Translations under genes and position numbers: made by a program
Part shown: positions 1 to 64,000 of the stretch, one piece after another
Numbering within the stretch: position 1 is the first letter of the stretch
Layout of the letters: each line of letters opens with the position of its first letter
Origin: Alkalicoccus halolimnae
GTDB lineage: Bacteria; Bacillota; Bacilli; Bacillales; Salisediminibacteriaceae
Length of the DNA stretch: 64,000 nt
Assembly: GCF_008014775.2 (NCBI RefSeq)
Contig: NZ_CP144914.1
Span: 558,001-622,000 of the forward strand
Reading direction: 5' to 3'
Notes under the pieces: generated by a model
The model's database searches: none
Told to the model about the DNA's origin: nothing
Seen by the model: the letters and a program-made list of their open reading frames with translations, nothing else

Positions 1-47
1 TAAATAAGGGATCCGGAAAAACAAACGCAGAAGGAGAGAGGCAGACG

Positions 48-758
48 ATGGAAAAACCGATGATAGGGGTACTGCCTCTGTATGACAAAGAAAAAGAAAG
101 CTACTGGATGCTGCCGGGATACATGAAAGGCATTGAAGCAGCGGGCGGCATTCCGGTCATGCTGCCGCTGACGACGGATACGGACATCCTCGAAAAAACG
201 GCCCGCATGTTCGACGGGTTTCTTTTTACCGGAGGCCAGGATGTGAGCCCGACTTTCTACGGAGAAAAAATCGGAGAAGCATGCGGGGAAACGTGCATGG
301 AGCGGGACAGGATGGAGGCGGTTCTATTTGAAATAGTGAATGAACTCGACAAGCCCGTTTTCGGAATCTGCCGCGCTCTGCAGCTGTTTAATGTGCTGCT
401 CGGAGGCACGCTGTATCAGGACCTTCCCAGCGGACGGAAAACCAGCCTGATCGAGCATAAACAGAAACCGCCCTATGCAACGCCTGTGCACGAAGTGACA
501 ATCGAAGTAAATACGCTGCTCGGGAAGATTCTCCAGGAAAAGAAAATTGACGTGAACAGCTATCATCACCAGGGAATTAAGAAGAAAGCGGAAAAACTGC
601 AGCCGGCGGCCTATGCGGCTGACGGGCTCATGGAAGCTGCCGTGATGCCGGACCAGTCTTTTAATCTGGCCGTGCAGTGGCACCCGGAGTTCAGTTACGA
701 AAAGGACAAACAGAGCGTCAGGCTGTTTCAGGCGTTTGTTGACGCGTGCCGGAAGTAA
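48..758 (+). CDS. Class I glutamine amidotransferase-like hydrolase (peptidase C26, PuuD type)
   Basis: This 236-residue soluble protein belongs to the gamma-glutamyl-gamma-aminobutyrate hydrolase family, which cleaves gamma-glutamyl amides. Visible landmarks are the FTGGQDVSP oxyanion segment near residue 60, the nucleophile elbow GICRALQ near residue 106 (Cys nucleophile) and VQWHPEF near residue 211 giving the catalytic His and Glu, so the triad is complete. Length fits a stand-alone hydrolase with no synthetase partner. The ATG follows AAGGAGAGAGG closely. The physiological substrate (a gamma-glutamylated amine or peptide) cannot be read from the sequence; no polyamine genes lie next to it. 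Confidence 0.85.
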   Translation: MEKPMIGVLPLYDKEKESYWMLPGYMKGIEAAGGIPVMLPLTTDTDILEKTARMFDGFLFTGGQDVSPTFYGEKIGEACGETCMERDRMEAVLFEIVNELDKPVFGICRALQLFNVLLGGTLYQDLPSGRKTSLIEHKQKPPYATPVHEVTIEVNTLLGKILQEKKIDVNSYHHQGIKKKAEKLQPAAYAADGLMEAAVMPDQSFNLAVQWHPEFSYEKDKQSVRLFQAFVDACRK

Positions 759-938
759 ATATCAATTTTTGCTTGTTTTGTATCGTACTTAGATTCTTGT
801 CTGAACAGGTAATACGATTTTCAGCAGATGAAGAAACTGTAAATAGTTTCTGAGAAGCTGAGGCAGGCTAGCCCCCGGAAGGCGGAAGCAGCGAACCATA
901 TACCAATGCATAAAAAATACTTTATAACAGTCTGAAAA

Positions 939-960
939 CCGGCGGGAAATCTTCCGCCGG
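939..960 (-). terminator. Hairpin terminator of the tetR-MFS operon
   Basis: The arms CCGGCGG and CCGCCGG enclose an 8-base loop. Read on the minus strand the hairpin is followed by TTTTC, which suits the end of the MFS gene just upstream; it may also serve the convergent hydrolase gene. Confidence 0.7.
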
Positions 961-976
961 TTTAAACATGTTTCCT

Positions 977-2434
977 TTATGCTCCTGCTTTTTCTTCTAT
1001 TATCTGCTCTTCCTGTTTCGGAGATTTTAATAAGAGACTGAGGCCGAGAGCTATGAAAGCAAGAATTGTGCTTCCCATAAAGCCCCACTGGAAGCCGTTT
1101 ACTTCTGAAAGCAAGGCAGCAGTGTCTGCGGTCACACTTTCTCCGGGGGCATACACCTGGGAGCCGACAGCTACAAAGGTAATCAGCAGCGCCGTTCCGA
1201 TGGAGGCCGAAATCTGCTGAAGCGTATTAGCCATGGCCGAACCGTGCGCGTACCATTTTTCCGGGATCTGATTAAGTGCCGAAGTCATAACAGGCATGAG
1301 CGTAAGAGACAGCCCGAACATACGGATAGCATAGACTGTTGTTAAGAAAGCAAAAGACATATCGAGCGAGAGGCTGGTAAACATAAAAGTAGTTATCGTA
1401 ACGATCGTTAAGCCTGGAATGGCGAGAACTTTTGCTCCGTATTTATCAAACAGTGCGCCTGCGACCGGCGACATTATTCCGATAACTACAGCACCGGGAA
1501 GAAGCATCAATCCCGATTCGAGAGGAGTAAAGCCTAATACATTCTGTACAAACAGAGGCAGCATCGTTTCCGCTCCAATTAAGGATACCATCGCCACCAG
1601 TGTGATCCCGATAGAGAGGGTGAAGACAGGGAATTTAAAGATGCGAAATTCCAGAATCGGGCGATCGAGCCGCAGCTGCCTGCGGACAAAAAATCCGATA
1701 ATAACGGCCCCGATAATTACCATTGATACGACTGTTAAACTTGTAAAACCTTCCTTGGAAGCGACGCCGAAACCGTAGAGAAACGCTCCGAAACCGGCTG
1801 TGGACATTACGATGGAAGGAATATCAATCTTTGGCCTGCTCAGCTGCGTAACGTTCTGCATAAACAGGAATGCTACGAGAATCGTTACTGCTACTAACGG
1901 CAGTAATGCAATGAAAAGCGAACGCCACGGAAAGAATTCAAGGAGTACTCCGGAAAGGGTGGGCCCGATCGCCGGACCAAATGCAATGACTATTCCGAGA
2001 AGACCCATGGCTCTTCCGCGTTTTTCTACCGGAATGACGATTAGCAGCACTGTCATAAGCAGGGGAAGCATAATTCCGGATCCCGAGGCCTGTACGACGC
2101 GAGCTAAAAGCAGCATCGTGAAACTTTGAGAAAGGGCTGCAATGAGCGTGCCTGTGCCAAATAAAATTATCGCGGTTAAAAACAGCCGCCGCGTAGTGAA
2201 GCGTTCAATTAAGAAAGCGGAAATGGGGATCATAATCCCGTTGACCATTAAAAATACGGTCGTCAGCCACTGCACTTCCCCCTGGGTGATTCCGAAAACT
2301 TCCTGAATCGTCGGGAGGGCGGTGGCGAGGAGCGTCTCATTTGTAATTCCCATAAAGGCTCCAAGTAAAAGGGCACCGATCATGGCTGTTTTTTGTTTTT
2401 TCGTAATATCTGCTGGTTTTCTTATCTCACTCAT
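977..2434 (-). CDS. MFS drug efflux transporter, DHA2 (EmrB/QacA) family, 14 TM
   Basis: This 485-residue integral membrane protein has the length and hydrophobic pattern of 14-helix DHA2 proton/drug antiporters. The GIT-N-ETLLATALPTIQ segment in helix 1 and the VQASGSGIMLPLLMTVL segment (motif C region, about residue 110-125) are typical. I start it at 2434 rather than at the upstream ATG because AAAGGGG lies just before it and its ATGA overlaps the stop codon of the tetR-like gene. That overlap means translational coupling: the regulator is made first and the pump second. The likely role is export of a toxic amphiphile sensed by the TetR protein; the substrate is unknown. Confidence 0.88.
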   Translation of the reverse strand: MSEIRKPADITKKQKTAMIGALLLGAFMGITNETLLATALPTIQEVFGITQGEVQWLTTVFLMVNGIMIPISAFLIERFTTRRLFLTAIILFGTGTLIAALSQSFTMLLLARVVQASGSGIMLPLLMTVLLIVIPVEKRGRAMGLLGIVIAFGPAIGPTLSGVLLEFFPWRSLFIALLPLVAVTILVAFLFMQNVTQLSRPKIDIPSIVMSTAGFGAFLYGFGVASKEGFTSLTVVSMVIIGAVIIGFFVRRQLRLDRPILEFRIFKFPVFTLSIGITLVAMVSLIGAETMLPLFVQNVLGFTPLESGLMLLPGAVVIGIMSPVAGALFDKYGAKVLAIPGLTIVTITTFMFTSLSLDMSFAFLTTVYAIRMFGLSLTLMPVMTSALNQIPEKWYAHGSAMANTLQQISASIGTALLITFVAVGSQVYAPGESVTADTAALLSEVNGFQWGFMGSTILAFIALGLSLLLKSPKQEEQIIEEKAGA

Positions 2435-3252
2435 TGCTGTTCCCCTTTCCATGCTGCCCATTTGATACGCAGAGCGGTCACTTCACTTGTAAATGTCGTT
2501 TTATCTTCGAGGTATTTCAATAAAGCATCTGCAATAACGGGCCGCGGTGATTCCGTTTCCCACTCCTTAAGAATTAATGCGGTTATTTCCAATGAGTCTT
2601 CTTCCTGCATTTTTTGCTGTAAGGCAAGTAATTCCTTTCGAAGCTGAGGGAGGGTGATGGACGCTGTCTGCAGGGGAGGGAGGACGGAAGCGATCGTTCC
2701 CTCTTTGTTTACTACAGCCTGCAGAGCCTCGACTATAAACCGGCTCAAAATATCGATAGGAAGGTCCTGATTCCGCCAGATCATCAGGCGGAGGTAGCCA
2801 TGAATCATGCCGTCGGCCAGGACGAGAAGATCTTCGCCCATTTTCCGCCCTTTTTCTCCAAAAGCTTCGAGAATAGCTTCTTTCCGCCATTGAAATAAAT
2901 GATCATGCTGCTCTTCCAAATAAGTTACGACCGAACTGCTGCTGCCCGGAGGAAAGGCCAGAGTTAATTCGAAGATAAACGAACGATAGGAAACGGCCTG
3001 TGTGAACTCTTTTTGAATGCGCAGCTGCAGCTTTTCCAACGCATTTCTCCCCGCCGGCACCGGAGCAAAAAGTTCTTCGTAATATTTTTCCAGTAAAGCA
3101 AGAATCATTTCTTCCTTGGAATGAAAATACTTATAAAAGGCGCCTTTGGAAATGCCGCAGGCGGAAGTGATATTTTCAATGGAAGTGTTATGCATTCCCT
3201 GTTTTTGAAACAAAGCGGCTGCCTGCTCCAGAAGGTTTTCTTTTCGGGAAAT
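2431..3252 (-). CDS. TetR/AcrR family transcriptional regulator (ATT or TTG start)
   Basis: This is the regulator of the downstream efflux gene. The N-terminal helix-turn-helix reads NTSIENITSACGISKGAFYKYF, followed by a divergent C-terminal ligand-binding half. The first ATG/GTG/TTG in frame is a TTG at 3213, which would remove most of helix 1. The conserved TetR lead-in (KENLLEQAAALFQKQG) is encoded upstream up to an in-frame TGA at 3259-3261, and the only plausible initiator there is ATT at 3250-3252, about 10 bases after AAGGAG. I therefore give the longer form (273 residues) and regard the start as unsettled; a frameshift near the start is the alternative. The gene ends in an ATGA overlap with the transporter. 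Confidence 0.82.
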   Translation of the reverse strand: MSRKENLLEQAAALFQKQGMHNTSIENITSACGISKGAFYKYFHSKEEMILALLEKYYEELFAPVPAGRNALEKLQLRIQKEFTQAVSYRSFIFELTLAFPPGSSSSVVTYLEEQHDHLFQWRKEAILEAFGEKGRKMGEDLLVLADGMIHGYLRLMIWRNQDLPIDILSRFIVEALQAVVNKEGTIASVLPPLQTASITLPQLRKELLALQQKMQEEDSLEITALILKEWETESPRPVIADALLKYLEDKTTFTSEVTALRIKWAAWKGEQQ

Positions 3253-3270
3253 AAAGCATCAGCTCCTTAT

Positions 3271-3286
3271 ATGACTGTTCGGTCAT
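3271..3286. promoter_or_regulatory. Probable TetR operator upstream of the efflux operon
   Basis: ATGACTGTTCGGTCAT is an imperfect 16-bp palindrome (ATGAC...GTCAT arms) between the regulator's ribosome binding site and upstream DNA. TGAC-n-GGTCA sites are common for Bacillus TetR proteins, so autorepression of the tetR-MFS operon is inferred. Confidence 0.6.
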
Positions 3287-3396
3287 TATTAGTAAATGAA
3301 TAGTCAAAAAAACATCTTATCACTTCTTTTTTGTAAGTACAAGCATTTAAACAGAATAAAACCTGAAGCTTAATTCATGTTAAACACACAGCAAAA

Positions 3397-3424
3397 GGCA
3401 TGGAGAGTAATGGTTCTCCATGCC
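3397..3424 (-). terminator. Terminator after the 240-residue membrane protein gene
   Basis: GGCATGGAGA pairs with TCTCCATGCC around a short loop; on the minus strand the hairpin runs into TTTTGC. It lies 73 bases after the stop of the membrane protein gene. Confidence 0.75.
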
Positions 3425-3496
3425 CTGATCTGCTTTTTAAAATGGGGAAGCCTATCTGTTTCATTTCGTCTGCCTGTTTGCAGGTTTCCACACATT

Positions 3497-4219
3497 CTAC
3501 CATTCGAAAAAGAACTTCAGCGACATAGTGATTGTTGAGTAGATGAGCACCGCGCCGGCAAATGTCGGGAAGTGGGTTTCTTCATCACTCGGCAGTTCGT
3601 GCTTGAAGACGTTAAAAATCATAGCTCCCGCCACGAAAGCGAAGATGATGGATTTTAAAAGAGGGGTTAAGTTTACTGTCAGAGCGAATATCCAGCCTGC
3701 CACAATCCCTGCTCCGAGAACATACCTCCCGTATTTATTATATTCATACGGGAATTCCCGCCACAGGTCATGGGCTACCGCAATAAAATGAAGGCCGATC
3801 GCAAAACAGTAGAATAAAGCCTGAATACCGGAGACTTCGAACGATAAGACTACGAAGGAGACAAGCGCATTGTATAAAGCATAAAACGCAACAGCCGACC
3901 AGAAGGATGATATATGAGAGACATAGTTCTGCCGGATCAGAATCTGAATGCCAAGAAACACGACGACCCCGATGAGGCCGACAAAATAAATTTCAGATTC
4001 CATCGCTAAATGCAGATAAGGATCCGCAATATTCGTCTGTTCCGCATGCAGTGTAGGGAGGAGGTAGACAAATATATAAGAAACGGCAAGCCCTCCGGAG
4101 AATGAAAACCACTTCTTCCGCTTTACTTTTTCAGAAGGAATAAAGGCATTCGCCAGAAAGTGAATCGCGATAAAAACGACTCCAACGAGATATGGAATAA
4201 GTGCTGTCATCATAAACAA
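3497..4219 (-). CDS. Polytopic membrane protein, weakly ZIP-like, function unknown
   Basis: This 240-residue protein has about seven or eight hydrophobic helices and is monocistronic, with AAAGGA before the ATG and its own terminator. Two polar stretches inside the membrane region are notable: LHFIAVAHDLWREFPYEY around residue 145-160 and FKHELPSDEETHFP around residue 205-218. His/Glu/Asp clusters of that kind recall metal sites of ZIP-family transporters, but the canonical ZIP motif (HEIPHE) is not present, so metal transport is only a guess. No neighbouring gene suggests a role. Confidence 0.7.
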   Translation of the reverse strand: MFMMTALIPYLVGVVFIAIHFLANAFIPSEKVKRKKWFSFSGGLAVSYIFVYLLPTLHAEQTNIADPYLHLAMESEIYFVGLIGVVVFLGIQILIRQNYVSHISSFWSAVAFYALYNALVSFVVLSFEVSGIQALFYCFAIGLHFIAVAHDLWREFPYEYNKYGRYVLGAGIVAGWIFALTVNLTPLLKSIIFAFVAGAMIFNVFKHELPSDEETHFPTFAGAVLIYSTITMSLKFFFEW

Positions 4220-4770
4220 TCCTTTCGTCGGCCATAAGGACGGTTTTAAGGTGAAATACTAACTTTAATTATCTTATTATATAGTTTATCAGTGAAACAG
4301 GGGGAAAAACATGACGTGATTCATACTGTGCAGGAAATTTCCGGAGCAGCATCGCAGGAGGGAGACATGTTTTCGTAAAAATTAAGCCGGCTGAATATTA
4401 GAGGACGGGAAAGCATGTCTCTCTTCAGAAGAGCGTCTTGGATTCTTTCTTTTTAGTTTTGATTTCAGCTTTGATAAAGTCTGTTGTTAATAAATGCAGT
4501 TAACACCGCTTCCGCCGCCCGCCCGGAAATCTTCCGTTACCACTTCGACACTTTATTTTCAAAGCAGCCCGACGAAAAAGCTGAGTACACATTAAAATGT
4601 ATGCTCAGCTTGATGATGGATTATTTTGAATTTGCTTTCTTTCCCGGCTTCCCAGGAAGCAAAGGTGCGAATGATCGTTTTTTGTCAAATGTTTTCCGAG
4701 TAAAAAAGAAGTGAAGCTAAAATGTCCTGCAGAATTCTCATTTCCGATAACTCTCTATCAGGAGTATTAT
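4220..4770. other. Gene-free stretch with a repeat fragment and a terminator
   Basis: The stretch holds AAAGTCTGTTGTTAATAAATGCAG (4470-4493 region), matching the inverted right end of the mosaic repeat seen at 7690 and 21450, and a hairpin that ends the cyclic-di-GMP gene. An open frame at 4484-4714 begins inside the repeat, has no ribosome binding site and reads through the hairpin, so it is not called. Confidence 0.5.
4578..4611 (-). terminator. Terminator downstream of the LOV/GGDEF/EAL gene
   Basis: AAGCTGAG and CTCAGCTT form the base of a long hairpin with further pairing of ACATT and AATGT. On the minus strand it is followed by TTTTTCG. Confidence 0.65.
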
Positions 4771-7299
4771 TTAACGCTGACTCAAATCAGCAGATTCACA
4801 TGCAGTCAACATTTGAGTAAAGGAACTGGCAGTACACGGTTTATGAATAAAGTACCCCTGGGCTGAGTCGCACGTTTCCTCTTTTAAAAAGATCAATTGT
4901 TCCTCTGTTTCTACTCCTTCGGCAATAACTTTCATACCCAGGCTCTGTCCGAGGGAGATAATCGAGCGGGCAATTGAAGCGTTCACTTTGTCTTCATGGA
5001 CATTCGTCAAAAAGGACTGGTCTATTTTCAAAAAATCGACAGGAAAATTTTTTAAGTAGCTTAACGAGCAGAATCCAGTACCGAAATCATCAATTGAAAT
5101 ATGAATCCCCAATGCTTTTAACTGCTGCAGCTTTTCAAACGTTTCTGTGATATCACGCATAATACCGCTTTCCGTTAATTCAAGTTCCAGCCATTCTGCC
5201 TCAAGTCCCGAAACGTGTAATGCACGTTTGACCTGGTCTACTAAGTTTACCTGCTGAAACTGCCGGGCAGATAAATTAACGCTCATTATCATAGGAGGAT
5301 ATCCTTGCTCCTGCCATGCTTTATTTTGGTTACATGCCGTTTGCAGTACCCATTCTCCGATCGGAACAACCAGACCCGTCTCTTCTGCTAACGGGATAAA
5401 GGTGGAAGGGGAGATCAGGCCGTTTTCACCATCCGGCATACGTATAAGCGCTTCAGCACCATCAATTTTTCCCGTCTTCAGATTCATTTTCGCCTGATAG
5501 TGAAGAAGGAATTCATTATTCGTTAAACATTTCCTCATCGCCTCTTCGATAACCATTTTTTCAAGGACTTTTTCATTCATGGACGATGCAAACCATTGAA
5601 ACATATTTCGGCCTTGTTCTTTCGACCGGTACATCGCGATATCGGCGTTTTTAATTAAAGTATTACTGCTCGTACCATCCTCAGGGAAGAGGCTGACACC
5701 GATACTAATACTCAGGTTGAACATTTGTCCTTCTACATGAAAAGGGAGAAGCATGCTGTTTTGTAAATTCCGGCAGATGGCAGCCACTTCCTCTGTTGAA
5801 GTCGCAAGCGGTAAAAGTAAAATAAATTCATCTCCGCCCAGACGCGCTAAGGTGCTGCTCATATCAATTTTTTGTTTTAATCGCGAAGTAACTTCTTTTA
5901 ATATAATGTCACCAGCATTATGACCTAAAGAATCATTAATTATTTTAAATCGATCCAGGTCAATCATCATCACTGCTAAATGCTTACCATCCTGAGCTCT
6001 ATCTTTTAAACTTTCATTCAATCGTAAATGAAATAACCGACGATTCGGCAGAGCGGTAAGTGTGTCATAATAGGCCATTTTTTCAATTTGCTTTTCGGCT
6101 TCTCTGCGGTCTGTTACATCTCTTTGCAGACCAATATAATGCTCCACTCTGCCCTCCGTATCAAATAAAGGAGTTAATTGTAATTCGTTCCAAAAGGAGG
6201 CGCCGTTTTTTCGATAGTTTAATATTTCCGCAGTAATAGGTTTACCATTTAGGATGGCCTCTCTTATTTTTCGAACGGTTGCGGGATCGGTTTCTTCTCC
6301 CTGCAGTAATCTGCAGTTAAGGCCTAGTACTTCTGCCGGGGTATAACCGGTCACTTCATAAAAGTGCGGATTGGCATAGATAATGGGATGGCCGTGCTCC
6401 GCACTTGTAATGACGATGCTTGCGCTCATATTCTCTACAGAACTCGATAGTAATTTGTTTCTATTGGGTTTTTCCTTTAAAGAAACTCCGCGTACGCTAT
6501 AATCTGTTGTATCCCGAATGATCGCGAGGGCTGCCTGTTGTCCCTTAAAGAAAACAGGGGCAGCTTTCACTTCTACATCAAGGGTTTTCCCATCGGACCG
6601 GTAAAAAGACTCCCGCATAAAATAAGTATTCTCCAGCGAATTGCTTCCGGAAACCAGCATCATATTTTTGAAATCCTGAGGACGTTTTACATGGACAAAA
6701 TCAAAGATGTTTTTTCCGGTTAATAAACCGCTCTCTTCGCTCCCAAGCAACTTAGCTCCTTCATTGTTCGAATAAAGAATAGTGGCTTCATCCAAGAGGA
6801 AAATAGCTTCGGGCAATAAATTTGTTAATTGTTTGAAGAGTTTTTCCTGTTGTACCAGTTCCTTGAGAGAATGAGATAAATTATTTGTTAATTCCACCTG
6901 TTTTAACACGGTTTTTACCTTTTGCGGAATTAGATCTAACAGATTTTCATCTTTCATAATCCAGCCGGATGCACCTGCTGCCATCATACTGCCGGCATTC
7001 CGGACATTTGTATTTTCCTTCATCAGAATAAAGGGGACAGCTGACTGGTTGGAAGCTAAAATCTCAATAAGTTCTTTTCCATTCATATCAGTGAGGAAAT
7101 AATCCAATACAAGAAGACAGTCTTTCTTTTCTTCTACCTGCTCGATGGTTTCTACACCACTCGATACACCACTGACGGAAAAACCGGCGTTTTTCAGTTC
7201 TTTCTGAATTCGTTTATTTAATTCCAGATCTTTCTGTACGACGATGACATGATGACGTTGATTACCGATTGGTTCCAGTTCATTATTGATCACGTTCAT
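4771..7299 (-). CDS. REC-PAS-LOV-GGDEF-EAL protein, probable blue-light-regulated cyclic-di-GMP enzyme
   Basis: Domains of this 842-residue soluble protein, in order: a response-regulator receiver (about 17-135, acceptor Asp66 in LVLDYF); a PAS domain (about 155-265); a second PAS domain (about 290-400) with the full LOV signature GLNCRLLQG; a GGDEF domain (about 410-570) with intact GGDEF; and an EAL domain (about 580-830) with [26 protein letters not shown] and LKIDQSF all present. In the LOV domain the photoactive Cys329 and the flavin contacts Asn328, Arg330, Gln333, Asn361, Asn371 and Gln392 are conserved. The allosteric RxxD site before GGDEF is missing (DMSS). Both output domains look catalytically competent. 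I chose the start at 7299, after GAGGAG, although the spacing is only two bases; an ATG 18 codons upstream has no ribosome binding site. No kinase gene is nearby to phosphorylate the receiver. Confidence 0.9.
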
Positions 7300-8201
7300 C
7301 TCTCCTCGTCTTAAACGTTTGATGAAACATAACTCCACTTTAAAGTTAAGCATTGTAATGATGAGGTGGGTATCTCAGAAGCTTGTGGTATTTTTTAGCT
7401 GTTCGAAAACTTTATAACTGTACAGCAGATTCTCAGCTTCTGCTTTTCATCTTAAATCTGATTAAAAAGCGGTCCCGGACGGCGGGTATTTCAAACAGCT
7501 GATTTGTTCACTATAGAGTAAATATTAACGTCTATTTGAAAACTCTGCGTTCCAATGTGTATTGAAATATTTATTATTCATCTTGCATAATCATACCATA
7601 CTTTTCCAATAAGTGGTATAAATTTTACTTCTTTTGTCCTATTTTTCGTTGAAATTTTGTCCTGTTGTTAATGTTTTCACCAAGAATTTATAAAAAAGCT
7701 GTGTTGAAGTCTGTTTTTGATAAATATAGAAAACTTAGCTTAGCCCTCCCATGGAGGAGATTTCCGGGTGGGCTGCGGCCTGCGAATTCACAAATCTACT
7801 TCTTCCCCGGGCACGTTTCCGCTTCGTTTTGAAGAACCTGCTTCTTTCTTAGAAGGAAGAGATGGCTTCGTATTTCTACCGTAAGCTGGAGGGCACATGG
7901 GGCACTCCGGGGCGATAGAGGACGACCCCGGCCCGACTTCAGGGAGGAAGAGATCAGCTGAGGCCGTCCCTGCGCCCCCATAGAAACGAAAGCGGCTGGT
8001 TACAGAAGCGGAGACTAATTATTAAGTTCAACCTATATAGCCAAAAGATCATCCTATATAATTGACAATTATACATACATTATTTTCGGAATAATCAGAA
8101 AAATAATGGAATATAGAGTAAGATATAAGTATATAAAGCAGGCAGGAGAAAAAGACCCGGCTGTAAGACCGATATGAAAGCCTGAAAACAGGAGGTGTCA
8201 T
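7300..8201. other. Gene-free stretch between divergent genes
   Basis: The first 390 bases are AT-rich and must hold the promoter of the cyclic-di-GMP gene, but I see no convincing -35/-10 pair. A mosaic repeat follows (7689-7995). Near 8078-8108 an inverted repeat (CATTATTTTC ... GAAAAATAATG) sits upstream of the ABC permease and could be an operator. Confidence 0.45.
7689..7995 (+). repeat. Mosaic intergenic repeat, copy 1
   Basis: The left part (AAGCTGTGTTGAAGTCTGT...GAAAACTTAGCTT, and CCCCGGGCACGTTTCCGCTTCG) is the reverse complement of the repeat ending at 21490. The right part (ACCGTAAGCTGGAGGGCACATGGGG ... AGCTGAGGCCGTCCC ... CCCATAGAAACGAAAGC) matches the copies at 25570 and 34365. 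Boundaries are approximate. Confidence 0.65.
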
Positions 8202-10520
8202 ATGTATTACAGGATAATTCGTAATGACATTTTAAAGAGTAAACTCGTATCGCTGACGACAATGATGTTTGTAGCAGCCGCGGCGATGCTTGTTTCTCTG
8301 ACGGCTATACTCGTTGTAAATCTTTCAGGCGCAATAGATACACTTATGACAGAAGCCAAGACTCCACATTTTATGCAGATGCACTCAGGCGAAATTGATA
8401 CGGAGCGGCTCACGTCTTTTGCAGAGCAGAACAGCCGGGTCGATGAATTCCAGGTACTTGAATTCCTGAACGTGGAAGGTGCAGAGATAGTATTTAATGA
8501 AACATCGCTGGTAGATAATGTTCAGGACAACGGCTTCTCTGTGCAGAGTGAAAAATTTGATTTTCTTCTGGATCTTGATGGAAACGTGATAGAAGTGGAC
8601 GACGGCGAACTTTATGTGCCAATATCCTACATGAAAGACAATACGACAGAGGTTGGAGATGAAGCAGTCATTGGCGGACAGGAGTTTACTGTTGCAGGGT
8701 TTCTCCGCGATTCGCAGATGAATTCCACCCTCTCCTCCTCCAAACGTTTTCTTGTCAGTGAAAATGATTTTGCAGAGATACAGGACTTTGGGAGTATGGA
8801 GTATCTGATTGAGTTTCGATTAAAGAATTTAGAAGCACTCGGAGAATTTGAATCGGACTACGTCTCTGCCGGACTTGAAGCAAACGGACCGACGATTACG
8901 TATCCGCTTTTCCGAACGATTAACGCCATTTCGGACGGGATGATGATAGCCGTTATCCTGCTTATAAGCGGACTCGTCGTTGCTGTTTCATTTATGTGCA
9001 TACGCTTTACACTGCTTGCGAAAATTGAGGATGACTACCGCGAAATAGGAGTGATGAAAGCATTAGGGCTGCGTGTATCTGACATAAAGAAGATCTATCT
9101 TGCCAAATATGCAGCAATTGCGGCAGCAGGAAGTCTTCTCGGACTGGCTCTTTCCTTTCTCTTTAAAGGCATGCTCCTTGAAAATATAAGGCTTTATATG
9201 GGGGAGAGCGGAAATTCATCTATGGCTCTGCTTTTCGGTATGATCGGTATCCTGCTTGTTTTCCTTGCCATAATCGGTTATGTAAGCGGAGTACTGAGGC
9301 GCTTCCGGAAAATTTCGGCGGCAGAAGCGATCCTCTTTGGCAGCTCGACGGAGAAGTCCAAAGATGGAAGACTTTTTTTCCTGAGGAGGAACAGGCTGTT
9401 AGACACAAATGTTTTTCTCGGAATGAAAGATGTTTTCGCACGAAAAAGAATTTACGCTACGATGCTTCTCGTTCTTGTGATATCTTCGTTTATCATTATT
9501 GTTCCTCAAAACCTTTACAATACGATTTCTGCCAAAAGCTTTATCACGTATATGGGTATTGGAGACAGCGACATGCGCATTGACATCCAGCAGACTGATA
9601 ATATTTCGGGAAAAACGGCGGAGGTTGCTGAAACGATGGAGAGCGACCGTGATATTGCAGAATTTGTGGCTCTGACAACAAGATCATTTAATGTAAAGAT
9701 GGACGACGGAGTGATTGAAAATATAAATGTTGAACTCGGGGACCATTCGATCTTCCCTATAACGTACTTGGAAGGAAGAGCGCCTGAGGGAGAAGAGGAA
9801 ATTGCCCTTTCGACGATAAACGCAGATGAGTTAGGTAAAGATGCAGGGGAGTCTATTACACTGGAAATTGCAGGAGAAGAAGAAGAGTTTCTTGTTAGCG
9901 GCGTTTACTCTGATGTTACGAACGGAGGGAAAACCGCAAAGGCGGCCTTCTCAGACAATTCGGAGGACATCATGTGGAGTGTTATATCCTTAGAACTTGC
10001 GGATAATTCTCAAGTCCCCGGCAAGGTATCGGAATACGGAGAGAGATATGAGTATGCAAAGGTATCGAGCATAGATCAATATATTAATCAGACATTCGGC
10101 TCGTTAATAAACGCTGTCAGAACAGCCTCCGTTGCCGCCACTGCCATTGCGCTTATTATCACGGTACTCATTACACTGCTGTTTATGAAAATGCTTGTGA
10201 CAAAGGACAGGTTTTCCATTTCTATTATGAAAGCGGTCGGTTTTACAAATTCCGATATCATGCTGCAGTATGTTTCCCGTTCCGGTTTTGTATTGATCGC
10301 CGGAATTGTTCTCGGCACCGTTTTGGCAAACACGCTCGGAGAGTTTCTTGCGGGAGCGGTTATTTCTTCATTTGGAGCCTCGGCATTTCATTTTGCCATT
10401 AACCCGGTTTCCGCTTATCTCCTATCTCCACTGATGATGGGTGGCGCAGTACTTATTGCAACAATCATAGGGACATCCCGGGCCGGGAAAATAAAAATAT
10501 CTGAAAACATAAAGGAGTAG
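8202..10520 (+). CDS. FtsX-like ABC transporter permease (two FtsX domains)
   Basis: This 772-residue membrane subunit starts after AGGAGGTGTCAT. An N-terminal helix is followed by an extracytoplasmic domain of about 200 residues and three helices at about 245-370 (first FtsX domain, with IEDDYREIGVMKALGL). A linker, a second anchor near 415-435 and a second extracellular domain lead to three more helices at about 645-760 (KDRFSISIMKAVGF). This duplicated layout is that of MacB/SalY-type permeases that use mechanotransmission to export or displace peptides, antibiotics or lipoproteins. The ATPase gene follows 3 bases later. Substrate unknown. Confidence 0.88.
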   Translation: MYYRIIRNDILKSKLVSLTTMMFVAAAAMLVSLTAILVVNLSGAIDTLMTEAKTPHFMQMHSGEIDTERLTSFAEQNSRVDEFQVLEFLNVEGAEIVFNETSLVDNVQDNGFSVQSEKFDFLLDLDGNVIEVDDGELYVPISYMKDNTTEVGDEAVIGGQEFTVAGFLRDSQMNSTLSSSKRFLVSENDFAEIQDFGSMEYLIEFRLKNLEALGEFESDYVSAGLEANGPTITYPLFRTINAISDGMMIAVILLISGLVVAVSFMCIRFTLLAKIEDDYREIGVMKALGLRVSDIKKIYLAKYAAIAAAGSLLGLALSFLFKGMLLENIRLYMGESGNSSMALLFGMIGILLVFLAIIGYVSGVLRRFRKISAAEAILFGSSTEKSKDGRLFFLRRNRLLDTNVFLGMKDVFARKRIYATMLLVLVISSFIIIVPQNLYNTISAKSFITYMGIGDSDMRIDIQQTDNISGKTAEVAETMESDRDIAEFVALTTRSFNVKMDDGVIENINVELGDHSIFPITYLEGRAPEGEEEIALSTINADELGKDAGESITLEIAGEEEEFLVSGVYSDVTNGGKTAKAAFSDNSEDIMWSVISLELADNSQVPGKVSEYGERYEYAKVSSIDQYINQTFGSLINAVRTASVAATAIALIITVLITLLFMKMLVTKDRFSISIMKAVGFTNSDIMLQYVSRSGFVLIAGIVLGTVLANTLGEFLAGAVISSFGASAFHFAINPVSAYLLSPLMMGGAVLIATIIGTSRAGKIKISENIKE

Positions 10521-10523
10521 CTT

Positions 10524-11282
10524 ATGGATAAAGTTATTACTGCTGAAAAAATAGTGAAATCGTTCGGAGAAGCTGCTGAAAAGCGTAATGTTTTAGACAA
10601 AGTTTCTGTTGAAATAGCAGAGGGAGAATTCGTGGCCGTTATGGGACCTTCCGGGTCAGGGAAATCGACGCTCATGTTTGCGTTAAGCGGAATGGACGAT
10701 ATTGATTTAGGAAAGGTTGCGTTTGAAGGCAGGGATTTAGTGTCGCTCAAAAATAATGAACTTGCCGACATGCGCAGGACAAAAATGGGCTTCGTTTTTC
10801 AACAGCCGACGTTCCTGCAGAACCTGAATATCCTCGATAACATTATTCTCCCGTCCATGCGGGATAATAAAAAAGACCGCCCGAAAATTATAGAAAAAGC
10901 CCGAAAACTTATGAAAGAGGTGGGCATATCGGAGCTGGAGAACCGCGGTATAAAAAAAGTTTCGGGAGGCCAGCTTCAACGTGCGGGAATATGCCGGGCT
11001 CTTATGAGTAATCCGAAAATTATCTTCGGAGACGAACCTACAGGTGCACTCAATTCCAAATCTGCGGAGGAAATTATGAATTTATTTTCAGAAATCAACA
11101 AGGAAGGGACGGCCGTTATGATTGTTACCCACGATGCGAAGATTGCTGCGAGATCGGAACGCATTATGTTTATGGTCGATGGAAAAATCGTCCACGAGCT
11201 TACGCTTTCAAAGTATGAAGGAGCAGATATAGACAGGAGAGTGGAAAAGGTAACAGGCAAGATGCTGGAGCTCGGAATATAA
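10524..11282 (+). CDS. ABC transporter ATP-binding protein, MacB/LolD type
   Basis: This 252-residue ATPase pairs with the preceding permease, only three bases separating them, with AAAGGAG overlapping the permease stop. Visible motifs are Walker A GPSGSGKST (about 42-50), Q-loop FVFQQP, signature VSGGQLQRAG, Walker B IIFGDEPTGAL and the H-loop VTHD. The order and spacing are those of the MacB/LolD/FtsE subclass that works with FtsX-type permeases. It drives export or extraction from the membrane using ATP on the cytoplasmic face. Confidence 0.92.
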   Translation: MDKVITAEKIVKSFGEAAEKRNVLDKVSVEIAEGEFVAVMGPSGSGKSTLMFALSGMDDIDLGKVAFEGRDLVSLKNNELADMRRTKMGFVFQQPTFLQNLNILDNIILPSMRDNKKDRPKIIEKARKLMKEVGISELENRGIKKVSGGQLQRAGICRALMSNPKIIFGDEPTGALNSKSAEEIMNLFSEINKEGTAVMIVTHDAKIAARSERIMFMVDGKIVHELTLSKYEGADIDRRVEKVTGKMLELGI

Positions 11283-11300
11283 TATTCCTAATTCGAGATA
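11283..11300. promoter_or_regulatory. MhqR-like operator
   Basis: TATTCCTAATTCGAGATA, followed by TTTT, matches the MhqR box described for Bacillus subtilis (recalled consensus TATCTCGAATTCGAGATA) at about 14 of 18 positions; the right half-site is perfect. It lies just upstream of the -35 of the MarR gene, so quinone-responsive autoregulation is inferred. Confidence 0.55.
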
Positions 11301-11306
11301 TTTTTA

Positions 11307-11335
11307 TTGACTCCTAATCAATTAACATGTAAAGT
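11307..11335 (+). promoter_or_regulatory. SigA-type promoter of the MarR gene
   Basis: TTGACT and TAAAGT are separated by exactly 17 bases and precede the MarR gene by about 30 bases. Confidence 0.6.
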
Positions 11336-11362
11336 GATAGTTGAGAAAGGGAGTGAGTGCCA

Positions 11363-11800
11363 TTGAAAAAACATACGATCGGCTCACTGATCTGGCTGCG
11401 GATTACCCGTTTTACCCAGCAGAGCAACCTGCTCTCCAATGACTTTCTGAAGCAGTTTGCTGTTACGGCGGCGCAGTTTGACGTACTCAACCAGATTTCC
11501 ACTTATCAGCCGGTCACGCAGGGTCTGCTGGCGGAAAAAGTAACCGTATCGGAGGGCGGTATTTCGCGTATGCTCACGAGGCTTGAGAAAGATGGGTATA
11601 TCCATCGCAGGCAGGACTGGAAAACCAAGTGGATTACATTGACTGCCGCAGGAGAAGAAAAAATGGAAGAAGTTTTTGAACATCAGCTCGCTTTCCAGAC
11701 GACTCTTGTTAATGAATGCCTTACAGAAGAAGAGCAGAAAACACTTTATAACCTTATGACAAAGCTGCAGAAAAATACTGAAAAGAAAGCAAGAAGTTAG
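11363..11800 (+). CDS. MarR family transcriptional regulator
   Basis: This winged-helix regulator of 145 residues has the recognition region [27 protein letters not shown] followed by a wing ([13 protein letters not shown]). I prefer the TTG at 11363 because AAGGGAG lies nine bases before it; the GTG at 11357 has a spacing of only three. Its promoter carries an MhqR-like operator, and the next gene on the same strand is a ring-cleavage dioxygenase. That is the gene type controlled by MhqR in B. subtilis, so a role in sensing quinones or catechols is plausible. Its stop codon TAG is shared with the first bases of the repeat at 11799, so the C-terminus may have been trimmed by that insertion. 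Confidence 0.82.
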
Positions 11801-12165
11801 GCTCTGTTAAAGCTCCGTGTTGTTATTGGAGTGCCTGCGGCTCCTCCGCCTGCCGCGGAGAAAGCCTTCAGCTCTCCCTCCCTGTCGTCCGGAAGGATCT
11901 TCCCGCTTTCTTTTTCCGCAGGCGTCTTGAAAAATCGCCTTGGCACCGGTTTTTACCTTGGTACCTTCTTGATTCAATCAGCGGGCCTCCTGTATTGGAA
12001 AATCAAAGCGAAGCGGAAACCGGCGGACGCCTGTGGAAGAAGGAGATTGGAAGATCCCGCAGGGCGTAAGCCCGAGGAAGCTGGAAAGCTCCTCCACGGC
12101 AAGCCTGCCGGGTTGAAGCGAAGTTTTCTTAAATATATCAACAACAGAATGCTTTAGCAGAGTCT
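11799..12165 (+). repeat. Mosaic repeat with inverted ends (MITE-like), about 367 bp
   Basis: The left end AGGCTCTGTTAAAGC is inverted at the right end as GCTTTAGCAGAGTCT. Inside are GGAGTGCCTGCGGCTCCTCC, a palindromic segment also present at 15880 and 39440, and TTGAAGCGAAGTTTTCTT near the right end. It carries no open frame of its own and separates the MarR gene from the dioxygenase gene. Confidence 0.75.
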
Positions 12166-12210
12166 ATTTTTTATTATCACTTGATTAGTAAAATGAAGGA
12201 GGAAGAAAAA

Positions 12211-13152
12211 ATGAATCATATTCCAGGACATCATCACATTTCCATGATTACTAAAAACGCGCGGGAAAACAATCACTTTTACCGGGACGTTCTCGGCATG
12301 CGCCGCGTGAAAGTTACGGTAAACCAGGACGACCCATCCATGTATCACTTATTTTACGGCGATAAAACAGGGAGCCCGGGCACGGAACTGTCCTTTTTTG
12401 AAATCCCTCCGGCAGGGAGAACCCACCGCGGTACGAACGCAATTACGAGAATCGGCCTGCTCGTTCCTTCTAAAGACAGCCTGCACTATTGGAAGGCGCG
12501 TTTGGAGGAGAATGAGGTGTACCATGATGAAATCAGCACTTATGCCGGCCGCCAGGCTTTAAAACTGGAGGATCCGGAAGGGCTCCGTCTCGTACTGCTC
12601 GCAGCAGGTGGAGAAAAAGTGAAGCACTGGGAAACGTGGGAAAAGTCCGATGTCCCTGATGAACATCAGATTCAGGGAATGGGACCCGTGGAAATGACCG
12701 TAAAAAGAATGGACAAACTGGCAGAGACGCTCACCGGGATTTTCGGCTACACAGAAAAAAGCCGCTCGGGTGATGAAGCGGTATATCAGTCTGTGGAAGG
12801 AGAAGCATTCGGTGAAATCGTCGTAAAATACGAGGATGGTCCGTCTGAAAAACCGGGGCGCGGCAGCATTCATCATTTAGCGATTCGTGTGAAAGATGAG
12901 GCGGAACTCGCCTACTGGGAAGAGCAGGTGAAGAAAAAAGGCTTTCAGCATTCGGGGATCGTCGACCGTTTCTATTTTAAAAGCCTGTATTTCCGGGAAT
13001 CAAACGGAATTCTTTTCGAAATTGCCACCGACGGACCCGGCTTTACAATTGACGGCGACGTGGAGAGCCTGGGAGAACAGCTGGACCTGCCGCCATTTCT
13101 CGAAGAGCGCCGCGAAGAAATTGAAGCTAAGCTGGCGCCTATTGAAGGGTAG
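12211..13152 (+). CDS. Ring-cleavage dioxygenase / glyoxalase family protein (MhqA/MhqO type)
   Basis: This 313-residue cytoplasmic protein consists of two vicinal-oxygen-chelate modules, the first beginning GHHHISMITKNARENNHFY and the second at about residue 160 with GPVEMTV. A late segment, HHLAIRVKDEAEL, carries another His. This is the layout of B. subtilis MhqA/MhqO, which are tied to resistance to methylhydroquinone and catechol. The metal ligands expected at the start of each beta-alpha-beta unit (His in HHHIS and HHLAI, Glu in the FFEIP and LFEIA strands) are present. The ATG follows AAGGAGG; the frame stays open upstream to a TTG at 12181 but that has no ribosome binding site. Confidence 0.83.
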   Translation: MNHIPGHHHISMITKNARENNHFYRDVLGMRRVKVTVNQDDPSMYHLFYGDKTGSPGTELSFFEIPPAGRTHRGTNAITRIGLLVPSKDSLHYWKARLEENEVYHDEISTYAGRQALKLEDPEGLRLVLLAAGGEKVKHWETWEKSDVPDEHQIQGMGPVEMTVKRMDKLAETLTGIFGYTEKSRSGDEAVYQSVEGEAFGEIVVKYEDGPSEKPGRGSIHHLAIRVKDEAELAYWEEQVKKKGFQHSGIVDRFYFKSLYFRESNGILFEIATDGPGFTIDGDVESLGEQLDLPPFLEERREEIEAKLAPIEG

Positions 13153-13177
13153 TTAGTTTATCAGTAATTATAAACTG

Positions 13178-13212
13178 AGCCGCATTCAGAAAAATTCTGA
13201 ATGCGGCTTTTA
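13178..13212 (+). terminator. Terminator after the dioxygenase gene
   Basis: AGCCGCATTCAGA and TCTGAATGCGGCT form a perfect 13-bp stem with a 5-base loop, followed by TTTT. Confidence 0.85.
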
Positions 13213-13279
13213 AGCCTGTACGGCGTGGAAGGCAGCCTTATTGGACGTTCCCCGCCGGTTAAAATTACACAAAGTAGAG

Positions 13280-13308
13280 TTGACAGAATATTTCATCCGT
13301 TGTACATT
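13280..13308 (+). promoter_or_regulatory. SigA-type promoter upstream of the GH16 gene
   Basis: TTGACA and TACATT are spaced by 17 bases. The distance to the start codon is about 300 bases, giving a long leader. Confidence 0.6.
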
Positions 13309-13310
13309 AT

Positions 13311-13326
13311 ACGAAAGCGCTTTCGT
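13311..13326. promoter_or_regulatory. LacI/CcpA-type operator (cre-like palindrome)
   Basis: ACGAAAGCGCTTTCGT is a perfect 16-bp palindrome with the CG core of LacI-family sites, directly after the -10. A protein bound here would block transcription start. A second, weaker site (ACGAAATCGGTTTAGT) lies at about 13468-13483. It may be a CcpA site or the operator of a dedicated glucan regulator. Confidence 0.65.
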
Positions 13327-13607
13327 TTTTTGTTTTCAATCTTCTGATTTTTTAATAAAATAAGATAGGTTCTACACAGTAAAGTGGGAAAAAGACAGGA
13401 AGGACCCCGACCTAACTTCTGGGAATGAAAAGAACGCTTATTGTCACAATTTATTTTTTGCATATTTACGAAATCGGTTTAGTAAGATGAGAAGGCTGAT
13501 GCGGCACGGTGAGATTGTACTAGTTTGTGGAGGTGATACATAGGGGGGAGCCGTTGTGGAAGCTTAATGGAATAATACAAATTCATTGGAACTGAAAGGA
13601 GAATGTT

Positions 13608-15779
13608 ATGAAGAAAACAATGGTTAGCACGCTGTTTATCTCGGCGCTTGCTGTGCCGGCAGCTGCAGGGGCGGAGGAGCAGGAACCGAACTGGCAGATG
13701 ACGTGGCAGGACGAGTTTGAGGGAGAGGAACTTGATACGTCCAAGTGGCGCATCGATAACGGTAACGGATTTTATGACGGAGATGAATGGGTGGAAGGAT
13801 GGGGCAACAATGAGCTGCAGTCCTATCAGGAAGATAACGTTAAAGTCCAGGACGGAAAACTGATTCTCGAAGCCCGTGAGGAATCCGTCAGTGACGAGGA
13901 GGGTGATTATGAATATACCTCCGGAAAAGTACTGACAGATGAATTGTTCAGCCAGGCTTACGGCCGTTTCGAAGCAAGCATGAAACTTCCCGAGGGGCAG
14001 GGATACTGGCCGGCGTTCTGGATGATGCCGGAAGATGATATTTACGGAGGCTGGGCTGCTTCCGGTGAAATCGACATTATGGAAAACCGCGGCTCGGAAA
14101 CCGATAAAGTCGGCGCAGCAATTCACTACGGGGATCTCTGGCCGGCCAATACGTACAGCGAAGAAAGCTACCAGTTCCCGGAAGGACAGTCCACCACCGA
14201 TTTTAATGAGTATGCGATCGAGTGGGAACCGGGCGAAATCCGCTGGTACGTCAACGATGAACTTTATTCCACGAAAACCGAATGGGGCACGAAGTACGGA
14301 GAGTACCCGGCACCATTTGACCAGGAGTTCCATATGATTCTGAACCTGGCTGTCGGCGGCTGGTACGGCGGAGAGCCGGATGAAACTACAGAATTCCCCG
14401 GTCAGGTGGAAGTCGATTATGTCCGTGTATATGAAGACGCTGACGCCGAGCATCCTCCGCCGGGCGAATGGATCGACCCGGATGAAAACGATCAGCCGGA
14501 AGACGATGGACCAGCTCCGGTAGATGAAACGAAAAATTGGCAGGAAATCGGAGAAAACCTGATTGAAGACGGCACGTTTGATGAAACAACAGAATTTGGT
14601 GATGAAAACGACAGTCTCGTCTGGAACGTGTTTAACATGGCCGACCACGATCCGAACGGCGGAACCGCTGAATTTTCGATCACAGATAATGAACTGCAGG
14701 CAGCCGTCAACCAGGTCGGCTGGGACTGGTACCATATTCAGCTCATGCAGGACGTGTCAGTGCCGGCGGGAACATACAAACTGGAATTTGACATGCGCTC
14801 GGACGAAGCACGCACGATCCGCACAGAACTGACCGGAGCCGGCTACCGCCTGCAGGAGTTCGAGGTAGGGGAAGAGATGGAAACGTACGAAACGTACATT
14901 GAAGCTTCCGAGCCCGGAGATTATTCGCTGCTGTTTGGTTTAGGCAAAGGCATCGATGATCCGGAAATGGAGGTTCCTTATAATATTCATCTTGATAACG
15001 TCCGTCTCGTAGAAGTCGGCGTTGACGGGGAATCCACTGGCCCAGAAGATCCGAACGAATCGGATAACTGGGTCGAAGCAGGAGAAAACCTGATCGAAGA
15101 CGGTACATTTGTTGAAACAACAGAATTCGGTGATGAAAACGACAGTCTCGTCTGGAACGTGTTTAACATGGGAGAGTTCGAACAGAATGCCGGATCGGCT
15201 GATTTTTCCATCGTGGATAACGAGCTTCAGGCCGTTATAAACCAGGTCGGCTGGGAGTGGTGGCATATCCAGTTTATGCAGGACGTGATGGTTCCGGAAG
15301 GCATTTATAAAGTTGCCTTTGACATGCGTTCCGAAGAAGAGCGGAACGTGAGCGTTGAACTGGCCGGATCCGGCACAGGCATCCATGCATTCGACGTTGG
15401 AAACGAGATGAGAACGTACGAAACATATATTAACGTCACGAATCCGGGAGAATTTAACCTTATGTTCGGCCTCGGACGCGACGGAGATGACCCGGAACTT
15501 GACGTCCCTTATACCGTCCATCTCGATAACGTGAGACTTGTTGCAGTGGAACAGGGAGAAGAAGATGGACAGGAAGAAGACGCGGAGGAGCCTGTCAGCG
15601 GCAAACCTTCCCACCCGGGAAAAGGCGCTCCATTTTCTGTCGATGAAGACGGCAGTCTCTATCTGGAAACCGGGAATGGAAAACGTATCGACATCCCGGC
15701 AGGAAAAGGAAGCCCACACACGGAGCATCCCGGCAAAGGCAGCAAGCCGGACAATGCTGATCGGGGTAATAACCGATAA
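13608..15779 (+). CDS. Secreted GH16 endo-beta-glucanase (laminarinase type) with two C-terminal carbohydrate-binding modules
   Basis: This 723-residue exported enzyme has a signal peptide (residues 1-22, ending AAAGA) and a GH16 domain at about 28-275. The catalytic motif is ASGEIDIMENRG with nucleophile Glu154, Asp156 and acid/base Glu159; WPAFWMMP and GWGNNELQSY are further GH16 landmarks. Two tandem, strongly similar modules of about 155 residues follow, each beginning GENLIEDGTF and ending HLDNVRLV; they look like CBM4/9-type glucan-binding domains. A Gly/Pro/Lys-rich tail (HPGKGAPF, HPGKGSKP) ends the protein. It is very acidic, as expected for a halophile exoenzyme. Likely activity is cleavage of beta-1,3 or beta-1,3-1,4 glucans. 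GAAAGGAG precedes the ATG. Confidence 0.9.
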   Translation: MKKTMVSTLFISALAVPAAAGAEEQEPNWQMTWQDEFEGEELDTSKWRIDNGNGFYDGDEWVEGWGNNELQSYQEDNVKVQDGKLILEAREESVSDEEGDYEYTSGKVLTDELFSQAYGRFEASMKLPEGQGYWPAFWMMPEDDIYGGWAASGEIDIMENRGSETDKVGAAIHYGDLWPANTYSEESYQFPEGQSTTDFNEYAIEWEPGEIRWYVNDELYSTKTEWGTKYGEYPAPFDQEFHMILNLAVGGWYGGEPDETTEFPGQVEVDYVRVYEDADAEHPPPGEWIDPDENDQPEDDGPAPVDETKNWQEIGENLIEDGTFDETTEFGDENDSLVWNVFNMADHDPNGGTAEFSITDNELQAAVNQVGWDWYHIQLMQDVSVPAGTYKLEFDMRSDEARTIRTELTGAGYRLQEFEVGEEMETYETYIEASEPGDYSLLFGLGKGIDDPEMEVPYNIHLDNVRLVEVGVDGESTGPEDPNESDNWVEAGENLIEDGTFVETTEFGDENDSLVWNVFNMGEFEQNAGSADFSIVDNELQAVINQVGWEWWHIQFMQDVMVPEGIYKVAFDMRSEEERNVSVELAGSGTGIHAFDVGNEMRTYETYINVTNPGEFNLMFGLGRDGDDPELDVPYTVHLDNVRLVAVEQGEEDGQEEDAEEPVSGKPSHPGKGAPFSVDEDGSLYLETGNGKRIDIPAGKGSPHTEHPGKGSKPDNADRGNNR

Positions 15780-15806
15780 AAAATTGCAGCTATGAATGAA
15801 AGTATG

Positions 15807-15842
15807 GAGTCGTCCTTTGCGGGCGGCTCTTTCTTTTGTTTT
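15807..15842 (+). terminator. Terminator of the GH16 gene
   Basis: GAGTCGTCC and GGGCGGCTC pair with two G-T wobbles over a 5-base loop, followed by TTTCTTTTGTTTTTT. Confidence 0.7.
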
Positions 15843-15845
15843 TTG

Positions 15846-16155
15846 GCTCTGCTAAAGCTCCGTGTTGATTTTGGAGTGCCTGCGGCTCCTCCGCCTGCCG
15901 CGGAGAAAGCATGCGGCTTCCTTGTCATCCGGGAGGATCTTCCTGCTTTCTTACAGGGAAGAAATGAATTCGTCCCTTTTACCGGCCTCAATCTGCTGGA
16001 TAAGATGACAAGAAATAGATTCTTTCAGGACTCCAGAGGGTACATAGGGCGACTCCCGGGGTGAATGATGAGCCGAAGTCCCGCACAGCCTGAAGGCAGG
16101 AATTAGCTGAGACCGGCCCTGTCCCCCCATGGAATCGAAGGTGGATGTTTACAGA
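15846..16155 (+). repeat. Mosaic intergenic repeat, hybrid copy
   Basis: The left end (GGCTCTGCTAAAGCTCCGTG and the GGAGTGCCTGCGGCTCCTCC palindrome) matches the repeat at 11799. The right half (GAGCCGAAGTCCCGCAC, TTAGCTGAGACCGGCCCTG, CCCATGGAATCGAAG) matches the 25570 and 34365 copies, so it joins the two types. Confidence 0.65.
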
Positions 16156-16308
16156 ATCGCTCCCGCTAAATGGTGTTCAATAAGTAATCGATGCTCTATT
16201 TTTAAATTAACCTTCTTATAAAAAATTATTTCTTGTATGTCCCGGAGAAAATTCAGCCGCCTTGAAAGAAGAGACGGCATGTATAGAAATAAAGAAAGAA
16301 TTTTTTAG

Positions 16309-16337
16309 TTGACAAAATGTTGTATTTGCAACAAAAT
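16309..16337 (+). promoter_or_regulatory. Promoter and probable MarR operator of the marR-paiA operon
   Basis: TTGACA and CAAAAT are separated by 17 bases. The spacer carries TGTTG-n6-CAACA (16318-16333), an inverted repeat placed to block RNA polymerase and likely bound by the MarR protein encoded next. Confidence 0.6.
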
Positions 16338-16385
16338 AAATAAAAACCGAACTTACGAAAAAAGACTTTCACAGGGAGGAAGCGG

Positions 16386-17377
<992 letters not shown>

Positions 17378-17403
17378 CTGCTGCGTGAGGGGGAAGGAAA
17401 GCA

Positions 17404-17482
17404 GGGTATCAAGCTTTTCGGGTTTCAGCTTGATACCCCAAAAAATAACCTCCTGCGGATTGAAGCCTGCAGGAGGTTATTT
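17404..17482. terminator. Two tandem hairpins between convergent genes
   Basis: The first hairpin (17404-17438) pairs GGGTATCAAGCT with AGCTTGATACCC. The second (17443-17482) pairs AAATAACCTCCTGC with GCAGGAGGTTATTT and on the minus strand runs into TTTTTT. Together they separate paiA from the GlsB-like gene. Confidence 0.75.
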
Positions 17483-17491
17483 GAAACAAAT

Positions 17492-17749
17492 TTATGCTTT
17501 TTTGTTTCCGATAGCTTTCATTATAAACGAAACAATAAGAATCAGAATGATTGCACCCAGCAAACCACCAATAATGCTTACTCCGCCTAGTGAAGGTCCA
17601 ATATCCAGACCCAGAGAGTTACCAATCGTCGCGCCGACAAGACCGGCGATAATGTTTCCGACAATGCCGAATGGTACATTTTTACCTAGAATAACTCCGG
17701 CGAGCCACCCGATAATACCTCCGACAATTAACGTAATAATCCAACCCAT
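17492..17749 (-). CDS. GlsB/YeaQ/YmgE family small membrane stress protein
   Basis: This 85-residue protein has three hydrophobic, glycine-rich helices with GGIIGWLAGVILGK, FGIVGNIIAGLVGATIGN and IIGGLLGAIILILIV, the pattern of the transglycosylase-associated (GlsB) family found in general stress regulons. AAGGAGG precedes the ATG. A SigB-like promoter lies upstream, which fits a general stress role. The molecular function of the family is not established. Confidence 0.88.
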   Translation of the reverse strand: MGWIITLIVGGIIGWLAGVILGKNVPFGIVGNIIAGLVGATIGNSLGLDIGPSLGGVSIIGGLLGAIILILIVSFIMKAIGNKKA

Positions 17750-17803
17750 AAAACATCCTCCTTTTCTGACAATAAAATATAAAAATTACTGCACAAGGTT
17801 AAT

Positions 17804-17829
17804 TTACCCATATGTACTAGTTCTTAATC
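17804..17829 (-). promoter_or_regulatory. SigB-type promoter of the GlsB-like gene
   Basis: On the minus strand GATTAA is followed after 14 bases by GGGTAA, close to the general-stress sigma-B consensus (GTTTAA-n12-15-GGGTAT). Confidence 0.55.
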
Positions 17830-17986
17830 ATCTTTTGGACCATTAATTTTCCATAGGTGTTTTTTAGGCTGATTCTGCAGCTTTTATGGGTTTTAAATGT
17901 GTATTATTAAGATAGGGGATTCATGGTAAATTACTATACGGTTCTTATCGTTAACGGAGCTGTGGAAATAATAAGGAGGGAAAAAC

Positions 17987-18748
17987 ATGCTCGGTTATTA
18001 CAATCAGCTTTCATCGGAAGTATACGATATGGATAAATATATCGGCCGTTCGTTTGGGGATGTGGAATTTTATGCAGACAGGCTCGCTTCCTGTGATGGG
18101 GAGGTTCTTGAACCGGGAACTGGTTCCGGACGGATTCTTATTCCGCTCCTGGAAAAGGGAAGAAAGGTCAGCGGCTTCGATCTTTCCGGAGAAATGTTAA
18201 CCATCTGCCGTCATAACTGCCGGAAAAGAGGGCTCAATCCAAAACTGTTCCAGGCAAAGATGGAGTCATTTTCAACCCCGGATAAATACGAAGCAATTAT
18301 CGTGCCCACGGGAACTTTCCTGCTGCTTTACAAAAGGAAAGAGTCCCTACAGGCTTTAAAAAACTTTTATCAGCACCTGTCGGACGGGGGACGTCTTATC
18401 CTGGATATATTTCTGCAGACTGATACAGCAATTGGTAAAGTTTCAACAAGAACGTGGGAAACTAAAGACGGTGACTTGATTACGCTGGAAAGTAAAATAG
18501 TCGAAGTTGATTATATTAACCAGCATACGATAACTCATAACCGGTATGAAAAATGGAGAAACGGAAAACTAATACAATCAGAGCTGGAGCGGTTTCCTGT
18601 CCGCTGGTACGGGGTGGAAGAGTTCAAAATGACTCTCGAACATGCTGGATATGAAGACATTACGATATCTGCTGATTACAAGTTCGGAGAATATCCAACG
18701 GATGCAGGCCAGATCATTACGTTTGAAGCATTTGCTAATAAGAAGTAA
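17987..18748 (+). CDS. Class I SAM-dependent methyltransferase
   Basis: This 253-residue protein has SAM-binding motif I EVLEPGTGSGRILIPLLEKG (about residue 41-60), an acidic loop after strand 2 (VSGFDLSGEML) and a later VPTGTFLLLY strand. A C-terminal half-barrel of beta strands follows, as in the Methyltransf_25/11 group. GGAGGG precedes the ATG. The substrate cannot be told; the protein looks cytoplasmic and monocistronic. Confidence 0.85.
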   Translation: MLGYYNQLSSEVYDMDKYIGRSFGDVEFYADRLASCDGEVLEPGTGSGRILIPLLEKGRKVSGFDLSGEMLTICRHNCRKRGLNPKLFQAKMESFSTPDKYEAIIVPTGTFLLLYKRKESLQALKNFYQHLSDGGRLILDIFLQTDTAIGKVSTRTWETKDGDLITLESKIVEVDYINQHTITHNRYEKWRNGKLIQSELERFPVRWYGVEEFKMTLEHAGYEDITISADYKFGEYPTDAGQIITFEAFANKK

Positions 18749-18849
18749 CCATTGGCGGTTGTCAAAGCAGGAAACAAACCTGTAGTATCATGATGTTTTT
18801 ATGGAAGCAGGGATTTTAAGAACCGGAGGACCAGAAGGGAGGAAGAAAA

Positions 18850-18918
18850 ATGATAAGACAAATAATATTCTATCTGCTCGTTTTTGGTATTGTTGTTGCT
18901 TTGTTTCAACTGTTATAA
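18850..18918 (+). CDS. 22-residue single-helix membrane peptide
   Basis: The frame encodes MIRQIIFYLLVFGIVVALFQ plus two leucines: a short positively charged start and one hydrophobic helix. GGGAGGAAG lies a few bases before the ATG, which is why I call it. It resembles small membrane peptides of Bacillus in size and layout only. Alternatively it is a chance frame. Confidence 0.4.
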   Translation: MIRQIIFYLLVFGIVVALFQLL

Positions 18919-19035
18919 AGAAGTGCTGCTGGTGCTCCCGGCAGGCCTTGGAAAGCATTATCCGGTGAAGTGAACACTAATATTGATTTTATACATATAT
19001 CTCTGAAGAAAAATTGAGGTGAAGGAGGCAGCTGA

Positions 19036-19391
19036 TATGCACTATATTGGATTTCGAAAAAGGTTCGCAGCTTTTATCATCGATGCTTTGCTTATTGTTC
19101 CGCCTTTTGCTGTGGCCGCTTGTATTAGTTCCGGCACTTTATTCTGGAAGCATGATCCGCCGTTTATATCTCCTGACTGGTCACGATCACAATCTCCTTA
19201 TTCTTTATTATTTTCCTTCTGACGCGTATACAGGGAATGCCGGGGAAATACTGACTGAGTAAGAAAATCGTTACCCGGGAAGGGGGCAGCATTTCAATCC
19301 TTCAGGCAATCGAAAGATTTTTGCGGGAATACTGTCTTATGTGTTTTTTATTGGATATTTTGACAGGCGTGTGAAAGCAGAGCGTGCATGA
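19036..19391 (+). pseudogene. Decayed RDD-family membrane protein gene
   Basis: From the ATG at 19036 the frame reads MHYIGFRKRFAAFIIDALL, the start of an RDD-domain protein, then loses frame near 19200. A C-terminal RDD-like remnant (KIFAGILSYVFFIGYF, then VKAERA and stop) appears in another frame around 19310-19391. The middle is missing or scrambled. GTGAAGGAGG before the ATG shows it was once expressed. Confidence 0.55.
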
Positions 19392-19432
19392 AGCAGCGAA
19401 AAATGATTGATATAAACAGAAGGAATTTAAGC

Positions 19433-19475
19433 AGAGGCAGTTTCAACCGTATTCACGGTCGGAACTGCCTCTTTT
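19433..19475. terminator. Bidirectional terminator hairpin
   Basis: AGAGGCAGTTTC and GGAACTGCCTCT pair around a loop containing ACCGT/ACGGT; TTTTG follows on the plus strand. It lies between the RDD remnant and the end of tyrS. Confidence 0.65.
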
Positions 19476-19501
19476 GAAGGTGTTATTTAAAACCTACTCT
19501 C

Positions 19502-20716
19502 TTATTTTTTGAAGCGGATGAAGCGTTTTTTCCCGATCTGCAGTACATCTCTGTCAGCAAGCACGGTATCCAAATGATCGACGGTGACTTTCTCTTCGTT
19601 GAGCGATACACCGTTCTGTTTGATGAGCCGGAGAAATTCGCTTTTGCTTTTTACAAACTGATCAGCTGTAAGCTGGGGAATGGCGTCTTCCAGTTTGTCC
19701 TTATCGATATCCAGAAGCATTACAGGGATATTTTCCGGGATTTTCCGCTTTTGAAAAGCAATTTTAAAGTAGTCTTCCGCTGCAGCTGCCGCATCGGTCC
19801 CGTGGTAAAGAAAAGTAATAATCCTTGCCAGCTCCAGCTTAATGTCCCGTGGATTTTCATGCTGTTCAAGCCTCGTCCTGATTTTTTGAATTTCCATTGG
19901 GTGTTCATCTGTGGCGAGTTCAAAGTATTTGATAATTAAACTGTCCGGTACTTCCATAACTTTTTTGAACATCGTTTCCGGTGCTTCGTTTACTCCGATG
20001 TAGTTGCCAAGACTTTTGCTCATTTTTTCTTTGCCGTCAAGACCTTCGAGCAGCGGCATGAATACGGCAATCTGTTTTTCCATCCCGAAATGGTGCTGCA
20101 GTGGACGGCCCATCAGTACATTGAACGTCTGGTCTGTTCCGCCGAGTTCGATATCTGCTTTCAGTTCGACCGAATCGTACGCCTGCATCAGCGGGTAGAA
20201 AAACTCGTGAAGACCGATCGGGGTCTGTTCCCGGTAACGCTTCTGAAAATCATCCCGCTCGAGGATCCGTGCGACGGACGTGGAAGCTGCGAGCTTGAGC
20301 ACATCTTCAAATGTCAGCTTTGAAAGCCATTCGCTGTTGAAGCGGACCGTTGTTTTTGCTTCGTCCAGCACCTTAAAAATCTGATCGCGGTACGTCTGCG
20401 CATTTTCTCGTACAGCTTCATCACTTAAAGCCGTACGTCCCTTCGATTTTCCTGAAGGATCCCCGATTCGCCCGGTAAAATCCCCGATTAAAATAACCGC
20501 TTCGTGTCCGAGATCCTGCATCTGTTTGATCTTCCTCAGCACAACGGCGTGTCCCAGATGAATATCTGGAGCGGAAGGGTCGAGTCCAAGCTTGATTGTC
20601 AGCGGTTTCTGTTCCTGAAAGGACCGCTCCAGTTTACTGAGCAGTTCCTTTTCATCAATGATTGTGTCCGCGCCCTTGTTAATGATCTCCAACTGCTCGG
20701 AAGGTTTTAAAAACAT
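19502..20716 (-). CDS. tyrS: Tyrosyl-tRNA synthetase (TyrZ-type)
   Basis: This 404-residue class I synthetase charges tRNA-Tyr. The HIGH-type motif is HLGH (53-56) in SAPDIHLGHAVVLRK, the KMSKS motif is intact at 231-235, and a C-terminal S4-like RNA-binding segment is present (KFVRLIKQNGVSLNE-type region). Length and the DIHLGH context match the TyrZ branch rather than classical Bacillus TyrS. I start at 20716 because AAGGAG lies nine bases before it; the earlier ATG directly abuts AAGGAG. The gene is preceded by a T-box leader and a strong promoter, so expression rises when tRNA-Tyr is uncharged. Confidence 0.94.
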   Translation of the reverse strand: MFLKPSEQLEIINKGADTIIDEKELLSKLERSFQEQKPLTIKLGLDPSAPDIHLGHAVVLRKIKQMQDLGHEAVILIGDFTGRIGDPSGKSKGRTALSDEAVRENAQTYRDQIFKVLDEAKTTVRFNSEWLSKLTFEDVLKLAASTSVARILERDDFQKRYREQTPIGLHEFFYPLMQAYDSVELKADIELGGTDQTFNVLMGRPLQHHFGMEKQIAVFMPLLEGLDGKEKMSKSLGNYIGVNEAPETMFKKVMEVPDSLIIKYFELATDEHPMEIQKIRTRLEQHENPRDIKLELARIITFLYHGTDAAAAAEDYFKIAFQKRKIPENIPVMLLDIDKDKLEDAIPQLTADQFVKSKSEFLRLIKQNGVSLNEEKVTVDHLDTVLADRDVLQIGKKRFIRFKK

Positions 20717-20782
20717 ATTAAACATCTCCTTGTAATATTAAATAAATTAATATTGCAAGTTCTATAAGAGAAAAACAAAAAA

Positions 20783-20809
20783 CGCCCCTCAGGGATTTCC
20801 TGAAGGACG
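20783..20809 (-). terminator. Intrinsic terminator inside the T-box leader
   Basis: On the minus strand CGTCCTTCAGG pairs with CCCTGAGGGGCG and is followed by TTTTTTGTTTTTC. It is the regulated terminator that competes with the antiterminator containing the T-box sequence. Confidence 0.85.
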
Positions 20810-21090
20810 TGTTTTTTCACGTGTTACCACCTTTTTTCGAGAACTGCTCGCGCAGATCTCCTCTGAAAGTACAGCCGCAGCGATACTTCTGCATGGATGA
20901 CGGATGCAAACCCGGTGCAGCCTACTGTCAGTTCGGTACACAGCTCCAAGATGTATTCACCTTAACTCCACATGCGCCTCTCATCACCCGGCTGCTTTCT
21001 GTCTGTTTCTGTTAAAGCTACTCGTTCTTATCATTGCTTTTGTCTCTTATACTCCGAAATGTAGAAACAAATCTTCGTTATGCAGATATT
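20783..21090 (-). ncRNA. T-box riboswitch (tyrosine)
   Basis: On the minus strand the conserved T-box sequence AGGTGGTAACACGTG is at 20832-20818, preceded by a stem-rich leader and followed by the terminator hairpin. In the stem I region GTGAATACATC (around 20960-20950) offers a UAC tyrosine specifier at 20955-20953, which matches the downstream synthetase. Uncharged tRNA-Tyr should stabilise the antiterminator. Confidence 0.88.
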
Positions 21091-21097
21091 GTTTTCT

Positions 21098-21125
21098 ATT
21101 ATAACCGAGAGAAAATGATTGTCAA
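21098..21125 (-). promoter_or_regulatory. SigA promoter of the T-box/tyrS unit
   Basis: On the minus strand TTGACA and a perfect TATAAT are spaced by 16 bases, about 10 bases before the expected leader start. Confidence 0.8.
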
Positions 21126-21289
21126 TACAAGTCTTAAAGAGAATCTTTTCGGGACATCTGCCGCTGGTTTTTGTTACAGGAAACTGTGGGGAGGATCAAG
21201 AGCATTGTTCTTCTGCGGCATCGTTTTTCAGTTGTTCAAGAGGCCCCGTCAATAGCATGCACTGACTGCTTGAAGCAAAATAAGTGCAG

Positions 21290-21490
21290 CTGTCTCTCCA
21301 CTGAAGCGGGGGACACCGGTTCTTGATAAAATGAAAGAATCAGGTTCTTCAAAACGAAGCGGAAACATGCCCGGGGAAGAAGGAGAGTGGAAAATCCCGC
21401 AGAGGCGGAAGCGCACCCGGAAATCTTCTCCACGGGAGGCCGAAGCTAAGTTTTCTGCATTTATCAACAATAGACTTTTAACACAGCTTT
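21290..21490 (+). repeat. Mosaic intergenic repeat, right-half copy
   Basis: GAAGCGGAAACATGCCCGGG, GGAAAATCCCGCAG, AAGCTAAGTTTTCTGC and TAGACTTTTAACACAGCTT match the right half of the 11799 element and, inverted, the left part of the 7689 copy. The left end is not clear. Confidence 0.55.
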
Positions 21491-21572
21491 TACATAGATG
21501 ACATAATTAAGAGGAGACCGGGTCATACAGAAAAGGTGGAAGAAGAGAATAATATGAAGGAATTTACAACAC

Positions 21573-21602
21573 GAAAAAGGTTCTCTAAACGTAAAGAGAA
21601 CC
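21573..21602 (-). terminator. Terminator after the 156-residue membrane protein gene
   Basis: GGTTCTCTTTACGTTTAGAGAACC-type hairpin (arms GGTTCTCT/AGAGAACC) followed on the minus strand by TTTTTCG. Confidence 0.65.
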
Positions 21603-21662
21603 AATGTGGATATTTTTTATTAAGGTAAGGACTCTCTTTAAGGAAGCAGACCATAGATGAAG

Positions 21663-22133
21663 TCAGCCTTCTTCTGCTGCGTAGCTTTTCAGTTGTTCGA
21701 GGGAGCCGGCAATATTATCTGCTGACTGCACATAAAAATACGCGAGAAGAAGCATAATAAGAACGAGTGCGGCTGCCGCCAAACGAAACAGGATGACACC
21801 GTCCACGTCAAACCACGATGTCCGGCAGATGGATTTTCTCTTGATAAATAGAAGTGCAATCATCTGAAAAACCATTGCGCTCTGCATGAGAAGATTCTGC
21901 TGGGTATGTATTTCGTTCGACAGAAGCATGGCGCCAAGTTCTACTGTCGAGTTTTCCTGATCGATACGAAACGTTTCAGGCGAACGGTTTATCCCCTGGT
22001 AGACTTCATAACTGCCTTCACTTGATTCGTAGGAATAGCCGCCCGGAAAAATTTCCTGCTGGTGATAAGCAGCGAGGATAATCGTAATAGGCAGGATAAA
22101 AACGACGATGACGATGGCTGCTAATTTTTTCAA
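21663..22133 (-). CDS. Membrane protein of unknown function (TTG start)
   Basis: This 156-residue protein has an N-terminal helix (IVIVVFILPITIILAAY), an extracytoplasmic segment of about 60 residues rich in Glu and Ser, and two further hydrophobic stretches at about 85-100 and 115-135. The start is TTG at 22133, six bases after AAGGAGG. It lies 43 bases downstream of another small membrane protein gene on the same strand, so the two probably share a transcript. I do not recognise the family. Confidence 0.65.
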   Translation of the reverse strand: MKKLAAIVIVVFILPITIILAAYHQQEIFPGGYSYESSEGSYEVYQGINRSPETFRIDQENSTVELGAMLLSNEIHTQQNLLMQSAMVFQMIALLFIKRKSICRTSWFDVDGVILFRLAAAALVLIMLLLAYFYVQSADNIAGSLEQLKSYAAEEG

Positions 22134-22176
22134 AGTAAACCTCCTTTTAATCCTGCAGCTTGTGCATGGAGTGTTT

Positions 22177-22470
22177 TCACCGGGAAACTGCTTTCCTCCT
22201 GTATGTCCAAATATAAAACAGAATTAACATCCAGGCTGAAGTCAGCATGAAGCAGGGAGGATTTTCTAAATAAAGAATTGAAAATAAAGTAATGAAGGTA
22301 AGGATGATTCCTGCTGGTATAACGACGCTGAGCTCTTTGTTTACGTCGAACCGCTTATTCAACAGGAAATATATGAGCAGAAAAGGCCATCCGCCAAGAA
22401 AAAAGCCCGAAAGCAGCAGAGCAGAGTAACTGCTTCCGGCAAACTCCAGCAGCGGGTCTACATTTATCAT
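22177..22470 (-). CDS. Small three-helix membrane protein
   Basis: The 97-residue protein has three hydrophobic helices (about 14-34, 45-65 and 72-90) and a basic C-terminus. GAGGAGG lies upstream of the ATG. It precedes the 156-residue membrane protein gene and probably forms an operon with it. No family is recognised. Confidence 0.65.
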   Translation of the reverse strand: MINVDPLLEFAGSSYSALLLSGFFLGGWPFLLIYFLLNKRFDVNKELSVVIPAGIILTFITLFSILYLENPPCFMLTSAWMLILFYIWTYRRKAVSR

Positions 22471-22648
22471 TCCTCAGGCACCTCCTCAAAAATTCCCTTT
22501 AAAATGCTATGTATTTAATATCGATCCCTCCCCGGATGATATTGGTTCATGTATGATAGAGTGCATTTTCAGACTCTGCTGCATCCCGGCAAAGCAACAT
22601 GAAGGTATTTTTGCCGAGTCACATTCTTTCCCGTCTGCTGATTCATGA

Positions 22649-23296
22649 CTACCAGACAACAGGCAAATCCTCGAAAATCTCTTCCGGATCGAGCGGCGCG
22701 AACCAGTCGTCCGAAACAGAAAACTGTACTTCCGTACCTTTATAAAGAAAATGAATGTCCCACTCGCCGGACGTGTAAAATTCAACGTCGCCGGTTTCCT
22801 CGTGATAATGGGCACTCGTATGAATCTCCTCCCATTTAAATCCAGGCATACCGGCTGAAAAGGCTCCGAGCTGGTCCATACCGATCGTATCGGGAGCAAT
22901 TTCTTCCGCTCCCTGCTCGAGTTCATAGCTGAAAGAAACGACGCGGTTAAAATCAGCGTATTCTCCGGAAGGCACGCCTTCTAAAGAAACTGAATGTGTG
23001 CCGCCCGTACCCGGGTCGTCCACCGGCTCTTCCAGCTCCGGCGTAAAGGCTACGTCACTGTCCCCTTCCTCCGTGCCGTCTTCAAGTGACCCACTTATGT
23101 ATTGAAAAAGTGTTTCCGCTCCTTCTTCATCGAGCTCTGCCATCTCACCGCTTTCTTTATTCGTCTCCTCCTGTACGTGTACGTTGAGACCGTATTCCAT
23201 GCCGAGCTCTTCGATTTCTTCTGCTGGATCTTCCCCGCATCCGGCGAGGATAAAAGCTTTACCGCTTAATGTTAACGCTGTGTATTTGATGTTGAT
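22649..23296 (-). CDS. Lipoprotein of unknown function with an apparent ATC start
   Basis: The 215-residue frame begins INIKYTALTLSG and reaches a lipobox ILAGC, then a very acidic mature part with FNRVVSFSYELEQGAEEI and repeated aromatic segments (GEWDIHFLY). The first standard start is an ATG at 23200, but that would leave out the signal peptide, which is clearly coded upstream. The codon ATC at 23296-23294 lies six bases after GGAGGG and ATT lies two codons before it; no ATG, GTG or TTG fits. Either initiation is non-canonical or the start codon has been mutated. The mature protein would be attached outside the membrane by Cys20. Confidence 0.68.
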   Translation of the reverse strand: MNIKYTALTLSGKAFILAGCGEDPAEEIEELGMEYGLNVHVQEETNKESGEMAELDEEGAETLFQYISGSLEDGTEEGDSDVAFTPELEEPVDDPGTGGTHSVSLEGVPSGEYADFNRVVSFSYELEQGAEEIAPDTIGMDQLGAFSAGMPGFKWEEIHTSAHYHEETGDVEFYTSGEWDIHFLYKGTEVQFSVSDDWFAPLDPEEIFEDLPVVW

Positions 23297-23515
23297 GGAA
23301 ATCCCTCCTCAGATGTTCCTGTTTTTTGAACGGCGCAGTTTTTCTGGACGTGTTAAACTACCGTGAATTATACGCAGGAAAGCAGCTTATTTCAATTAAT
23401 TGGCAGTATATTATGCCGTTAGGATTATGAAATAGGAAAGCAGGGAACAATTTAGGTGAAGTGCTGCAGTGAAGAAAAGCAGGTGAGACTATAATGAAAA
23501 GAAAGGGATCTGGTC

Positions 23516-23833
23516 ATGACGGTTGATTTTTCTTACTTTATTATGAATCTCGTGATTATCTCTATTGTGTTAATTACTTTCGCCGTACTGTTCCGTAATA
23601 AAAAGAAAAAGGATAAAGGGTGGGTGTTTAATTACTTTAAGCTGAGCTACAGAAGAAAACTGATCCGGACATGGGTAAGCCTGCCTTTTTCGGTAGCCGC
23701 CATCCTCCTGCTCTATTTTATTAATGACTGGGCCATGCAGATTTATATCCTGCTTGGAGTCCTTCTTATGGGAAATTTTATTATCCAGCTTATTTATAAC
23801 TACGTGAGGTGGAATAGAGAAGAACGGGAATAA
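23516..23833 (+). CDS. Small membrane protein, function unknown
   Basis: The 105-residue protein has hydrophobic helices at about 5-25, 55-75 and 78-98, separated by basic loops (RNKKKKDKG, YRRKLIRT). AAAGGGATC precedes the ATG. A ten-codon frame beginning at 23495 overlaps the start and could be a leader peptide. No family is recognised. Confidence 0.65.
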   Translation: MTVDFSYFIMNLVIISIVLITFAVLFRNKKKKDKGWVFNYFKLSYRRKLIRTWVSLPFSVAAILLLYFINDWAMQIYILLGVLLMGNFIIQLIYNYVRWNREERE

Positions 23834-23884
23834 CCCTGGAAATGAAAGACTGATTATATTTTCATTCAAGCCGGGTTTTTTAAT
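23831..23884 (+). terminator. Terminator after the 105-residue membrane protein gene
   Basis: AACCCTGG with CCGGGTT and AATGAAA with TTTCATT form a long interrupted stem, followed by TTTTTT. Confidence 0.65.
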
Positions 23885-24128
23885 TACAATATTTAAGTTG
23901 ACGATCTCCCTGTAAATCATAGAATCGTTGCGCTTCAGGGTTTCCATCGATTTAAAAATTTCCTGTGAAGCTCTGGCAGCGTTCATCATTAATAATGGCA
24001 GCAAATGTGATGTTGTTAAACTGCTCGAAAAAATATAGGTAAAGAAATAATGGAGGACGGAAACTCTCTTTTTTTATTGCTCTAACAGAATGTTGATTAT
24101 TAGTTCCGCCTGTATTTACATACTCCAA
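23885..24128. other. Short gene-free stretch, possible minus-strand coding remnant
   Basis: On the minus strand a frame from 24004 reads MLPLLMMNAARASQEIFKSM and then NDSMIYREIVNLNIVIKK, which looks protein-like for about 45 codons before running into the terminator of the convergent gene. There is no ribosome binding site, so it may be a gene fragment. Confidence 0.3.
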
Positions 24129-24168
24129 GAACCCTCGCCTCGCTATTTTTAGGCAGGTGAGGGTTTTT
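24129..24168 (+). terminator. Hairpin terminator
   Basis: ACCCTCGCCT pairs with AGGCAGGTGAGGGT and is followed by TTTTTG. No intact gene precedes it directly, consistent with loss of one in this stretch. Confidence 0.6.
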
Positions 24169-24324
24169 GATGGTTAAATTTTTTGGAGAAAATGGATTCA
24201 ATTAATTAACTAACTAACGTTTCAAAAACCTTGTGCTACACTTTTATTATCTTAAACATTATTTGCAGGATGGATTTTTAAACTGAACCAATTTATAAAT
24301 GAAATGAAAGGAGATACTTTTATT

Positions 24325-24642
24325 ATGGATTCCGTTTTGGGAATTGCAGATATTTTGCTGCCTGTTGCAATAGTGGGAGTGATTGCGGTGTTTGTAGTCG
24401 TTCGAATGATACAGAAAACGAATAAGGGTACCCTCGGTAAGAAAAAAACAAAAGAAGCTCAAAATGTACTGGATAGTTTAATACCACTTGGAATGATTTT
24501 CGGTGCAGCAGCTGCTGTATTTCTCGGCATATTTTTCCCGGCATCCCTGCTGTCTAACATTGGATTGGGGGCTGGAATAGGTTTGTTATGTGGATATTTC
24601 GCTTATGAAATTCACAGCAGAAAAGGGGGAAGTCATTCATAA
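24325..24642 (+). CDS. Small membrane protein, function unknown
   Basis: The 105-residue protein has three hydrophobic helices (about 5-27, 55-78 and 80-97), with a Lys-rich loop KTNKGTLGKKKTKEAQ between the first two. I use the ATG at 24325 because AAAGGAG precedes it by eleven bases; the ATG at 24304 lies before that site and has none of its own. Monocistronic and unrecognised. Confidence 0.65.
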   Translation: MDSVLGIADILLPVAIVGVIAVFVVVRMIQKTNKGTLGKKKTKEAQNVLDSLIPLGMIFGAAAAVFLGIFFPASLLSNIGLGAGIGLLCGYFAYEIHSRKGGSHS

Positions 24643-24679
24643 AGCAGAGGCTACTAAATAAAAATCATTCCTGCTCCAT

Positions 24680-25231
24680 CTATAGTTTTTTAATTTCTTC
24701 GACGAGTTCAGGAAGCCCGTTTAGAAAAAGGTGTTCATCGCTGTTGATCAGGCGGGGTTCTGCCGACGGAAGTTTTTGTTTGTACAGGTTAAGGTGGGAA
24801 GACGGCACGATTTCATCACCGCGGCTGTAGTAAAGGAAAATACGATTGATCGGAGGAAGTTTTGAAGCGAAATTTCCGGATAAAGTGAAATCTTCCGATA
24901 CCCAGCCGGTTTCCTTCCCCCAATATGGTGATGAAACGATAAACAACCCGGTAATAGAGGGAACAACCGTTTTCTCGGAAAGGTACTTTAAAAGAACCGA
25001 TCCTCCCAGCGAATGTCCGATGAGAATCACCTCACTGTCCAGTCCTGAAAAATCTTTTTCAAGCTTCTCCTTCCAACGGGAATACGCAGGATCTTCAGGC
25101 TCAGGCATGTCAGGAGATAAAAAGTGGTATTCCTCCCCAAGTGCATCTTTCAAGTATGCTGCAAGACCGGTGCTTCCCTCATGAAGACCCTGATTTCCTG
25201 CGCTATGAATAAACAGCACCTGTTTCGTCAT
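24680..25231 (-). CDS. RBBP9/YdeN family alpha/beta hydrolase
   Basis: This 183-residue serine hydrolase has the start VLFIHSAGNQG, the nucleophile elbow LIGHSLGGSV (Ser about residue 74), YYSRGDEIVP for the catalytic Asp and NSDEHLFLNG for the His. Size and order match the RBBP9/YdeN group of small cytoplasmic esterases without a lid. GGAGG lies before the ATG. Substrate unknown. Confidence 0.88.
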   Translation of the reverse strand: MTKQVLFIHSAGNQGLHEGSTGLAAYLKDALGEEYHFLSPDMPEPEDPAYSRWKEKLEKDFSGLDSEVILIGHSLGGSVLLKYLSEKTVVPSITGLFIVSSPYWGKETGWVSEDFTLSGNFASKLPPINRIFLYYSRGDEIVPSSHLNLYKQKLPSAEPRLINSDEHLFLNGLPELVEEIKKL

Positions 25232-25565
25232 TTAATATATTCCTCCTTTCATCATTTCTGTAAAATTCAGCTGATACATATAATTTCCTCTTCAGCAGTT
25301 CAATGAAACTTTGAGTAACATAAGAATGTAGCTAAAAAACGTCTTCCTGGTTTATAAGTTTCACCTAGTAAGTCAAAAAAAATCAGTTTTTAGTACGCTT
25401 TGTTAAAGTCTGTTGTTCTCACGCAAAAAAGGGGACTTGGCTCTCCGACTTACGATTACAAAAGGTAATTTCAATTAAAAAGCAGGTGGCCAGGATTAAA
25501 CGATAGAAATTTTAAGGGTCAAATTAGCTTTTTTGTCGGATATAACTTATTTTCACCAAACGCGT

Positions 25566-25910
25566 GCGTAAGAGCGCGGAACTTTAACAGAGACATTTAT
25601 GCAAAAGTCTTGCATCATGAGGCATGAAAATGGACTTCTATAGAAAGGGAACTTTCCCTCTATCCAGACGGAAGGATGTTCAAAAGAGGATCACCTTTAT
25701 GAGACGGCAGCTCCTGCTCTGTCTTTATTACCGTAAGCTGGAGTGGACATGGGGCGACTCCGGGGCGATCAAGGACGAGCCGAAGATCCATCCCGCACGA
25801 CCGCAGGGAGGACGGGATTAGCTGAGGCTGTCCCGCCCGGAAAGCGTCCCCATGGAAACGAAAGCGCCCATTTATCACTTATCAACTTTATTTTCAAGAC
25901 AGCCTTTTAG
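25566..25910 (+). repeat. Mosaic intergenic repeat, long copy
   Basis: From GGAACTTTAACAGAGAC to TATTTTCAAGACAGCC this copy aligns over about 340 bases with the inverted copy at 34365-34665, including TGCATCATGAGGCATGAAAA, GGGGCGATCAAGGACGAGCC, GGGATTAGCTGAGGCTGTCC and CCCGCCCGGAAAGCGTCC. No frame is conserved between copies. Confidence 0.75.
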
Positions 25911-26584
25911 AAAGTAAAAGACAGATACATTAGAAACGATGAACTCCTTGGGCTGTAAGCATTCCATTGTTTCAGAGCTTTCCTGTTGGTCGAACCGGCT
26001 TCTCCACACATTCTTCTAAAACTTTTTAATGAAGCTCATAACTAACATGAACTTTTACGCGACTTATAACAGACTTTCTCTTTTTAGAAAGAGGAATTGA
26101 AATTTATGTTTGAAATTATAGAAGCAATGAACCGCAGGACTTCCATTGTTTCAGATATTATATTTTTGGGGTGATGCTTTTCCTATTTTTTCCGGTGCCA
26201 TTGGAGAATGGCATACGTTTATATAGTAAAGATATTTTCTGCAGAAAAACGTCTTCTTCTTTTTTGTGAAAAGCATGGTTAACAGTCGCCCCAAGATTTT
26301 TCGGTTTTTCAATCATTATAAAAAGATATAATTACTTTATACGGAATTTATAATCACAATAAAAAATCTCTCACAGGGGAATACGTCATTAACAACCGAT
26401 TATTGGTCATCAGGAAACATGTTAAAAAGCGTAGAGTGCATGCATGCCAGTCGTTCCATGATTTTTTCATTTTTTCATAAAAAAGTTATAGAAAAAGTAT
26501 CGTGAAGCTTTAAAAATAATTTTACAAGTTACAATGTCGAACGTTAATCAAGCATGCAAAAAAGGAATTCGTTTCCAAATGAAA

Positions 26585-26613
26585 TTGTCTCTATGATATG
26601 CTTAGAGTATCTA
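26585..26613 (+). promoter_or_regulatory. Probable SigA promoter of the MFS gene
   Basis: TTGTCT and TATCTA are separated by 17 bases, about 50 bases before the start codon. Confidence 0.4.
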
Positions 26614-26663
26614 AGAATTAAACGGAATACATATGATAGTCCTTCGGAAAAGGGGCATGCGGA

Positions 26664-27911
26664 ATGAGCAGTGAAATCAATTCCTGGAAAAATCCCGCCA
26701 AACTTTTGACTTCAATTGGTATCGCCGGTATCGGAGATTTTATTTATTTAGTCGTTATTAATATCCTCGTTTTTCAAATGACCGGATCTGCCGCAGCTGT
26801 CGCGGGTTTATGGATAATCGGCCCGGCAGTGAACATTCTCACCAAATTCTGGACGGGAAGTTTTATTGATTACCGAAGCAAAAGAAAAGTCATGATCGGC
26901 ACGTACTGGATGCGGGCACTGGGAATTGCTCTGCTTCCTCTGGCTCCGAATATTTTAATGATTTATGCGATACTTGTTTTTTTGAGCGGAGCAAAAGCCT
27001 TTTTCGGGCCCTCATCCATGACGTATACGACGATGCTGATCCCAAAGGAAAAACGGAAGCGCTTTAACGCGATTCGTTCCTTCACCTTTTCCGGAGCTTT
27101 TATTATCGGTCCTGCTGCAGGAGGAGCACTTTTACTTATCACCTCAATGGAGGTTACGCTTTGGCTGAACGCAGCTCTGTTTATTACAGCAGCCTTTTTG
27201 TTAAAACTGCTTCCGGAGAAGGAAAAGATTGTGAAAGAAAATATTCCTGATTTAACGGTCTCTCAGGTGAAAAAAGACTTCACTGCTGTAATTGCCTTTA
27301 TGAAGCATCACCGCTATGTGGTTGGTGTTTATTTCGGATTTATTGTAATTATGGTTTTTACATTTGCGATGGATGCTCAGGAAGTCGTGTTTACACAGGA
27401 CACAATCGGCCTTACGGAAACCGAGTACAGTTACCTGATTAGTATCACCGGCATCGGTTCAGCAGCGGGCGGACTGCTTCTGTCGGTGTTTTCCGCGAAG
27501 TTTCCGCTGCGGTATATGATCGTTATCGGCCTGTTCATGACGGCGGCCGGCTATGTAATTTACGCCTTTTCGTGGTCTTTTTATTCGATTATGACCGGCT
27601 TTCTGCTGCTCGGGTTTTTCCTCGTTTTTTTAAACGCAGGAATGACGACGTTTTATCAAAACAATATTCCTGTTTCTGTAATGGGGAGAGTTACAAGCAT
27701 TATTCAGCTTATGCAGAGTGTTCTCCAGATTGTCATCATTCTCCTTATCGGCATTATCGCCGATCTGGTAAACTTACGAATCACAATCGCTGCTTTATCG
27801 CTGATTATGCTTGCAGCAAGTATTGTTTATCCTTTTATTATATTCAGGAAAGGAAAGGCAGCTCGCTACGAAGAAGAGACTTACAGTGGAGATACAAAAG
27901 CAGTGCTTTAA
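26664..27911 (+). CDS. MFS transporter, 12 TM
   Basis: The 415-residue protein has twelve hydrophobic helices in two halves, with FIDYRSKRKVMIGTYWMRA as the motif A loop between helices 2 and 3 and FLSGAKAFFGPSSMTYTTMLIPKEKRKR in helix 4. This loop pattern is typical of the EntS/MFS_3 group of exporters (macrolides, siderophores). AAAAGGGG lies eight bases before the ATG. The gene is alone between a repeat-rich region and small secreted proteins, so no substrate can be inferred. Confidence 0.87.
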   Translation: MSSEINSWKNPAKLLTSIGIAGIGDFIYLVVINILVFQMTGSAAAVAGLWIIGPAVNILTKFWTGSFIDYRSKRKVMIGTYWMRALGIALLPLAPNILMIYAILVFLSGAKAFFGPSSMTYTTMLIPKEKRKRFNAIRSFTFSGAFIIGPAAGGALLLITSMEVTLWLNAALFITAAFLLKLLPEKEKIVKENIPDLTVSQVKKDFTAVIAFMKHHRYVVGVYFGFIVIMVFTFAMDAQEVVFTQDTIGLTETEYSYLISITGIGSAAGGLLLSVFSAKFPLRYMIVIGLFMTAAGYVIYAFSWSFYSIMTGFLLLGFFLVFLNAGMTTFYQNNIPVSVMGRVTSIIQLMQSVLQIVIILLIGIIADLVNLRITIAALSLIMLAASIVYPFIIFRKGKAARYEEETYSGDTKAVL

Positions 27912-28087
27912 CACGCTGTGCCTCTGCTATTTGTAATTTCAATAAGGAAACCAGTCTGCGTTAAGTTTTTCAGAAACAAAACACCATTCTAAATCAGAGC
28001 CGGATTTACTGGAGAAAGTAAAAATCATTAGCGGATTTACAATTGCCGCTCTTTTAATAAGTTCAGCTCTGAAGGGAGGAAGACTGA

Positions 28088-28576
28088 ATGAAAAAAATAC
28101 TGATGCTTGCTGTTGTGAGTATAGTCGTTATTTCTGCAGGATTTTTTGCTTTCATAAAAACGAATCCTCCACTGGCTGCCGGGTCACTTAGTGCAAGCGG
28201 GGACTACCATACTGTTGTTGCAGTCGTAGGAAACGACGGCTGGAGTGACGTGAAGATCACGAGTGTCTCCGTTAATAATAACGAACAGCCGCAGAAGCAG
28301 AAAATGCAGGTAAGCAACCCTCACCTCGGTTTTGTCATCACCGATACGTTTGACGAAGAGACGGAGGAGTATGGTATTCAAAATGTGGAAGAGGTTACAA
28401 TCCTGCCGGGAACGGAACCATCTGCCCAGCTGGAAAAACTGAATAACGGCACGAGCACAGAAGATGATGAAAGTTATGGACTAACGGTAGTTCATAATGA
28501 GCCGGTACACACTGTTGAACTGACTTATCGTTATTTAGGGTTTTCATTTGAAAAAACGATAGAAACAAACATTTGA
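28088..28576 (+). CDS. Secreted or N-terminally anchored protein, function unknown
   Basis: The 162-residue protein starts with one hydrophobic segment (ILMLAVVSIVVISAGFFAFI) with no clear cleavage site, then a domain rich in beta-strand-like stretches (SASGDYHTVVAVVGNDG, VHTVELTYRYLGFSFEKTIE). AAGGGAGGAAG precedes the ATG. Its neighbour downstream is a lipoprotein on the same strand. Unrecognised. Confidence 0.7.
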   Translation: MKKILMLAVVSIVVISAGFFAFIKTNPPLAAGSLSASGDYHTVVAVVGNDGWSDVKITSVSVNNNEQPQKQKMQVSNPHLGFVITDTFDEETEEYGIQNVEEVTILPGTEPSAQLEKLNNGTSTEDDESYGLTVVHNEPVHTVELTYRYLGFSFEKTIETNI

Positions 28577-28673
28577 TTCAGGCAGTTCAGCGCTGATAAG
28601 TGGGTTGTACAGGAAGAGATGAGGATACGGAAAAATGAAATCAAAGAACATTCACAGAAAGGAGCGCAGTTTG

Positions 28674-29102
28674 ATGAAATATATACTGCTTCTTCTGCCG
28701 GTTCTTCTGCTTGCTGCGTGTCAGGACGAACCGCCGGAGCTGATGATGGAAACAGAACAGAGCCGGGCGGCAGGAATTCTGGAATCCTACTCCTGGTCGT
28801 GGTGGGGCGGAGGCACCGAGCAGTCCGGAAGCCTGCCGACCGAAACGATTCACCTTATGGATGTAGAAGTCGTTACCGCTTCTCCTGGAGAGGAAGCGGA
28901 ACTCTCCTTTGCCGATAACTCATCCTCTGAGATACAGGCAGATAGATGGGAGGAGAATACTCCGGCAGAGCGTCTTGATACCGAAAACGGCAGTCTCCTG
29001 ATGCCTGATGAATCGGGGACTCATCCTGTTGACGTGTATGCCGACCGGCAGGACACCAATAACAGCGCCCACTATACATTTTTAGTCGAAGTGGAGGAGT
29101 GA
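28674..29102 (+). CDS. Small lipoprotein, function unknown
   Basis: The 142-residue product begins MKYILLLLPVLLLAACQDEP, a signal peptide with lipobox LAAC. AAAGGAG lies nine bases before this ATG; the frame is open upstream to 28635 but that start lacks a site and would spoil the signal peptide. The mature part is acidic and includes SYSWSWWGGGTEQSG, a Trp/Gly-rich segment. It may be co-transcribed with the upstream secreted protein. Confidence 0.72.
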   Translation: MKYILLLLPVLLLAACQDEPPELMMETEQSRAAGILESYSWSWWGGGTEQSGSLPTETIHLMDVEVVTASPGEEAELSFADNSSSEIQADRWEENTPAERLDTENGSLLMPDESGTHPVDVYADRQDTNNSAHYTFLVEVEE

Positions 29103-29174
29103 AAGCTTAATTTCGCTGAGGTTATGGAAGAGGGGCAGTGAGGAATAAGGCTGGGGTATGTTAAAAACCGAAAA

Positions 29175-29209
29175 AACAGATTCAGCGAGGGAAATAAGCT
29201 GAATCTGTT
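29175..29209 (-). terminator. Terminator of the minus-strand lipoprotein/small protein operon
   Basis: AACAGATTCAGC and GCTGAATCTGTT form a 12-bp stem; on the minus strand TTTTTTCGG follows. Confidence 0.75.
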
Positions 29210-29255
29210 CTGCCTGCCTTCAGCCGTAATCAACTATTAAATCCGGCTCTTTCTA

Positions 29256-29435
29256 TTATTTATATTCCTTATTATTCAGGCGGGGAATGAAAAAATACCA
29301 CGCGATGAATCCTCCTCCAGCCGTGCCGATTACGTTTGACCACTTTATTTCTTCAAATACAAAGAAGCCAAAGAGAAAACTGATGACTCCAAAAAGTGAT
29401 GCTGCTAAAAGTCCGCTTTTAAGTCTCTGGCCCAT
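29256..29435 (-). CDS. 59-residue two-helix membrane protein
   Basis: The minus-strand frame encodes MGQRLKSGLLAASLFGVISF and continues with a second hydrophobic stretch (NVIGTAGGGFIAWYFFI) ending in RLNNKEYK. CAGGAGG lies before the ATG and the start is 14 bases after the stop of the lipoprotein gene, so the two form an operon ended by the hairpin at 29175. Size and layout suggest a small integral membrane protein; no family is recognised. Confidence 0.65.
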   Translation of the reverse strand: MGQRLKSGLLAASLFGVISFLFGFFVFEEIKWSNVIGTAGGGFIAWYFFIPRLNNKEYK

Positions 29436-29449
29436 GGTCTGCCTCCTGT

Positions 29450-29926
29450 TTAATCATCTAAAGTCACTTCTGTTTCGATCTTTGTTTCGTCTCCAGATCC
29501 AATAACTTCTTCGGGGTTATTTACGTCACCATCTATAATGCTTAATCTCAGCAGGGGCTGTCCTGCAAGAACATAAGTTACCCCGGCTTCTATATCATAA
29601 CTGAAAGATGCTCCTGTTTCACGCTCTCCCGCATTGACACGGATTGATTTCATATCGTCATTAGAAGGTCCTTCAGGATCAGTAATCAACCTTTCACCAT
29701 CCTCATAAAGCGAGATGAAGCCTAATTCATCGCGTGTTTCTGTCCCGGCGAAAACATCGTACTCTGACCGGTTGTCAATAACAAGCCGTGCCTCCAGCTG
29801 TTCATCGACTGTAAACTCCATTCCGTAATAAACTCCGTTTTGTTCTGCCATATGCTCTTCTTCGTAATCAGTGAAGCATCCTGTTAACAACAAAAAGGCT
29901 CCTATAAAAAAGAGTGCGATTTTCAC
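29450..29926 (-). CDS. Lipoprotein, function unknown (GTG start)
   Basis: The 158-residue product has the signal peptide MKIALFFIGAFLLLTGC with lipobox LTGC; the mature acidic domain contains FTVDEQLEARLVIDNRSEYDVF and FSYDIEAGVTYVLAG, which look like immunoglobulin-like beta strands. The start is GTG at 29926, nine bases after AAGGAGG. It is followed closely by the 59-residue membrane protein gene. Known YhfM/BsuPI-like extracellular domains look similar, but I cannot confirm membership. Confidence 0.72.
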   Translation of the reverse strand: MKIALFFIGAFLLLTGCFTDYEEEHMAEQNGVYYGMEFTVDEQLEARLVIDNRSEYDVFAGTETRDELGFISLYEDGERLITDPEGPSNDDMKSIRVNAGERETGASFSYDIEAGVTYVLAGQPLLRLSIIDGDVNNPEEVIGSGDETKIETEVTLDD

Positions 29927-29951
29927 AGCAGGCTTCCTCCTTAAAAAGATT

Positions 29952-30003
29952 CTATTTTTTGAAAGGCTTTGTTAAAGCTTTAACAAAGCCTATTGAAAAA
30001 TAG
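29952..30003. repeat. Perfect 28-bp palindrome of fused repeat ends
   Basis: The half-site AGGCTTTGTTAAAG is followed directly by its reverse complement (29964-29991), and CTATTTTT/AAAAATAG pair again outside it. The half-site is the end sequence of the mosaic repeats, so this looks like two element ends joined with no interior. Confidence 0.75.
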
Positions 30004-30137
30004 TCGTTTATCTGATTGCAGGAATAGAAGTTTTGTTTTCTAATAATCGTATTGATCAGGACTTCTGCAGTAGATTCAATTTCAGCTAAGGGAAGTCCCG
30101 CAATTTTAATGTTTTTATTTAAGGAATATCCTACCAT
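29976..30137 (-). pseudogene. Possible truncated gene running into the palindrome
   Basis: The frame MVGYSLNKNIKIAGLPLAEI continues with ESTAEVLINTIIRKQNFY and SCNQINDYFSIGF, then enters the repeat palindrome, where the last residues are repeat-coded. The text reads like a real protein but no ribosome binding site is close to the ATG. It is probably the remnant of a gene cut by the repeat. Unrecognised. Confidence 0.35.
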
Positions 30138-30477
30138 TTTTGCATTTACTTAACCAACGAAAGCAATCTCCAGTATATAGAGAGGGGGATTTTTCAGAAA
30201 CGGAGAACTTCAATTTTCAAAATGGAAGACTTCCGTATCAGCGCTGAAGTTAATACGATGTTTTAAAAAAGCGGTGAATGAGCAGAACCGGCGAGTAAAA
30301 GAACAGAAATAAGAAAATAGGTACCGCTCCTCGAAGAATAGGCCGGGAGATCTCAAAAGGTTAAGTAAAAAAAGGTATTGGCATGAATACTTTGTCTTTA
30401 CAATACAATAAGCTCGGCATATACTGAAATCAATCAGTAATGCCGTTTTGATTTTACTGAAAAGAGGAGGAGGCAGC

Positions 30478-30615
30478 GTGAAAGACAAGCATGAAAAAGA
30501 GGGAGATTATACAGGCGTAAAAGAAGCTTTTAATGGACTCTTTTTTGGTGTGGGTATGATGATAGCTGCATTTCTTCTGGCGCATTTTTTGTTTGGTATG
30601 CCACTGTTTCAATAG
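30478..30615 (+). CDS. 45-residue single-helix membrane protein
   Basis: The GTG at 30478 follows GAGGAGGAGG. The product starts with a charged segment (MKDKHEKEGDYTGVKEAF) and has one long helix (LFFGVGMMIAAFLLAHFLF). A good terminator follows at 30671, so this is probably a real monocistronic small protein. Unrecognised. Confidence 0.6.
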   Translation: MKDKHEKEGDYTGVKEAFNGLFFGVGMMIAAFLLAHFLFGMPLFQ

Positions 30616-31012
30616 TATCCTGTTTGAAAATGTTAATCAGCGATAATATACAGAGTCTTTTTCCATACAGAAAGCAGATGATTCTAAAAAGAATTATCTG
30701 CTTTTTTGTAATTTATAAGGTGAATGAATTTCATAATATACACCAGCACGGCTGAAAACGAATATTTGATAAGCTTTACGTTTCAGAGAGGCGCTTCTAT
30801 GAGGGCGTGTTTTCCGCTGAATTTCGCGAAAAAATATTCGCAAAAGTAGATCTTCAGACGGCGCTCCATCTTCCGGGCAGCTTCCACATGAAAAAGGGTA
30901 AAAGATCTGTTTGACCTGAAAAAATTGGCGTACCTGGAAACAGAAGAGAGATTAATTTCCATAAAAGAGGGAAGAGAAGCGGTAAAAAGACACATGTGAG
31001 GGGGGCATAGTA
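30616..31012. other. Gene-free stretch
   Basis: Apart from the terminator at 30671, it holds TGAATGAATTTCATAA at about 30721, a match to the end of the second repeat family (31774). The remainder shows no gene. Confidence 0.4.
30671..30707 (+). terminator. Terminator of the 45-residue protein gene
   Basis: AAGCAGATGATTCT and AGAATTATCTGCTT pair around AAAA and are followed by TTTTTG. Confidence 0.8.
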
Positions 31013-31702
31013 ATGAATAAATCAGGATTTTCAATAGCGACAGCTGCAGCGCTTGTTTTAATAGGGGGATGCGGTGGAAACAATGAAGCTGCTGAAGAAG
31101 CGGATTCCGGAGAGGACGTATTGGAGCGCGCCCTTACGCTCATGGAAGAAAGAGACAATTATTTTGAGCAGTCGAGAATCGAAAGTACGGATATGCGGGA
31201 AGGAGAGGAAGAGATGGAAATACGTGAGGTCTCCCGCTGGGTCTTCCCAAGGGACGACGGACACATTCTGGAACGGATCGAACGAACAGAAAACGATGGG
31301 GCAAAAGCCTATGATGTCAGTGTGGAAGAAGGCGAGCGGATGGTTTCCTTTACAGAGGGAGATGACACAGCCGTCGTAACAAACCGGGACTACGGTGGAG
31401 GCATATCCCAGCAGGACATGCTGGAAAACATGTATGAAGGCGGAGAGTTCGAGCTGGAAGGTACGGAAGAGGTAAATGGCAGAGAAGCCTATCACATCAC
31501 CTCGACTGAAGAAACCGATGGCATGACCGACTACTGGTTTGATAAGGAAACGTACTATTTATTGAAAAAAGACGGATCAGATGGCTCCCTTCCCCATGTG
31601 ACAGAGGAAGTAGTGGAATTTGATCTCGATCCGGACTTCGATGAAGAAATGTTCGAGCTGGAGGAAGTGGTTCCGGAGGAGATGGACATAGTCAGAAATT
31701 AA
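31013..31702 (+). CDS. Lipoprotein with LolA-like features
   Basis: The 229-residue acidic lipoprotein has a signal peptide ending LIGGCGG. Its mature part carries FELEGTEEVNGREAYHI and TDYWFDKETYYLLKKDG, a strand pattern seen in LolA/LppX-like sorting proteins and in Bacillus YdcC-type outer-surface lipoproteins. TGAGGGGGG precedes the ATG. It would sit on the outer face of the membrane. Ligand and partner unknown; it is alone. Confidence 0.72.
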   Translation: MNKSGFSIATAAALVLIGGCGGNNEAAEEADSGEDVLERALTLMEERDNYFEQSRIESTDMREGEEEMEIREVSRWVFPRDDGHILERIERTENDGAKAYDVSVEEGERMVSFTEGDDTAVVTNRDYGGGISQQDMLENMYEGGEFELEGTEEVNGREAYHITSTEETDGMTDYWFDKETYYLLKKDGSDGSLPHVTEEVVEFDLDPDFDEEMFELEEVVPEEMDIVRN

Positions 31703-31773
31703 TCAACACAGTTCCCGAGTAAGTTGTTTTATAAAGAGAGAGCACTACGACGGCTTTTTTGCTTTTGCATAAA

Positions 31774-32041
31774 TGAATCAATTTCATAATTTACTTTTCA
31801 AGTTATTTTAACGAACAATTTATCAATTTATAATGAGAATATTCGTATATGAAATCAGTTGATTGAAACGGCAGATGGCGGCTCCGGCGGGATAAAGCGA
31901 AGTCTGGAAATCCATTCTTCCAGTGCTGTACACTGGAAGAATTAGTTGAAGACAAGCCCCGCGGAAAGTGTCCGTCTGAAGTGAAAATCATTCACAATGT
32001 TCGGGAAGTCCTTTCATATAACGACTTATGAAATTGGTTCA
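31774..32041 (+). repeat. Second MITE-like repeat family, complete copy (268 bp)
   Basis: The ends TGAATCAATTTCATAA and TTATGAAATTGGTTCA are inverted repeats. Inside, an inverted pair CTTCCAGTG/CACTGGAAG and the block GAATTAGTTGAAGACAAGCC are shared with the copies near 37085 and 42120. There is no open frame. Confidence 0.65.
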
Positions 32042-32156
32042 AATGGATGAAAAATAAGTTCTATTTAATGTAAAAACGATATAATTTATAAAAAGCGGGT
32101 AAAATAAAGGTATAAATTCCGGCAGAGCAGTTTGAAGGGCGGTGGAGGTGACGAAG

Positions 32157-32354
32157 GTGAATCGTCCGACCCGGCTGACGATGATTTTGACGTTGAGTAT
32201 GCTTTTAGTGCTCGTTGGTGGATATCAGATGGTAACAGAAGTGCTGTCCGAATCCCGGTTTCTTGCTGCCTATACGATGACCGTGGCAGGAAGCATTGGG
32301 GTTATTACAACCATTCATGCGATGACTCTGCCGGAGCGGAAACACCCGGGTTGA
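32157..32354 (+). CDS. Small two-helix membrane protein
   Basis: From the GTG at 32157 the product has 65 residues with helices at about 8-28 and 35-55 (MILTLSMLLVLVGGY, TMTVAGSIGVITTI). GGAGGTG lies six bases before; the frame also opens upstream at 32142 but that GTG overlaps the ribosome binding site. A terminator overlaps the stop codon. Unrecognised. Confidence 0.6.
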   Translation: MNRPTRLTMILTLSMLLVLVGGYQMVTEVLSESRFLAAYTMTVAGSIGVITTIHAMTLPERKHPG

Positions 32355-32388
32355 GGCTGTGCCAATTTCTATTGGACAGCCTCTTTTT
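32353..32388 (+). terminator. Terminator overlapping the stop of the small membrane protein gene
   Basis: GAGGCTGTGCCAAT pairs with ATTGGACAGCCTC (one bulge) and TTTTT follows. Confidence 0.75.
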
Positions 32389-32426
32389 ATCGGGACAGCA
32401 AAGGAAAGCCGCTTCTATCTGCCGGT

Positions 32427-33452
32427 CTAGAGCCGGCGGTGTTTTTTCAAGGCAAGGATGTTCAAAGTTATGAACAGCAGGGAAAAACCTGCGAGGACAG
32501 CGATCTGCATCCAGTGGTCAGCCGGCCCTTCTCCCCGGATCATCACGCCTCTTAACGCTTCGGCTCCATACGTGAGCGGCATGATTTTACCGATGGCGCG
32601 GAGTACGGGATCCATCGTTTCCAGATTGAAAATGCCGGAAAAAAACACTTGAGGGACGATGACGAGCGGGATAAATTGAATCATTTGAAATTCGTTGCCT
32701 GCATACGTGGACAAAAGGGTTCCGAGACTTAAAGCAGCAAGCGCAAGGAGAAGTGTAATGAGGAGAACATGCCGGAAAGAGCCGGCCATAAACATGTCGA
32801 GCACGTAAATCGAATAGGAAACGATAATAATCGATTGCAGCACCGCGAAAATGCCGAATCCCCCAAGATAGCCGGCGATAATTTCCCAGCGTCTTAAAGG
32901 ACTGACAAGGCTTCGTTCCAACGTCCCCTGGATTCGTTCCCGCAAAAAAGAAATTCCTCCAACAAGAAAAACGAAGAAAAAAACGAAAAATCCCACGAGA
33001 ACAGGACCGACGTTATCGAACACATTCAGATCCTCAGATCCGTGGAGGTAAAGAATCTCGGGAGACGCTTCTTCCTGAATCGGATTCATTTCATGAAGTG
33101 TCTCCTGGAGAAGCTGAATAACAGCCCGGTTGGCGGTGGAGTCACTTCCTTCAAGAACGAGGGAAAGTTGAGAATTCTCCCACCCCAGGGCACCGTCCGT
33201 TTCCCCTGCTTCAAGAGCTCTTATAGCTTCCCGGCTGTCCATCGATGTAATACTGGCTTCTTTATTTTCAAGCTCATCGAGAAATTCCTTTGGAGCCTCC
33301 ACCACGGCAATTTCCGGTTCGTAATCTTCAGTATCTAAAACTAGCCACATGAGTGTAATGACGAGAATCGGCGCAAAAAGCATTAGAGCAAGACTCCGCT
33401 TGTCGCGGCGGAACTGCCTGAGAATACGGAAAATAACCGCAGCTGCTTTCAT
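32427..33452 (-). CDS. ABC-2 type transporter permease
   Basis: The 341-residue permease has an N-terminal helix (LALMLFAPILVITLMWLVL), an extracytoplasmic loop of about 120 residues, and five helices between about 150 and 335, the layout of DrrB/YhgE-type ABC-2 exporters. The RERIQGTLERSLVSPLRRWEII segment is the conserved coupling region. The ATPase gene upstream overlaps by ATGA, so the two are translated together. Exported substrate unknown; multidrug or lipid-linked compounds are usual for the family. Confidence 0.88.
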   Translation of the reverse strand: MKAAAVIFRILRQFRRDKRSLALMLFAPILVITLMWLVLDTEDYEPEIAVVEAPKEFLDELENKEASITSMDSREAIRALEAGETDGALGWENSQLSLVLEGSDSTANRAVIQLLQETLHEMNPIQEEASPEILYLHGSEDLNVFDNVGPVLVGFFVFFFVFLVGGISFLRERIQGTLERSLVSPLRRWEIIAGYLGGFGIFAVLQSIIIVSYSIYVLDMFMAGSFRHVLLITLLLALAALSLGTLLSTYAGNEFQMIQFIPLVIVPQVFFSGIFNLETMDPVLRAIGKIMPLTYGAEALRGVMIRGEGPADHWMQIAVLAGFSLLFITLNILALKKHRRL

Positions 33453-34171
33453 GACGGCATCCCTCCGTAATGAAGAAAAACTTCTTCCAGCGTCAGGGCT
33501 TCTATCGAATGTTTAAGGTGCTCCACTGTCCCCTGAACGATCACTCTGCCTTCGCGGAGAAGAGCAAGCTGATCGCACTTTTCGGCCTCGTCCATGACGT
33601 GGGTCGTCACGATGATAGTTTTTCCTTCCTGCGTCAGCCGGTGGAATTCTGTCCATATGGACTCGCGGAGAATAGGATCAATCCCGACGGTCGGTTCATC
33701 AAGGACGAGAATTTCCGGGTCGTGAACGAGAGCGGCAGCGAGGGAGAGCCGGCGTTTCATTCCTCCGGAGAACTTGTTTACCTGCTTATTGGCAGAGCTG
33801 GTGAGGTCGACGGTTTCCAGGCATGTTTTGATACGCGTTTTTGCAGCGGAACGTGTCATCCCGGAAATTGAAGCGAAATATTCCATATTTTCCTGAGCGG
33901 TTAGTTCAGGATAGAGAGCATCAGACTGAGCCATAAAGCCTATTCGCTGCAATTCACTCAGAGAAGGCATTCTCGTCCCCTGAACTATCGACTGGCCGAG
34001 GGTAGGTTTTAGAATCCCCAGAAGCACTTTAATGAGCGTAGTTTTTCCTGATCCGGAAGGACCGAGGAGACCGAAAATAACTCCTGGATCAATGGTGATA
34101 GAGACGTCTATTAATACGTGGAGTCTGCCGAAAGTATGCGAGATATGAGTTAACTTTACTGCTTCATCCAT
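33449..34171 (-). CDS. ABC transporter ATP-binding protein (ABC-2 exporter)
   Basis: The 240-residue ATPase shows Walker A LGPSGSGKTTLIK (about 34-46), signature FSGGMKRRLSL, Walker B EILVLDEPTVGIDP and the H-loop VTTHVMDEAEKCD, all typical of DrrA/CcmA-type subunits. AGAAGGA precedes the ATG. Its stop overlaps the start of the permease. Confidence 0.92.
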   Translation of the reverse strand: MDEAVKLTHISHTFGRLHVLIDVSITIDPGVIFGLLGPSGSGKTTLIKVLLGILKPTLGQSIVQGTRMPSLSELQRIGFMAQSDALYPELTAQENMEYFASISGMTRSAAKTRIKTCLETVDLTSSANKQVNKFSGGMKRRLSLAAALVHDPEILVLDEPTVGIDPILRESIWTEFHRLTQEGKTIIVTTHVMDEAEKCDQLALLREGRVIVQGTVEHLKHSIEALTLEEVFLHYGGMPS

Positions 34172-35309
34172 ATCCAGTCCTTCTTTCTGAAAATATTCCT
34201 TTTAATTTCATTATATTCCAATCAGCTGAAGTTAGGAGGGGCAAAGTACTTATATATGAACGTGGAGCCTGAATATTTCGCTTTTTGCAGAGGAAGACAA
34301 ACATCCCGCTGTACTTACCCGGATTTTGGGTGCTGAATTCTTTTTTTCTTGTCTACCTTGAAATTAAAGTAGATAAGCGGTAAACGGGCGCTTTCGTTTC
34401 CATGAGGACGCTTTCCGGGCGGGACGGCCTCAGCTAATCTCTTCCTTTCTGCGGTCAGAGTGGGTGGATCTTCGGCTCGTCCTCCATCGCCCCGTGTCCT
34501 CTCCAGAGCCCCGTAAAAATAAGGAGTAGAATTTGTCTTGATCCCTATTGAACATCATTTATTCCAACTGTATAGAGGAAAGTCCATTCCTATAGAAGGC
34601 TGTTTTCATCCTTCATGGTGCATGGTTTTTGCATGAGTGGCTCTGTTAAAGCTCCGGGCGCTTACTCGAACTTGGTGGTATGAAGCTATATATTCCAATA
34701 AATCTAAAATGAACTCATTATCTCAAACTGCTCATGCCTTTTACTGCGGCTTTTAAAGGGAAGAAGCAGCCTGTAAATGATAAAGGGCAGGAACGATTCG
34801 CTTTATATGTGTAAAAACCAAGCTCCGAGTTGAAGCGAAGTTTTCTACTTTTATCAACAGCAGACTTTAAAACAGCTTTTCTTAAAGGAAATCGTTTTCA
34901 ACTTGAGCAAAAAAGGGTAGATTTAATAGTGACAGCCAGCCGGAGAAAACAAGCAGAAACCTTTCTAAAACATGGCATTGGAGAGGAAGACTGCCGTTCA
35001 CCTGACTGGGAACTGGAAGATAATTCGTTCGAATCATTCAGGGAGGTTTCATTCTATCTGATAATGAAAGCAATTTTTGCTGGATCTGAAAAGGCTTTCT
35101 TGCTATAAGATTGAATAAATGAAATAATCTGTTTTAGTTCCTTACATAAAGGCTCTGTCAGAAATCTCTTTTGGTGCATGCAGGAGAAAGTTCTCTTCAG
35201 GCCTGCCGGTTCTTCTTTTTTGGGGAACATTCTATCAGCTGTACCGTCTTTTATGGCGTCCTGAACCAGTGTCTAAAAAAATTTTACAACGAAGAAATGG
35301 AGGGTGCAT
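34172..35309. other. 1.1-kb gene-free region made mostly of repeats
   Basis: It contains the inverted mosaic repeat (34365-34665) and a second right end at 34815-34880 (GTTGAAGCGAAGTTTTCTAC, AGACTTTAAAACAGC). GCTGGATCTGAAAA...GCTTTCTT at about 35085 recurs at 42119. The frame at 34830-35108 starts inside the repeat and is not called. Confidence 0.55.
34365..34665 (-). repeat. Mosaic intergenic repeat, inverted long copy
   Basis: Its reverse complement aligns with 25566-25910 through GAGCTTTAACAGAGCC, ATGCACCATGAAGGATGAAAA, CGAGCCGAAGATCCA, GATTAGCTGAGGCCGTCCCG and GGAAACGAAAGCGCCCG. The alignment covers about 300 bases with many substitutions and small gaps. Confidence 0.75.
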
Positions 35310-36986
35310 ATGTCGACAATTAAAACGCTTTGGGAACATGCCTGGAGAAGTCATGACCGTATTAAAGAAATGGTCGCATTTATGACTTTTCAATCCGATG
35401 GAAGCGGCGGAGGAAGGCCGCCCAGTGATGACAGTAAGCAAATGAAGAAAGCTTCCGGAAAAATGACCGGCCCCTACAAAAGACAGCCGTCTTCTGATGG
35501 CCGTGATTTCAACACGAAGCAGAAAGTAGGCTTAATCCTCGGTCCATTGCTATTTTTTATTATTCTATTCTTTTTCCAGCCGGCGGAACTCAGTGCAGAA
35601 GCGAGAGGGATCCTGGCAGCGACGGTATGGATTGCTACGTGGTGGATTACCGAAGCGATACCGATTCCGGCGACATCGCTTCTGCCTATTATTATCTTTC
35701 CGCTCGTAACAAATCTGGAAGTCGGAGAGGTTACCCCCAATTATGGAGATGGTATTGTTTTCCTCTTTTTAGGAGGGTTTATCATAGCTCTCGCTCTGGA
35801 AAGGTGGAATCTTCACCGGCGGATTGCATTGTTCATTATTAACGGGGTCGGCACGAGTACGAAGCGGCTTATGCTCGGCTTTATGCTTGCCACAGGGTTT
35901 TTATCGATGTGGATTTCCAATACCGCGACGGCAATGATGATGGTGCCGATCGGGACAGCTATTATTTTTCAGTTCAGCGAACTATTGAAAGACAGCGACA
36001 TAGAAAACGTAAAAGAGGAAGAAGCAAAGTTTTCGAAAGGTCTGATGATCGCCATCGCCTTCTCCGCTTCAATCGGCGGCTTGGGAACAATTATCGGTAC
36101 ACCGCCGAACACGATTCTTGCCGGGCAGCTGAGTGAGATTTTTGATTTTGATCTGTCGTTTGCCCAGTGGATGATGTTCGGGGTGCCGCTTGCCGCGGTC
36201 CTGATTACGATTGCCTGGATTTACCTCGTCACGTATGCTTTCCCGATGAAATTAAAAGAAATTCCGGGAAGCAGAAGGGTGATCCAGGATGAAAGAACAG
36301 AACTTGGGAAAATGAGTCCGGACGAAAAGATTGTCATGACGGTTTTCACACTTACCGCTGTGGCCTGGATTCTCCGATCGTTTGTACTCCAGCCCTATGT
36401 GCATGAAAACATTGACGACACGATGATCGCTATAACCGGGGCTCTTGTCCTCTTCCTTATTCCTTCTGTTCGGTACCAGGGAGTAAAACTGATGAACTGG
36501 GATACCGCGAGAAACGTCCCGTGGGGCATTCTGATTTTATTCGGGGGCGGTCTTGCGATTGCCGGAGCATTTGGAGACACCGGTCTCGACGCATGGATCG
36601 GGGAACAGCTGACGGTAATGGTCGGCGTCCAGTTCCTGATCATTGTTCTGGCCGTGACAGCTCTTGTGCTGTTCCTGACAGAGATTACATCCAATACTGC
36701 TTCGGCAACGATGCTGATGCCGATTATGGCAGCTCTTGCATCTGCGATTGACGTCCATCCGTTTGCGACGATGATTCCTGCAGCAGTAGCTGCTTCCTGT
36801 GCCTTTATGCTGCCGGTTGCGACGCCGCCGAACGCTGTTGTGTTCGGATCCGGTTACCTGCGTATGGGAGATATGATTAAGGCAGGTTTCTGGATGAACC
36901 TGATCGCTATTGTCGTCATCGTGACATTTGTGATGCTCCTGCTCCCTGTCGTATTCGGTATTGACTTAACGTCATTCCCGGGGTAA
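35310..36986 (+). CDS. DASS family (SLC13) sodium/dicarboxylate or anion symporter
   Basis: The 558-residue protein has a charged cytoplasmic N-terminus of about 70 residues and then at least eleven helices. The two re-entrant signature regions are present: MWISNTATAMMMVPIG (about residue 205) and TEITSNTASATMLMPIM (about 455), which carry the SNT motifs that bind Na+ and the substrate carboxylate. ATPPNAVVFGSGY near the end is the other family hallmark. I start at the ATG at 35310 after GGAGGG; the GTG at 35304 overlaps that site. It probably imports C4-dicarboxylates with Na+. Confidence 0.9.
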   Translation: MSTIKTLWEHAWRSHDRIKEMVAFMTFQSDGSGGGRPPSDDSKQMKKASGKMTGPYKRQPSSDGRDFNTKQKVGLILGPLLFFIILFFFQPAELSAEARGILAATVWIATWWITEAIPIPATSLLPIIIFPLVTNLEVGEVTPNYGDGIVFLFLGGFIIALALERWNLHRRIALFIINGVGTSTKRLMLGFMLATGFLSMWISNTATAMMMVPIGTAIIFQFSELLKDSDIENVKEEEAKFSKGLMIAIAFSASIGGLGTIIGTPPNTILAGQLSEIFDFDLSFAQWMMFGVPLAAVLITIAWIYLVTYAFPMKLKEIPGSRRVIQDERTELGKMSPDEKIVMTVFTLTAVAWILRSFVLQPYVHENIDDTMIAITGALVLFLIPSVRYQGVKLMNWDTARNVPWGILILFGGGLAIAGAFGDTGLDAWIGEQLTVMVGVQFLIIVLAVTALVLFLTEITSNTASATMLMPIMAALASAIDVHPFATMIPAAVAASCAFMLPVATPPNAVVFGSGYLRMGDMIKAGFWMNLIAIVVIVTFVMLLLPVVFGIDLTSFPG

Positions 36987-37004
36987 ACAGAACGTGTATA
37001 CAAA

Positions 37005-37047
37005 GAGCCTGCTTTGATTGTGATTTCTCAAAGCAGGCTCCTTTTTC
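37005..37047 (+). terminator. Terminator of the DASS symporter gene
   Basis: GAGCCTGCTTTGA and TCAAAGCAGGCTC form a perfect 13-bp stem followed by CTTTTTC. Confidence 0.85.
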
Positions 37048-37084
37048 TAAGCTCAGTTATTGACTCTCCTTATTCGGAGATTTT

Positions 37085-37245
37085 CTGCAGCAGCTTTAGA
37101 TGGACCGCAGTCAGAAAATCCTTTTCCATGTCCGTCACATGGAAAACAGCTGAATACCACCCCTGCAGAAAGCGTCCGGATTAAATGGGAATCAAAACTA
37201 ATTTTTGGGGATTCCTTTCTTACAGCAGCTTATGAAATTGATTCA
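37085..37245 (+). repeat. Second repeat family, partial copy
   Basis: AGATGGACCGCAGTCAGAAA, GCAGAAAGCGTCCGGATTAA and the end TTATGAAATTGATTCA match the right two thirds of the 31774-32041 element. Confidence 0.5.
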
Positions 37246-37354
37246 GATAAGACAATTTTGAAAAACAGGCAGGAGTTTTTGTATCTATATTGAATTATTT
37301 AGAGATGCAAAGGGAACTACTGCCCGTCACCAACTATTTTACAGGAGGAACTGT

Positions 37355-37819
37355 ATGCCTTTAACTGTGCAAGTATTAATAGGAATACTCGTTATCGGAA
37401 CAATTATTATGATTGTTACATCCTTTATTCCGATGCCGGTCCGCCAGCCGCTCCCGGAAACAGAACCGGAACCAGAACCAAAAAAGAACAGGAAAGCTTC
37501 TTCCGGGAAATCTAAAGGAGAAAAAAAACCAGGGTTATTCAAAACAATGTTCGTTTCCGGAATTTATCAGCCGTTTAATCGTCTGGCTAAAAAAGCCCGT
37601 TATAAAAAACTTCAGACGGAACAAAGAAAGACCAGTCTAAATACATATGAAATACGTGTATATATGCTCCGGGATTATAAATATGCAGCGGAGAGCGCGA
37701 AGATGATGGCGAAAATCAGGCCGATCGGAAAAATCGTCCGGGCCGACAAGTACAGGGATTTGATGGAAGTAACTGCTTCGGAAATAGCGATGTTTGAAAG
37801 AGGAGAAACTAAAAAGTAG
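37355..37819 (+). CDS. Single-pass membrane protein with basic cytoplasmic domain, unknown function
   Basis: The 154-residue protein has one N-terminal helix (VLIGILVIGTIIMIVTSFI), a Pro/Glu repeat (PLPETEPEPEPKK), a Lys-rich linker and a basic domain with RLAKKARYKKLQTEQRK and YEIRVYMLRDYKYAAESAKMM. ACAGGAGGA precedes the ATG. It is followed by a terminator and then the YeeE/YedE gene, with no sign of a shared transcript. Unrecognised. Confidence 0.68.
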   Translation: MPLTVQVLIGILVIGTIIMIVTSFIPMPVRQPLPETEPEPEPKKNRKASSGKSKGEKKPGLFKTMFVSGIYQPFNRLAKKARYKKLQTEQRKTSLNTYEIRVYMLRDYKYAAESAKMMAKIRPIGKIVRADKYRDLMEVTASEIAMFERGETKK

Positions 37820-37837
37820 GGTTTTACAGATGGGAAA

Positions 37838-37880
37838 AAGCACAGCCTGCAGATGTTTTCTGCCTGCTGGGCTTTTTTTC
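37838..37880 (+). terminator. Terminator after the basic membrane protein gene
   Basis: AGCACAGCCTGCAG pairs imperfectly with CTGCCTGCTGGGCT and TTTTTTT follows. Confidence 0.65.
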
Positions 37881-37974
37881 TTTTCATTGGAATAACAAAG
37901 GTTTTAAAAAACGTGAAGAAGGAAAGGAGGGGATAGGGGCACAGCCCACACAAAGGCAGAAGGGGTGAAATAAT

Positions 37975-39183
37975 ATGGCCGAAAGTCAATCAGATTCTGC
38001 TCCTGCTTATGAAAAACCACAGGGAATCATTACCTCTGTTGTTATACTTATTGGCATTATCGCAGCAGCTGCCGCCTACCTCAATTCCGGATGGCAGTTC
38101 GTTATCCTTTATTTCCTGGGCTTTTTAATAGGTTTTACGCTTTTTCATACGCGGTACGGGTTTGCTTCTGTTTATATTCAGATGCTCGAAAACGGAAATA
38201 CGGAAATGCTGCGGGGGCATATGCAGAAGTTAATTATTGCTGTCACGCTGTTCAGCCTGATTCTTTCCACGAATTCAGCGGCTTTCGGAGGGATGCCGGA
38301 AGGAGCAGTTGCTCCGATCAGTACTGGACTCGTAGTCGGTTCTTTCTTGTTTGGTTTCGGAATGAATATAGGCAGTAATCTCGCTCCTACGGCCATGCGG
38401 ACGATGAAAGGCGGCCGCACAGCCCTGCTTTTTACAGCGACAGGCTTTCTGACGGGAGCGACTCTCGGTACCTACCATTTTTCATTTTGGAACAGTTCGC
38501 TTCCTAACACCGAAGCGATCTCGCTTGCAGAAGATACTCCGCTGGGCTTCTTCGGGGCATGGCTTTTACAGACCGTCATCTTTTCGCTTGTCATCATCGG
38601 CACTTATATTTACAAGAAAAGAAAGCGTCCACCGGCACTTCCTCCGATGCCGCGGGGAACAAACTGGACAGAAATTCTCTTTAAATCCTGGCCTATATGG
38701 GTCGGAGCGATGGTATTCGCTGTATTAAACGCCGCAGTATTATTCGTGATGGGAAGTCCGTGGAAAGTCACGGCAGCTTTTTCGCTCTGGGGCTCAAAAA
38801 TCGCTCATGAAATCGGGCTGGATCCCGCTTCGTGGGGATACTGGGGGACGCAGGACCCGACAGCTTCTTTATCGGCTTCTCTTTTTACAAATGACTTAAG
38901 TGTGCTGAACTTCGGGGTTGTTTTCGGGACGATTTTAACAATGTCGCTTGCAGGTCTTATTCACTTCAGTAAAATACCGCTGCAGCTCGCCGGAATAACA
39001 CTCCTTGGAGGAATTCTGATGGGCTACGGTGCGACGATCTCTTTTGGTGCCAACGTCGGCTCCTACTTCAGCGGACTTGCCTCGATGAGCCTGCACGCTT
39101 GGATATGGACGTTTATGGCTGTAGCGGGGGTTTACACCGCCTATTTTGCCGGCAGAAAAATCCCGTTTATTGCTACAAAATAA
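37975..39183 (+). CDS. YeeE/YedE family transporter without any cysteine
   Basis: The 402-residue protein has about ten helices and the duplicated fold of the YeeE/YedE (TsuA) family that moves thiosulfate or selenium/sulfur species. The family landmarks are recognisable but the cysteines are replaced: FGFGMNIGSNLAPTAMRTM stands where a GGCASGT-type motif is usual, and GYGATISFGANVGSYFSG stands where GCNIGAYFSG is usual. I find no cysteine anywhere in the protein. AAGGGGTG precedes the ATG. No sulfurtransferase (TusA or rhodanese) gene is adjacent. It may carry another anion or act differently from TsuA. Confidence 0.82.
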   Translation: MAESQSDSAPAYEKPQGIITSVVILIGIIAAAAAYLNSGWQFVILYFLGFLIGFTLFHTRYGFASVYIQMLENGNTEMLRGHMQKLIIAVTLFSLILSTNSAAFGGMPEGAVAPISTGLVVGSFLFGFGMNIGSNLAPTAMRTMKGGRTALLFTATGFLTGATLGTYHFSFWNSSLPNTEAISLAEDTPLGFFGAWLLQTVIFSLVIIGTYIYKKRKRPPALPPMPRGTNWTEILFKSWPIWVGAMVFAVLNAAVLFVMGSPWKVTAAFSLWGSKIAHEIGLDPASWGYWGTQDPTASLSASLFTNDLSVLNFGVVFGTILTMSLAGLIHFSKIPLQLAGITLLGGILMGYGATISFGANVGSYFSGLASMSLHAWIWTFMAVAGVYTAYFAGRKIPFIATK

Positions 39184-39290
39184 ACTTGCCGCTAAACTAT
39201 CTGCCGATCATGAGTAAGCAGGTATCGCATTTTGTTAAGAAATCTCCGGAGCTGTCCCGTAAGGATAGGGAGCACGGCTTCGCACGGACA

Positions 39291-39328
39291 AAAGCCTGTT
39301 AGACAAATCTCCGTCTAACAGGCTTTTT
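39291..39328 (+). terminator. Terminator of the YeeE/YedE gene
   Basis: AAAGCCTGTTAGAC and GTCTAACAGGCTTT form a 14-bp stem followed by TTAA; the T-run is inside the arm. Confidence 0.8.
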
Positions 39329-39401
39329 AATATCGTGTCAGGCTCCGCACGTGCTTTCCAGGCTGTCTCGACTTACCTTTTGAGACAGCCGCTTTATAAA
39401 G

Positions 39402-39542
39402 AGGCTTTGTTAAAGCTCCGTGTTGTTTTTGGAGTGCCTGCGGCTCCTCCGCCTGCCGCGGAGAAAGCTGGAAAGCTCCTCCACGGCAGGTCAGTTGAAG
39501 CGAAGTTTTCTTATATATATCAACAACAGCTTTAACACAGCT
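39402..39542 (+). repeat. Short mosaic repeat with both inverted ends (about 140 bp)
   Basis: AGGCTTTGTTAAAGCTCCGTG at the left and AACAGCTTTAACACAGCTT at the right are inverted ends. The interior is a shortened form of the 11799 element, lacking its central 220 bases. Confidence 0.75.
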
Positions 39543-39550
39543 TATACAGA

Positions 39551-39590
39551 AAAGACCCCCTGTCTTTATCTTGAGACAGGGGGTCTTTTA
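39551..39590. terminator. Bidirectional terminator
   Basis: AAAGACCCCCTGTCT and AGACAGGGGGTCTTT form a 15-bp stem; TTA follows on plus and TCTGTA on minus. It ends the 46-residue protein gene. Confidence 0.75.
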
Positions 39591-39616
39591 TTATTGCAGG
39601 TTTTTCACACAGGGCT

Positions 39617-39757
39617 TTACTGCCCGCCGGATTTTTCTGCGTTCTGTGCAGCACGGTCGGCCTGTTTATAATCTTTGCTGTAAAGAACCTCCTGTGCACT
39701 GCTCATACCATTATTACGCTCATTTATTAGATGAGACGGCATTTTGTTTTTATCCAT
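39617..39757 (-). CDS. 46-residue soluble small protein
   Basis: On the minus strand AAAGGAG precedes an ATG that opens MDKNKMPSHLINERNNGMSS, followed by AQEVLYSKDYKQADRAAQNA and a short EKSGGQ tail. The polar, Asn/Gln/Ala-rich composition resembles small spore or stress proteins of Bacillus, but I do not recognise a family. The terminator at 39551 lies downstream. Confidence 0.6.
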   Translation of the reverse strand: MDKNKMPSHLINERNNGMSSAQEVLYSKDYKQADRAAQNAEKSGGQ

Positions 39758-39851
39758 GTGAAAGCACTCCTTTAAAGTAGGTCTTACAAGGCGGGTTCCC
39801 TGAGAAAAAAGCTGTTAAACATACGATTTCATAAGGTGTTCCCTGCGGCAC

Positions 39852-40643
39852 TTACAGAAGGGAAGACCCGCCGTCGATAAACAGCTCTGTGCCGGTAATG
39901 TGCCTCGAGGCGTCCGAAGCAAGAAAGGAAACAAGATCAGCCACTTCTTCCGGCTGTCCGGGACCTCCTTCAAGCGGCTGATCTCCTTCCGGATACTCGA
40001 CGGGAATTTCAATTTCTTTAAGTTTTTCGTCTTTCGGAAACGTGTTATCTCCAATATTGGTATCAATAAAGCCGGGGCATATCACATTCACGCGGATTTT
40101 GTAGTTGGTCAGTTCAAGGGCGGCCATCTTTCCGAAGGCGAGCTGGGCTGCCTTTGTACTGCTGTAGGCGGACATCCCGAAGTTGGAAAAAACGCGGGTG
40201 CCGTTGACAGAGCTCGTTAAAATGATGCTGCCTCCATTTTCTTTCATATGAGGGATAGCAGATTTGACGGTAAGAAAGGCTCCTTTCAGGTTGGTTTCAA
40301 TTGTCTGATCCCATTCTTCTGCCTTTAAATCTTCGATAGGGGCAACCGTCCCGTTAATACCCGCATTGGCAAAAACGATGTCGACTCCGTCGAATGTATC
40401 AGCGGCCTGGTTAAACGCATCCTGAATCTGCTTTTCGTTGGAAGTATCTGCAGAGGCCACGAGTGCTTCTCCGCCGTTTTTTTCAATGGCTTCTTTCGTG
40501 TCCCTGCTGTCTTCTTCTTTTAAATCAACGAGGCAGACTTTTACTCCCTGCTCCGCGAGCTGAAGAGCGGCTGCCCGGCCCATGCCGGATCCTGCCCCTG
40601 TGATGACGGCCGTTTTTCCTTTAAGGGATGTATATTTTTCCAT
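39852..40643 (-). CDS. Short-chain dehydrogenase/reductase (SDR, FabG-like)
   Basis: The 263-residue oxidoreductase has the dinucleotide motif TGAGSGMGRA (about 14-23), DL after strand 2 (VCLVDLKEE), NAG near 90, catalytic Ser in IILTSSVNG, and the YSSTKAA (YxxxK) pair near 158-164. The Asp at the end of strand 2 suggests NAD rather than NADP. I start at the ATG at 40643 after AAAGGAGG; the open frame extends 63 codons upstream without signals. Substrate unknown. Confidence 0.9.
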   Translation of the reverse strand: MEKYTSLKGKTAVITGAGSGMGRAAALQLAEQGVKVCLVDLKEEDSRDTKEAIEKNGGEALVASADTSNEKQIQDAFNQAADTFDGVDIVFANAGINGTVAPIEDLKAEEWDQTIETNLKGAFLTVKSAIPHMKENGGSIILTSSVNGTRVFSNFGMSAYSSTKAAQLAFGKMAALELTNYKIRVNVICPGFIDTNIGDNTFPKDEKLKEIEIPVEYPEGDQPLEGGPGQPEEVADLVSFLASDASRHITGTELFIDGGSSLL

Positions 40644-40869
40644 AATAGCCTCCTTTAAAATAGATAACGTTTCGTATAACTGTATCGCGATGCATTCGGA
40701 TTTTTCTGAAATAAAAGCTGTTCTGCACCTTCTATGCAGGGGCTGAAAAAAGACACTCCCTGTAGAGAAGATCTGGGCTGGTAAAACAGGCATATGGATA
40801 TCATATAGCCCTTCAAGTGGGAAATGAAACATGAAAAGGATGACTTTTCATTTATAAGAAGGCTGCCTT

Positions 40870-40935
40870 GAAAATAAAATAGATAAGCGTGCACCTTCGT
40901 TTCCATGGGGGCGCAGGGCCGGCCTCAGCTAATAA
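40870..40935 (-). repeat. Mosaic repeat, truncated copy
   Basis: The reverse complement TTAGCTGAGGCCGGCCCTGCG, CCCATGGAAACGAAGG and TTTTCAAGGCAGCC matches the right end of the 25566 copy. Confidence 0.6.
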
Positions 40936-40940
40936 GAAAA

Positions 40941-40974
40941 GAAGCGTTCCCTCGAGGTGCACAAGGGACGCTTC
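40941..40974 (-). terminator. Terminator of the 76-residue membrane protein gene
   Basis: GAAGCGTCCCT pairs with AGGGAACGCTTC (one bulge); on the minus strand TTTTCTTATT follows. Confidence 0.7.
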
Positions 40975-40985
40975 TTTCAGCTTTT

Positions 40986-41216
40986 TTATTCATCTGCGGG
41001 GGGACTGCTGAGAATTCTGCTGAAAGTCCGGTACACAATAAAGAGGAAAGTGCCGATGTAAACACTCCACACTAAAGATAGAAACGGTCTGATAAAACGA
41101 AAGAAATAGATACCGGTGAGAATTCCGAGAGAAAATAAACAGACCTTTAATATACCGATATCCATGATGGAAAAGTCATTTACCGAATCAAAAAATTTCC
41201 GGATCCAATTTTCCAT
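40986..41216 (-). CDS. Small membrane protein, function unknown
   Basis: The 76-residue protein has two hydrophobic helices (IGILKVCLFSLGILTGIYFF and SLVWSVYIGTFLFIVYRTF). The ATG at 41216 follows GGGAGTGGAG; an in-frame ATG eight codons earlier has no site. Unrecognised. Confidence 0.6.
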   Translation of the reverse strand: MENWIRKFFDSVNDFSIMDIGILKVCLFSLGILTGIYFFRFIRPFLSLVWSVYIGTFLFIVYRTFSRILSSPPADE

Positions 41217-41390
41217 TTTCTCCACTCCCGCTCTTATCATTTTTGGCTCGTAAGGCGTGAATAATTTGTCCTGTTAGTAGTTATATCCCCGAAAAACAGA
41301 AACTTAATACTAGACTTTCCATTTTTTTATCCTGTTTCATCTCCACGGAGGTGTCTTGTTACATAAGGGGTTTTTGACAAAACTGAAATC

Positions 41391-42008
41391 CTAAAGTGTA
41401 TTTCCTTCTGCCGGTATCGGCTGGTCTTTAAGCATTCGTGCAAAATGAATCAGGTTATAGGACATCATTTCGGTATTTTTCTTTGTGAATTCACTGTCCT
41501 GTCCGGCTTCCATATAGGAAGGACCCGGTCCTGCTTCTCCGACCCAATAGGAAAGGGCATTAGGAGGAACGGTGAAACCGATATTGATCATGGCGAAGAG
41601 GACCGCTCTTCCGGCTTCTTTGGCGCCGTCTTCGTTGCCGGTAACGAGGCATCCGAATACTTTGTTATAGTAGACCGACTGTCCGCTGTCGTTCTGCTCA
41701 TCACTGTTGGCGTAGAGACGTTCCATAAACAGGGAGGCAATACTGCTTCTCTCACCGTTCCAGATCGGGGTTCCTAGCACTACGATATCTGCTTCTCTTA
41801 CCTTTTCCATAATGGAAGGGAACTCATCTCCTCCACCCATGTCGAGGCTCATTCCGTGGGCAATTTTATAGTCGGCAAGACGGATTGTTTCGGTACTGAC
41901 ATCTTCTTTCGTCATCCATTGTCCCGACTTTTCCATTAAGGCTTCCGTATTGGATGTTTCTTCGCTTTTTTTCAAGGAAGTGTTCACATACAGTGCTTTC
42001 AATGGCAT
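41391..42008 (-). CDS. Flavodoxin-like NAD(P)H-dependent FMN reductase
   Basis: The 205-residue protein has a flavodoxin fold: LKALYVNTSLKKSEETSNT for the phosphate-binding loop, ADIVVLGTPIWNGERSSIASLF for the second flavin loop, and FGCLVTGNEDGAKEAGRAVL for the third. These fit the NADPH-dependent FMN reductase group. AAAAAGGAG precedes the ATG. It may be a quinone or azo reductase; there is no operon partner. Confidence 0.85.
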   Translation of the reverse strand: MPLKALYVNTSLKKSEETSNTEALMEKSGQWMTKEDVSTETIRLADYKIAHGMSLDMGGGDEFPSIMEKVREADIVVLGTPIWNGERSSIASLFMERLYANSDEQNDSGQSVYYNKVFGCLVTGNEDGAKEAGRAVLFAMINIGFTVPPNALSYWVGEAGPGPSYMEAGQDSEFTKKNTEMMSYNLIHFARMLKDQPIPAEGNTL

Positions 42009-42109
42009 AAATCATCCGCTCCTTTTTATAAATGATTCGGTTAATGTTTCCGGATCCTGCGTAATAATGCTACTTGAAAATATTTCTTCATTCCGGCGTG
42101 AAAACTGTT

Positions 42110-42245
42110 CAAACCTACTGCTGGATCTGAAAAAGCTTTCTTCCGCTCACTTAATGATTTCCACGACAAGGGGACGCTTTCCGTGGGGGTGGTTTTCAAC
42201 TAATTCCTCCCCTCCGGAAAGCAGCCTCCCTTAAAAAAAGATCCT
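42110..42245 (-). repeat. Second repeat family, partial inverted copy
   Basis: The reverse complement GAATTAGTTGAAAACCACCCC, GGAAAGCGTCCCCTTGTCG and GGAAATCATTAAGTG matches the right part of the 31774 element. Confidence 0.5.
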
Positions 42246-42359
42246 GACTATACAGAACCTTTCACAAAGTTCAGGGAAAAGACGAGCAGACAGCTTTCCA
42301 TAGTCTGACAGATACTGCTTTTATTCCCGATGTCGCTCGCTGTAAAACTTCAGCGGCGG

Positions 42360-42388
42360 TTGACTATATAAACAGAAGAGAATATAAT
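42360..42388 (+). promoter_or_regulatory. SigA promoter of the ars operon
   Basis: TTGACT and a perfect TATAAT are separated by 17 bases; the -10 lies inside the ArsR operator. Confidence 0.85.
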
Positions 42389-42401
42389 GAATTCATTATA
42401 T
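42382..42401. promoter_or_regulatory. ArsR operator
   Basis: ATATAATGAATTCATTATAT is a perfect 20-bp palindrome covering the -10 element. ArsR/SmtB repressors bind such AT-rich palindromes and leave on binding As(III) or Sb(III). Confidence 0.8.
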
Positions 42402-42441
42402 AAATGATTGTTAATATAAAAATAGAAAGCAGGGAGATTTA

Positions 42442-42843
42442 ATGAATAAAACAGTCGAACATGCGATTCCCATGTACGCCGACCTGTTTAAAATGATCAG
42501 CGATAAAAACCGCTTAAAAATTCTTCTATATTTGAAAGAAGACGAATTCTGCGTCTGCGAGCTCGGTTCCCTCCTTCATATCAGTCAGCCGGCCGTAAGC
42601 CAGAACTTGAAAAAACTGCGCGAGGCTTCGATTATTAAATCCCGTAAACATGACCAGTGGCATTTTTACAGCCTGAATGAAGAGTATAAGCAGATTGATA
42701 TGCTTCAATCTGTGCTCGAACAGCTTCCGTCTGCTGCGGACGAAATTAAAAGGATGAACGAGCAGGGGGAGCGGGTGCTCTGTACCGTTATTGACGTAAA
42801 AAACCCGGAAAATACAGCATCTGAAATAAAAACAGAAAACTAA
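42442..42843 (+). CDS. arsR: ArsR family arsenical-responsive repressor
   Basis: The 133-residue winged-helix repressor has the metalloid site EFCVCELGSLLHISQPAVSQNLKKLR, with both cysteines of the ELCVCDL-type motif placed at the start of the recognition helices. AGCAGGGAG precedes the ATG. It heads an operon with arsA 42 bases downstream and arsB beyond, and its own promoter carries a perfect palindrome. The C-terminal extension (NEQGERVLCTVIDVKNPEN) has a further Cys that could be a third ligand. Confidence 0.92.
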   Translation: MNKTVEHAIPMYADLFKMISDKNRLKILLYLKEDEFCVCELGSLLHISQPAVSQNLKKLREASIIKSRKHDQWHFYSLNEEYKQIDMLQSVLEQLPSAADEIKRMNEQGERVLCTVIDVKNPENTASEIKTEN

Positions 42844-42885
42844 AGGCAGCAAGCCGGACATAAAGGAATGCGAAAGGAGTAATAC

Positions 42886-44652
42886 ATGATGAAACGATTA
42901 CAGCCGGATGATATTGCAGCAGCGAGACACCTGTTTTTTACAGGAAAAGGAGGTGTCGGTAAAACATCCACCGCCTGTGCGGCAGCAGTCAACCTTGCGG
43001 AAAAAGGAAAAAAAGTACTGATTGTAAGCACCGATCCTGCTTCGAACCTGCAGGATGTCTTTGGCATGGAACTGCCTAATGAGCCGACCCCTGTGGAGCA
43101 TATTCCGAATTTATATGCGGCAAACCTGGATCCGGAAGAAGCGGCCCGCGAATACCGCGAACAGATGGTGGAACCATACCGCGGCCTGCTCCCCGAATCC
43201 GCTATTGCGAGCATGGAAGAGCAGCTTTCCGGAGCCTGCACAGTCGAAATTGCGGCATTTGACGAATTTTCAACACTGCTCGCTGACCGGGAGACAACGG
43301 ATCAGTTTGATCATATTATTTTTGATACGGCACCGACCGGCCACACGCTGCGTCTGCTGCAGCTTCCGACGGCCTGGAGTGATTTTCTCGAAGGAAACGA
43401 AAACGGCGCTTCCTGCCTGGGACCGCTCGCCGGTCTGGAAAAGAAAAAAGACCTTTATGCGAAAACAGTGGAAGCATTGTCAAACGGGGACGAAACGGTA
43501 CTTGTGCTTGTTGCAAGACCGGATGACTCTTCGCTCAGCGAAGCAGCGCGGGCAGGGCGTGAGCTGTCTGAGATCGGCATTAAAAATCAGAATCTAATTA
43601 TCAATGGACTTTTTGAGCGGCATTCCAATGACGAAACGGCATTGCAGCTGGAAGAAAAACAGCGTGCGGCGCTGGCCGCTCTTCCAGAGGAAATCAAGCA
43701 GACGCCGACGTTTTATCTGCCGCTCGTCCCCTTTAATTTAACGGGACTGGATGCTTTAAGGAATTTCTTTAAGGAAGAAGTAATTTACGATACGGAGCTT
43801 CCGGCTGAGCAGGCTTCCCTTGAGCTTTCTTCCGTCAAAGCTGTAGTGGATGATCTGTCCCCGAAAAATCACGGCGTCTTCATGACGATGGGCAAAGGCG
43901 GCGTCGGGAAAACAACGATGGCAGCAGCCGTTGCGGTCGGCCTCGCCGAACGCGGACATCAGGTGCATCTGACGACGACCGACCCTGCCGCTCATTTGAC
44001 ACACGTACTCAATGAAGAATCGTTTTCAGGTACACTGAACATCAGTAAAATTGATCCGAAAACGGAAGTCGAAAACTATAAGCAGAATGTGCTCGGCAGC
44101 CTGAGCAGTGAACTGTCGGAAGAGGAATACGCCTACATTAAAGAAGATCTGGAATCCCCGTGTACCGAAGAAATTGCCGTATTTCAGGCTTTTGCTGAAG
44201 TCGTCGATAAAGCACAGGACGGATTTGTTGTTATTGATACGGCACCGACCGGCCATACGCTGCTGCTCCTGGATGCTGCGGAGTCGTACCACCGGGAAGT
44301 GGAAAGAACGGCGGGCAAGGCTTCGGAAGCGGTGAAAAAGCTGCTTCCGCGTCTGCGGGACCCGGAGCAGACGTTCGTTTCACTTGTCACACTGCCGGAA
44401 GCAACACCGGTGTTTGAAGCCGGGCGTCTTCAGGAAGATCTGCGCCGGGCAGGAATTGAGCCGGCCTGGTGGATAATCAATCAAAGTTTTCAGGCTTCTC
44501 AGACTACCGATCCGATATTAAAAGGACGGGCTTACGCAGAGCAGGAATGGATTGAAAAAGTGAAAAAGGTACTCGCTCCCCGCACGGTAATCGTTCCGTG
44601 GCAGGCGGATAAAGTGATCGGCCTCGAAAAATTGAAGACGATGATGTCTTAA
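42886..44652 (+). CDS. arsA: ArsA arsenical pump-driving ATPase
   Basis: The 588-residue ATPase has two homologous halves. P-loops are GKGGVGKTS (about 20-28) and GKGGVGKTT (about 336-344), with switch regions DTAPTGHTLRLL and DTAPTGHTLLLL in each half. The three metalloid-binding cysteines of E. coli ArsA (113, 172, 422) correspond to Cys118 (SGACTVEI), Cys177 (GASCLGP) and Cys426 (SPCTEEI), so allosteric activation by As(III)/Sb(III) is expected. It docks on ArsB and makes the pump ATP-driven. AAAGGAG precedes the ATG. No arsD chaperone gene is beside it, which is unusual. Confidence 0.95.
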   Translation: MMKRLQPDDIAAARHLFFTGKGGVGKTSTACAAAVNLAEKGKKVLIVSTDPASNLQDVFGMELPNEPTPVEHIPNLYAANLDPEEAAREYREQMVEPYRGLLPESAIASMEEQLSGACTVEIAAFDEFSTLLADRETTDQFDHIIFDTAPTGHTLRLLQLPTAWSDFLEGNENGASCLGPLAGLEKKKDLYAKTVEALSNGDETVLVLVARPDDSSLSEAARAGRELSEIGIKNQNLIINGLFERHSNDETALQLEEKQRAALAALPEEIKQTPTFYLPLVPFNLTGLDALRNFFKEEVIYDTELPAEQASLELSSVKAVVDDLSPKNHGVFMTMGKGGVGKTTMAAAVAVGLAERGHQVHLTTTDPAAHLTHVLNEESFSGTLNISKIDPKTEVENYKQNVLGSLSSELSEEEYAYIKEDLESPCTEEIAVFQAFAEVVDKAQDGFVVIDTAPTGHTLLLLDAAESYHREVERTAGKASEAVKKLLPRLRDPEQTFVSLVTLPEATPVFEAGRLQEDLRRAGIEPAWWIINQSFQASQTTDPILKGRAYAEQEWIEKVKKVLAPRTVIVPWQADKVIGLEKLKTMMS

Positions 44653-44800
44653 AACTTCTTTCATCATCTATAGAAGTATCGTCCTCCGCCGGTGTGCGGA
44701 AGGATATCTTTGATAAATAAAAACAGGGGGAGGGGGAAGAATCCCTTCCACTGTTTTTGATTTTCGAAACTCAACATAGACGCAGGAGGCCCTACATAAC

Positions 44801-46132
44801 ATGACACAAATCGTATTAGCTTCGGCTATTTTTGTTTTAACCCTTATTCTTGTTATCTGGCAGCCGCGGGGACTCTCGATCGGCTGGTCTGCTTCAGCCG
44901 GGGCTGTTCTTGCGCTGCTCGTCGGAGTCGTCAGTTTCCAGGACGTCGGAGAAGTAACCGGCATCGTCTGGAATGCGACGCTGACTTTTATCGGTATTAT
45001 TATCATTTCGCTTATTTTAGATGAAATCGGCTTCTTTGAATGGGCGGCGCTTCACATGGCGAAAGTTGCAAAGGGAAACGGCGTGAAAATGTTCGTTTTC
45101 GTTTCGCTGCTTGGATCGGTCGTGGCTGCGCTGTTTGCAAACGACGGGGCGGCGCTGATTTTAACGCCGATCGTCCTTGCTATGGTCCGCGCCCTGAATT
45201 TTAAAGAAGCGATGATTCTTCCGTTTATTATGGCCAGCGGTTTTATTGCGGATTCGACTTCGCTGCCTCTGATGATAAGCAACCTTGTAAACATCGTTTC
45301 AGCGGACTATTTTGGTATTGGATTTATCGAATATGCGTCCTACATGATCGTCCCGAACTTTTTCGCTCTCGGGGCAAGTATTCTCGTTTTGTATATTTAT
45401 TTCCGGAAAGACATTCCGAAAAAATATGATATGTCGATGCTGCGTACTCCTAAAGACGCGATTAAGGACCACCGCATGTTCCACATGTCCTGGTTCGTGC
45501 TTGGCCTGCTTCTGGCCGGGTATTTCCTGAGCGAATTTATTTATATTACGAATCCGGTCAGCGGCGAGTCGATGACGTTTCCCGTCTCCTTTGTTGCGAT
45601 GACGATCGCTGTTCTCTTCCTACTTATGGCGAGAAGAAGTCCCGCGGTCAATACGCGTCAAGTCATGAAAGGCGCTCCCTGGGCGATTGTCGTTTTCTCT
45701 ATCGGAATGTACGTCGTCGTATTCGGACTCAGAAATGTCGGTTTAACCGATGTGCTCGCAGGTGTTCTCCAGAGTTCTGCTCAGGGCGGTATGTTCTTTG
45801 GGATTATGTCGATGGGCTTTATCGCTGCGTTTCTTTCTTCGATCATGAACAATATGCCGACGGTAATGATCAATGCGCTCGCGATTAATGATGCGAACCT
45901 GACAGGGGCGATGAAGGATGCCTTTATTTATGCAAACATTATAGGTTCGGATCTGGGTCCGAAAATCACCCCGATCGGTTCCCTTGCGACACTGCTCTGG
46001 CTGCATGTTTTAGCTACGAAAGGATTCAGAATTTCCTGGGGCTACTACTTTATGGTGGGGATTGTTATTACTATTCCTACGCTGTTTATTACGCTGACAG
46101 GGCTGTATCTATGGTTCCTCGTTATCGGATAA
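44801..46132 (+). CDS. arsB: ArsB arsenite/antimonite efflux membrane protein
   Basis: The 443-residue protein has about twelve helices and ArsB landmarks: [12 protein letters not shown] near residue 26, [18 protein letters not shown] near 107, and [13 protein letters not shown] near 350. It expels As(OH)3 from the cytoplasm, alone by membrane potential or with ArsA. ACGCAGGAGG precedes the ATG. The gap of 148 bases after arsA has no obvious terminator, so the operon arsR-arsA-arsB probably continues here. Confidence 0.92.
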
Positions 46133-46140
46133 CGCTTCTT

Positions 46141-46169
46141 CCTCCGCAGATTCTGCGGGGGATTTTTTT
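46141..46169 (+). terminator. Terminator of the ars operon
   Basis: CCTCCGCAG pairs with CTGCGGGGG and is followed by ATTTTTTT. Confidence 0.8.
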
Positions 46170-46249
46170 GGGAAGCTGAGGGAAGAAGGGTTTTAAGGAA
46201 AAGTGAAGAAGTTTGTAGTATATGAAAGAAAAAAGGAGCGGAAGCAGTT

Positions 46250-47776
46250 ATGTATGTTGTTACAAGCGAAGAAATGAGAAAAATAGATGCCTATGCCATT
46301 CAAAAAATAGGACTGCCGAGTCTCGTGTTAATGGAAAATGCAGGTCGCGGGGCGGCGAAAGCAGCCGTATCCGGCGAACAGGCGGAAATCCGGCGATGGG
46401 CGGTGCTTGTCGGGAAAGGCAATAACGGGGGAGACGGAGTCGCTGCCTCCCGTCATTTAATGGAGTGGGGTTTTTCTCCAACGATCATTTATGTGGATAA
46501 TCCGGACTCTTTTCAGGGCGAAGCGGCGATTCAGCGCGACATTGCAGCTGCCTTCGGCGTCCCGTCGGTTATCTATGAAGAAGGAGAAGTGAACTGGGCG
46601 GATTATGACGGTATTGTCGATGCTCTGCTCGGAACCGGCAGCAGCGGGGCTCCCCGAAAGAAGTATGCTTCGCTGATCATCGAAGCGAATGAAAGCGTGC
46701 TGCCGATAACCGCGATGGATATACCGAGCGGACTGGATCCGGACACCGGCCAGGTTCATACGCCCTGCATTCAGGCGGAACGAACCGCAGCACTTGCCTA
46801 TACGAAGCGCGGTCTGGAGCAGTACCCGGGTCTGAAACAAGCCGGGGAAGTGAGCATCTGTTCAATCGGAATAATGGCCGATCTCGCTTCTGAGCATGAC
46901 GTGCGAACCTTCCGGACAGATGCAGCGATGCTGGAAAAAAGATTCGGCATTTATCACGGAGAGCCTGCGAGAGAAGCGGACTCCAACAAAGGCACTTACG
47001 GCCACGTGCTGACAGCTGCCGGCACCCGGTTGATGGCCGGGGCCGGACTTATGAGTGCGACAGCTTCCCTTCGTATCGGAGCGGGACTGGTAACCTGGGC
47101 AGTCCCGGAGCGGGTACTCGACAACGTCGTCGGCCGCCAGCCGGAAATAATGCTTACCGCCTTTGCCGATGAAGGAACCGGCGACTGGTCAGCAGTAAAA
47201 GCATCGGACGTGGTGAACGTAATAGAAAACAAGCAGGCTGCGGTCCTCGGCCCGGGAATGGGGCGGTGGAAAAAAGACCGGGACTGGCTGGAGAAGATAT
47301 GGAAAACGTCCAGCTGCCCGCTTGTTATTGATGCCGACGGGCTGAACATTCTTTCCGAAACAAATTTTTCTCTTTGGAAAAAGCGGAGTGCTCCGGTTAT
47401 TCTTACACCGCACCCGGGTGAAATGGCAAGGCTTTGCGGCTGCTCCGTAAAGGAAGTGCAGCAGGACCGGATCGGTATCGCCCGTCAGTTTGCGGAGAAA
47501 AATGGAGTCGTGGTCGTATTAAAAGGAGCGCGAACGGTCACGGCGGCACCTGATGGATCAGTAAGTATCAACACGACTGGCAATCCGAAGATGGCAACGG
47601 GCGGTGCGGGGGATGTGTTAACCGGAGTTATCGCAGGTCTGCTTGCTCAAGGTTTTGAGGCAGAAAGTGCCGCTGTTTACGGCGTGTATCTCCACGGACT
47701 CGCAGGCGACGAGGCAGCGCAGAAGCGCAGCCGTTCCCGCGCGGTAGCCGCGGGGGATATTATTGACGAATTATAA
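46250..47776 (+). CDS. nnr: Bifunctional NAD(P)HX epimerase/dehydratase (Nnr)
   Basis: The 508-residue enzyme repairs hydrated NADH/NADPH. The N-terminal YjeF_N epimerase (about 1-215) has SLVLMENAGRGA, VGKGNNGGDGVAASRHL and MDIPSGLDPDTG. The C-terminal ADP-dependent dehydratase (about 230-505) has LGPGMGRWKKD, VIDADGLNIL, ILTPHPGEMARL and GNPKMATGGAGDVLTG. All are intact. AAAAGGAGCGG precedes the ATG. It is its own unit after the ars terminator. Confidence 0.94.
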   Translation: MYVVTSEEMRKIDAYAIQKIGLPSLVLMENAGRGAAKAAVSGEQAEIRRWAVLVGKGNNGGDGVAASRHLMEWGFSPTIIYVDNPDSFQGEAAIQRDIAAAFGVPSVIYEEGEVNWADYDGIVDALLGTGSSGAPRKKYASLIIEANESVLPITAMDIPSGLDPDTGQVHTPCIQAERTAALAYTKRGLEQYPGLKQAGEVSICSIGIMADLASEHDVRTFRTDAAMLEKRFGIYHGEPAREADSNKGTYGHVLTAAGTRLMAGAGLMSATASLRIGAGLVTWAVPERVLDNVVGRQPEIMLTAFADEGTGDWSAVKASDVVNVIENKQAAVLGPGMGRWKKDRDWLEKIWKTSSCPLVIDADGLNILSETNFSLWKKRSAPVILTPHPGEMARLCGCSVKEVQQDRIGIARQFAEKNGVVVVLKGARTVTAAPDGSVSINTTGNPKMATGGAGDVLTGVIAGLLAQGFEAESAAVYGVYLHGLAGDEAAQKRSRSRAVAAGDIIDEL

Positions 47777-47884
47777 TAGGTCGGGACGGGTAAACGGGTT
47801 TGTAGTTTTTCAGGATTTTCCTTTTATGCAGAATGCAATGAATGATGTTTGTAAGGGGGGCTCTTTATAAGAAGTAAGAAGCTC

Positions 47885-48045
47885 CTCTGCGTTTTTACTG
47901 GGCGCTGGAGTGGCCCCCGGGCAGTGAAGGGCGAGTAAAAGATGCGTTCAACAGGGAGGAAAGGATTAACTGACGCCCTGCGCACTTATGGAAACGAAGG
48001 CGTCTTTTTACCGCTTATATACTCTATTTTCAAGGTGGCTTGCCA
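47885..48045 (+). repeat. Mosaic repeat, divergent copy
   Basis: GCTGGAGTGGCCCCCGGGC, CAACAGGGAGGAAAGGATTAA, TTATGGAAACGAAGGCG, CCGCTTATATACTC and TATTTTCAAGGTGGC follow the order of the 25566 copy with many changes. It fills the gap between nnr and the next gene. Confidence 0.55.
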
Positions 48046-48092
48046 GGAAGGTTGAAGATATTGAAATAGTATAGAGAGGAAGCATTTATTTA

Positions 48093-48569
48093 ATGAAGGA
48101 ATTGGAACGAAGGCTTATTTACTTGTTCACTGGAGAATTTTCTTCGATGGGAATATTTATTATTATTTATGTTTCTTATGACGTTAATCCTAATAACAGC
48201 CTTTCATTGATCTATGTATTCATCGTATTAAATTTTATCTTATTCCAGGCCGGTTTTTACTGGTTCATAAAGTGGAGGAGAATGAAGACAGAAAAAACAA
48301 TTTTTCCAAAACTTTATAAGGTCCTTAATCTGTGTAAGAAAGTGAACTTAGCTTTGATTGGTGCTGCGCCCATTTTTATTCTTAGTGAAATTGTTTTTTT
48401 GAACAGAGTTTCCTATTTTGAATTTTCTCTTATGATGCTCATTTATGTTTTCACTGTTATCGAACATATAAATTACTACCATATTCAATTAACGAATTAT
48501 AAAAAGGGGAGAGGAAGCAGGCCCTCGATTGATAAAGAAATAAATAGAGATTACAGGCAGGGAGGCTGA
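48093..48569 (+). CDS. Four-helix membrane protein, function unknown
   Basis: The 158-residue protein has hydrophobic helices at about 18-32, 38-58, 88-108 and 115-132 and a basic C-terminus (NYKKGRGSRPSIDKEINR). AGAGAGGA lies before the ATG, somewhat far. Its codons are more AT-rich than those of its neighbours, so it may have been acquired. Unrecognised. Confidence 0.65.
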   Translation: MKELERRLIYLFTGEFSSMGIFIIIYVSYDVNPNNSLSLIYVFIVLNFILFQAGFYWFIKWRRMKTEKTIFPKLYKVLNLCKKVNLALIGAAPIFILSEIVFLNRVSYFEFSLMMLIYVFTVIEHINYYHIQLTNYKKGRGSRPSIDKEINRDYRQGG

Positions 48570-48657
48570 ATACAGCGCTTTGTCAGTATTTGCTTTTTGT
48601 AGGATGACAAACGCAGCTTTAGCGAGACTCACCAGAGCGGTCCGACGGGCTCTGCTT

Positions 48658-48807
48658 CGTTCTTTTAAAGAGGGAAAAATCCGGATTTTCAACCTCTGGT
48701 TCTGAAAATGGCATAAGAACAGCCGTTTTTGGGTTTGGTAGAAGGAGAGGAGAACCGGTTCTCTTAATTGCTGCTTCGGTTCTGTTAATTCAGGGAGAAG
48801 TTTGAAG
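48658..48807 (+). repeat. 21-bp-period degenerate repeat array, left part
   Basis: GGTTCTCTTAATT (48757) and GGTTCTGTTAATT (48778) are 21 bases apart. CGTTCTTTTAAAG (48658) and GGTTCTGAAAATG (48698) fit a multiple of about 20, and AGTTTGAAG at 48799 is a possible further unit cut by the IS. Confidence 0.55.
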
Positions 48808-48879
48808 TTAGTATAAAAAGTGGACACGTGTTCATGATAGAATAACAGCTACTAAACAGAAAGCAGGGAGGGATCACGG

Positions 48880-49191
48880 ATGCCGAAAGGAGAGAATCAT
48901 TACGACAAAGGCTTCCGCCGGTATGTTGCCAAACTGGTCGTGCAGGATGGACGGAAGCCGGCGGATCTGGAGCGGGAGCTTGGCATTTCCTATAGTTCCC
49001 TCATGCGATGGATTAAAACGTATAAGGAAGAACAAGAAAAAGCAAAAAAGACGGACCAGGAGCGCCTCCTCACCGCCACGGAATACCGCAGTCAGCTGGA
49101 AGCTTCCGAGAAAGCGCGGCGGGAGCTGGAAGAGGAAAATGATATCTTAAAAAAAGCGCTGCACATCTTCGCGGAGGACCCGGAAAAGTAG
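48880..49191 (+). CDS. IS3-family transposase OrfA
   Basis: The 103-residue protein has a helix-turn-helix (KPADLERELGISYSSLMRWIKTYKEEQ) followed by a coiled coil (EASEKARRELEEENDILKKA) that dimerises OrfA/OrfAB. GCAGGGAGGG precedes the ATG. It binds the inverted ends of the element and, alone, tends to repress transposition. Confidence 0.92.
   Translation: MPKGENHYDKGFRRYVAKLVVQDGRKPADLERELGISYSSLMRWIKTYKEEQEKAKKTDQERLLTATEYRSQLEASEKARRELEEENDILKKALHIFAEDPEK
49149..49156 (+). promoter_or_regulatory. Programmed -1 frameshift site
   Basis: Seven A followed by G, with the OrfA frame TTA-AAA-AAA-G, is a typical IS3 slippery heptamer. After slipping one base back, the frame is open into OrfB, so an OrfAB fusion of about 404 residues is expected. 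Confidence 0.75.
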
Positions 49192-49232
49192 CATGGTTTA
49201 CGTTTATCGAGGAGCACGCGGAGGAACACCGC

Positions 49233-50090
49233 GTGACGAAGATGTGCCAGGTTCTCGGGGTCTCCCGTTCCGGGTATTATGACTACATCAAACGAAAGAA
49301 GGAAGGTCCCTCTTCGAGGGAAAGCGGGCGGCGGAAACTGGAGCAGGCGATCCGTTGGCTCTTTCTGGAGAGCCGCGAAACCTACGGCAGCCCGCGGATC
49401 CATGCCCGCCTGATCCAGGAAGGATGGATCGTCTCCCAAAAGACCGTGGCCAACCGGATGAAGGAGCTCGGGCTTGCGTCCCGCCGCTGCTGGAAACGGG
49501 TGGGCACCACGAAAGCTTCCGCTCACGGACAGGTATATCCCAATGAACTGGGACGTGCTTTTCGCCCGAAAGAGCTGGATCAGGCCTGGGCTGTGGATAT
49601 CACCTACATCCCAACCCTCGAAGGGGCGCTGTATTTCAACCCGGTGCTGGACCTGTGCTCCAAACGGATCCTGGCCTACAGCCTGGAGGATCATATGAAA
49701 ACGGAGCTGTCAAAACAGGCCCTGGAAGAGGCCCTCGGGCGTCGCCGGCCGGAGAAGGGACTGATTCATCACTCGGACCAGGGTTCGCAGTACACCGCCA
49801 AGGATTACGTGAACGTCCTGCAGGAAGTGAAAGCGACCATCAGTATGAGTGCCAGAGGCGACCCGTATGACAATGCCTGTCTGGAGTCCTTTTTTTCGGG
49901 ATTCAAGCAGGAATTCCTCTACCTCTGGGACCTGCCGAGCAAACGAGAAGCCCGGGAGCTGATCGCGGACTATGTGCACTTTTATAACGAGGAACGGCTG
50001 CATTCCACGCTCGGGTACGAGACCCCGGCCGCCTTTGAACGAGAGAAAAAAAGACAGACACTTTCATCGATCAGCTTTCCATCTGGATAA
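49233..50090 (+). CDS. IS3-family transposase OrfB (DDE integrase)
   Basis: The 285-residue catalytic part has an HTH_21 domain near the start (LEQAIRWLFLESRETYGSPRI) and an rve core with the DDE residues: Asp in WAVDITYIPT, Asp in HHSDQGSQYT and Glu in NACLESFFSGFK. It lies in the -1 frame relative to OrfA and is probably made as the OrfAB fusion; the internal GTG shown here has only a weak site. It is complete. Confidence 0.92.
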   Translation: MTKMCQVLGVSRSGYYDYIKRKKEGPSSRESGRRKLEQAIRWLFLESRETYGSPRIHARLIQEGWIVSQKTVANRMKELGLASRRCWKRVGTTKASAHGQVYPNELGRAFRPKELDQAWAVDITYIPTLEGALYFNPVLDLCSKRILAYSLEDHMKTELSKQALEEALGRRRPEKGLIHHSDQGSQYTAKDYVNVLQEVKATISMSARGDPYDNACLESFFSGFKQEFLYLWDLPSKREARELIADYVHFYNEERLHSTLGYETPAAFEREKKRQTLSSISFPSG

Positions 50091-50179
50091 AAGCGGGAAA
50101 CGTGGACAGAGTGGGAAAAACAGGAACAAAAGCAGAAAAAAGGTGACCGTGTTTTGTCCACTTTTTTGACAGAAGCACA

Positions 50180-50295
50180 AGTTCTGTTTATTCGAAGTCC
50201 GGTTTTAATAATCAGGAGAAAAGTTTTTTTAATGGCACGCGGTTCTGTTATTTCACAAGCAGGTTCTGTTAAAGGCAGCAAAAGTTCTTTTAATT
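50180..50295 (+). repeat. 21-bp-period degenerate repeat array, right part
   Basis: Units AGTTCTGTTTATT (50180), GGTTTTAATAATC (50201), AGTTTTTTTAATG (50222), GGTTCTGTTATTT (50241), GGTTCTGTTAAAG (50262) and AGTTCTTTTAATT (50283) are spaced by 21 bases, once 19. It continues the left part across the IS. Confidence 0.6.
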
Positions 50296-50474
50296 AAGAC
50301 CCGATCCGCTGTCGGAACATAGCGGCTTCTGTCTGTTCTGTCTCTCTACTCATCTCAGCAGAGCACCAGGCAGCAGCTCTTGTCCCGCAAAGGGCGGATT
50401 CAGTTTTTTCTTCCTGGTTCTGCCTCCGAATACGCTCTCACATACCAATGATAAAATGCTGGTGAAACTAAATA

Positions 50475-50518
50475 AAACCCCCGCTGTCCCGGAGAATCTC
50501 CAGAAACAGCGGGGGTTT
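50475..50518 (-). terminator. Terminator of the S-layer-like protein gene
   Basis: AAACCCCCGCTGT and ACAGCGGGGGTTT form a 13-bp stem; on the minus strand TATT follows the T-ending arm. Confidence 0.85.
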
Positions 50519-50530
50519 AAAAGGGTTCTA

Positions 50531-52711
50531 TTAATTAACGGAAACTTGAACGGGATTTTCGTTTTCTGCTTCTTCCTCTGCTGTGAAGACAATATTGTCA
50601 CCGTTGGCTGTTACTGAGTAGCCGTCAACTCCTCCGTCCAGCGCTGTGGCTGCTTTTACAGCAATGATATCAACAGCATCGCCTTCACGTACATCTACTT
50701 CTGCCGATGCGGAAGGGTTCTCTGTCGTAATCGTAATCGTGCCTGAAGCAGAAGCTTCATTTTGAACAGAAGCCTGGACAACGGATTCCGTACCTTCTTC
50801 CCCTGCACGGGCTAGAGAACTGGAACCATCGTTGCCAATGACGATATTGTCTGTGGACGTAAAGGTCAGTTCATTATCATCAGAGCCTCGTTCTTCGGCG
50901 TTGGTTATTGCCAGGGCACGTCCACCGTCTGCGTTGGTATTTTCAAAGGAAAAGCGGTCAAGGTGATCGTTATCCTGGCTCTGATAAGTTTCCAGTGCTT
51001 CAATAAGCAGATCGACCTGCTGGGCGGAGCTGCTGTATTCATCAGCATTAAACGTCAGCTCCACCGCCCGGTTTGTCGGTGTTTCAATGGAATAATCGGC
51101 TTCTTGTTCCGTAGTTTCGATAAAGACAGTGACACCGTTAAACGTAAATTCCCCGTTTTCAATGCCATTATCTCTCGCTTCAAACTGGCCGGTATCCCAC
51201 CGGGCTGCAACAGGATCTGTGCCTACTGTGTCTTCGCTTCCGGAGGCGATATTAACCTCAGGATCTCCTTCTTCTGTTGATGCAGCCTGATCAACAGCCT
51301 GCAGCTGCAGCGGTTCCTCTTTTGCTTCTTCCGTAGAAGCAGTGAAAACAATAGAATTATCTTGGGAGCTTACATCGTACCCTTCGATGCTTCCGGAAAG
51401 AGCGTCGGCGGCTTTTTCTGCAATGACAGCAGGGCTGTCTCCTTCTGACACGTCAAAGGAAACTTCGGTTTCAGGATCCCACGTGGAGATAGTAAGTGTG
51501 CCATCGGCGGCTGCTTCATTTTGTACCCCGGCCTGGTAAATGGCTGTCGTGCCGTCTGCACCGCTTACAGTAATACTGCTGGCATCATCATTACCGATGA
51601 CAACCGTATCATTAGTTGTAATGGTCAGATCGTTATCGGCCGATCCTTCTTCTGGATCACCGGTAATTTCAAGAGCCCGGCCGCCGCTGGCATTGGCATT
51701 ATCAAAGGAAAAACGGTCCAGCTCTTCATTGGCACTGTCCTGATACGCTTCCAGTGCTTCGATGAACAAATCAACCTGCTGACCGCTCGTCCTGTATTCG
51801 GAGGCATCAAAGTTCAATTCAACGGAACGGTTATCCGGTTCGCTGATTGTATAGCCGTCCACCGATTCTTCAGCGTTTACAGTCAGCGTGACACCATTAA
51901 AGGAAAATTCTCCATCTGTATCACCATTGGCCAACGTTTCAAATTGCCCTGTATTCCAGACAGCAGCGACGGGATCTTCACCGTTACGCTCTGTGGAAGT
52001 GTTACTAATGGAGACATTGGTTTCTTCTCCTGCTTCCATTTCTTCAATAATTTTATCCTGTACGCCTTCTTCTCGGAAAAGGAAAGTTGCAAAGTCTTCA
52101 CGCTTCACATCGTTATCCGGGCGGAACGTGTTGTCAGGATAGCCGTCTGTCAGGCCTTCTTCATAGATCGAACCAATTTCTTCTTCATAAAAATTGCCGT
52201 CGATGTCGGTGAACGGTACTTCTTCCTGTGCTGGTGGGAGATCGAAAGCACGCGTCATGATAATAGACATTTCACCTCGGGAAAGGGTTTCTTCCGGGCG
52301 GAATGTGTCATCCGTATGCCCTTCAATGATCCCCATTTCCGCTGCTGCAGCAACTTCGTCATAGAAATAATCTTCTTCGTCCACGTCAGTGAAAGAAGGG
52401 TCCCCGGAAGAGTCGCCATTTTCATAACCGAGAACACGGGCAAGCAGAACAGCAGCGTCAGCGCGGGTAAGATCTTCTCCGGTGCCGAACGAACCGTCGC
52501 CCATCCCTTCAATCAAATTTCCCTCTGTCATAAAGAGGACAGGATCCGTATAATATTTGTCTTCCGGCACGTCGTTGTAAGGGTTATCTGCTTCTTTATC
52601 AGCAAAGCGGTCTTCTTCGGCCGAAGCTGCTCCGGCTGTACCACTCCAGATAACAAGAGCAGAAACAGCCCCTGCAATAAAGTGTCGATACGTTCGAGGA
52701 TTGTAAGTCAT
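50531..52711 (-). CDS. SLH-domain surface (S-layer-like) protein with tandem repeat domains
   Basis: The 726-residue exported protein has a signal peptide ending ASA (about residue 31), then three SLH domains (about 44-96, 106-158 and 167-216; NPYNDVPEDKYYTD, FTDVDEEDYFYDEV, FTDIDGNFYEEEI) that bind pyruvylated wall polymer. Two tandem units of about 230-250 residues follow, each opening DPVAA-W-TGQFE and carrying a FNGV-x-V/L strand and ALE-YQ/QQVDL segment. The whole is extremely acidic, as expected for a halophile surface protein. AAAGGGAG precedes the ATG at 52711; the upstream frame has no site. It may be the main S-layer protein. Confidence 0.88.
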   Translation of the reverse strand: MTYNPRTYRHFIAGAVSALVIWSGTAGAASAEEDRFADKEADNPYNDVPEDKYYTDPVLFMTEGNLIEGMGDGSFGTGEDLTRADAAVLLARVLGYENGDSSGDPSFTDVDEEDYFYDEVAAAAEMGIIEGHTDDTFRPEETLSRGEMSIIMTRAFDLPPAQEEVPFTDIDGNFYEEEIGSIYEEGLTDGYPDNTFRPDNDVKREDFATFLFREEGVQDKIIEEMEAGEETNVSISNTSTERNGEDPVAAVWNTGQFETLANGDTDGEFSFNGVTLTVNAEESVDGYTISEPDNRSVELNFDASEYRTSGQQVDLFIEALEAYQDSANEELDRFSFDNANASGGRALEITGDPEEGSADNDLTITTNDTVVIGNDDASSITVSGADGTTAIYQAGVQNEAAADGTLTISTWDPETEVSFDVSEGDSPAVIAEKAADALSGSIEGYDVSSQDNSIVFTASTEEAKEEPLQLQAVDQAASTEEGDPEVNIASGSEDTVGTDPVAARWDTGQFEARDNGIENGEFTFNGVTVFIETTEQEADYSIETPTNRAVELTFNADEYSSSAQQVDLLIEALETYQSQDNDHLDRFSFENTNADGGRALAITNAEERGSDDNELTFTSTDNIVIGNDGSSSLARAGEEGTESVVQASVQNEASASGTITITTENPSASAEVDVREGDAVDIIAVKAATALDGGVDGYSVTANGDNIVFTAEEEAENENPVQVSVN

Positions 52712-52924
52712 AAAAAAAACTCCCTTTTTCAATATAATGATCATTTTCTTCATCGTGAACTATTGCAACATAATAATTCACAATTTTACATATTGTCCCT
52801 TTACCTTGTTCTCCATTTATTCAAACGTGGGATTACATTTATTGATAGTTTTTGTTGAAGGAGATAAAGAATAAATTCCTTTTAAAATGTTTATATATGT
52901 TGGACTTAATAATTCGTTTCCGTT

Positions 52925-53015
52925 TCTGCAAACAACCGCTTTCTTTTCCATGGGGGCGCAGGGCCGGTCTCAGCTAATCCCTTCCCCCCCTATGGTCGGG
53001 CGGGATGAGGCTCCT
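52925..53015 (-). repeat. Mosaic repeat, partial copy
   Basis: Its reverse complement has CATCCCGCCCGACCATAGGG, GGGATTAGCTGAGACCGGCC and CCCATGGAAAAGAAAGCGG, the right half of the 25566 copy. It ends near the promoter of the lacI-type gene. Confidence 0.6.
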
Positions 53016-53116
53016 CCTTTTTCCGCAGTGCCTTCCGGATGTGATAAAATTTCAATGGAAGTATTAATATCCAATAGATCATATAAACTAAGAATCAGAA
53101 AATTATAATATTAGGG

Positions 53117-53145
53117 TTGACTTCTTTATGAAAGCGCTTTATCAT
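53117..53145 (+). promoter_or_regulatory. Promoter of the lacI-type gene with an internal cre site
   Basis: TTGACT and TATCAT are spaced by 17 bases. The spacer contains TGAAAGCGCTTTAT (53129-53142), close to the CcpA cre consensus, so catabolite repression of the cassette is likely. Confidence 0.65.
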
Positions 53146-53159
53146 TTAAAACAACTTCC

Positions 53160-53173
53160 TGATTACGTATTCA
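53160..53173. promoter_or_regulatory. LacI-type operator 1
   Basis: TGATTACGTATTCA differs by one base from the palindrome TGAATACGTATTCA at 54251. It lies after the -10 of the regulator gene, suiting autorepression. Confidence 0.7.
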
Positions 53174-53216
53174 CAAGCGAATATTGTCTTGAAGTTTCAA
53201 GAGGAGAGGTAGCAGA

Positions 53217-54212
53217 ATGGTGTCATCCAAAGATGTAGCAAAGTATGCAGGAGTATCTCAATCAACTGTGTCGAGGGTGCTGAATGACCCTTCCAAAGTA
53301 AATGCTGACAATGTACGCAAAGTCCAGGAAGCCATGAAGGCACTTAAATACCGGCCTAATTCGGTGGCAAGGTCGCTCGTCAGTAATCAGACTAAAACAA
53401 TCGCTCTCATTTCAGGACCGCTTCACAATCCTTTTTTCGTGGAGACTACTACATCGATCGTTAACTACGCAGAAGTCAAAGGCTACCGGACGATGGTGTT
53501 TTTTGAACATACAGATGAAAACCGGCCGGTATACGATGCAGTACTCGCTGAACGGGTAGACGGAATTTTACTCTCTTCCATTTTTCGGGACGATAGTATA
53601 TTTGATGAATTACACGCATTAAATATACCTATTGTGATGTACAACCGAAGACATAACCGCGGAGGCAATTACGTCGAAATTGATAATGAACTTTCAGGAT
53701 CAATCGCAGCCTCTCATCTGCTGGAACTGGGGCACAGAAACCTTGGTTTAATCGGGGGGCCGGATTATACTTCGACGTTTCATGGACGTAAGACAGGGTT
53801 TGTTCGGGAGTATGAAAGATGGTTAGGACAAGCATTCCCTGAGGAGATGATAGTTGAAACAAATACGACAGAAGCTGCTGTGCACCAGGCAGTACTTGAT
53901 TTAACTAGCCGCAAGAAAATGCCTACTGCAATTTTTGCAGCAACGGACGCTATTGCTTTTTTTGCCATGGATAAACTGCAGGAGATAGGATACAGCATTC
54001 CTGAGGATATAAGTATCTGCGGGATGGATAATGTTAATTTCGCAAGCCACCAGTCTTTTCAGCTTACTTCCATCGGTCAAAAAGGACCTAAAAATCTTGG
54101 ACTTATAGGGGCGGAACATTTGATTGATTTAATAGAGGAAGAGCCTCTTGAGGAAGTTCAGATTACGCTTGAACCGACATTGTACGACCGCAAAACAACC
54201 AAACCAATTTGA
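53217..54212 (+). CDS. LacI family transcriptional regulator of the alcohol/aldehyde cassette
   Basis: The 331-residue regulator has the N-terminal HTH SSKDVAKYAGVSQSTVSRVLND and hinge YRPNSVARSLVSNQT, followed by a periplasmic-binding-protein-like effector domain (about 60-330) with LISGPLHNPFFVE and AATDAIAFFAMDKL. GAGGAGAGG precedes the ATG. Two near-identical TACGTA-centred palindromes flank the gene, one in its own leader and one before the aldehyde dehydrogenase gene, so it should repress both itself and the cassette until an inducer binds. Confidence 0.92.
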   Translation: MVSSKDVAKYAGVSQSTVSRVLNDPSKVNADNVRKVQEAMKALKYRPNSVARSLVSNQTKTIALISGPLHNPFFVETTTSIVNYAEVKGYRTMVFFEHTDENRPVYDAVLAERVDGILLSSIFRDDSIFDELHALNIPIVMYNRRHNRGGNYVEIDNELSGSIAASHLLELGHRNLGLIGGPDYTSTFHGRKTGFVREYERWLGQAFPEEMIVETNTTEAAVHQAVLDLTSRKKMPTAIFAATDAIAFFAMDKLQEIGYSIPEDISICGMDNVNFASHQSFQLTSIGQKGPKNLGLIGAEHLIDLIEEEPLEEVQITLEPTLYDRKTTKPI

Positions 54213-54215
54213 AAA

Positions 54216-54240
54216 GAGCCTGTAATAGGCTCGATTCTTT
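54216..54240 (+). terminator. Terminator between lacI-type gene and cassette
   Basis: GAGCCT and AGGCTC flank a 5-base loop, followed by GATTCTTTT. It is weak, so partial read-through into the cassette is possible. Confidence 0.5.
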
Positions 54241-54250
54241 TCGAAAAATT

Positions 54251-54264
54251 TGAATACGTATTCA
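54251..54264. promoter_or_regulatory. LacI-type operator 2
   Basis: TGAATACGTATTCA is a perfect 14-bp palindrome 30 bases before the aldehyde dehydrogenase start. Together with the site at 53160 it defines the regulon of the LacI protein. Confidence 0.78.
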
Positions 54265-54293
54265 CAAACTGTGAGGGACGGGAGGAAATATAC

Positions 54294-55733
54294 ATGAATA
54301 CAGCAGTACAGACACGCGGTTGGTTTATAGGAGGAAAAGAAAGACATGCAGATGCCACCTATCCAGTTAATAACCCGTATACCAATCAGCCGCTGGCTTA
54401 TGTCGCAGAGGGCTCCAAGGAAATGATGAGAGAAGCAATTGAGGAAGCGCACAAAGCTTTTCAAATCGTAAAGAAAATGACAAAGAGGCAGAGAGCCCAG
54501 ATTTTATTTGAGGCGGCAGCCCTGATTGAGCTTGAAAAAGAAGAAGCGGCACAGATTATCTGCCTCGAGGCGTGTAAGCCGATAAAAGCAGCCCGGGGCG
54601 AAGTAGAACGAACGATTCAGACACTGCAGTTTTCTGGAGAAGAAGCGAAGCGTCTGGACGGGGAGTATCTTTCCCTGGATGCAGCAGCGGGCGGAGAAGG
54701 ACGGGACGCCTATACAATATTTGAACCAATCGGTGTCGTAGCCGCCATTACCCCTTTTAATTTCCCATTAAATTTAACCATTCATAAAGTCGGTCCGGCT
54801 ATAGCAGCCGGTAACACAATCGTTATTAAACCGGCGGAGCAGACACCGCTTTCGAGTTTATATCTGGCAGATGTATTAACGAGAGCCGGCCTGCCTGAGG
54901 GAGCAATTGCAGTCGTCCCTGGAGAAGGGCCTCCATTAGGTGAAGTTATGCTTGAAGATGAAAGAGTAAAGAAGATTTCTTTTACGGGCAGCCCAAGGGT
55001 GGGGAAGCTGCTTAAAAATCAAGCGGGGTTAAAGAAGATGACGCTTGAACTCGGCAGTAATTCTGCGATGTATGTAGATAAATCAGTTACAGATATGGAA
55101 GGGGTGGCAGATAAAGCAGTGCAGGGTGCTTTTTCCTATAATGGGCAGGTCTGTTTGAGTACTCAAAGGATTTATGTCCACAACGAAGCAGCACCTGCTT
55201 TTAAAAAAGCTTTTGTAGAAGGGACAAAAAAACTTCAGTTCGGGGCGCCGGATTCAGAAAGTACGGATGTTTCCAGTCTAATAAACAAGAATTCAATAGA
55301 TAGAATCCTTTCGTGGATTGAAGAAGCATCCTCCGCAGGAGCAGAAGTTTTAACCGGCGGACAAGCAGAGGCTAATGGCGTTCTGCCTACGGTTTTAGGG
55401 AATGTCCCGCCGGAGACGAAAGTTTCCTGTCAGGAAGTGTTCGGCCCTGTTGTACTTATTAATGAGGTGAAAGATGAAAATGAAGCGCTGGAAGCAATGA
55501 ATGACAGTGTTTTTGGATTGAACGCCGGTGTCTTTACTAACGATCTTAAACAGGCGCTGCATATGGCTCACGAATTGGAAGTCGGACAAGTTCTGGTGAA
55601 TGATGTACCTACGCTTCGATTTGATCACATGCCGTATGGAGGAGTGAAACAATCTGGATATGGCCGGGAAGGAGTGAAATACGCCATCAGGGAAATGTCG
55701 GAATTAAAAATGATAAGTCTGAATTTTTCTTAG
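54294..55733 (+). CDS. NAD(P)-dependent aldehyde dehydrogenase
   Basis: The 479-residue enzyme oxidises an aldehyde to its acid. Motifs are PFNFPLN with Asn156 for the oxyanion, FTGSPRVGK (230-238) for the cofactor, Glu252 in LELGSNSAM and the catalytic Cys287 in NGQVCLSTQR. The ELGSNS form (rather than ELGGKN) is found in lactaldehyde/sulfolactaldehyde and related ALDHs that act on small polar aldehydes. GACGGGAGG precedes the ATG. It is the first gene of the LacI-controlled cassette and would act after the iron alcohol dehydrogenase encoded at its end. Confidence 0.92.
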   Translation: MNTAVQTRGWFIGGKERHADATYPVNNPYTNQPLAYVAEGSKEMMREAIEEAHKAFQIVKKMTKRQRAQILFEAAALIELEKEEAAQIICLEACKPIKAARGEVERTIQTLQFSGEEAKRLDGEYLSLDAAAGGEGRDAYTIFEPIGVVAAITPFNFPLNLTIHKVGPAIAAGNTIVIKPAEQTPLSSLYLADVLTRAGLPEGAIAVVPGEGPPLGEVMLEDERVKKISFTGSPRVGKLLKNQAGLKKMTLELGSNSAMYVDKSVTDMEGVADKAVQGAFSYNGQVCLSTQRIYVHNEAAPAFKKAFVEGTKKLQFGAPDSESTDVSSLINKNSIDRILSWIEEASSAGAEVLTGGQAEANGVLPTVLGNVPPETKVSCQEVFGPVVLINEVKDENEALEAMNDSVFGLNAGVFTNDLKQALHMAHELEVGQVLVNDVPTLRFDHMPYGGVKQSGYGREGVKYAIREMSELKMISLNFS

Positions 55734-55867
55734 GAGATGTAAATGTCATTTCATCAAGAAGAAGCGCAATTGTGACCGAATCGTTCCTCTTTCAAAACTC
55801 TCTTGAACAGCCGGGAGTTGATGCAGGACCGCCTGTACGATTAAAAACAGTTGTAGAAAGCTTTTGA
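55734..55867 (+). pseudogene. Possible coding remnant behind the aldehyde dehydrogenase gene
   Basis: In the +1 frame relative to the dehydrogenase, from about 55736 to a TGA at 55865-55867, the DNA reads GDVNVISSRRSAIVTESFLF and ends RLKTVVESF. It reads like the C-terminal part of a protein but has no start. It may be what remains of a cassette gene deleted when the repeat arrived. Unrecognised. Confidence 0.3.
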
Positions 55868-56060
55868 CCGTTCCTCTATTTGTTGAAAGCCGGGTGAAAA
55901 GCCGGAGATGGTGAGGTCAGGAGGATTTAATGACGAGATGAAGATCCATCTCTCCCGACCCCAGGGAGGAAGAGTGAGGGCTTTCTCCGCGGCAGGCAGA
56001 GGAGCCGCAGGCAATCCAATAACAACACGGAGCTTTAACAGAGCCTATTTTCAAGGTGGA
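55868..56060. repeat. Mosaic repeat inside the catabolic operon
   Basis: AAGATCCATCTCTCCCGACC and CAGGGAGGAAGAG match the 25566 type, then CTTTCTCCGCGGCAGGCAGAGG, GGAGCCGCAGG and CACGGAGCTTTAACAGAGCC are the inverted left end of the 11799 type, and TATTTTCAAGGTGG closes it. It is a hybrid of both types between the dehydrogenase and the 161-residue protein genes. Confidence 0.7.
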
Positions 56061-56081
56061 TTTTAAGAAAGGAGTACTGCT

Positions 56082-56567
56082 ATGGAGATTCAAACATTGA
56101 AGTTTGAACCGAGATTTGAAAGACAGAGAGTTTATTACCCAAACCTGCTCACAGTCTGGACTGCTTCCTACCGGTCTGTTTTCGGTATAAGAGAAGAAAA
56201 AGTGGCGTTGATGACTAATCTTGTTAAAGGCGGATCAGGCTTTGTTTCCTCTCCACCCACCGTAAAAATGAAAGCGTTACCAGGGGAGGTACTTCCCGGA
56301 ATCATGTCTGTGGAAGAAGCAGAGGAGGAAGCGCATGAAACGATGCGGCGCCATTATTTGCATAAAGCCCGTTCCTGGAACGTGCCGACTTTCATTCATC
56401 ACAAAACGGAGAAAATATACGTGCCTTATGAATATTTTTTACAAAACACCCGATGGCTGAAAAAAGAAAGAATGTACCTGCATGAACCTGTTTCTCAATA
56501 TGAAGACCGATTAAAGAAATATCCGGAAATCGAAGCTTTTATTCAGATGAAGGAGGGGATTTCATGA
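56082..56567 (+). CDS. 161-residue protein of unknown function in the LacI cassette
   Basis: The protein is soluble by composition, rich in His, Tyr, Arg and Glu. Segments such as RVYYPNLLTVWTASYRSVFG, EEAEEEAHETMRRHYLHKA and WNVPTFIHHKTEKIYVPYEY stand out; the last is followed by a segment with LHEPVSQYEDRLKKYPEIEAF. It contains no motif I recognise and no signal peptide. AAAGGAG precedes the ATG, and its stop overlaps the start of the 32-residue peptide gene by ATGA, so it is expressed with the symporter. It could be an accessory or regulatory protein of the symporter, or an unusual enzyme of the pathway. Confidence 0.72.
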   Translation: MEIQTLKFEPRFERQRVYYPNLLTVWTASYRSVFGIREEKVALMTNLVKGGSGFVSSPPTVKMKALPGEVLPGIMSVEEAEEEAHETMRRHYLHKARSWNVPTFIHHKTEKIYVPYEYFLQNTRWLKKERMYLHEPVSQYEDRLKKYPEIEAFIQMKEGIS

Positions 56568-56662
56568 ATATGCTTGTAATTATGGCAGTGTTGATTATTG
56601 GAACTTGGATCGGTATGGCATTTGTCTTGTTTAAAACTAAGATCATGGATGAAAACGAGTAG
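56564..56662 (+). CDS. 32-residue membrane peptide, probable symporter small subunit
   Basis: The frame encodes one hydrophobic helix (MLVIMAVLIIGTWIGMAFVL) with a short charged tail (FKTKIMDENE). AAGGAGGGG lies just before its ATG, which overlaps the previous stop codon, and the symporter gene starts 14 bases after its end. Small single-helix accessory peptides are known beside Na+/solute symporters of Bacillota, so that role is inferred. Confidence 0.7.
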   Translation: MNMLVIMAVLIIGTWIGMAFVLFKTKIMDENE

Positions 56663-56676
56663 AAGGAGGGTAATAA

Positions 56677-58188
56677 ATGGATTCTAATATTGTTGTCTAT
56701 TCATGGATTTTCATGTCTCTGTTCATATTCCTGATGCTTGCTATGGGCTGGGTGGGAATGCGGCGCACGAAAACGCCGGATGATTTCGCTACTGCCCGTT
56801 CGAGTTACGGACCGTTTGTTATTGCTCTCGTTATAGCAGCCGGCATATCAAGTGGTTCCACATTCATGGGCATGCCCGGCCTGGCCTATTCGCTTGGAAC
56901 ACCATCCCTTTGGTATCCACTTTTATATCCGATCGCAACAGTGATTGGTATGCTTTTCGTAGCGAAGGTCATTAAGCGGTACGGCGATCAGTTCGGAACG
57001 AGAACAATTCCGGAGTTTATAGGAGAACGGTTCAACAGTAACTTTCTCAGACTTTGTTTAACTATCATATCGATTCTGCTTATTTTCTACGTCGTTTCTC
57101 AATTTGTAGCAGCGGCCACGATGTTCCAGACAATGATGGGAATAAATTATCAAACAGGTCTCATCATTACAGCAGTGGTGCTCGCCATTTATGTATTTAT
57201 GGGAGGTTCCCACTCTGATATTATCACAGATGCCATTCAGGGCTTCTTAATGGTTATCATTGCTGTAGTAGTATTTATTTCGTTTATGACAAGCTTCGGA
57301 GCTGTCGGAGGGTTCGGCGACATGCTCAATACAATAGCAGAAGAACGCCCTGAAGGCGGATTTAATCAGCTTTTCCTTGCTGGGGACAACACATACGGCT
57401 CCTTATGGCTCGTTGGTCTCTTATTTGTAGCACACCTTCCATTTGCTGTACTGCCCCACCTGGGCAATAAATTTATGGCTGTGAAATCTGGAAAAGATAT
57501 GAAAAAACTTATTATGTATTGTACGATTATTGCGACGATTCTTCCCCTTATGGCTTTAGGCGGAATGCTGGGAATAGCAGTTATAGGTTCTGATGCCGGA
57601 ATTTCTCCGGATCAAATTATACCGGTTCTATTCAGCGAGCTGTTTCCACCTGTAATCGCCGCATTTTTCGCAGTTGCTGTGCTATCAGCTATTATGTCCA
57701 CTTCGGATGGTCTGATTGTCTCTTTAACTCAACTGCTTGCAAATGATCTGTATCGTAAATCAATTGTACCGAAACTGAAAATATCAAAAGAACGAGCAGA
57801 AATTAATGAACTTCTTATCAGTCGTTACAGCACTTTCGTTGTTATTATTGCTGCGGTCATTCTTGCCTGGTCTCCTCCACAGTTCCTTTCCATTTTCATG
57901 TGGATCGGTATCGGTGGTATTATGGCAGCTACAGCAGGACCTCTTGTCGTAGGAGCTCTGTGGCAGCGGGCTACGAAGACAGCTGCAATCAGTTCGCTCG
58001 TAGCAGGGACAGTGTCTTATTGGATCATTTATCTTCCTTTCGGATTTAATTTCTCCAATCCTTTTGGAGCTTCCGGCATTGGAGTAATTATCGGTATGCT
58101 GACTATGTATTTTGTTACGATTGCGACGTCAGAAAAGAGCAGCAAAGGTGTTCCTTTAAGCAAAGAAAAACAAGTGAAGACAAGCTAA
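56677..58188 (+). CDS. Sodium/solute symporter (SSS family)
   Basis: The 503-residue protein has about thirteen helices. The SSS landmarks are the helix 1 region ALVIAAGISSGSTFMGMPGLAYSLG (Na2 site), the GTRTIPEFIGERF loop, IYVFMGGSHSDIITDAIQGFLM, and AFFAVAVLSAIMSTSDGLIV in helix 8, with SxxSTSD supplying Na+ ligands. GAAGGAGGG precedes the ATG. It brings in the substrate of the cassette with Na+; substrate type cannot be read, but the alcohol and aldehyde dehydrogenases suggest a hydroxylated organic compound. Confidence 0.92.
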   Translation: MDSNIVVYSWIFMSLFIFLMLAMGWVGMRRTKTPDDFATARSSYGPFVIALVIAAGISSGSTFMGMPGLAYSLGTPSLWYPLLYPIATVIGMLFVAKVIKRYGDQFGTRTIPEFIGERFNSNFLRLCLTIISILLIFYVVSQFVAAATMFQTMMGINYQTGLIITAVVLAIYVFMGGSHSDIITDAIQGFLMVIIAVVVFISFMTSFGAVGGFGDMLNTIAEERPEGGFNQLFLAGDNTYGSLWLVGLLFVAHLPFAVLPHLGNKFMAVKSGKDMKKLIMYCTIIATILPLMALGGMLGIAVIGSDAGISPDQIIPVLFSELFPPVIAAFFAVAVLSAIMSTSDGLIVSLTQLLANDLYRKSIVPKLKISKERAEINELLISRYSTFVVIIAAVILAWSPPQFLSIFMWIGIGGIMAATAGPLVVGALWQRATKTAAISSLVAGTVSYWIIYLPFGFNFSNPFGASGIGVIIGMLTMYFVTIATSEKSSKGVPLSKEKQVKTS

Positions 58189-58209
58189 ATTACTGGAGGT
58201 TGATGGCAA

Positions 58210-59391
58210 ATGGCTTTTCCTTTTATTTCACCAATAAGAATTGAAGCAGGAGAAAATGCACTGGAAAGAGTACCTTCTCTGCTTGAAAAATATTCTGCTG
58301 AAAAGATACTTGTGTTTGCAGATCCCGGCGTTGTATCAGCTGGGATAGCCTCAAAACTGACGGACCTGCTGGATAGGGAAGGATACGATTATTACCTTTA
58401 TGACGCATTGGAGCCTGAACCTCCTGTTGCGGTAGGGGATGCAGCAGCAGATGCAGTGAGGTCTGAAAAAGCGGATCTCGTCATTGGAATTGGAGGCGGA
58501 AGCTCGCTTGATATAGCTAAAGCCGCAGCTGTGATGCAGGGAAATGAAGGCTCGCTGGCGAATTATTTGAATCTCAGCGGGAATCGGGCTTTTCATAGTA
58601 AAGGAGTTCCCAAAATATTAATTCCTACGACAGCAGGAACCGGAGCAGAAATTACAGATATTGCTGTCTTTTCTCTGGAGCAGACGAAAGATGTACTAAC
58701 ACATGAATACCTGCTTGCAGATGCAGCGATAATTGATCCGGCATTAACTTATACAGTTCCCCCGAAAGTTACTGCTGCGACAGGGGTGGATGCTTTAACC
58801 CACGCCGTCGAAGCCTTAATATCAGTGAATGCGACGCCGCTGACAGATGCTCTGGCTATGGAAGCCATCCGGCGCATATCCGGCAGTCTGCGGACGGCTG
58901 TAGCGGAGGGTGAGAATAAAAAAGCACGCGACGATATGGCATGGGGAAGTATGATAGCCGGATTGAGCTTTTATAACGCAGGAGTCTCCGGAGTTCATGC
59001 TCTTGCGTATCCACTTGGAGGAATGTTCAAAGTGCCGCACGGGGAAGCGAATGCCGTTCTGCTTCCGTATATATTTGATTTTATCTGGCCGCATGCTCTT
59101 CCGAAAATGAAGATGATGGCAGACGCTCTCGGTGTCCTGGAAATTGAAGCTTCAGATGAAGAAGCTGCAAAAGCAGCGGTGAGAGAACTTCGTGATATTG
59201 TAAAGGATGTGGAAATTCCTCCTACGCTGAAAGAATTTGGAGTAAAGGAGAATGATCTCGACAAACTTGCAGAAGCTGCACTCGGTCAAAAACGGTTACT
59301 CGCGAGAAGTCCTAAAGAATATTCTCTGGAAGACATCCGCGGGCGGTACGAAGCTGCTCTGAATGGAACCCTTAATATTACAAGCAAATAG
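58210..59391 (+). CDS. Iron-containing alcohol dehydrogenase
   Basis: The 393-residue enzyme belongs to the Fe-ADH family (butanol dehydrogenase/1,3-propanediol dehydrogenase type). NAD(P)-binding GIGGGSSLDIAKA is at 93-105, PTTAGTGAEITD at 139-150, and the Fe ligands Asp194 and His198 (GVDALTHAVE), His263 (GVHALAYPLG) and His277 (VPHGEANA) are all present. ACTGGAGGTTG precedes the ATG, 21 bases after the symporter stop. It would oxidise an imported alcohol to an aldehyde for the dehydrogenase at the head of the cassette. Confidence 0.93.
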   Translation: MAFPFISPIRIEAGENALERVPSLLEKYSAEKILVFADPGVVSAGIASKLTDLLDREGYDYYLYDALEPEPPVAVGDAAADAVRSEKADLVIGIGGGSSLDIAKAAAVMQGNEGSLANYLNLSGNRAFHSKGVPKILIPTTAGTGAEITDIAVFSLEQTKDVLTHEYLLADAAIIDPALTYTVPPKVTAATGVDALTHAVEALISVNATPLTDALAMEAIRRISGSLRTAVAEGENKKARDDMAWGSMIAGLSFYNAGVSGVHALAYPLGGMFKVPHGEANAVLLPYIFDFIWPHALPKMKMMADALGVLEIEASDEEAAKAAVRELRDIVKDVEIPPTLKEFGVKENDLDKLAEAALGQKRLLARSPKEYSLEDIRGRYEAALNGTLNITSK

Positions 59392-59400
59392 TATTATTTC

Positions 59401-59433
59401 TGTCCGGGGAGTGTCCTTCCCCGGACATTTTCT
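59401..59433 (+). terminator. Terminator of the LacI-controlled cassette
   Basis: TGTCCGGGGA and TCCCCGGACA form a perfect 10-bp stem followed by TTTTCT. Confidence 0.85.
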
Positions 59434-59571
59434 ATGAGTAGAGAATTTAAAAATCACTTTGATATTCAGATAAAATTTGTATGTAAATCCCGGCATTAAT
59501 TAGCATCTGGTCTTAACAGCTGATATTATGTGATATTATTAAGATATATCACTGGAAATGGGGGATGGGAT

Positions 59572-60834
59572 GTGCTCAATATCTTCGAAGATATCGTACA
59601 TATAATGCATCATGACTATGCGGGCTGGAACGATAAAGCCGGCTGGGACAACCCTGAATATTTCCGCCGGATCATAAAGGAAAGACAGAGCAGAGGAAAT
59701 CTGGATGCTGCAGAATTTATTGAATTAATTGATGATTATCTGCTGGATTTTCAGGATAAGCATCTGCATTTTTATATGGAACGGGCGGAAGTTACCGATC
59801 CGGGATTCCGTGTACGGGAATATGGAGACGAACTGTTTATTACGGAAGCTGCCGAAGCTGCTGTTTCACCCGGGATGAAAGTAATTTCGGCTGAAGGCCT
59901 TCCGTTAAAAGAGCTGAAACAGAAGCATGCGCGGCAGTTTACAGAAAATCATCCGGAACGGGAGAACTGGCTCCCTGTTCTTGCTCAGTATAAATGGGTG
60001 GAAGCAGAGGATAAGAGAGGGAAGGCTGATAGAATACCTATTGAACGCTTTCCGCGGTCCTATCGTGCGCAGCATACGTTGACACGGATTGATGAAAAGA
60101 CGTGTCTGCTGACGCTGACTGATTTTAAATCTCCAGATACCATCTTTAAACTGATCCAGGATCACGAGGTCCTGCTGAAACAGACAGAGAACCTGATTAT
60201 TGATGTGCGTGTTAACCACGGGGGCAGCAGCGGAAGCTTTGAACCGCTTTTCCCTTTTATTATGCCGCCGTCCGGGGTCGATCTCGCCAACAATCATGAA
60301 AAGATGCATTTCAACTGTACAATAGCCAATGCTGAACGGCAGGGTATTTTTCTCCGCAGACATGCAGAAGCATGGAAACACGAGAAAGCCCGGAAGTTTG
60401 CTGAGATATTTTTAAAAGAGTGGGAAAATAAAAAAGGACACGGATTTGTGGAATTTGATTTTTCTGAGCTGGCCGAAAATAAAATAGTGAAAGGGAGACA
60501 TTATCCGGAGCGGGTGATTGTTTTATCAGATGTCACATGCGGCAGTGCTGGGGATGCTTTCGTTGAGCTTTGTAAAAAATCTCCGAAAGTGACGGTCATG
60601 GGGCGCGCAACTCTCGGATTAAACGACTATGGGAACCTTACCGCTGCCTACTGGGAAGGCGGATTCTGTCTGCTTTATGCAACTTCCAGGCTTTCCCGGG
60701 TGGATAAGGGAAAAGGAATGGCAGGCAGAGGAGTGCCTCCTGACGTTTATATTCCGTGGACACCGCAGCATATTAAAGAAGATATTGATATGAAAAATGC
60801 TCTTGAATCCCTGTATGCTTCCAAAAACGGATAA
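59572..60834 (+). CDS. S41 family peptidase (tail-specific protease-like, no signal peptide)
   Basis: The 420-residue protein has an N-terminal helical part, a segment resembling a PDZ-like loop (MKVISAEGLPLKELK) and a C-terminal S41 core with LIIDVRVNHGGSSGSF and the nucleophile region TCGSAGDAFVELCKK. The usual Lys partner (a few helices later, GRATLGLNDYG region) is not obvious. There is no signal peptide, so it may be cytoplasmic. The GTG at 59572 is preceded by GGGGGATGG; the upstream GTG at 59530 has no site. Substrate unknown. Confidence 0.8.
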   Translation: MLNIFEDIVHIMHHDYAGWNDKAGWDNPEYFRRIIKERQSRGNLDAAEFIELIDDYLLDFQDKHLHFYMERAEVTDPGFRVREYGDELFITEAAEAAVSPGMKVISAEGLPLKELKQKHARQFTENHPERENWLPVLAQYKWVEAEDKRGKADRIPIERFPRSYRAQHTLTRIDEKTCLLTLTDFKSPDTIFKLIQDHEVLLKQTENLIIDVRVNHGGSSGSFEPLFPFIMPPSGVDLANNHEKMHFNCTIANAERQGIFLRRHAEAWKHEKARKFAEIFLKEWENKKGHGFVEFDFSELAENKIVKGRHYPERVIVLSDVTCGSAGDAFVELCKKSPKVTVMGRATLGLNDYGNLTAAYWEGGFCLLYATSRLSRVDKGKGMAGRGVPPDVYIPWTPQHIKEDIDMKNALESLYASKNG

Positions 60835-60916
60835 AACCTAAATTCCCGGCGGCAGTTGTAAGATTAAACGAGTCTCTGAATGGGTATATAAGTAAAAAAG
60901 TACAGGAGGCCTGTTT

Positions 60917-61756
60917 ATGAAGAAATGGATTGATTACGGGAAAGCGCTGGGGAAGGAATTCTCCAACGATAATGCTCCCTTACTTGCGGCCGCTCAGGCC
61001 TATTATTATATGCTTTCGCTCGTCCCAATGCTCATATTGGTATTAGCGATAATTCCATACTTAAATCTTGACACTAATACAGTGCTTGATACGCTGACCG
61101 GTATGATGCCCGGAGAGCTGGCTAATGTTTTTGAGGATCAGATTGTCAGTATTCTTACGGAGCAGCGGGGCGGATTACTTACTTTTGGTATTATCGGGAC
61201 GATCTGGTCAGCTTCCAATGGGATGAATGCGTTTATTAAAGCGCAGAACGAAGCTTACGATGTGAAAGTGGACCGGTCTTTTGTTAAGGCGCGTCTTGTC
61301 TCTATTGCCCTGACTCTTGGATTGATTCTTGCTCTTATAGTAGCACTTTTACTGCCCGTTTTTGGAAATGCACTCATCAGCTTTTTCCAGTCAACAGGAC
61401 TTATGCCTCCTGGCACGGAGATCTTATTCCAGGTACTGCGCTGGGTGGTCAGTATTATCGTCATTGCCGGTGTATTCGCTGCCTTATACCATTTTGCACC
61501 GAATACTACTATTCCGTTTAAATCTTCCATTCCCGGAGCGTTATTTGCGACGCTCGCTCTCCAGCTGACTTCACTCGGATTTTCTTTTTATCTGAGTAAC
61601 TTCGGCAACTATTCGGAAACATACGGAAGTCTTGGCGGGATTATCATTCTTATGCTTTGGCTTTTCCTTATCGGTCTCATTCTCGTGGTAGGCGGCGAAT
61701 TGAATGCGATTATCCACCGCAGAAAGCGTGGAATCAAGTCAGCCACTGATGAATAA
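60917..61756 (+). CDS. YihY/virulence factor BrkB family membrane protein
   Basis: The 279-residue protein has about six helices with the family signatures AAAQAYYYMLSLVPMLILVLA near residue 24, FGIIGTIWSASNGMNAFIKAQNEAYDV near 95-121 and YGSLGGIIILMLWLFLIGLILVVGGELNAI near the end. CAGGAGG precedes the ATG. Members are of uncertain function, once called RNase BN and later proposed as transporters or envelope proteins. Confidence 0.9.
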   Translation: MKKWIDYGKALGKEFSNDNAPLLAAAQAYYYMLSLVPMLILVLAIIPYLNLDTNTVLDTLTGMMPGELANVFEDQIVSILTEQRGGLLTFGIIGTIWSASNGMNAFIKAQNEAYDVKVDRSFVKARLVSIALTLGLILALIVALLLPVFGNALISFFQSTGLMPPGTEILFQVLRWVVSIIVIAGVFAALYHFAPNTTIPFKSSIPGALFATLALQLTSLGFSFYLSNFGNYSETYGSLGGIIILMLWLFLIGLILVVGGELNAIIHRRKRGIKSATDE

Positions 61757-62151
61757 ATATCAGCAAAGTAAAAGCAGGCTGTTCCCCCGGGACAGCCTGC
61801 TTTTTTCAGGAAAGAGAAGTTGAATGTTATTATCTGTAATGCTGGAAAAATTTAATAATGAACAGGTAATTATTTTGGTCATTTTCAAACAAAAATAATG
61901 ATTTCTACTCCAGGTGGATCATTTCCGTGAGGCTTGTCTTCCACTGCTTCTGCATCGATCAGAAATCGCAGGAATGAAGAGAGCGAAAAAACATTTGTTT
62001 ACAGAACGACAGCCGGAACTTATAAAATGGAGTCAAATAGAAACGTTAATAAAATCCTTCTCTTAAATGAACAGCTTCCTGTTATGAGTTAACAGGAATA
62101 AACGGTGCCTGTATCGAAGCAGTGAAGTAGACATGATGAGGAGAGATGACA
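61757..62151. other. Gene-free stretch upstream of the penicillin-acylase-family gene
   Basis: After the YihY terminator it holds a fragment like the second repeat family (GAGGCTTGTCTTCCACTGC at about 61931) and otherwise AT-rich DNA in which I see no gene. Confidence 0.45.
61771..61806 (+). terminator. Terminator of the YihY gene
   Basis: AAAGCAGGCTGT and ACAGCCTGCTTT pair around TCCCCCGGG and TTT follows. Confidence 0.85.
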
Positions 62152-64000
62152 ATGAGAGAATCCCCCGTTCAGATACAGGAAAAGAAAGGCTTTTTTCAAA
62201 GGAAGGCAGTTAAAAGGCTCCTCATAGCAGCAGCAGTATTTTTAATTCTCCTGCTTCTCGTTCTGCTTGCAGGGTACTGGTTTGTTTCCAAAAGCCATCC
62301 GGATCTGGACGGGGAGACAATTGCGGCACCGGTAACGAGCGAAGTGGACGTGATCCGGGACGATCGTGGAGTTGCGAAAATCGAAGCAGAAAATCTGGAG
62401 GATCTGTTTTATACGCAAGGGTATGTCATGGCCCAGGACCGGCTGTTTCAAATGGATATGACGAGGAGACTCGCCGGCGGAGAACTGGCGGAAGTGGTCG
62501 GGGAAGAGGCGCTGGAAAGTGATGAATATTTCCGTACATACGGCATGCACCGCTCCACAGAAGCGCTGACAGAAGAGTTTGACGAAGAAACAACGGCGAT
62601 GGTCGACGCGTTTGCCTCCGGCGTGACGGCTTATATCGATGAAGCCTTTGCTGAAGGGGAGCAGCCGCTTGAATTTCGTATTCTTGGTTATAAACCGGAT
62701 CCGTGGACGCCGGAAGATACAGCGATTGCGGTAAAGTATATGGGCTACACGCTGACCGGGAATTTCCGCGAAGAAGTGGAGAACTATGAACTCGTACGAA
62801 CACTGGGGCAGGAAGCAGTGGAGCTGTTTCCCGACTATACGAACTTCAGTGACTTCCCGATTATTATGGAAGAAAACGCTCCAGCTTTATCGGAGGCAGG
62901 CAGCCGTATAGATGCAGCAGGACATGAAGACGCTCCGCTGCAATTGGAAGAACTGACCGCGCTTTTTGATTTTATGCCGGAGACGTGGAACGGAAGCAAC
63001 AATTGGGCGATAAGCGGCGAACATACAGAAAGCGGCTTTCCGATGATAGGTGACGACCCGCACCTGGGGCTTGCGATTCCGAGCGTCTGGTATCAGACTC
63101 ATCTGGAACTGGAGGACGATTTTCATTCGGTCGGCGTGACCGTACCCGGAATTCCCGGAGTGGTGCTCGGCCATAACGGAAGCGTCAGCTGGGGGGTGAC
63201 GTCGATGTCGGCGGACTATGAGGATCTTTTTTTAGAAAGGGTGAACCCGGACAACCCGAATGAATATCTTTACGACGAGGAGTGGGAGGAAGCAGAACGG
63301 ATCGATGAAGAAATATACATCGATGGAGAAGAAGAGCCGCACATGCACCGTGTGGAAATTACGCGGAACGGGCCGATTATGAATAAATTTGTAGAAGAAG
63401 GCCCGTATCAGGCGGTGGCGCTGAAGTGGAGCGGGCTGGAAGCAGGAGAAGAATTAAATGGCATTCTGCGGCTCAACCGCTCCGAAAATGCAGAGGAATT
63501 TCTGGAAGGGCTCGATGGATTCGTTACCCCGGGACTGAGCTGGGTTTTTGCGGATACTGATAACAACATCGGCTACAGGGGACAGGGTCTCCTGCCGATC
63601 CGCGGCAGTTCGGATGGAACATTCCCGGTCCCGGGATGGGATCCGGATTACCAGTGGCAGGGATTTATTCCTTCCGAGGAACTGCCGACGATTATGAATC
63701 CGGACAGTGGTTATATTCTCACCGCTAACAACATGCCGGCAGCAGAAGACTATGAGTATGAAATCGGCCGCAGCTTTTTCCCTTACCGCGCGCTGCGGCT
63801 CGAGGAAATGTTGGAAGATCAGATAGCGGAGGGAACACCGTTTACGCTTGAGGACATGGCGGATCAGCAGACGGATTTGAAAAACACCCAGGCGGAAAGG
63901 CTTCTGCCGATTCTCATCGATGCAGTGGAAGCGTGGAATCCGCAGGAGGAGGCGGTAAATGCTGAAGGCGAAGTACTCGAAGCATTGGATGATACCGAGC
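62152..64000 (+). CDS. Penicillin acylase family protein (Ntn hydrolase), cut by the window end
   Basis: The frame is open for 616 codons to the edge of the window. It starts with a basic cytoplasmic segment and one membrane helix (about residues 22-44), then an alpha-chain region (GVAKIEAENLEDLFYTQGYV, QDRLFQMDMTRRLAGGEL). The Ntn nucleophile is Ser282 in WNGSNNWAISG, which becomes the N-terminus of the beta chain after self-cleavage. MIGDDPHLGLAIPSVWYQ and GHNGSVSWGVT continue the family pattern. GATGAGGAGAG precedes the ATG. It would hydrolyse an amide such as an N-acyl homoserine lactone or a beta-lactam side chain outside the membrane. Confidence 0.9.
   Translation, partial: MRESPVQIQEKKGFFQRKAVKRLLIAAAVFLILLLLVLLAGYWFVSKSHPDLDGETIAAPVTSEVDVIRDDRGVAKIEAENLEDLFYTQGYVMAQDRLFQMDMTRRLAGGELAEVVGEEALESDEYFRTYGMHRSTEALTEEFDEETTAMVDAFASGVTAYIDEAFAEGEQPLEFRILGYKPDPWTPEDTAIAVKYMGYTLTGNFREEVENYELVRTLGQEAVELFPDYTNFSDFPIIMEENAPALSEAGSRIDAAGHEDAPLQLEELTALFDFMPETWNGSNNWAISGEHTESGFPMIGDDPHLGLAIPSVWYQTHLELEDDFHSVGVTVPGIPGVVLGHNGSVSWGVTSMSADYEDLFLERVNPDNPNEYLYDEEWEEAERIDEEIYIDGEEEPHMHRVEITRNGPIMNKFVEEGPYQAVALKWSGLEAGEELNGILRLNRSENAEEFLEGLDGFVTPGLSWVFADTDNNIGYRGQGLLPIRGSSDGTFPVPGWDPDYQWQGFIPSEELPTIMNPDSGYILTANNMPAAEDYEYEIGRSFFPYRALRLEEMLEDQIAEGTPFTLEDMADQQTDLKNTQAERLLPILIDAVEAWNPQEEAVNAEGEVLEALDDTE

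Follow-up and report, generated by a model that had tools for sequence, protein, structure and literature searches.

LOV proteins with cyclic di-GMP outputs

Blue-light control of cyclic di-GMP (c-di-GMP) has been described for proteins in which a LOV domain is joined to a GGDEF domain or to GGDEF and EAL domains, and GGDEF or GGDEF plus EAL outputs are reported for approximately 18% of 1390 bacterial LOV proteins (PMC4844311). In SL2, a LOV-GGDEF-EAL protein, c-di-GMP is described as being broken down in light (PMC8846402), and the LOV-GGDEF fragment of a LOV-GGDEF-EAL protein of Mesorhizobium is described as a light-repressed cyclase (PMC9098866). Light-activated LOV-GGDEF cyclases have been grouped by linker length, the 21-residue members being activated approximately 15-fold by blue light and the 35-residue members far more strongly (PMC10396304). 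For a long-linker LOV-GGDEF enzyme, tight inhibition in the dark was linked to its I-site (PMC12805367).

Here we describe a gene of Alkalicoccus halolimnae (assembly GCF_008014775.2), found in a 64,000-nucleotide stretch of contig NZ_CP144914.1 (positions 558,001 to 622,000), which was analysed as a whole and is called the window below. Its product is best read as one more LOV-GGDEF-EAL protein, a kind already known, in which the receiver is degenerate. The papers listed for Alkalicoccus with LOV were, judged by titles and summaries, unrelated.

Gene and domain architecture

The original prediction, made from the DNA letters, placed a chain of receiver (REC), PAS, LOV, GGDEF and EAL domains at 4771..7299. 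The open reading frame is intact, the Pfam domains are in place, and every residue or motif that had been named (Asp66, Asn328, Cys329, Arg330, Gln333, Asn361, Asn371, Gln392, GGDEF at 488 and EAL at 616) is correctly numbered. The features of the gene are as follows.

4771..7299, minus strand: REC-PAS-LOV-GGDEF-EAL gene, a single intact ORF of 842 codons (842 aa)
6931..7248, minus strand: receiver domain, degenerate (pseudo-receiver by its residues), residues 18-123; Pfam PF00072 and residue check
7231..7236, minus strand: Gln22-Lys23 codons, in place of the acidic (Mg-binding) pair
7102..7104, minus strand: Asp66 codon, phosphoacceptor position kept in the alignment
7018..7020, minus strand: Lys94 codon, in place of a conserved Thr
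6505..6852, minus strand: first PAS domain (PAS1), residues ~150-265, ends approximate; Pfam PAS_8 at 154-202, model strands to 263
6109..6438, minus strand: LOV domain, residues 288-397; Pfam PAS at 288-395 and PAS_9 at 294-397, PDB matches
6313..6315, minus strand: codon of the predicted adduct-forming Cys329 in GLNCRLLQG; residue check and motif search
6058..6120, minus strand: LOV-GGDEF linker, D394 to L414, 21 residues; length class as described in PMC10396304
5605..6075, minus strand: GGDEF domain, residues 409-565; GGDEF motif kept, I-site absent
4837..5541, minus strand: EAL domain, residues 587-821; catalytic residues kept

The ORF list offers an alternative upstream ATG at 7353. The start at 7299 agrees with the closest relatives, P0003 (843 aa), P0004 (832 aa) and P0005 (847 aa), since these begin at a similar distance ahead of their receivers. 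The database copy of the window protein (P0002) has 840 aa. Pfam placed Response_reg at 18-123, PAS_9 at 294-397, GGDEF at 409-565 and EAL at 587-821, all above the cut-off, with E values of 8.2e-12 for the receiver, 1.2e-49 for GGDEF and 6.8e-71 for EAL; the GGDEF, EAL and LOV values put the predicted assignments well beyond chance. An AlphaFold model built on 30 aligned sequences had a mean pLDDT of 88.5 and a pTM of 0.50. Foldseek searches with this model retrieved, among others, DosP, PA0861 and the LOV-activated cyclase 8c05; the query-normalised TM-scores of these whole-model matches were low, so that they back single domains only.

Receiver domain

The receiver was aligned with those of P0003, P0004, P0005, P0012 and P0016. 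Three of the five catalytic residues are replaced in the window protein: the acidic pair, Glu-Asp in all five relatives, is Gln22-Lys23, and the Thr shared by all five is Lys94. The adjoining residue is Glu95, at which the relatives have Ala or Gly, and Asp66 and Lys116 are retained. A receiver that lacks at least one of the five residues has been defined as a pseudo-receiver (PMC12632262), and judged by its residues the window receiver is one; under the same five-residue criterion it does not qualify as phosphorylatable. In the original prediction Asp66 stood for a phosphorelay input. Asp66 by itself does not make a receiver, and with Gln22-Lys23 and Lys94 in place of needed residues this claim is not supported.

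All five residues are kept in 21 of 23 comparable proteins, the three closest relatives among them. This set comprises 22 LOV-motif proteins and P0005; P0034, whose receiver match is C-terminal and weak (29.0 bits vs a cut-off of 30.2), was left out. The two exceptions are P0035, with His for one residue of the acidic pair, and P0114, which lacks one acidic residue as well as the Asp, the Thr and the Lys. P0114 has the order LOV-PAS-GGDEF-EAL; its N-terminal region aligns with receivers, and at E 0.001 Pfam assigns no receiver to it. Given three of five residues replaced here and the conservation in the 21 proteins, phosphorylation of the window receiver appears unlikely, and the ancestors of the protein probably had a phosphorylatable one.

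It is very unlikely that the receiver still works, taking phosphate from a histidine kinase at Asp66 so that phosphate and light both set the c-di-GMP output. Besides the two retained residues, such a role would fit the Pfam score of 45.7 bits (cut-off 30.2) and the good confidence of the model, in which seven of ten blocks over residues 21-120 have a pLDDT of 91-96 and three of 80-88. The three replacements, Glu95 and the 21 proteins with complete sets argue against it, as does the neighbourhood, where Pfam found no kinase family in the eight ORFs scanned; window positions 1-14000 contain 25 ORFs of at least 80 aa, mostly overlapping frames.

Rates of change by domain

Unique changes in the window protein and its sister P0003 were counted with P0004, P0005, P0012 and P0016 as outgroups. 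The tests are uncorrected for multiple testing and rest on few sequences, P0003 and P0005 being single sequences from one source ('lgn'); the direction for REC was the same throughout. With P0004, the window protein and P0003 had 24 vs 10 changes in REC (chi2 5.8), 29 vs 11 in PAS1 (chi2 8.1), 13 vs 10 in LOV, 9 vs 9 in GGDEF and 28 vs 22 in EAL; all non-REC positions pooled gave 79 vs 52 (chi2 5.6), with PAS1 as the main contributor. The counts with P0005 were 25 vs 11 in REC (chi2 5.4), 24 vs 13 in PAS1 (chi2 3.3), 10 vs 7 in LOV, 14 vs 6 in GGDEF (chi2 3.2) and 26 vs 27 in EAL. P0012 gave 16 vs 9 in REC (chi2 2.0), 12 vs 8 in LOV, 6 vs 4 in GGDEF and 16 vs 15 in EAL, and P0016 gave 21 vs 6 in REC (chi2 8.3), 14 vs 8 in LOV (chi2 1.6), 7 vs 3 in GGDEF (chi2 1.6) and 18 vs 9 in EAL (chi2 3.0). 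REC and PAS1 have changed faster than in P0003, and LOV, GGDEF and EAL not significantly so; the signal is modest.

These counts bear on a second reading of the receiver, as a pseudo-receiver in which the changed residues are adaptive and serve another kind of signal input, through binding of a protein partner or of a small-molecule ligand. The domain is of full length, with all 119 positions of residues 16-134 aligning with P0003, P0004 and P0005, and its fold is modelled confidently. There are also precedents: for WspR, a receiver-GGDEF protein, a mode of action independent of phosphorylation has been proposed (PMC2270323), and binding of c-di-GMP is reported for the pseudo-receiver of the kinase ShkA (PMC7010744). 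Change is raised in PAS1 as well as in REC, a pattern expected under relaxed constraint, and an adapted input domain is considered unlikely.

LOV domain and first PAS domain

The second PAS domain carries the complete LOV signature GxNCRxLQG with the adduct cysteine (Cys329 in GLNCRLLQG), and the flavin-contact positions Asn328, Arg330, Gln333, Asn361, Asn371 and Gln392 of the last strand are all present. In the alignment, the cysteine and every one of these contacts also occur in P0003, P0004, P0012 and P0016. With E values up to 0.001, residues 288-406 matched 163 distinct PDB sequences; among the best 60 of these are phototropins, YtvA, aureochrome and histidine kinases activated by blue light. 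The best match is chain 9vf7_A, labelled histidine kinase (E=8.8e-34); some rows carry the labels histidine kinase, PAS/PAC sensor or sensory box, without the word LOV. On sequence grounds, the second PAS domain is a canonical LOV domain, as had been proposed, and it is predicted to bind flavin; light is a likely input to the protein. For PAS1, residues 140-284 gave three PDB matches up to E=1, none labelled LOV, the best being a 'Sensor protein' at 0.00078.

The domain might instead mainly sense redox state or oxygen through its flavin, or be a PAS domain with a structural role, with little effect of light in the cell. The genome encodes a second LOV protein, the LOV-STAS protein L058, possibly the main receptor for light, and P0005 is without the cysteine and yet keeps the equivalents of Gln333, Asn361, Asn371 and Gln392, so that an adduct-free role may exist within this small group. 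In the window protein, as in P0003, P0004, P0012 and P0016, the named photochemical residues are all kept, and a role apart from light is judged unlikely. The excess of LOV changes in P0005 over P0004 was not significant (11 vs 5, chi2 2.3; 12 vs 6, chi2 2.0).

GGDEF and EAL domains and the linker

Both output domains had been predicted to keep their catalytic motifs, and the positions concerned were all found in the alignment: the GGDEF motif (G488-F492) with the metal and GTP residues D447 and N455, and in EAL E616-R620, N675, E707, D737-D738, K758, E794 and E797. The EAL positions are those of the catalytic set ExLxR, N, E, DDFGTG, K and E. Compared with the three closest relatives, the GGDEF domain is 65-77% identical and the EAL domain 66-68%. 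The I-site RxxD of GGDEF domains is a site of product inhibition and is dispensable for activity. Its absence from the window protein, also predicted at the outset, is seen as D479 and S482 at positions where P0004 has R and D.

If the receiver had become a sensor that works without phosphate, of c-di-GMP for instance, it could provide product feedback in place of the missing I-site. P0003 and P0005 lack the I-site too and have normal receivers, which counts against such feedback, and the idea seems highly improbable. If it were true, a small clade would swap inputs on one output, the window protein having kept light and lost phosphate, and P0005 having kept phosphate and lost the LOV cysteine.

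With D394 (Asp of the D(I/V)(T/S) motif) as its first residue and L414 (Leu of DxLT) as its last, the linker is 21 residues long. The LOV cysteine and GGDEF lie 159 residues apart. Of the 34 LOV-motif proteins among the 120 matches listed (own copy included), 20 have exactly this spacing, the window protein and 19 others, so the LOV-GGDEF register is a common one. With a linker of the short class and no I-site, very strong on-off switching at this GGDEF domain would not be expected.

Occurrence among homologues and in the host family

The homologue search scored 7995 proteins, of which 6970 passed the threshold and 120 matches are listed. The motif GxNCRxxQ occurs in 34 of these 120, own copy included, and by motif and precomputed Pfam domains 23 of the 120, again with the own copy, combine it with a receiver, GGDEF and EAL; proteins named Pseudomonas, Aquibacillus and Oculatella are among them. 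The design had been called unusual. In view of these 23 proteins, and of the approximately 18% of bacterial LOV proteins given above (PMC4844311), this was overstated. A search with residues 1-405 gave P0003 alone, besides the own copy, at >50% identity and 90% coverage among the matches listed. It missed P0004 and P0005, so the listings are incomplete and the occurrence figures are lower bounds.

Within the order, 397 genomes were searched with the N-terminal 405 aa (four candidates scored per genome), and 51 of them, own included, gave a match. The listed matches outside the own genome all begin at residue 148 or later, none covering the receiver; the ORF L062 from this search has a receiver of its own and resembles P0016. 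The whole protein matched 53 of 60 relatives at 1e-100, mostly over GGDEF-EAL among the matches listed. A scan of genome contigs with the window protein gave four loci, three cyanobacterial (residues 398-831) and one from Sporolactobacillus (154-831).

Locally the design is rare. An exact-signature pattern, which degenerate LOV domains would escape, found 25 LOV motif places in 21 of 35 genomes of the host family, own included, and the reversed pattern gave zero in all 35. According to Pfam, 22 of these ORFs are LOV-STAS and two LOV-GGDEF (L036 and L043), and one is the window gene; no second gene of its type was found with the LOV pattern in the 35 genomes. The expectation that YtvA-type proteins prevail nearby is thus borne out. 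L036 and L043 are short proteins of two congeners (G003 and G002, respectively) with SGDEF for GGDEF. The two LOV motif places of the own genome are the window gene and the LOV-STAS gene L058.

Locus

Three further features lie at or around the gene.

4315..8059, no strand: stretch of 3745 bases holding the gene; the corresponding site of one congener lacks it and has 168 bases
7697..7870, plus strand: dispersed intergenic repeat, one copy lying upstream of the gene; ends approximate, by eye
4467..4532, minus strand: repeat core in a partial or diverged copy, across the gene from the copy above; ends by eye

The congener site was found by blastn of window positions 1-14000 against contig G001:C18 (L103). 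The locus there is rearranged relative to the window, and the adjoining FtsX-type permease matches over residues 1-339 only. In a second congener the flanks of the gene site lie on short separate contigs. The GC content of the gene (0.41) is mildly low, the lowest of 26 long window ORFs (mean 0.478, sd 0.038, own included). Recent import and loss in congeners are equally possible explanations of the empty site.

The repeat core AGATTTCCGGGYGGGC occurs at window positions 4512-4532 and 7758-7778, inverted and flanking the gene. A mobile element carrying the gene was considered and rejected, as the core is found at 22 places of the genome at up to one mismatch (none with the reversed pattern), without a tie to the gene; the repeat is approximately 150 bases long (by eye, 15 of the 22 places compared). 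Further along the window, positions 13608-15779 of the plus strand encode a glycosyl hydrolase family 16 protein (Pfam) with an apparent signal peptide and, by eye, two similar repeats in the C-terminal half.

Four c-di-GMP-I riboswitches above the cut-off are present in the own genome (G000:C1:325903-325992, 1051997-1052082, 1300032-1300118 and 2430233-2430321), and PilZ gave no match there. The last riboswitch ends nine bases ahead of an ORF with SLH (S-layer) and YusW-like domains.

Proposed mode of action

The protein is probably a soluble and dimeric blue-light receptor that sets c-di-GMP, with light as its working input and a receiver that would no longer be phosphorylated. Blue light would lead to a flavin-Cys329 adduct in the LOV domain, and the resulting change would pass through the linker, presumably helical, to GGDEF-EAL and shift the balance of synthesis and breakdown. 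The receiver, without accepting phosphate, may be a dimer or scaffold part or may be decaying, and PAS1 could add a signal to that of light.

As to the direction, there is a slight lean to lower c-di-GMP through breakdown in blue light, because the SL2 and Mesorhizobium precedents stem from EAL-containing proteins. Net synthesis in light is possible as well, since the protein has an intact GGDEF motif and PMC10396304 describes its LOV-GGDEF enzymes as cyclases activated by light.

If this is right, a multi-input enzyme has dropped one input and kept its output, and P0005 has seemingly dropped the other. The two proteins would then make a simple test of how a receiver and a LOV domain are wired in series to one GGDEF-EAL unit. 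A c-di-GMP light switch would also be added in a Bacillaceae host that has c-di-GMP riboswitches and no PilZ match.

Comparison with related systems

As a type of photoreceptor, the window protein is ordinary. The closest relatives, P0003 (65% identity), P0004 of Halobacillus seohaensis (58%) and P0005 (57%), share its domain order (Pfam domains checked in P0003 and P0005) and align with it over 97-98% of the length; they differ in having receivers with all five residues. P0004 also has the I-site. P0005 has D-A-K for N-C-R in the LOV signature, together with the four other flavin contacts named above and a complete receiver. The order receiver, LOV, GGDEF, EAL is shared by P0016 of Aquibacillus halophilus and by P0012, both with a C-terminal extension, which in P0016 ends in PilZ; unlike the window protein, the two are without PAS1 and have SGDEF for GGDEF. 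P0082 (Oculatella) and P0035 have the same domain kinds in a chain of approximately 850 aa, in the order REC-LOV-PAS-GGDEF-EAL; here LOV stands ahead of the other PAS domain and does not adjoin GGDEF, the Cys-GGDEF distances being 289 and 288 residues, respectively.

Among the described systems, SL2 of Synechococcus elongatus has a canonical LOV domain with GGDEF and EAL and blue-light-dependent c-di-GMP turnover; the comparison is by description only, and the account of SL2 in PMC8846402 mentions neither a receiver nor an extra PAS domain. The LadC enzymes (LOV-GGDEF; structure 8c05, retrieved with the window protein both by sequence and by fold) share the LOV-GGDEF unit and, in their short-linker members, the 21-residue linker, whereas EAL, receiver and PAS1 are absent from them as described in PMC10396304. 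YtvA has in common the LOV domain, and its LOV-STAS type is represented in the own genome and at 21 further LOV places of the family; its output is a STAS domain, without the c-di-GMP domains of the window protein.
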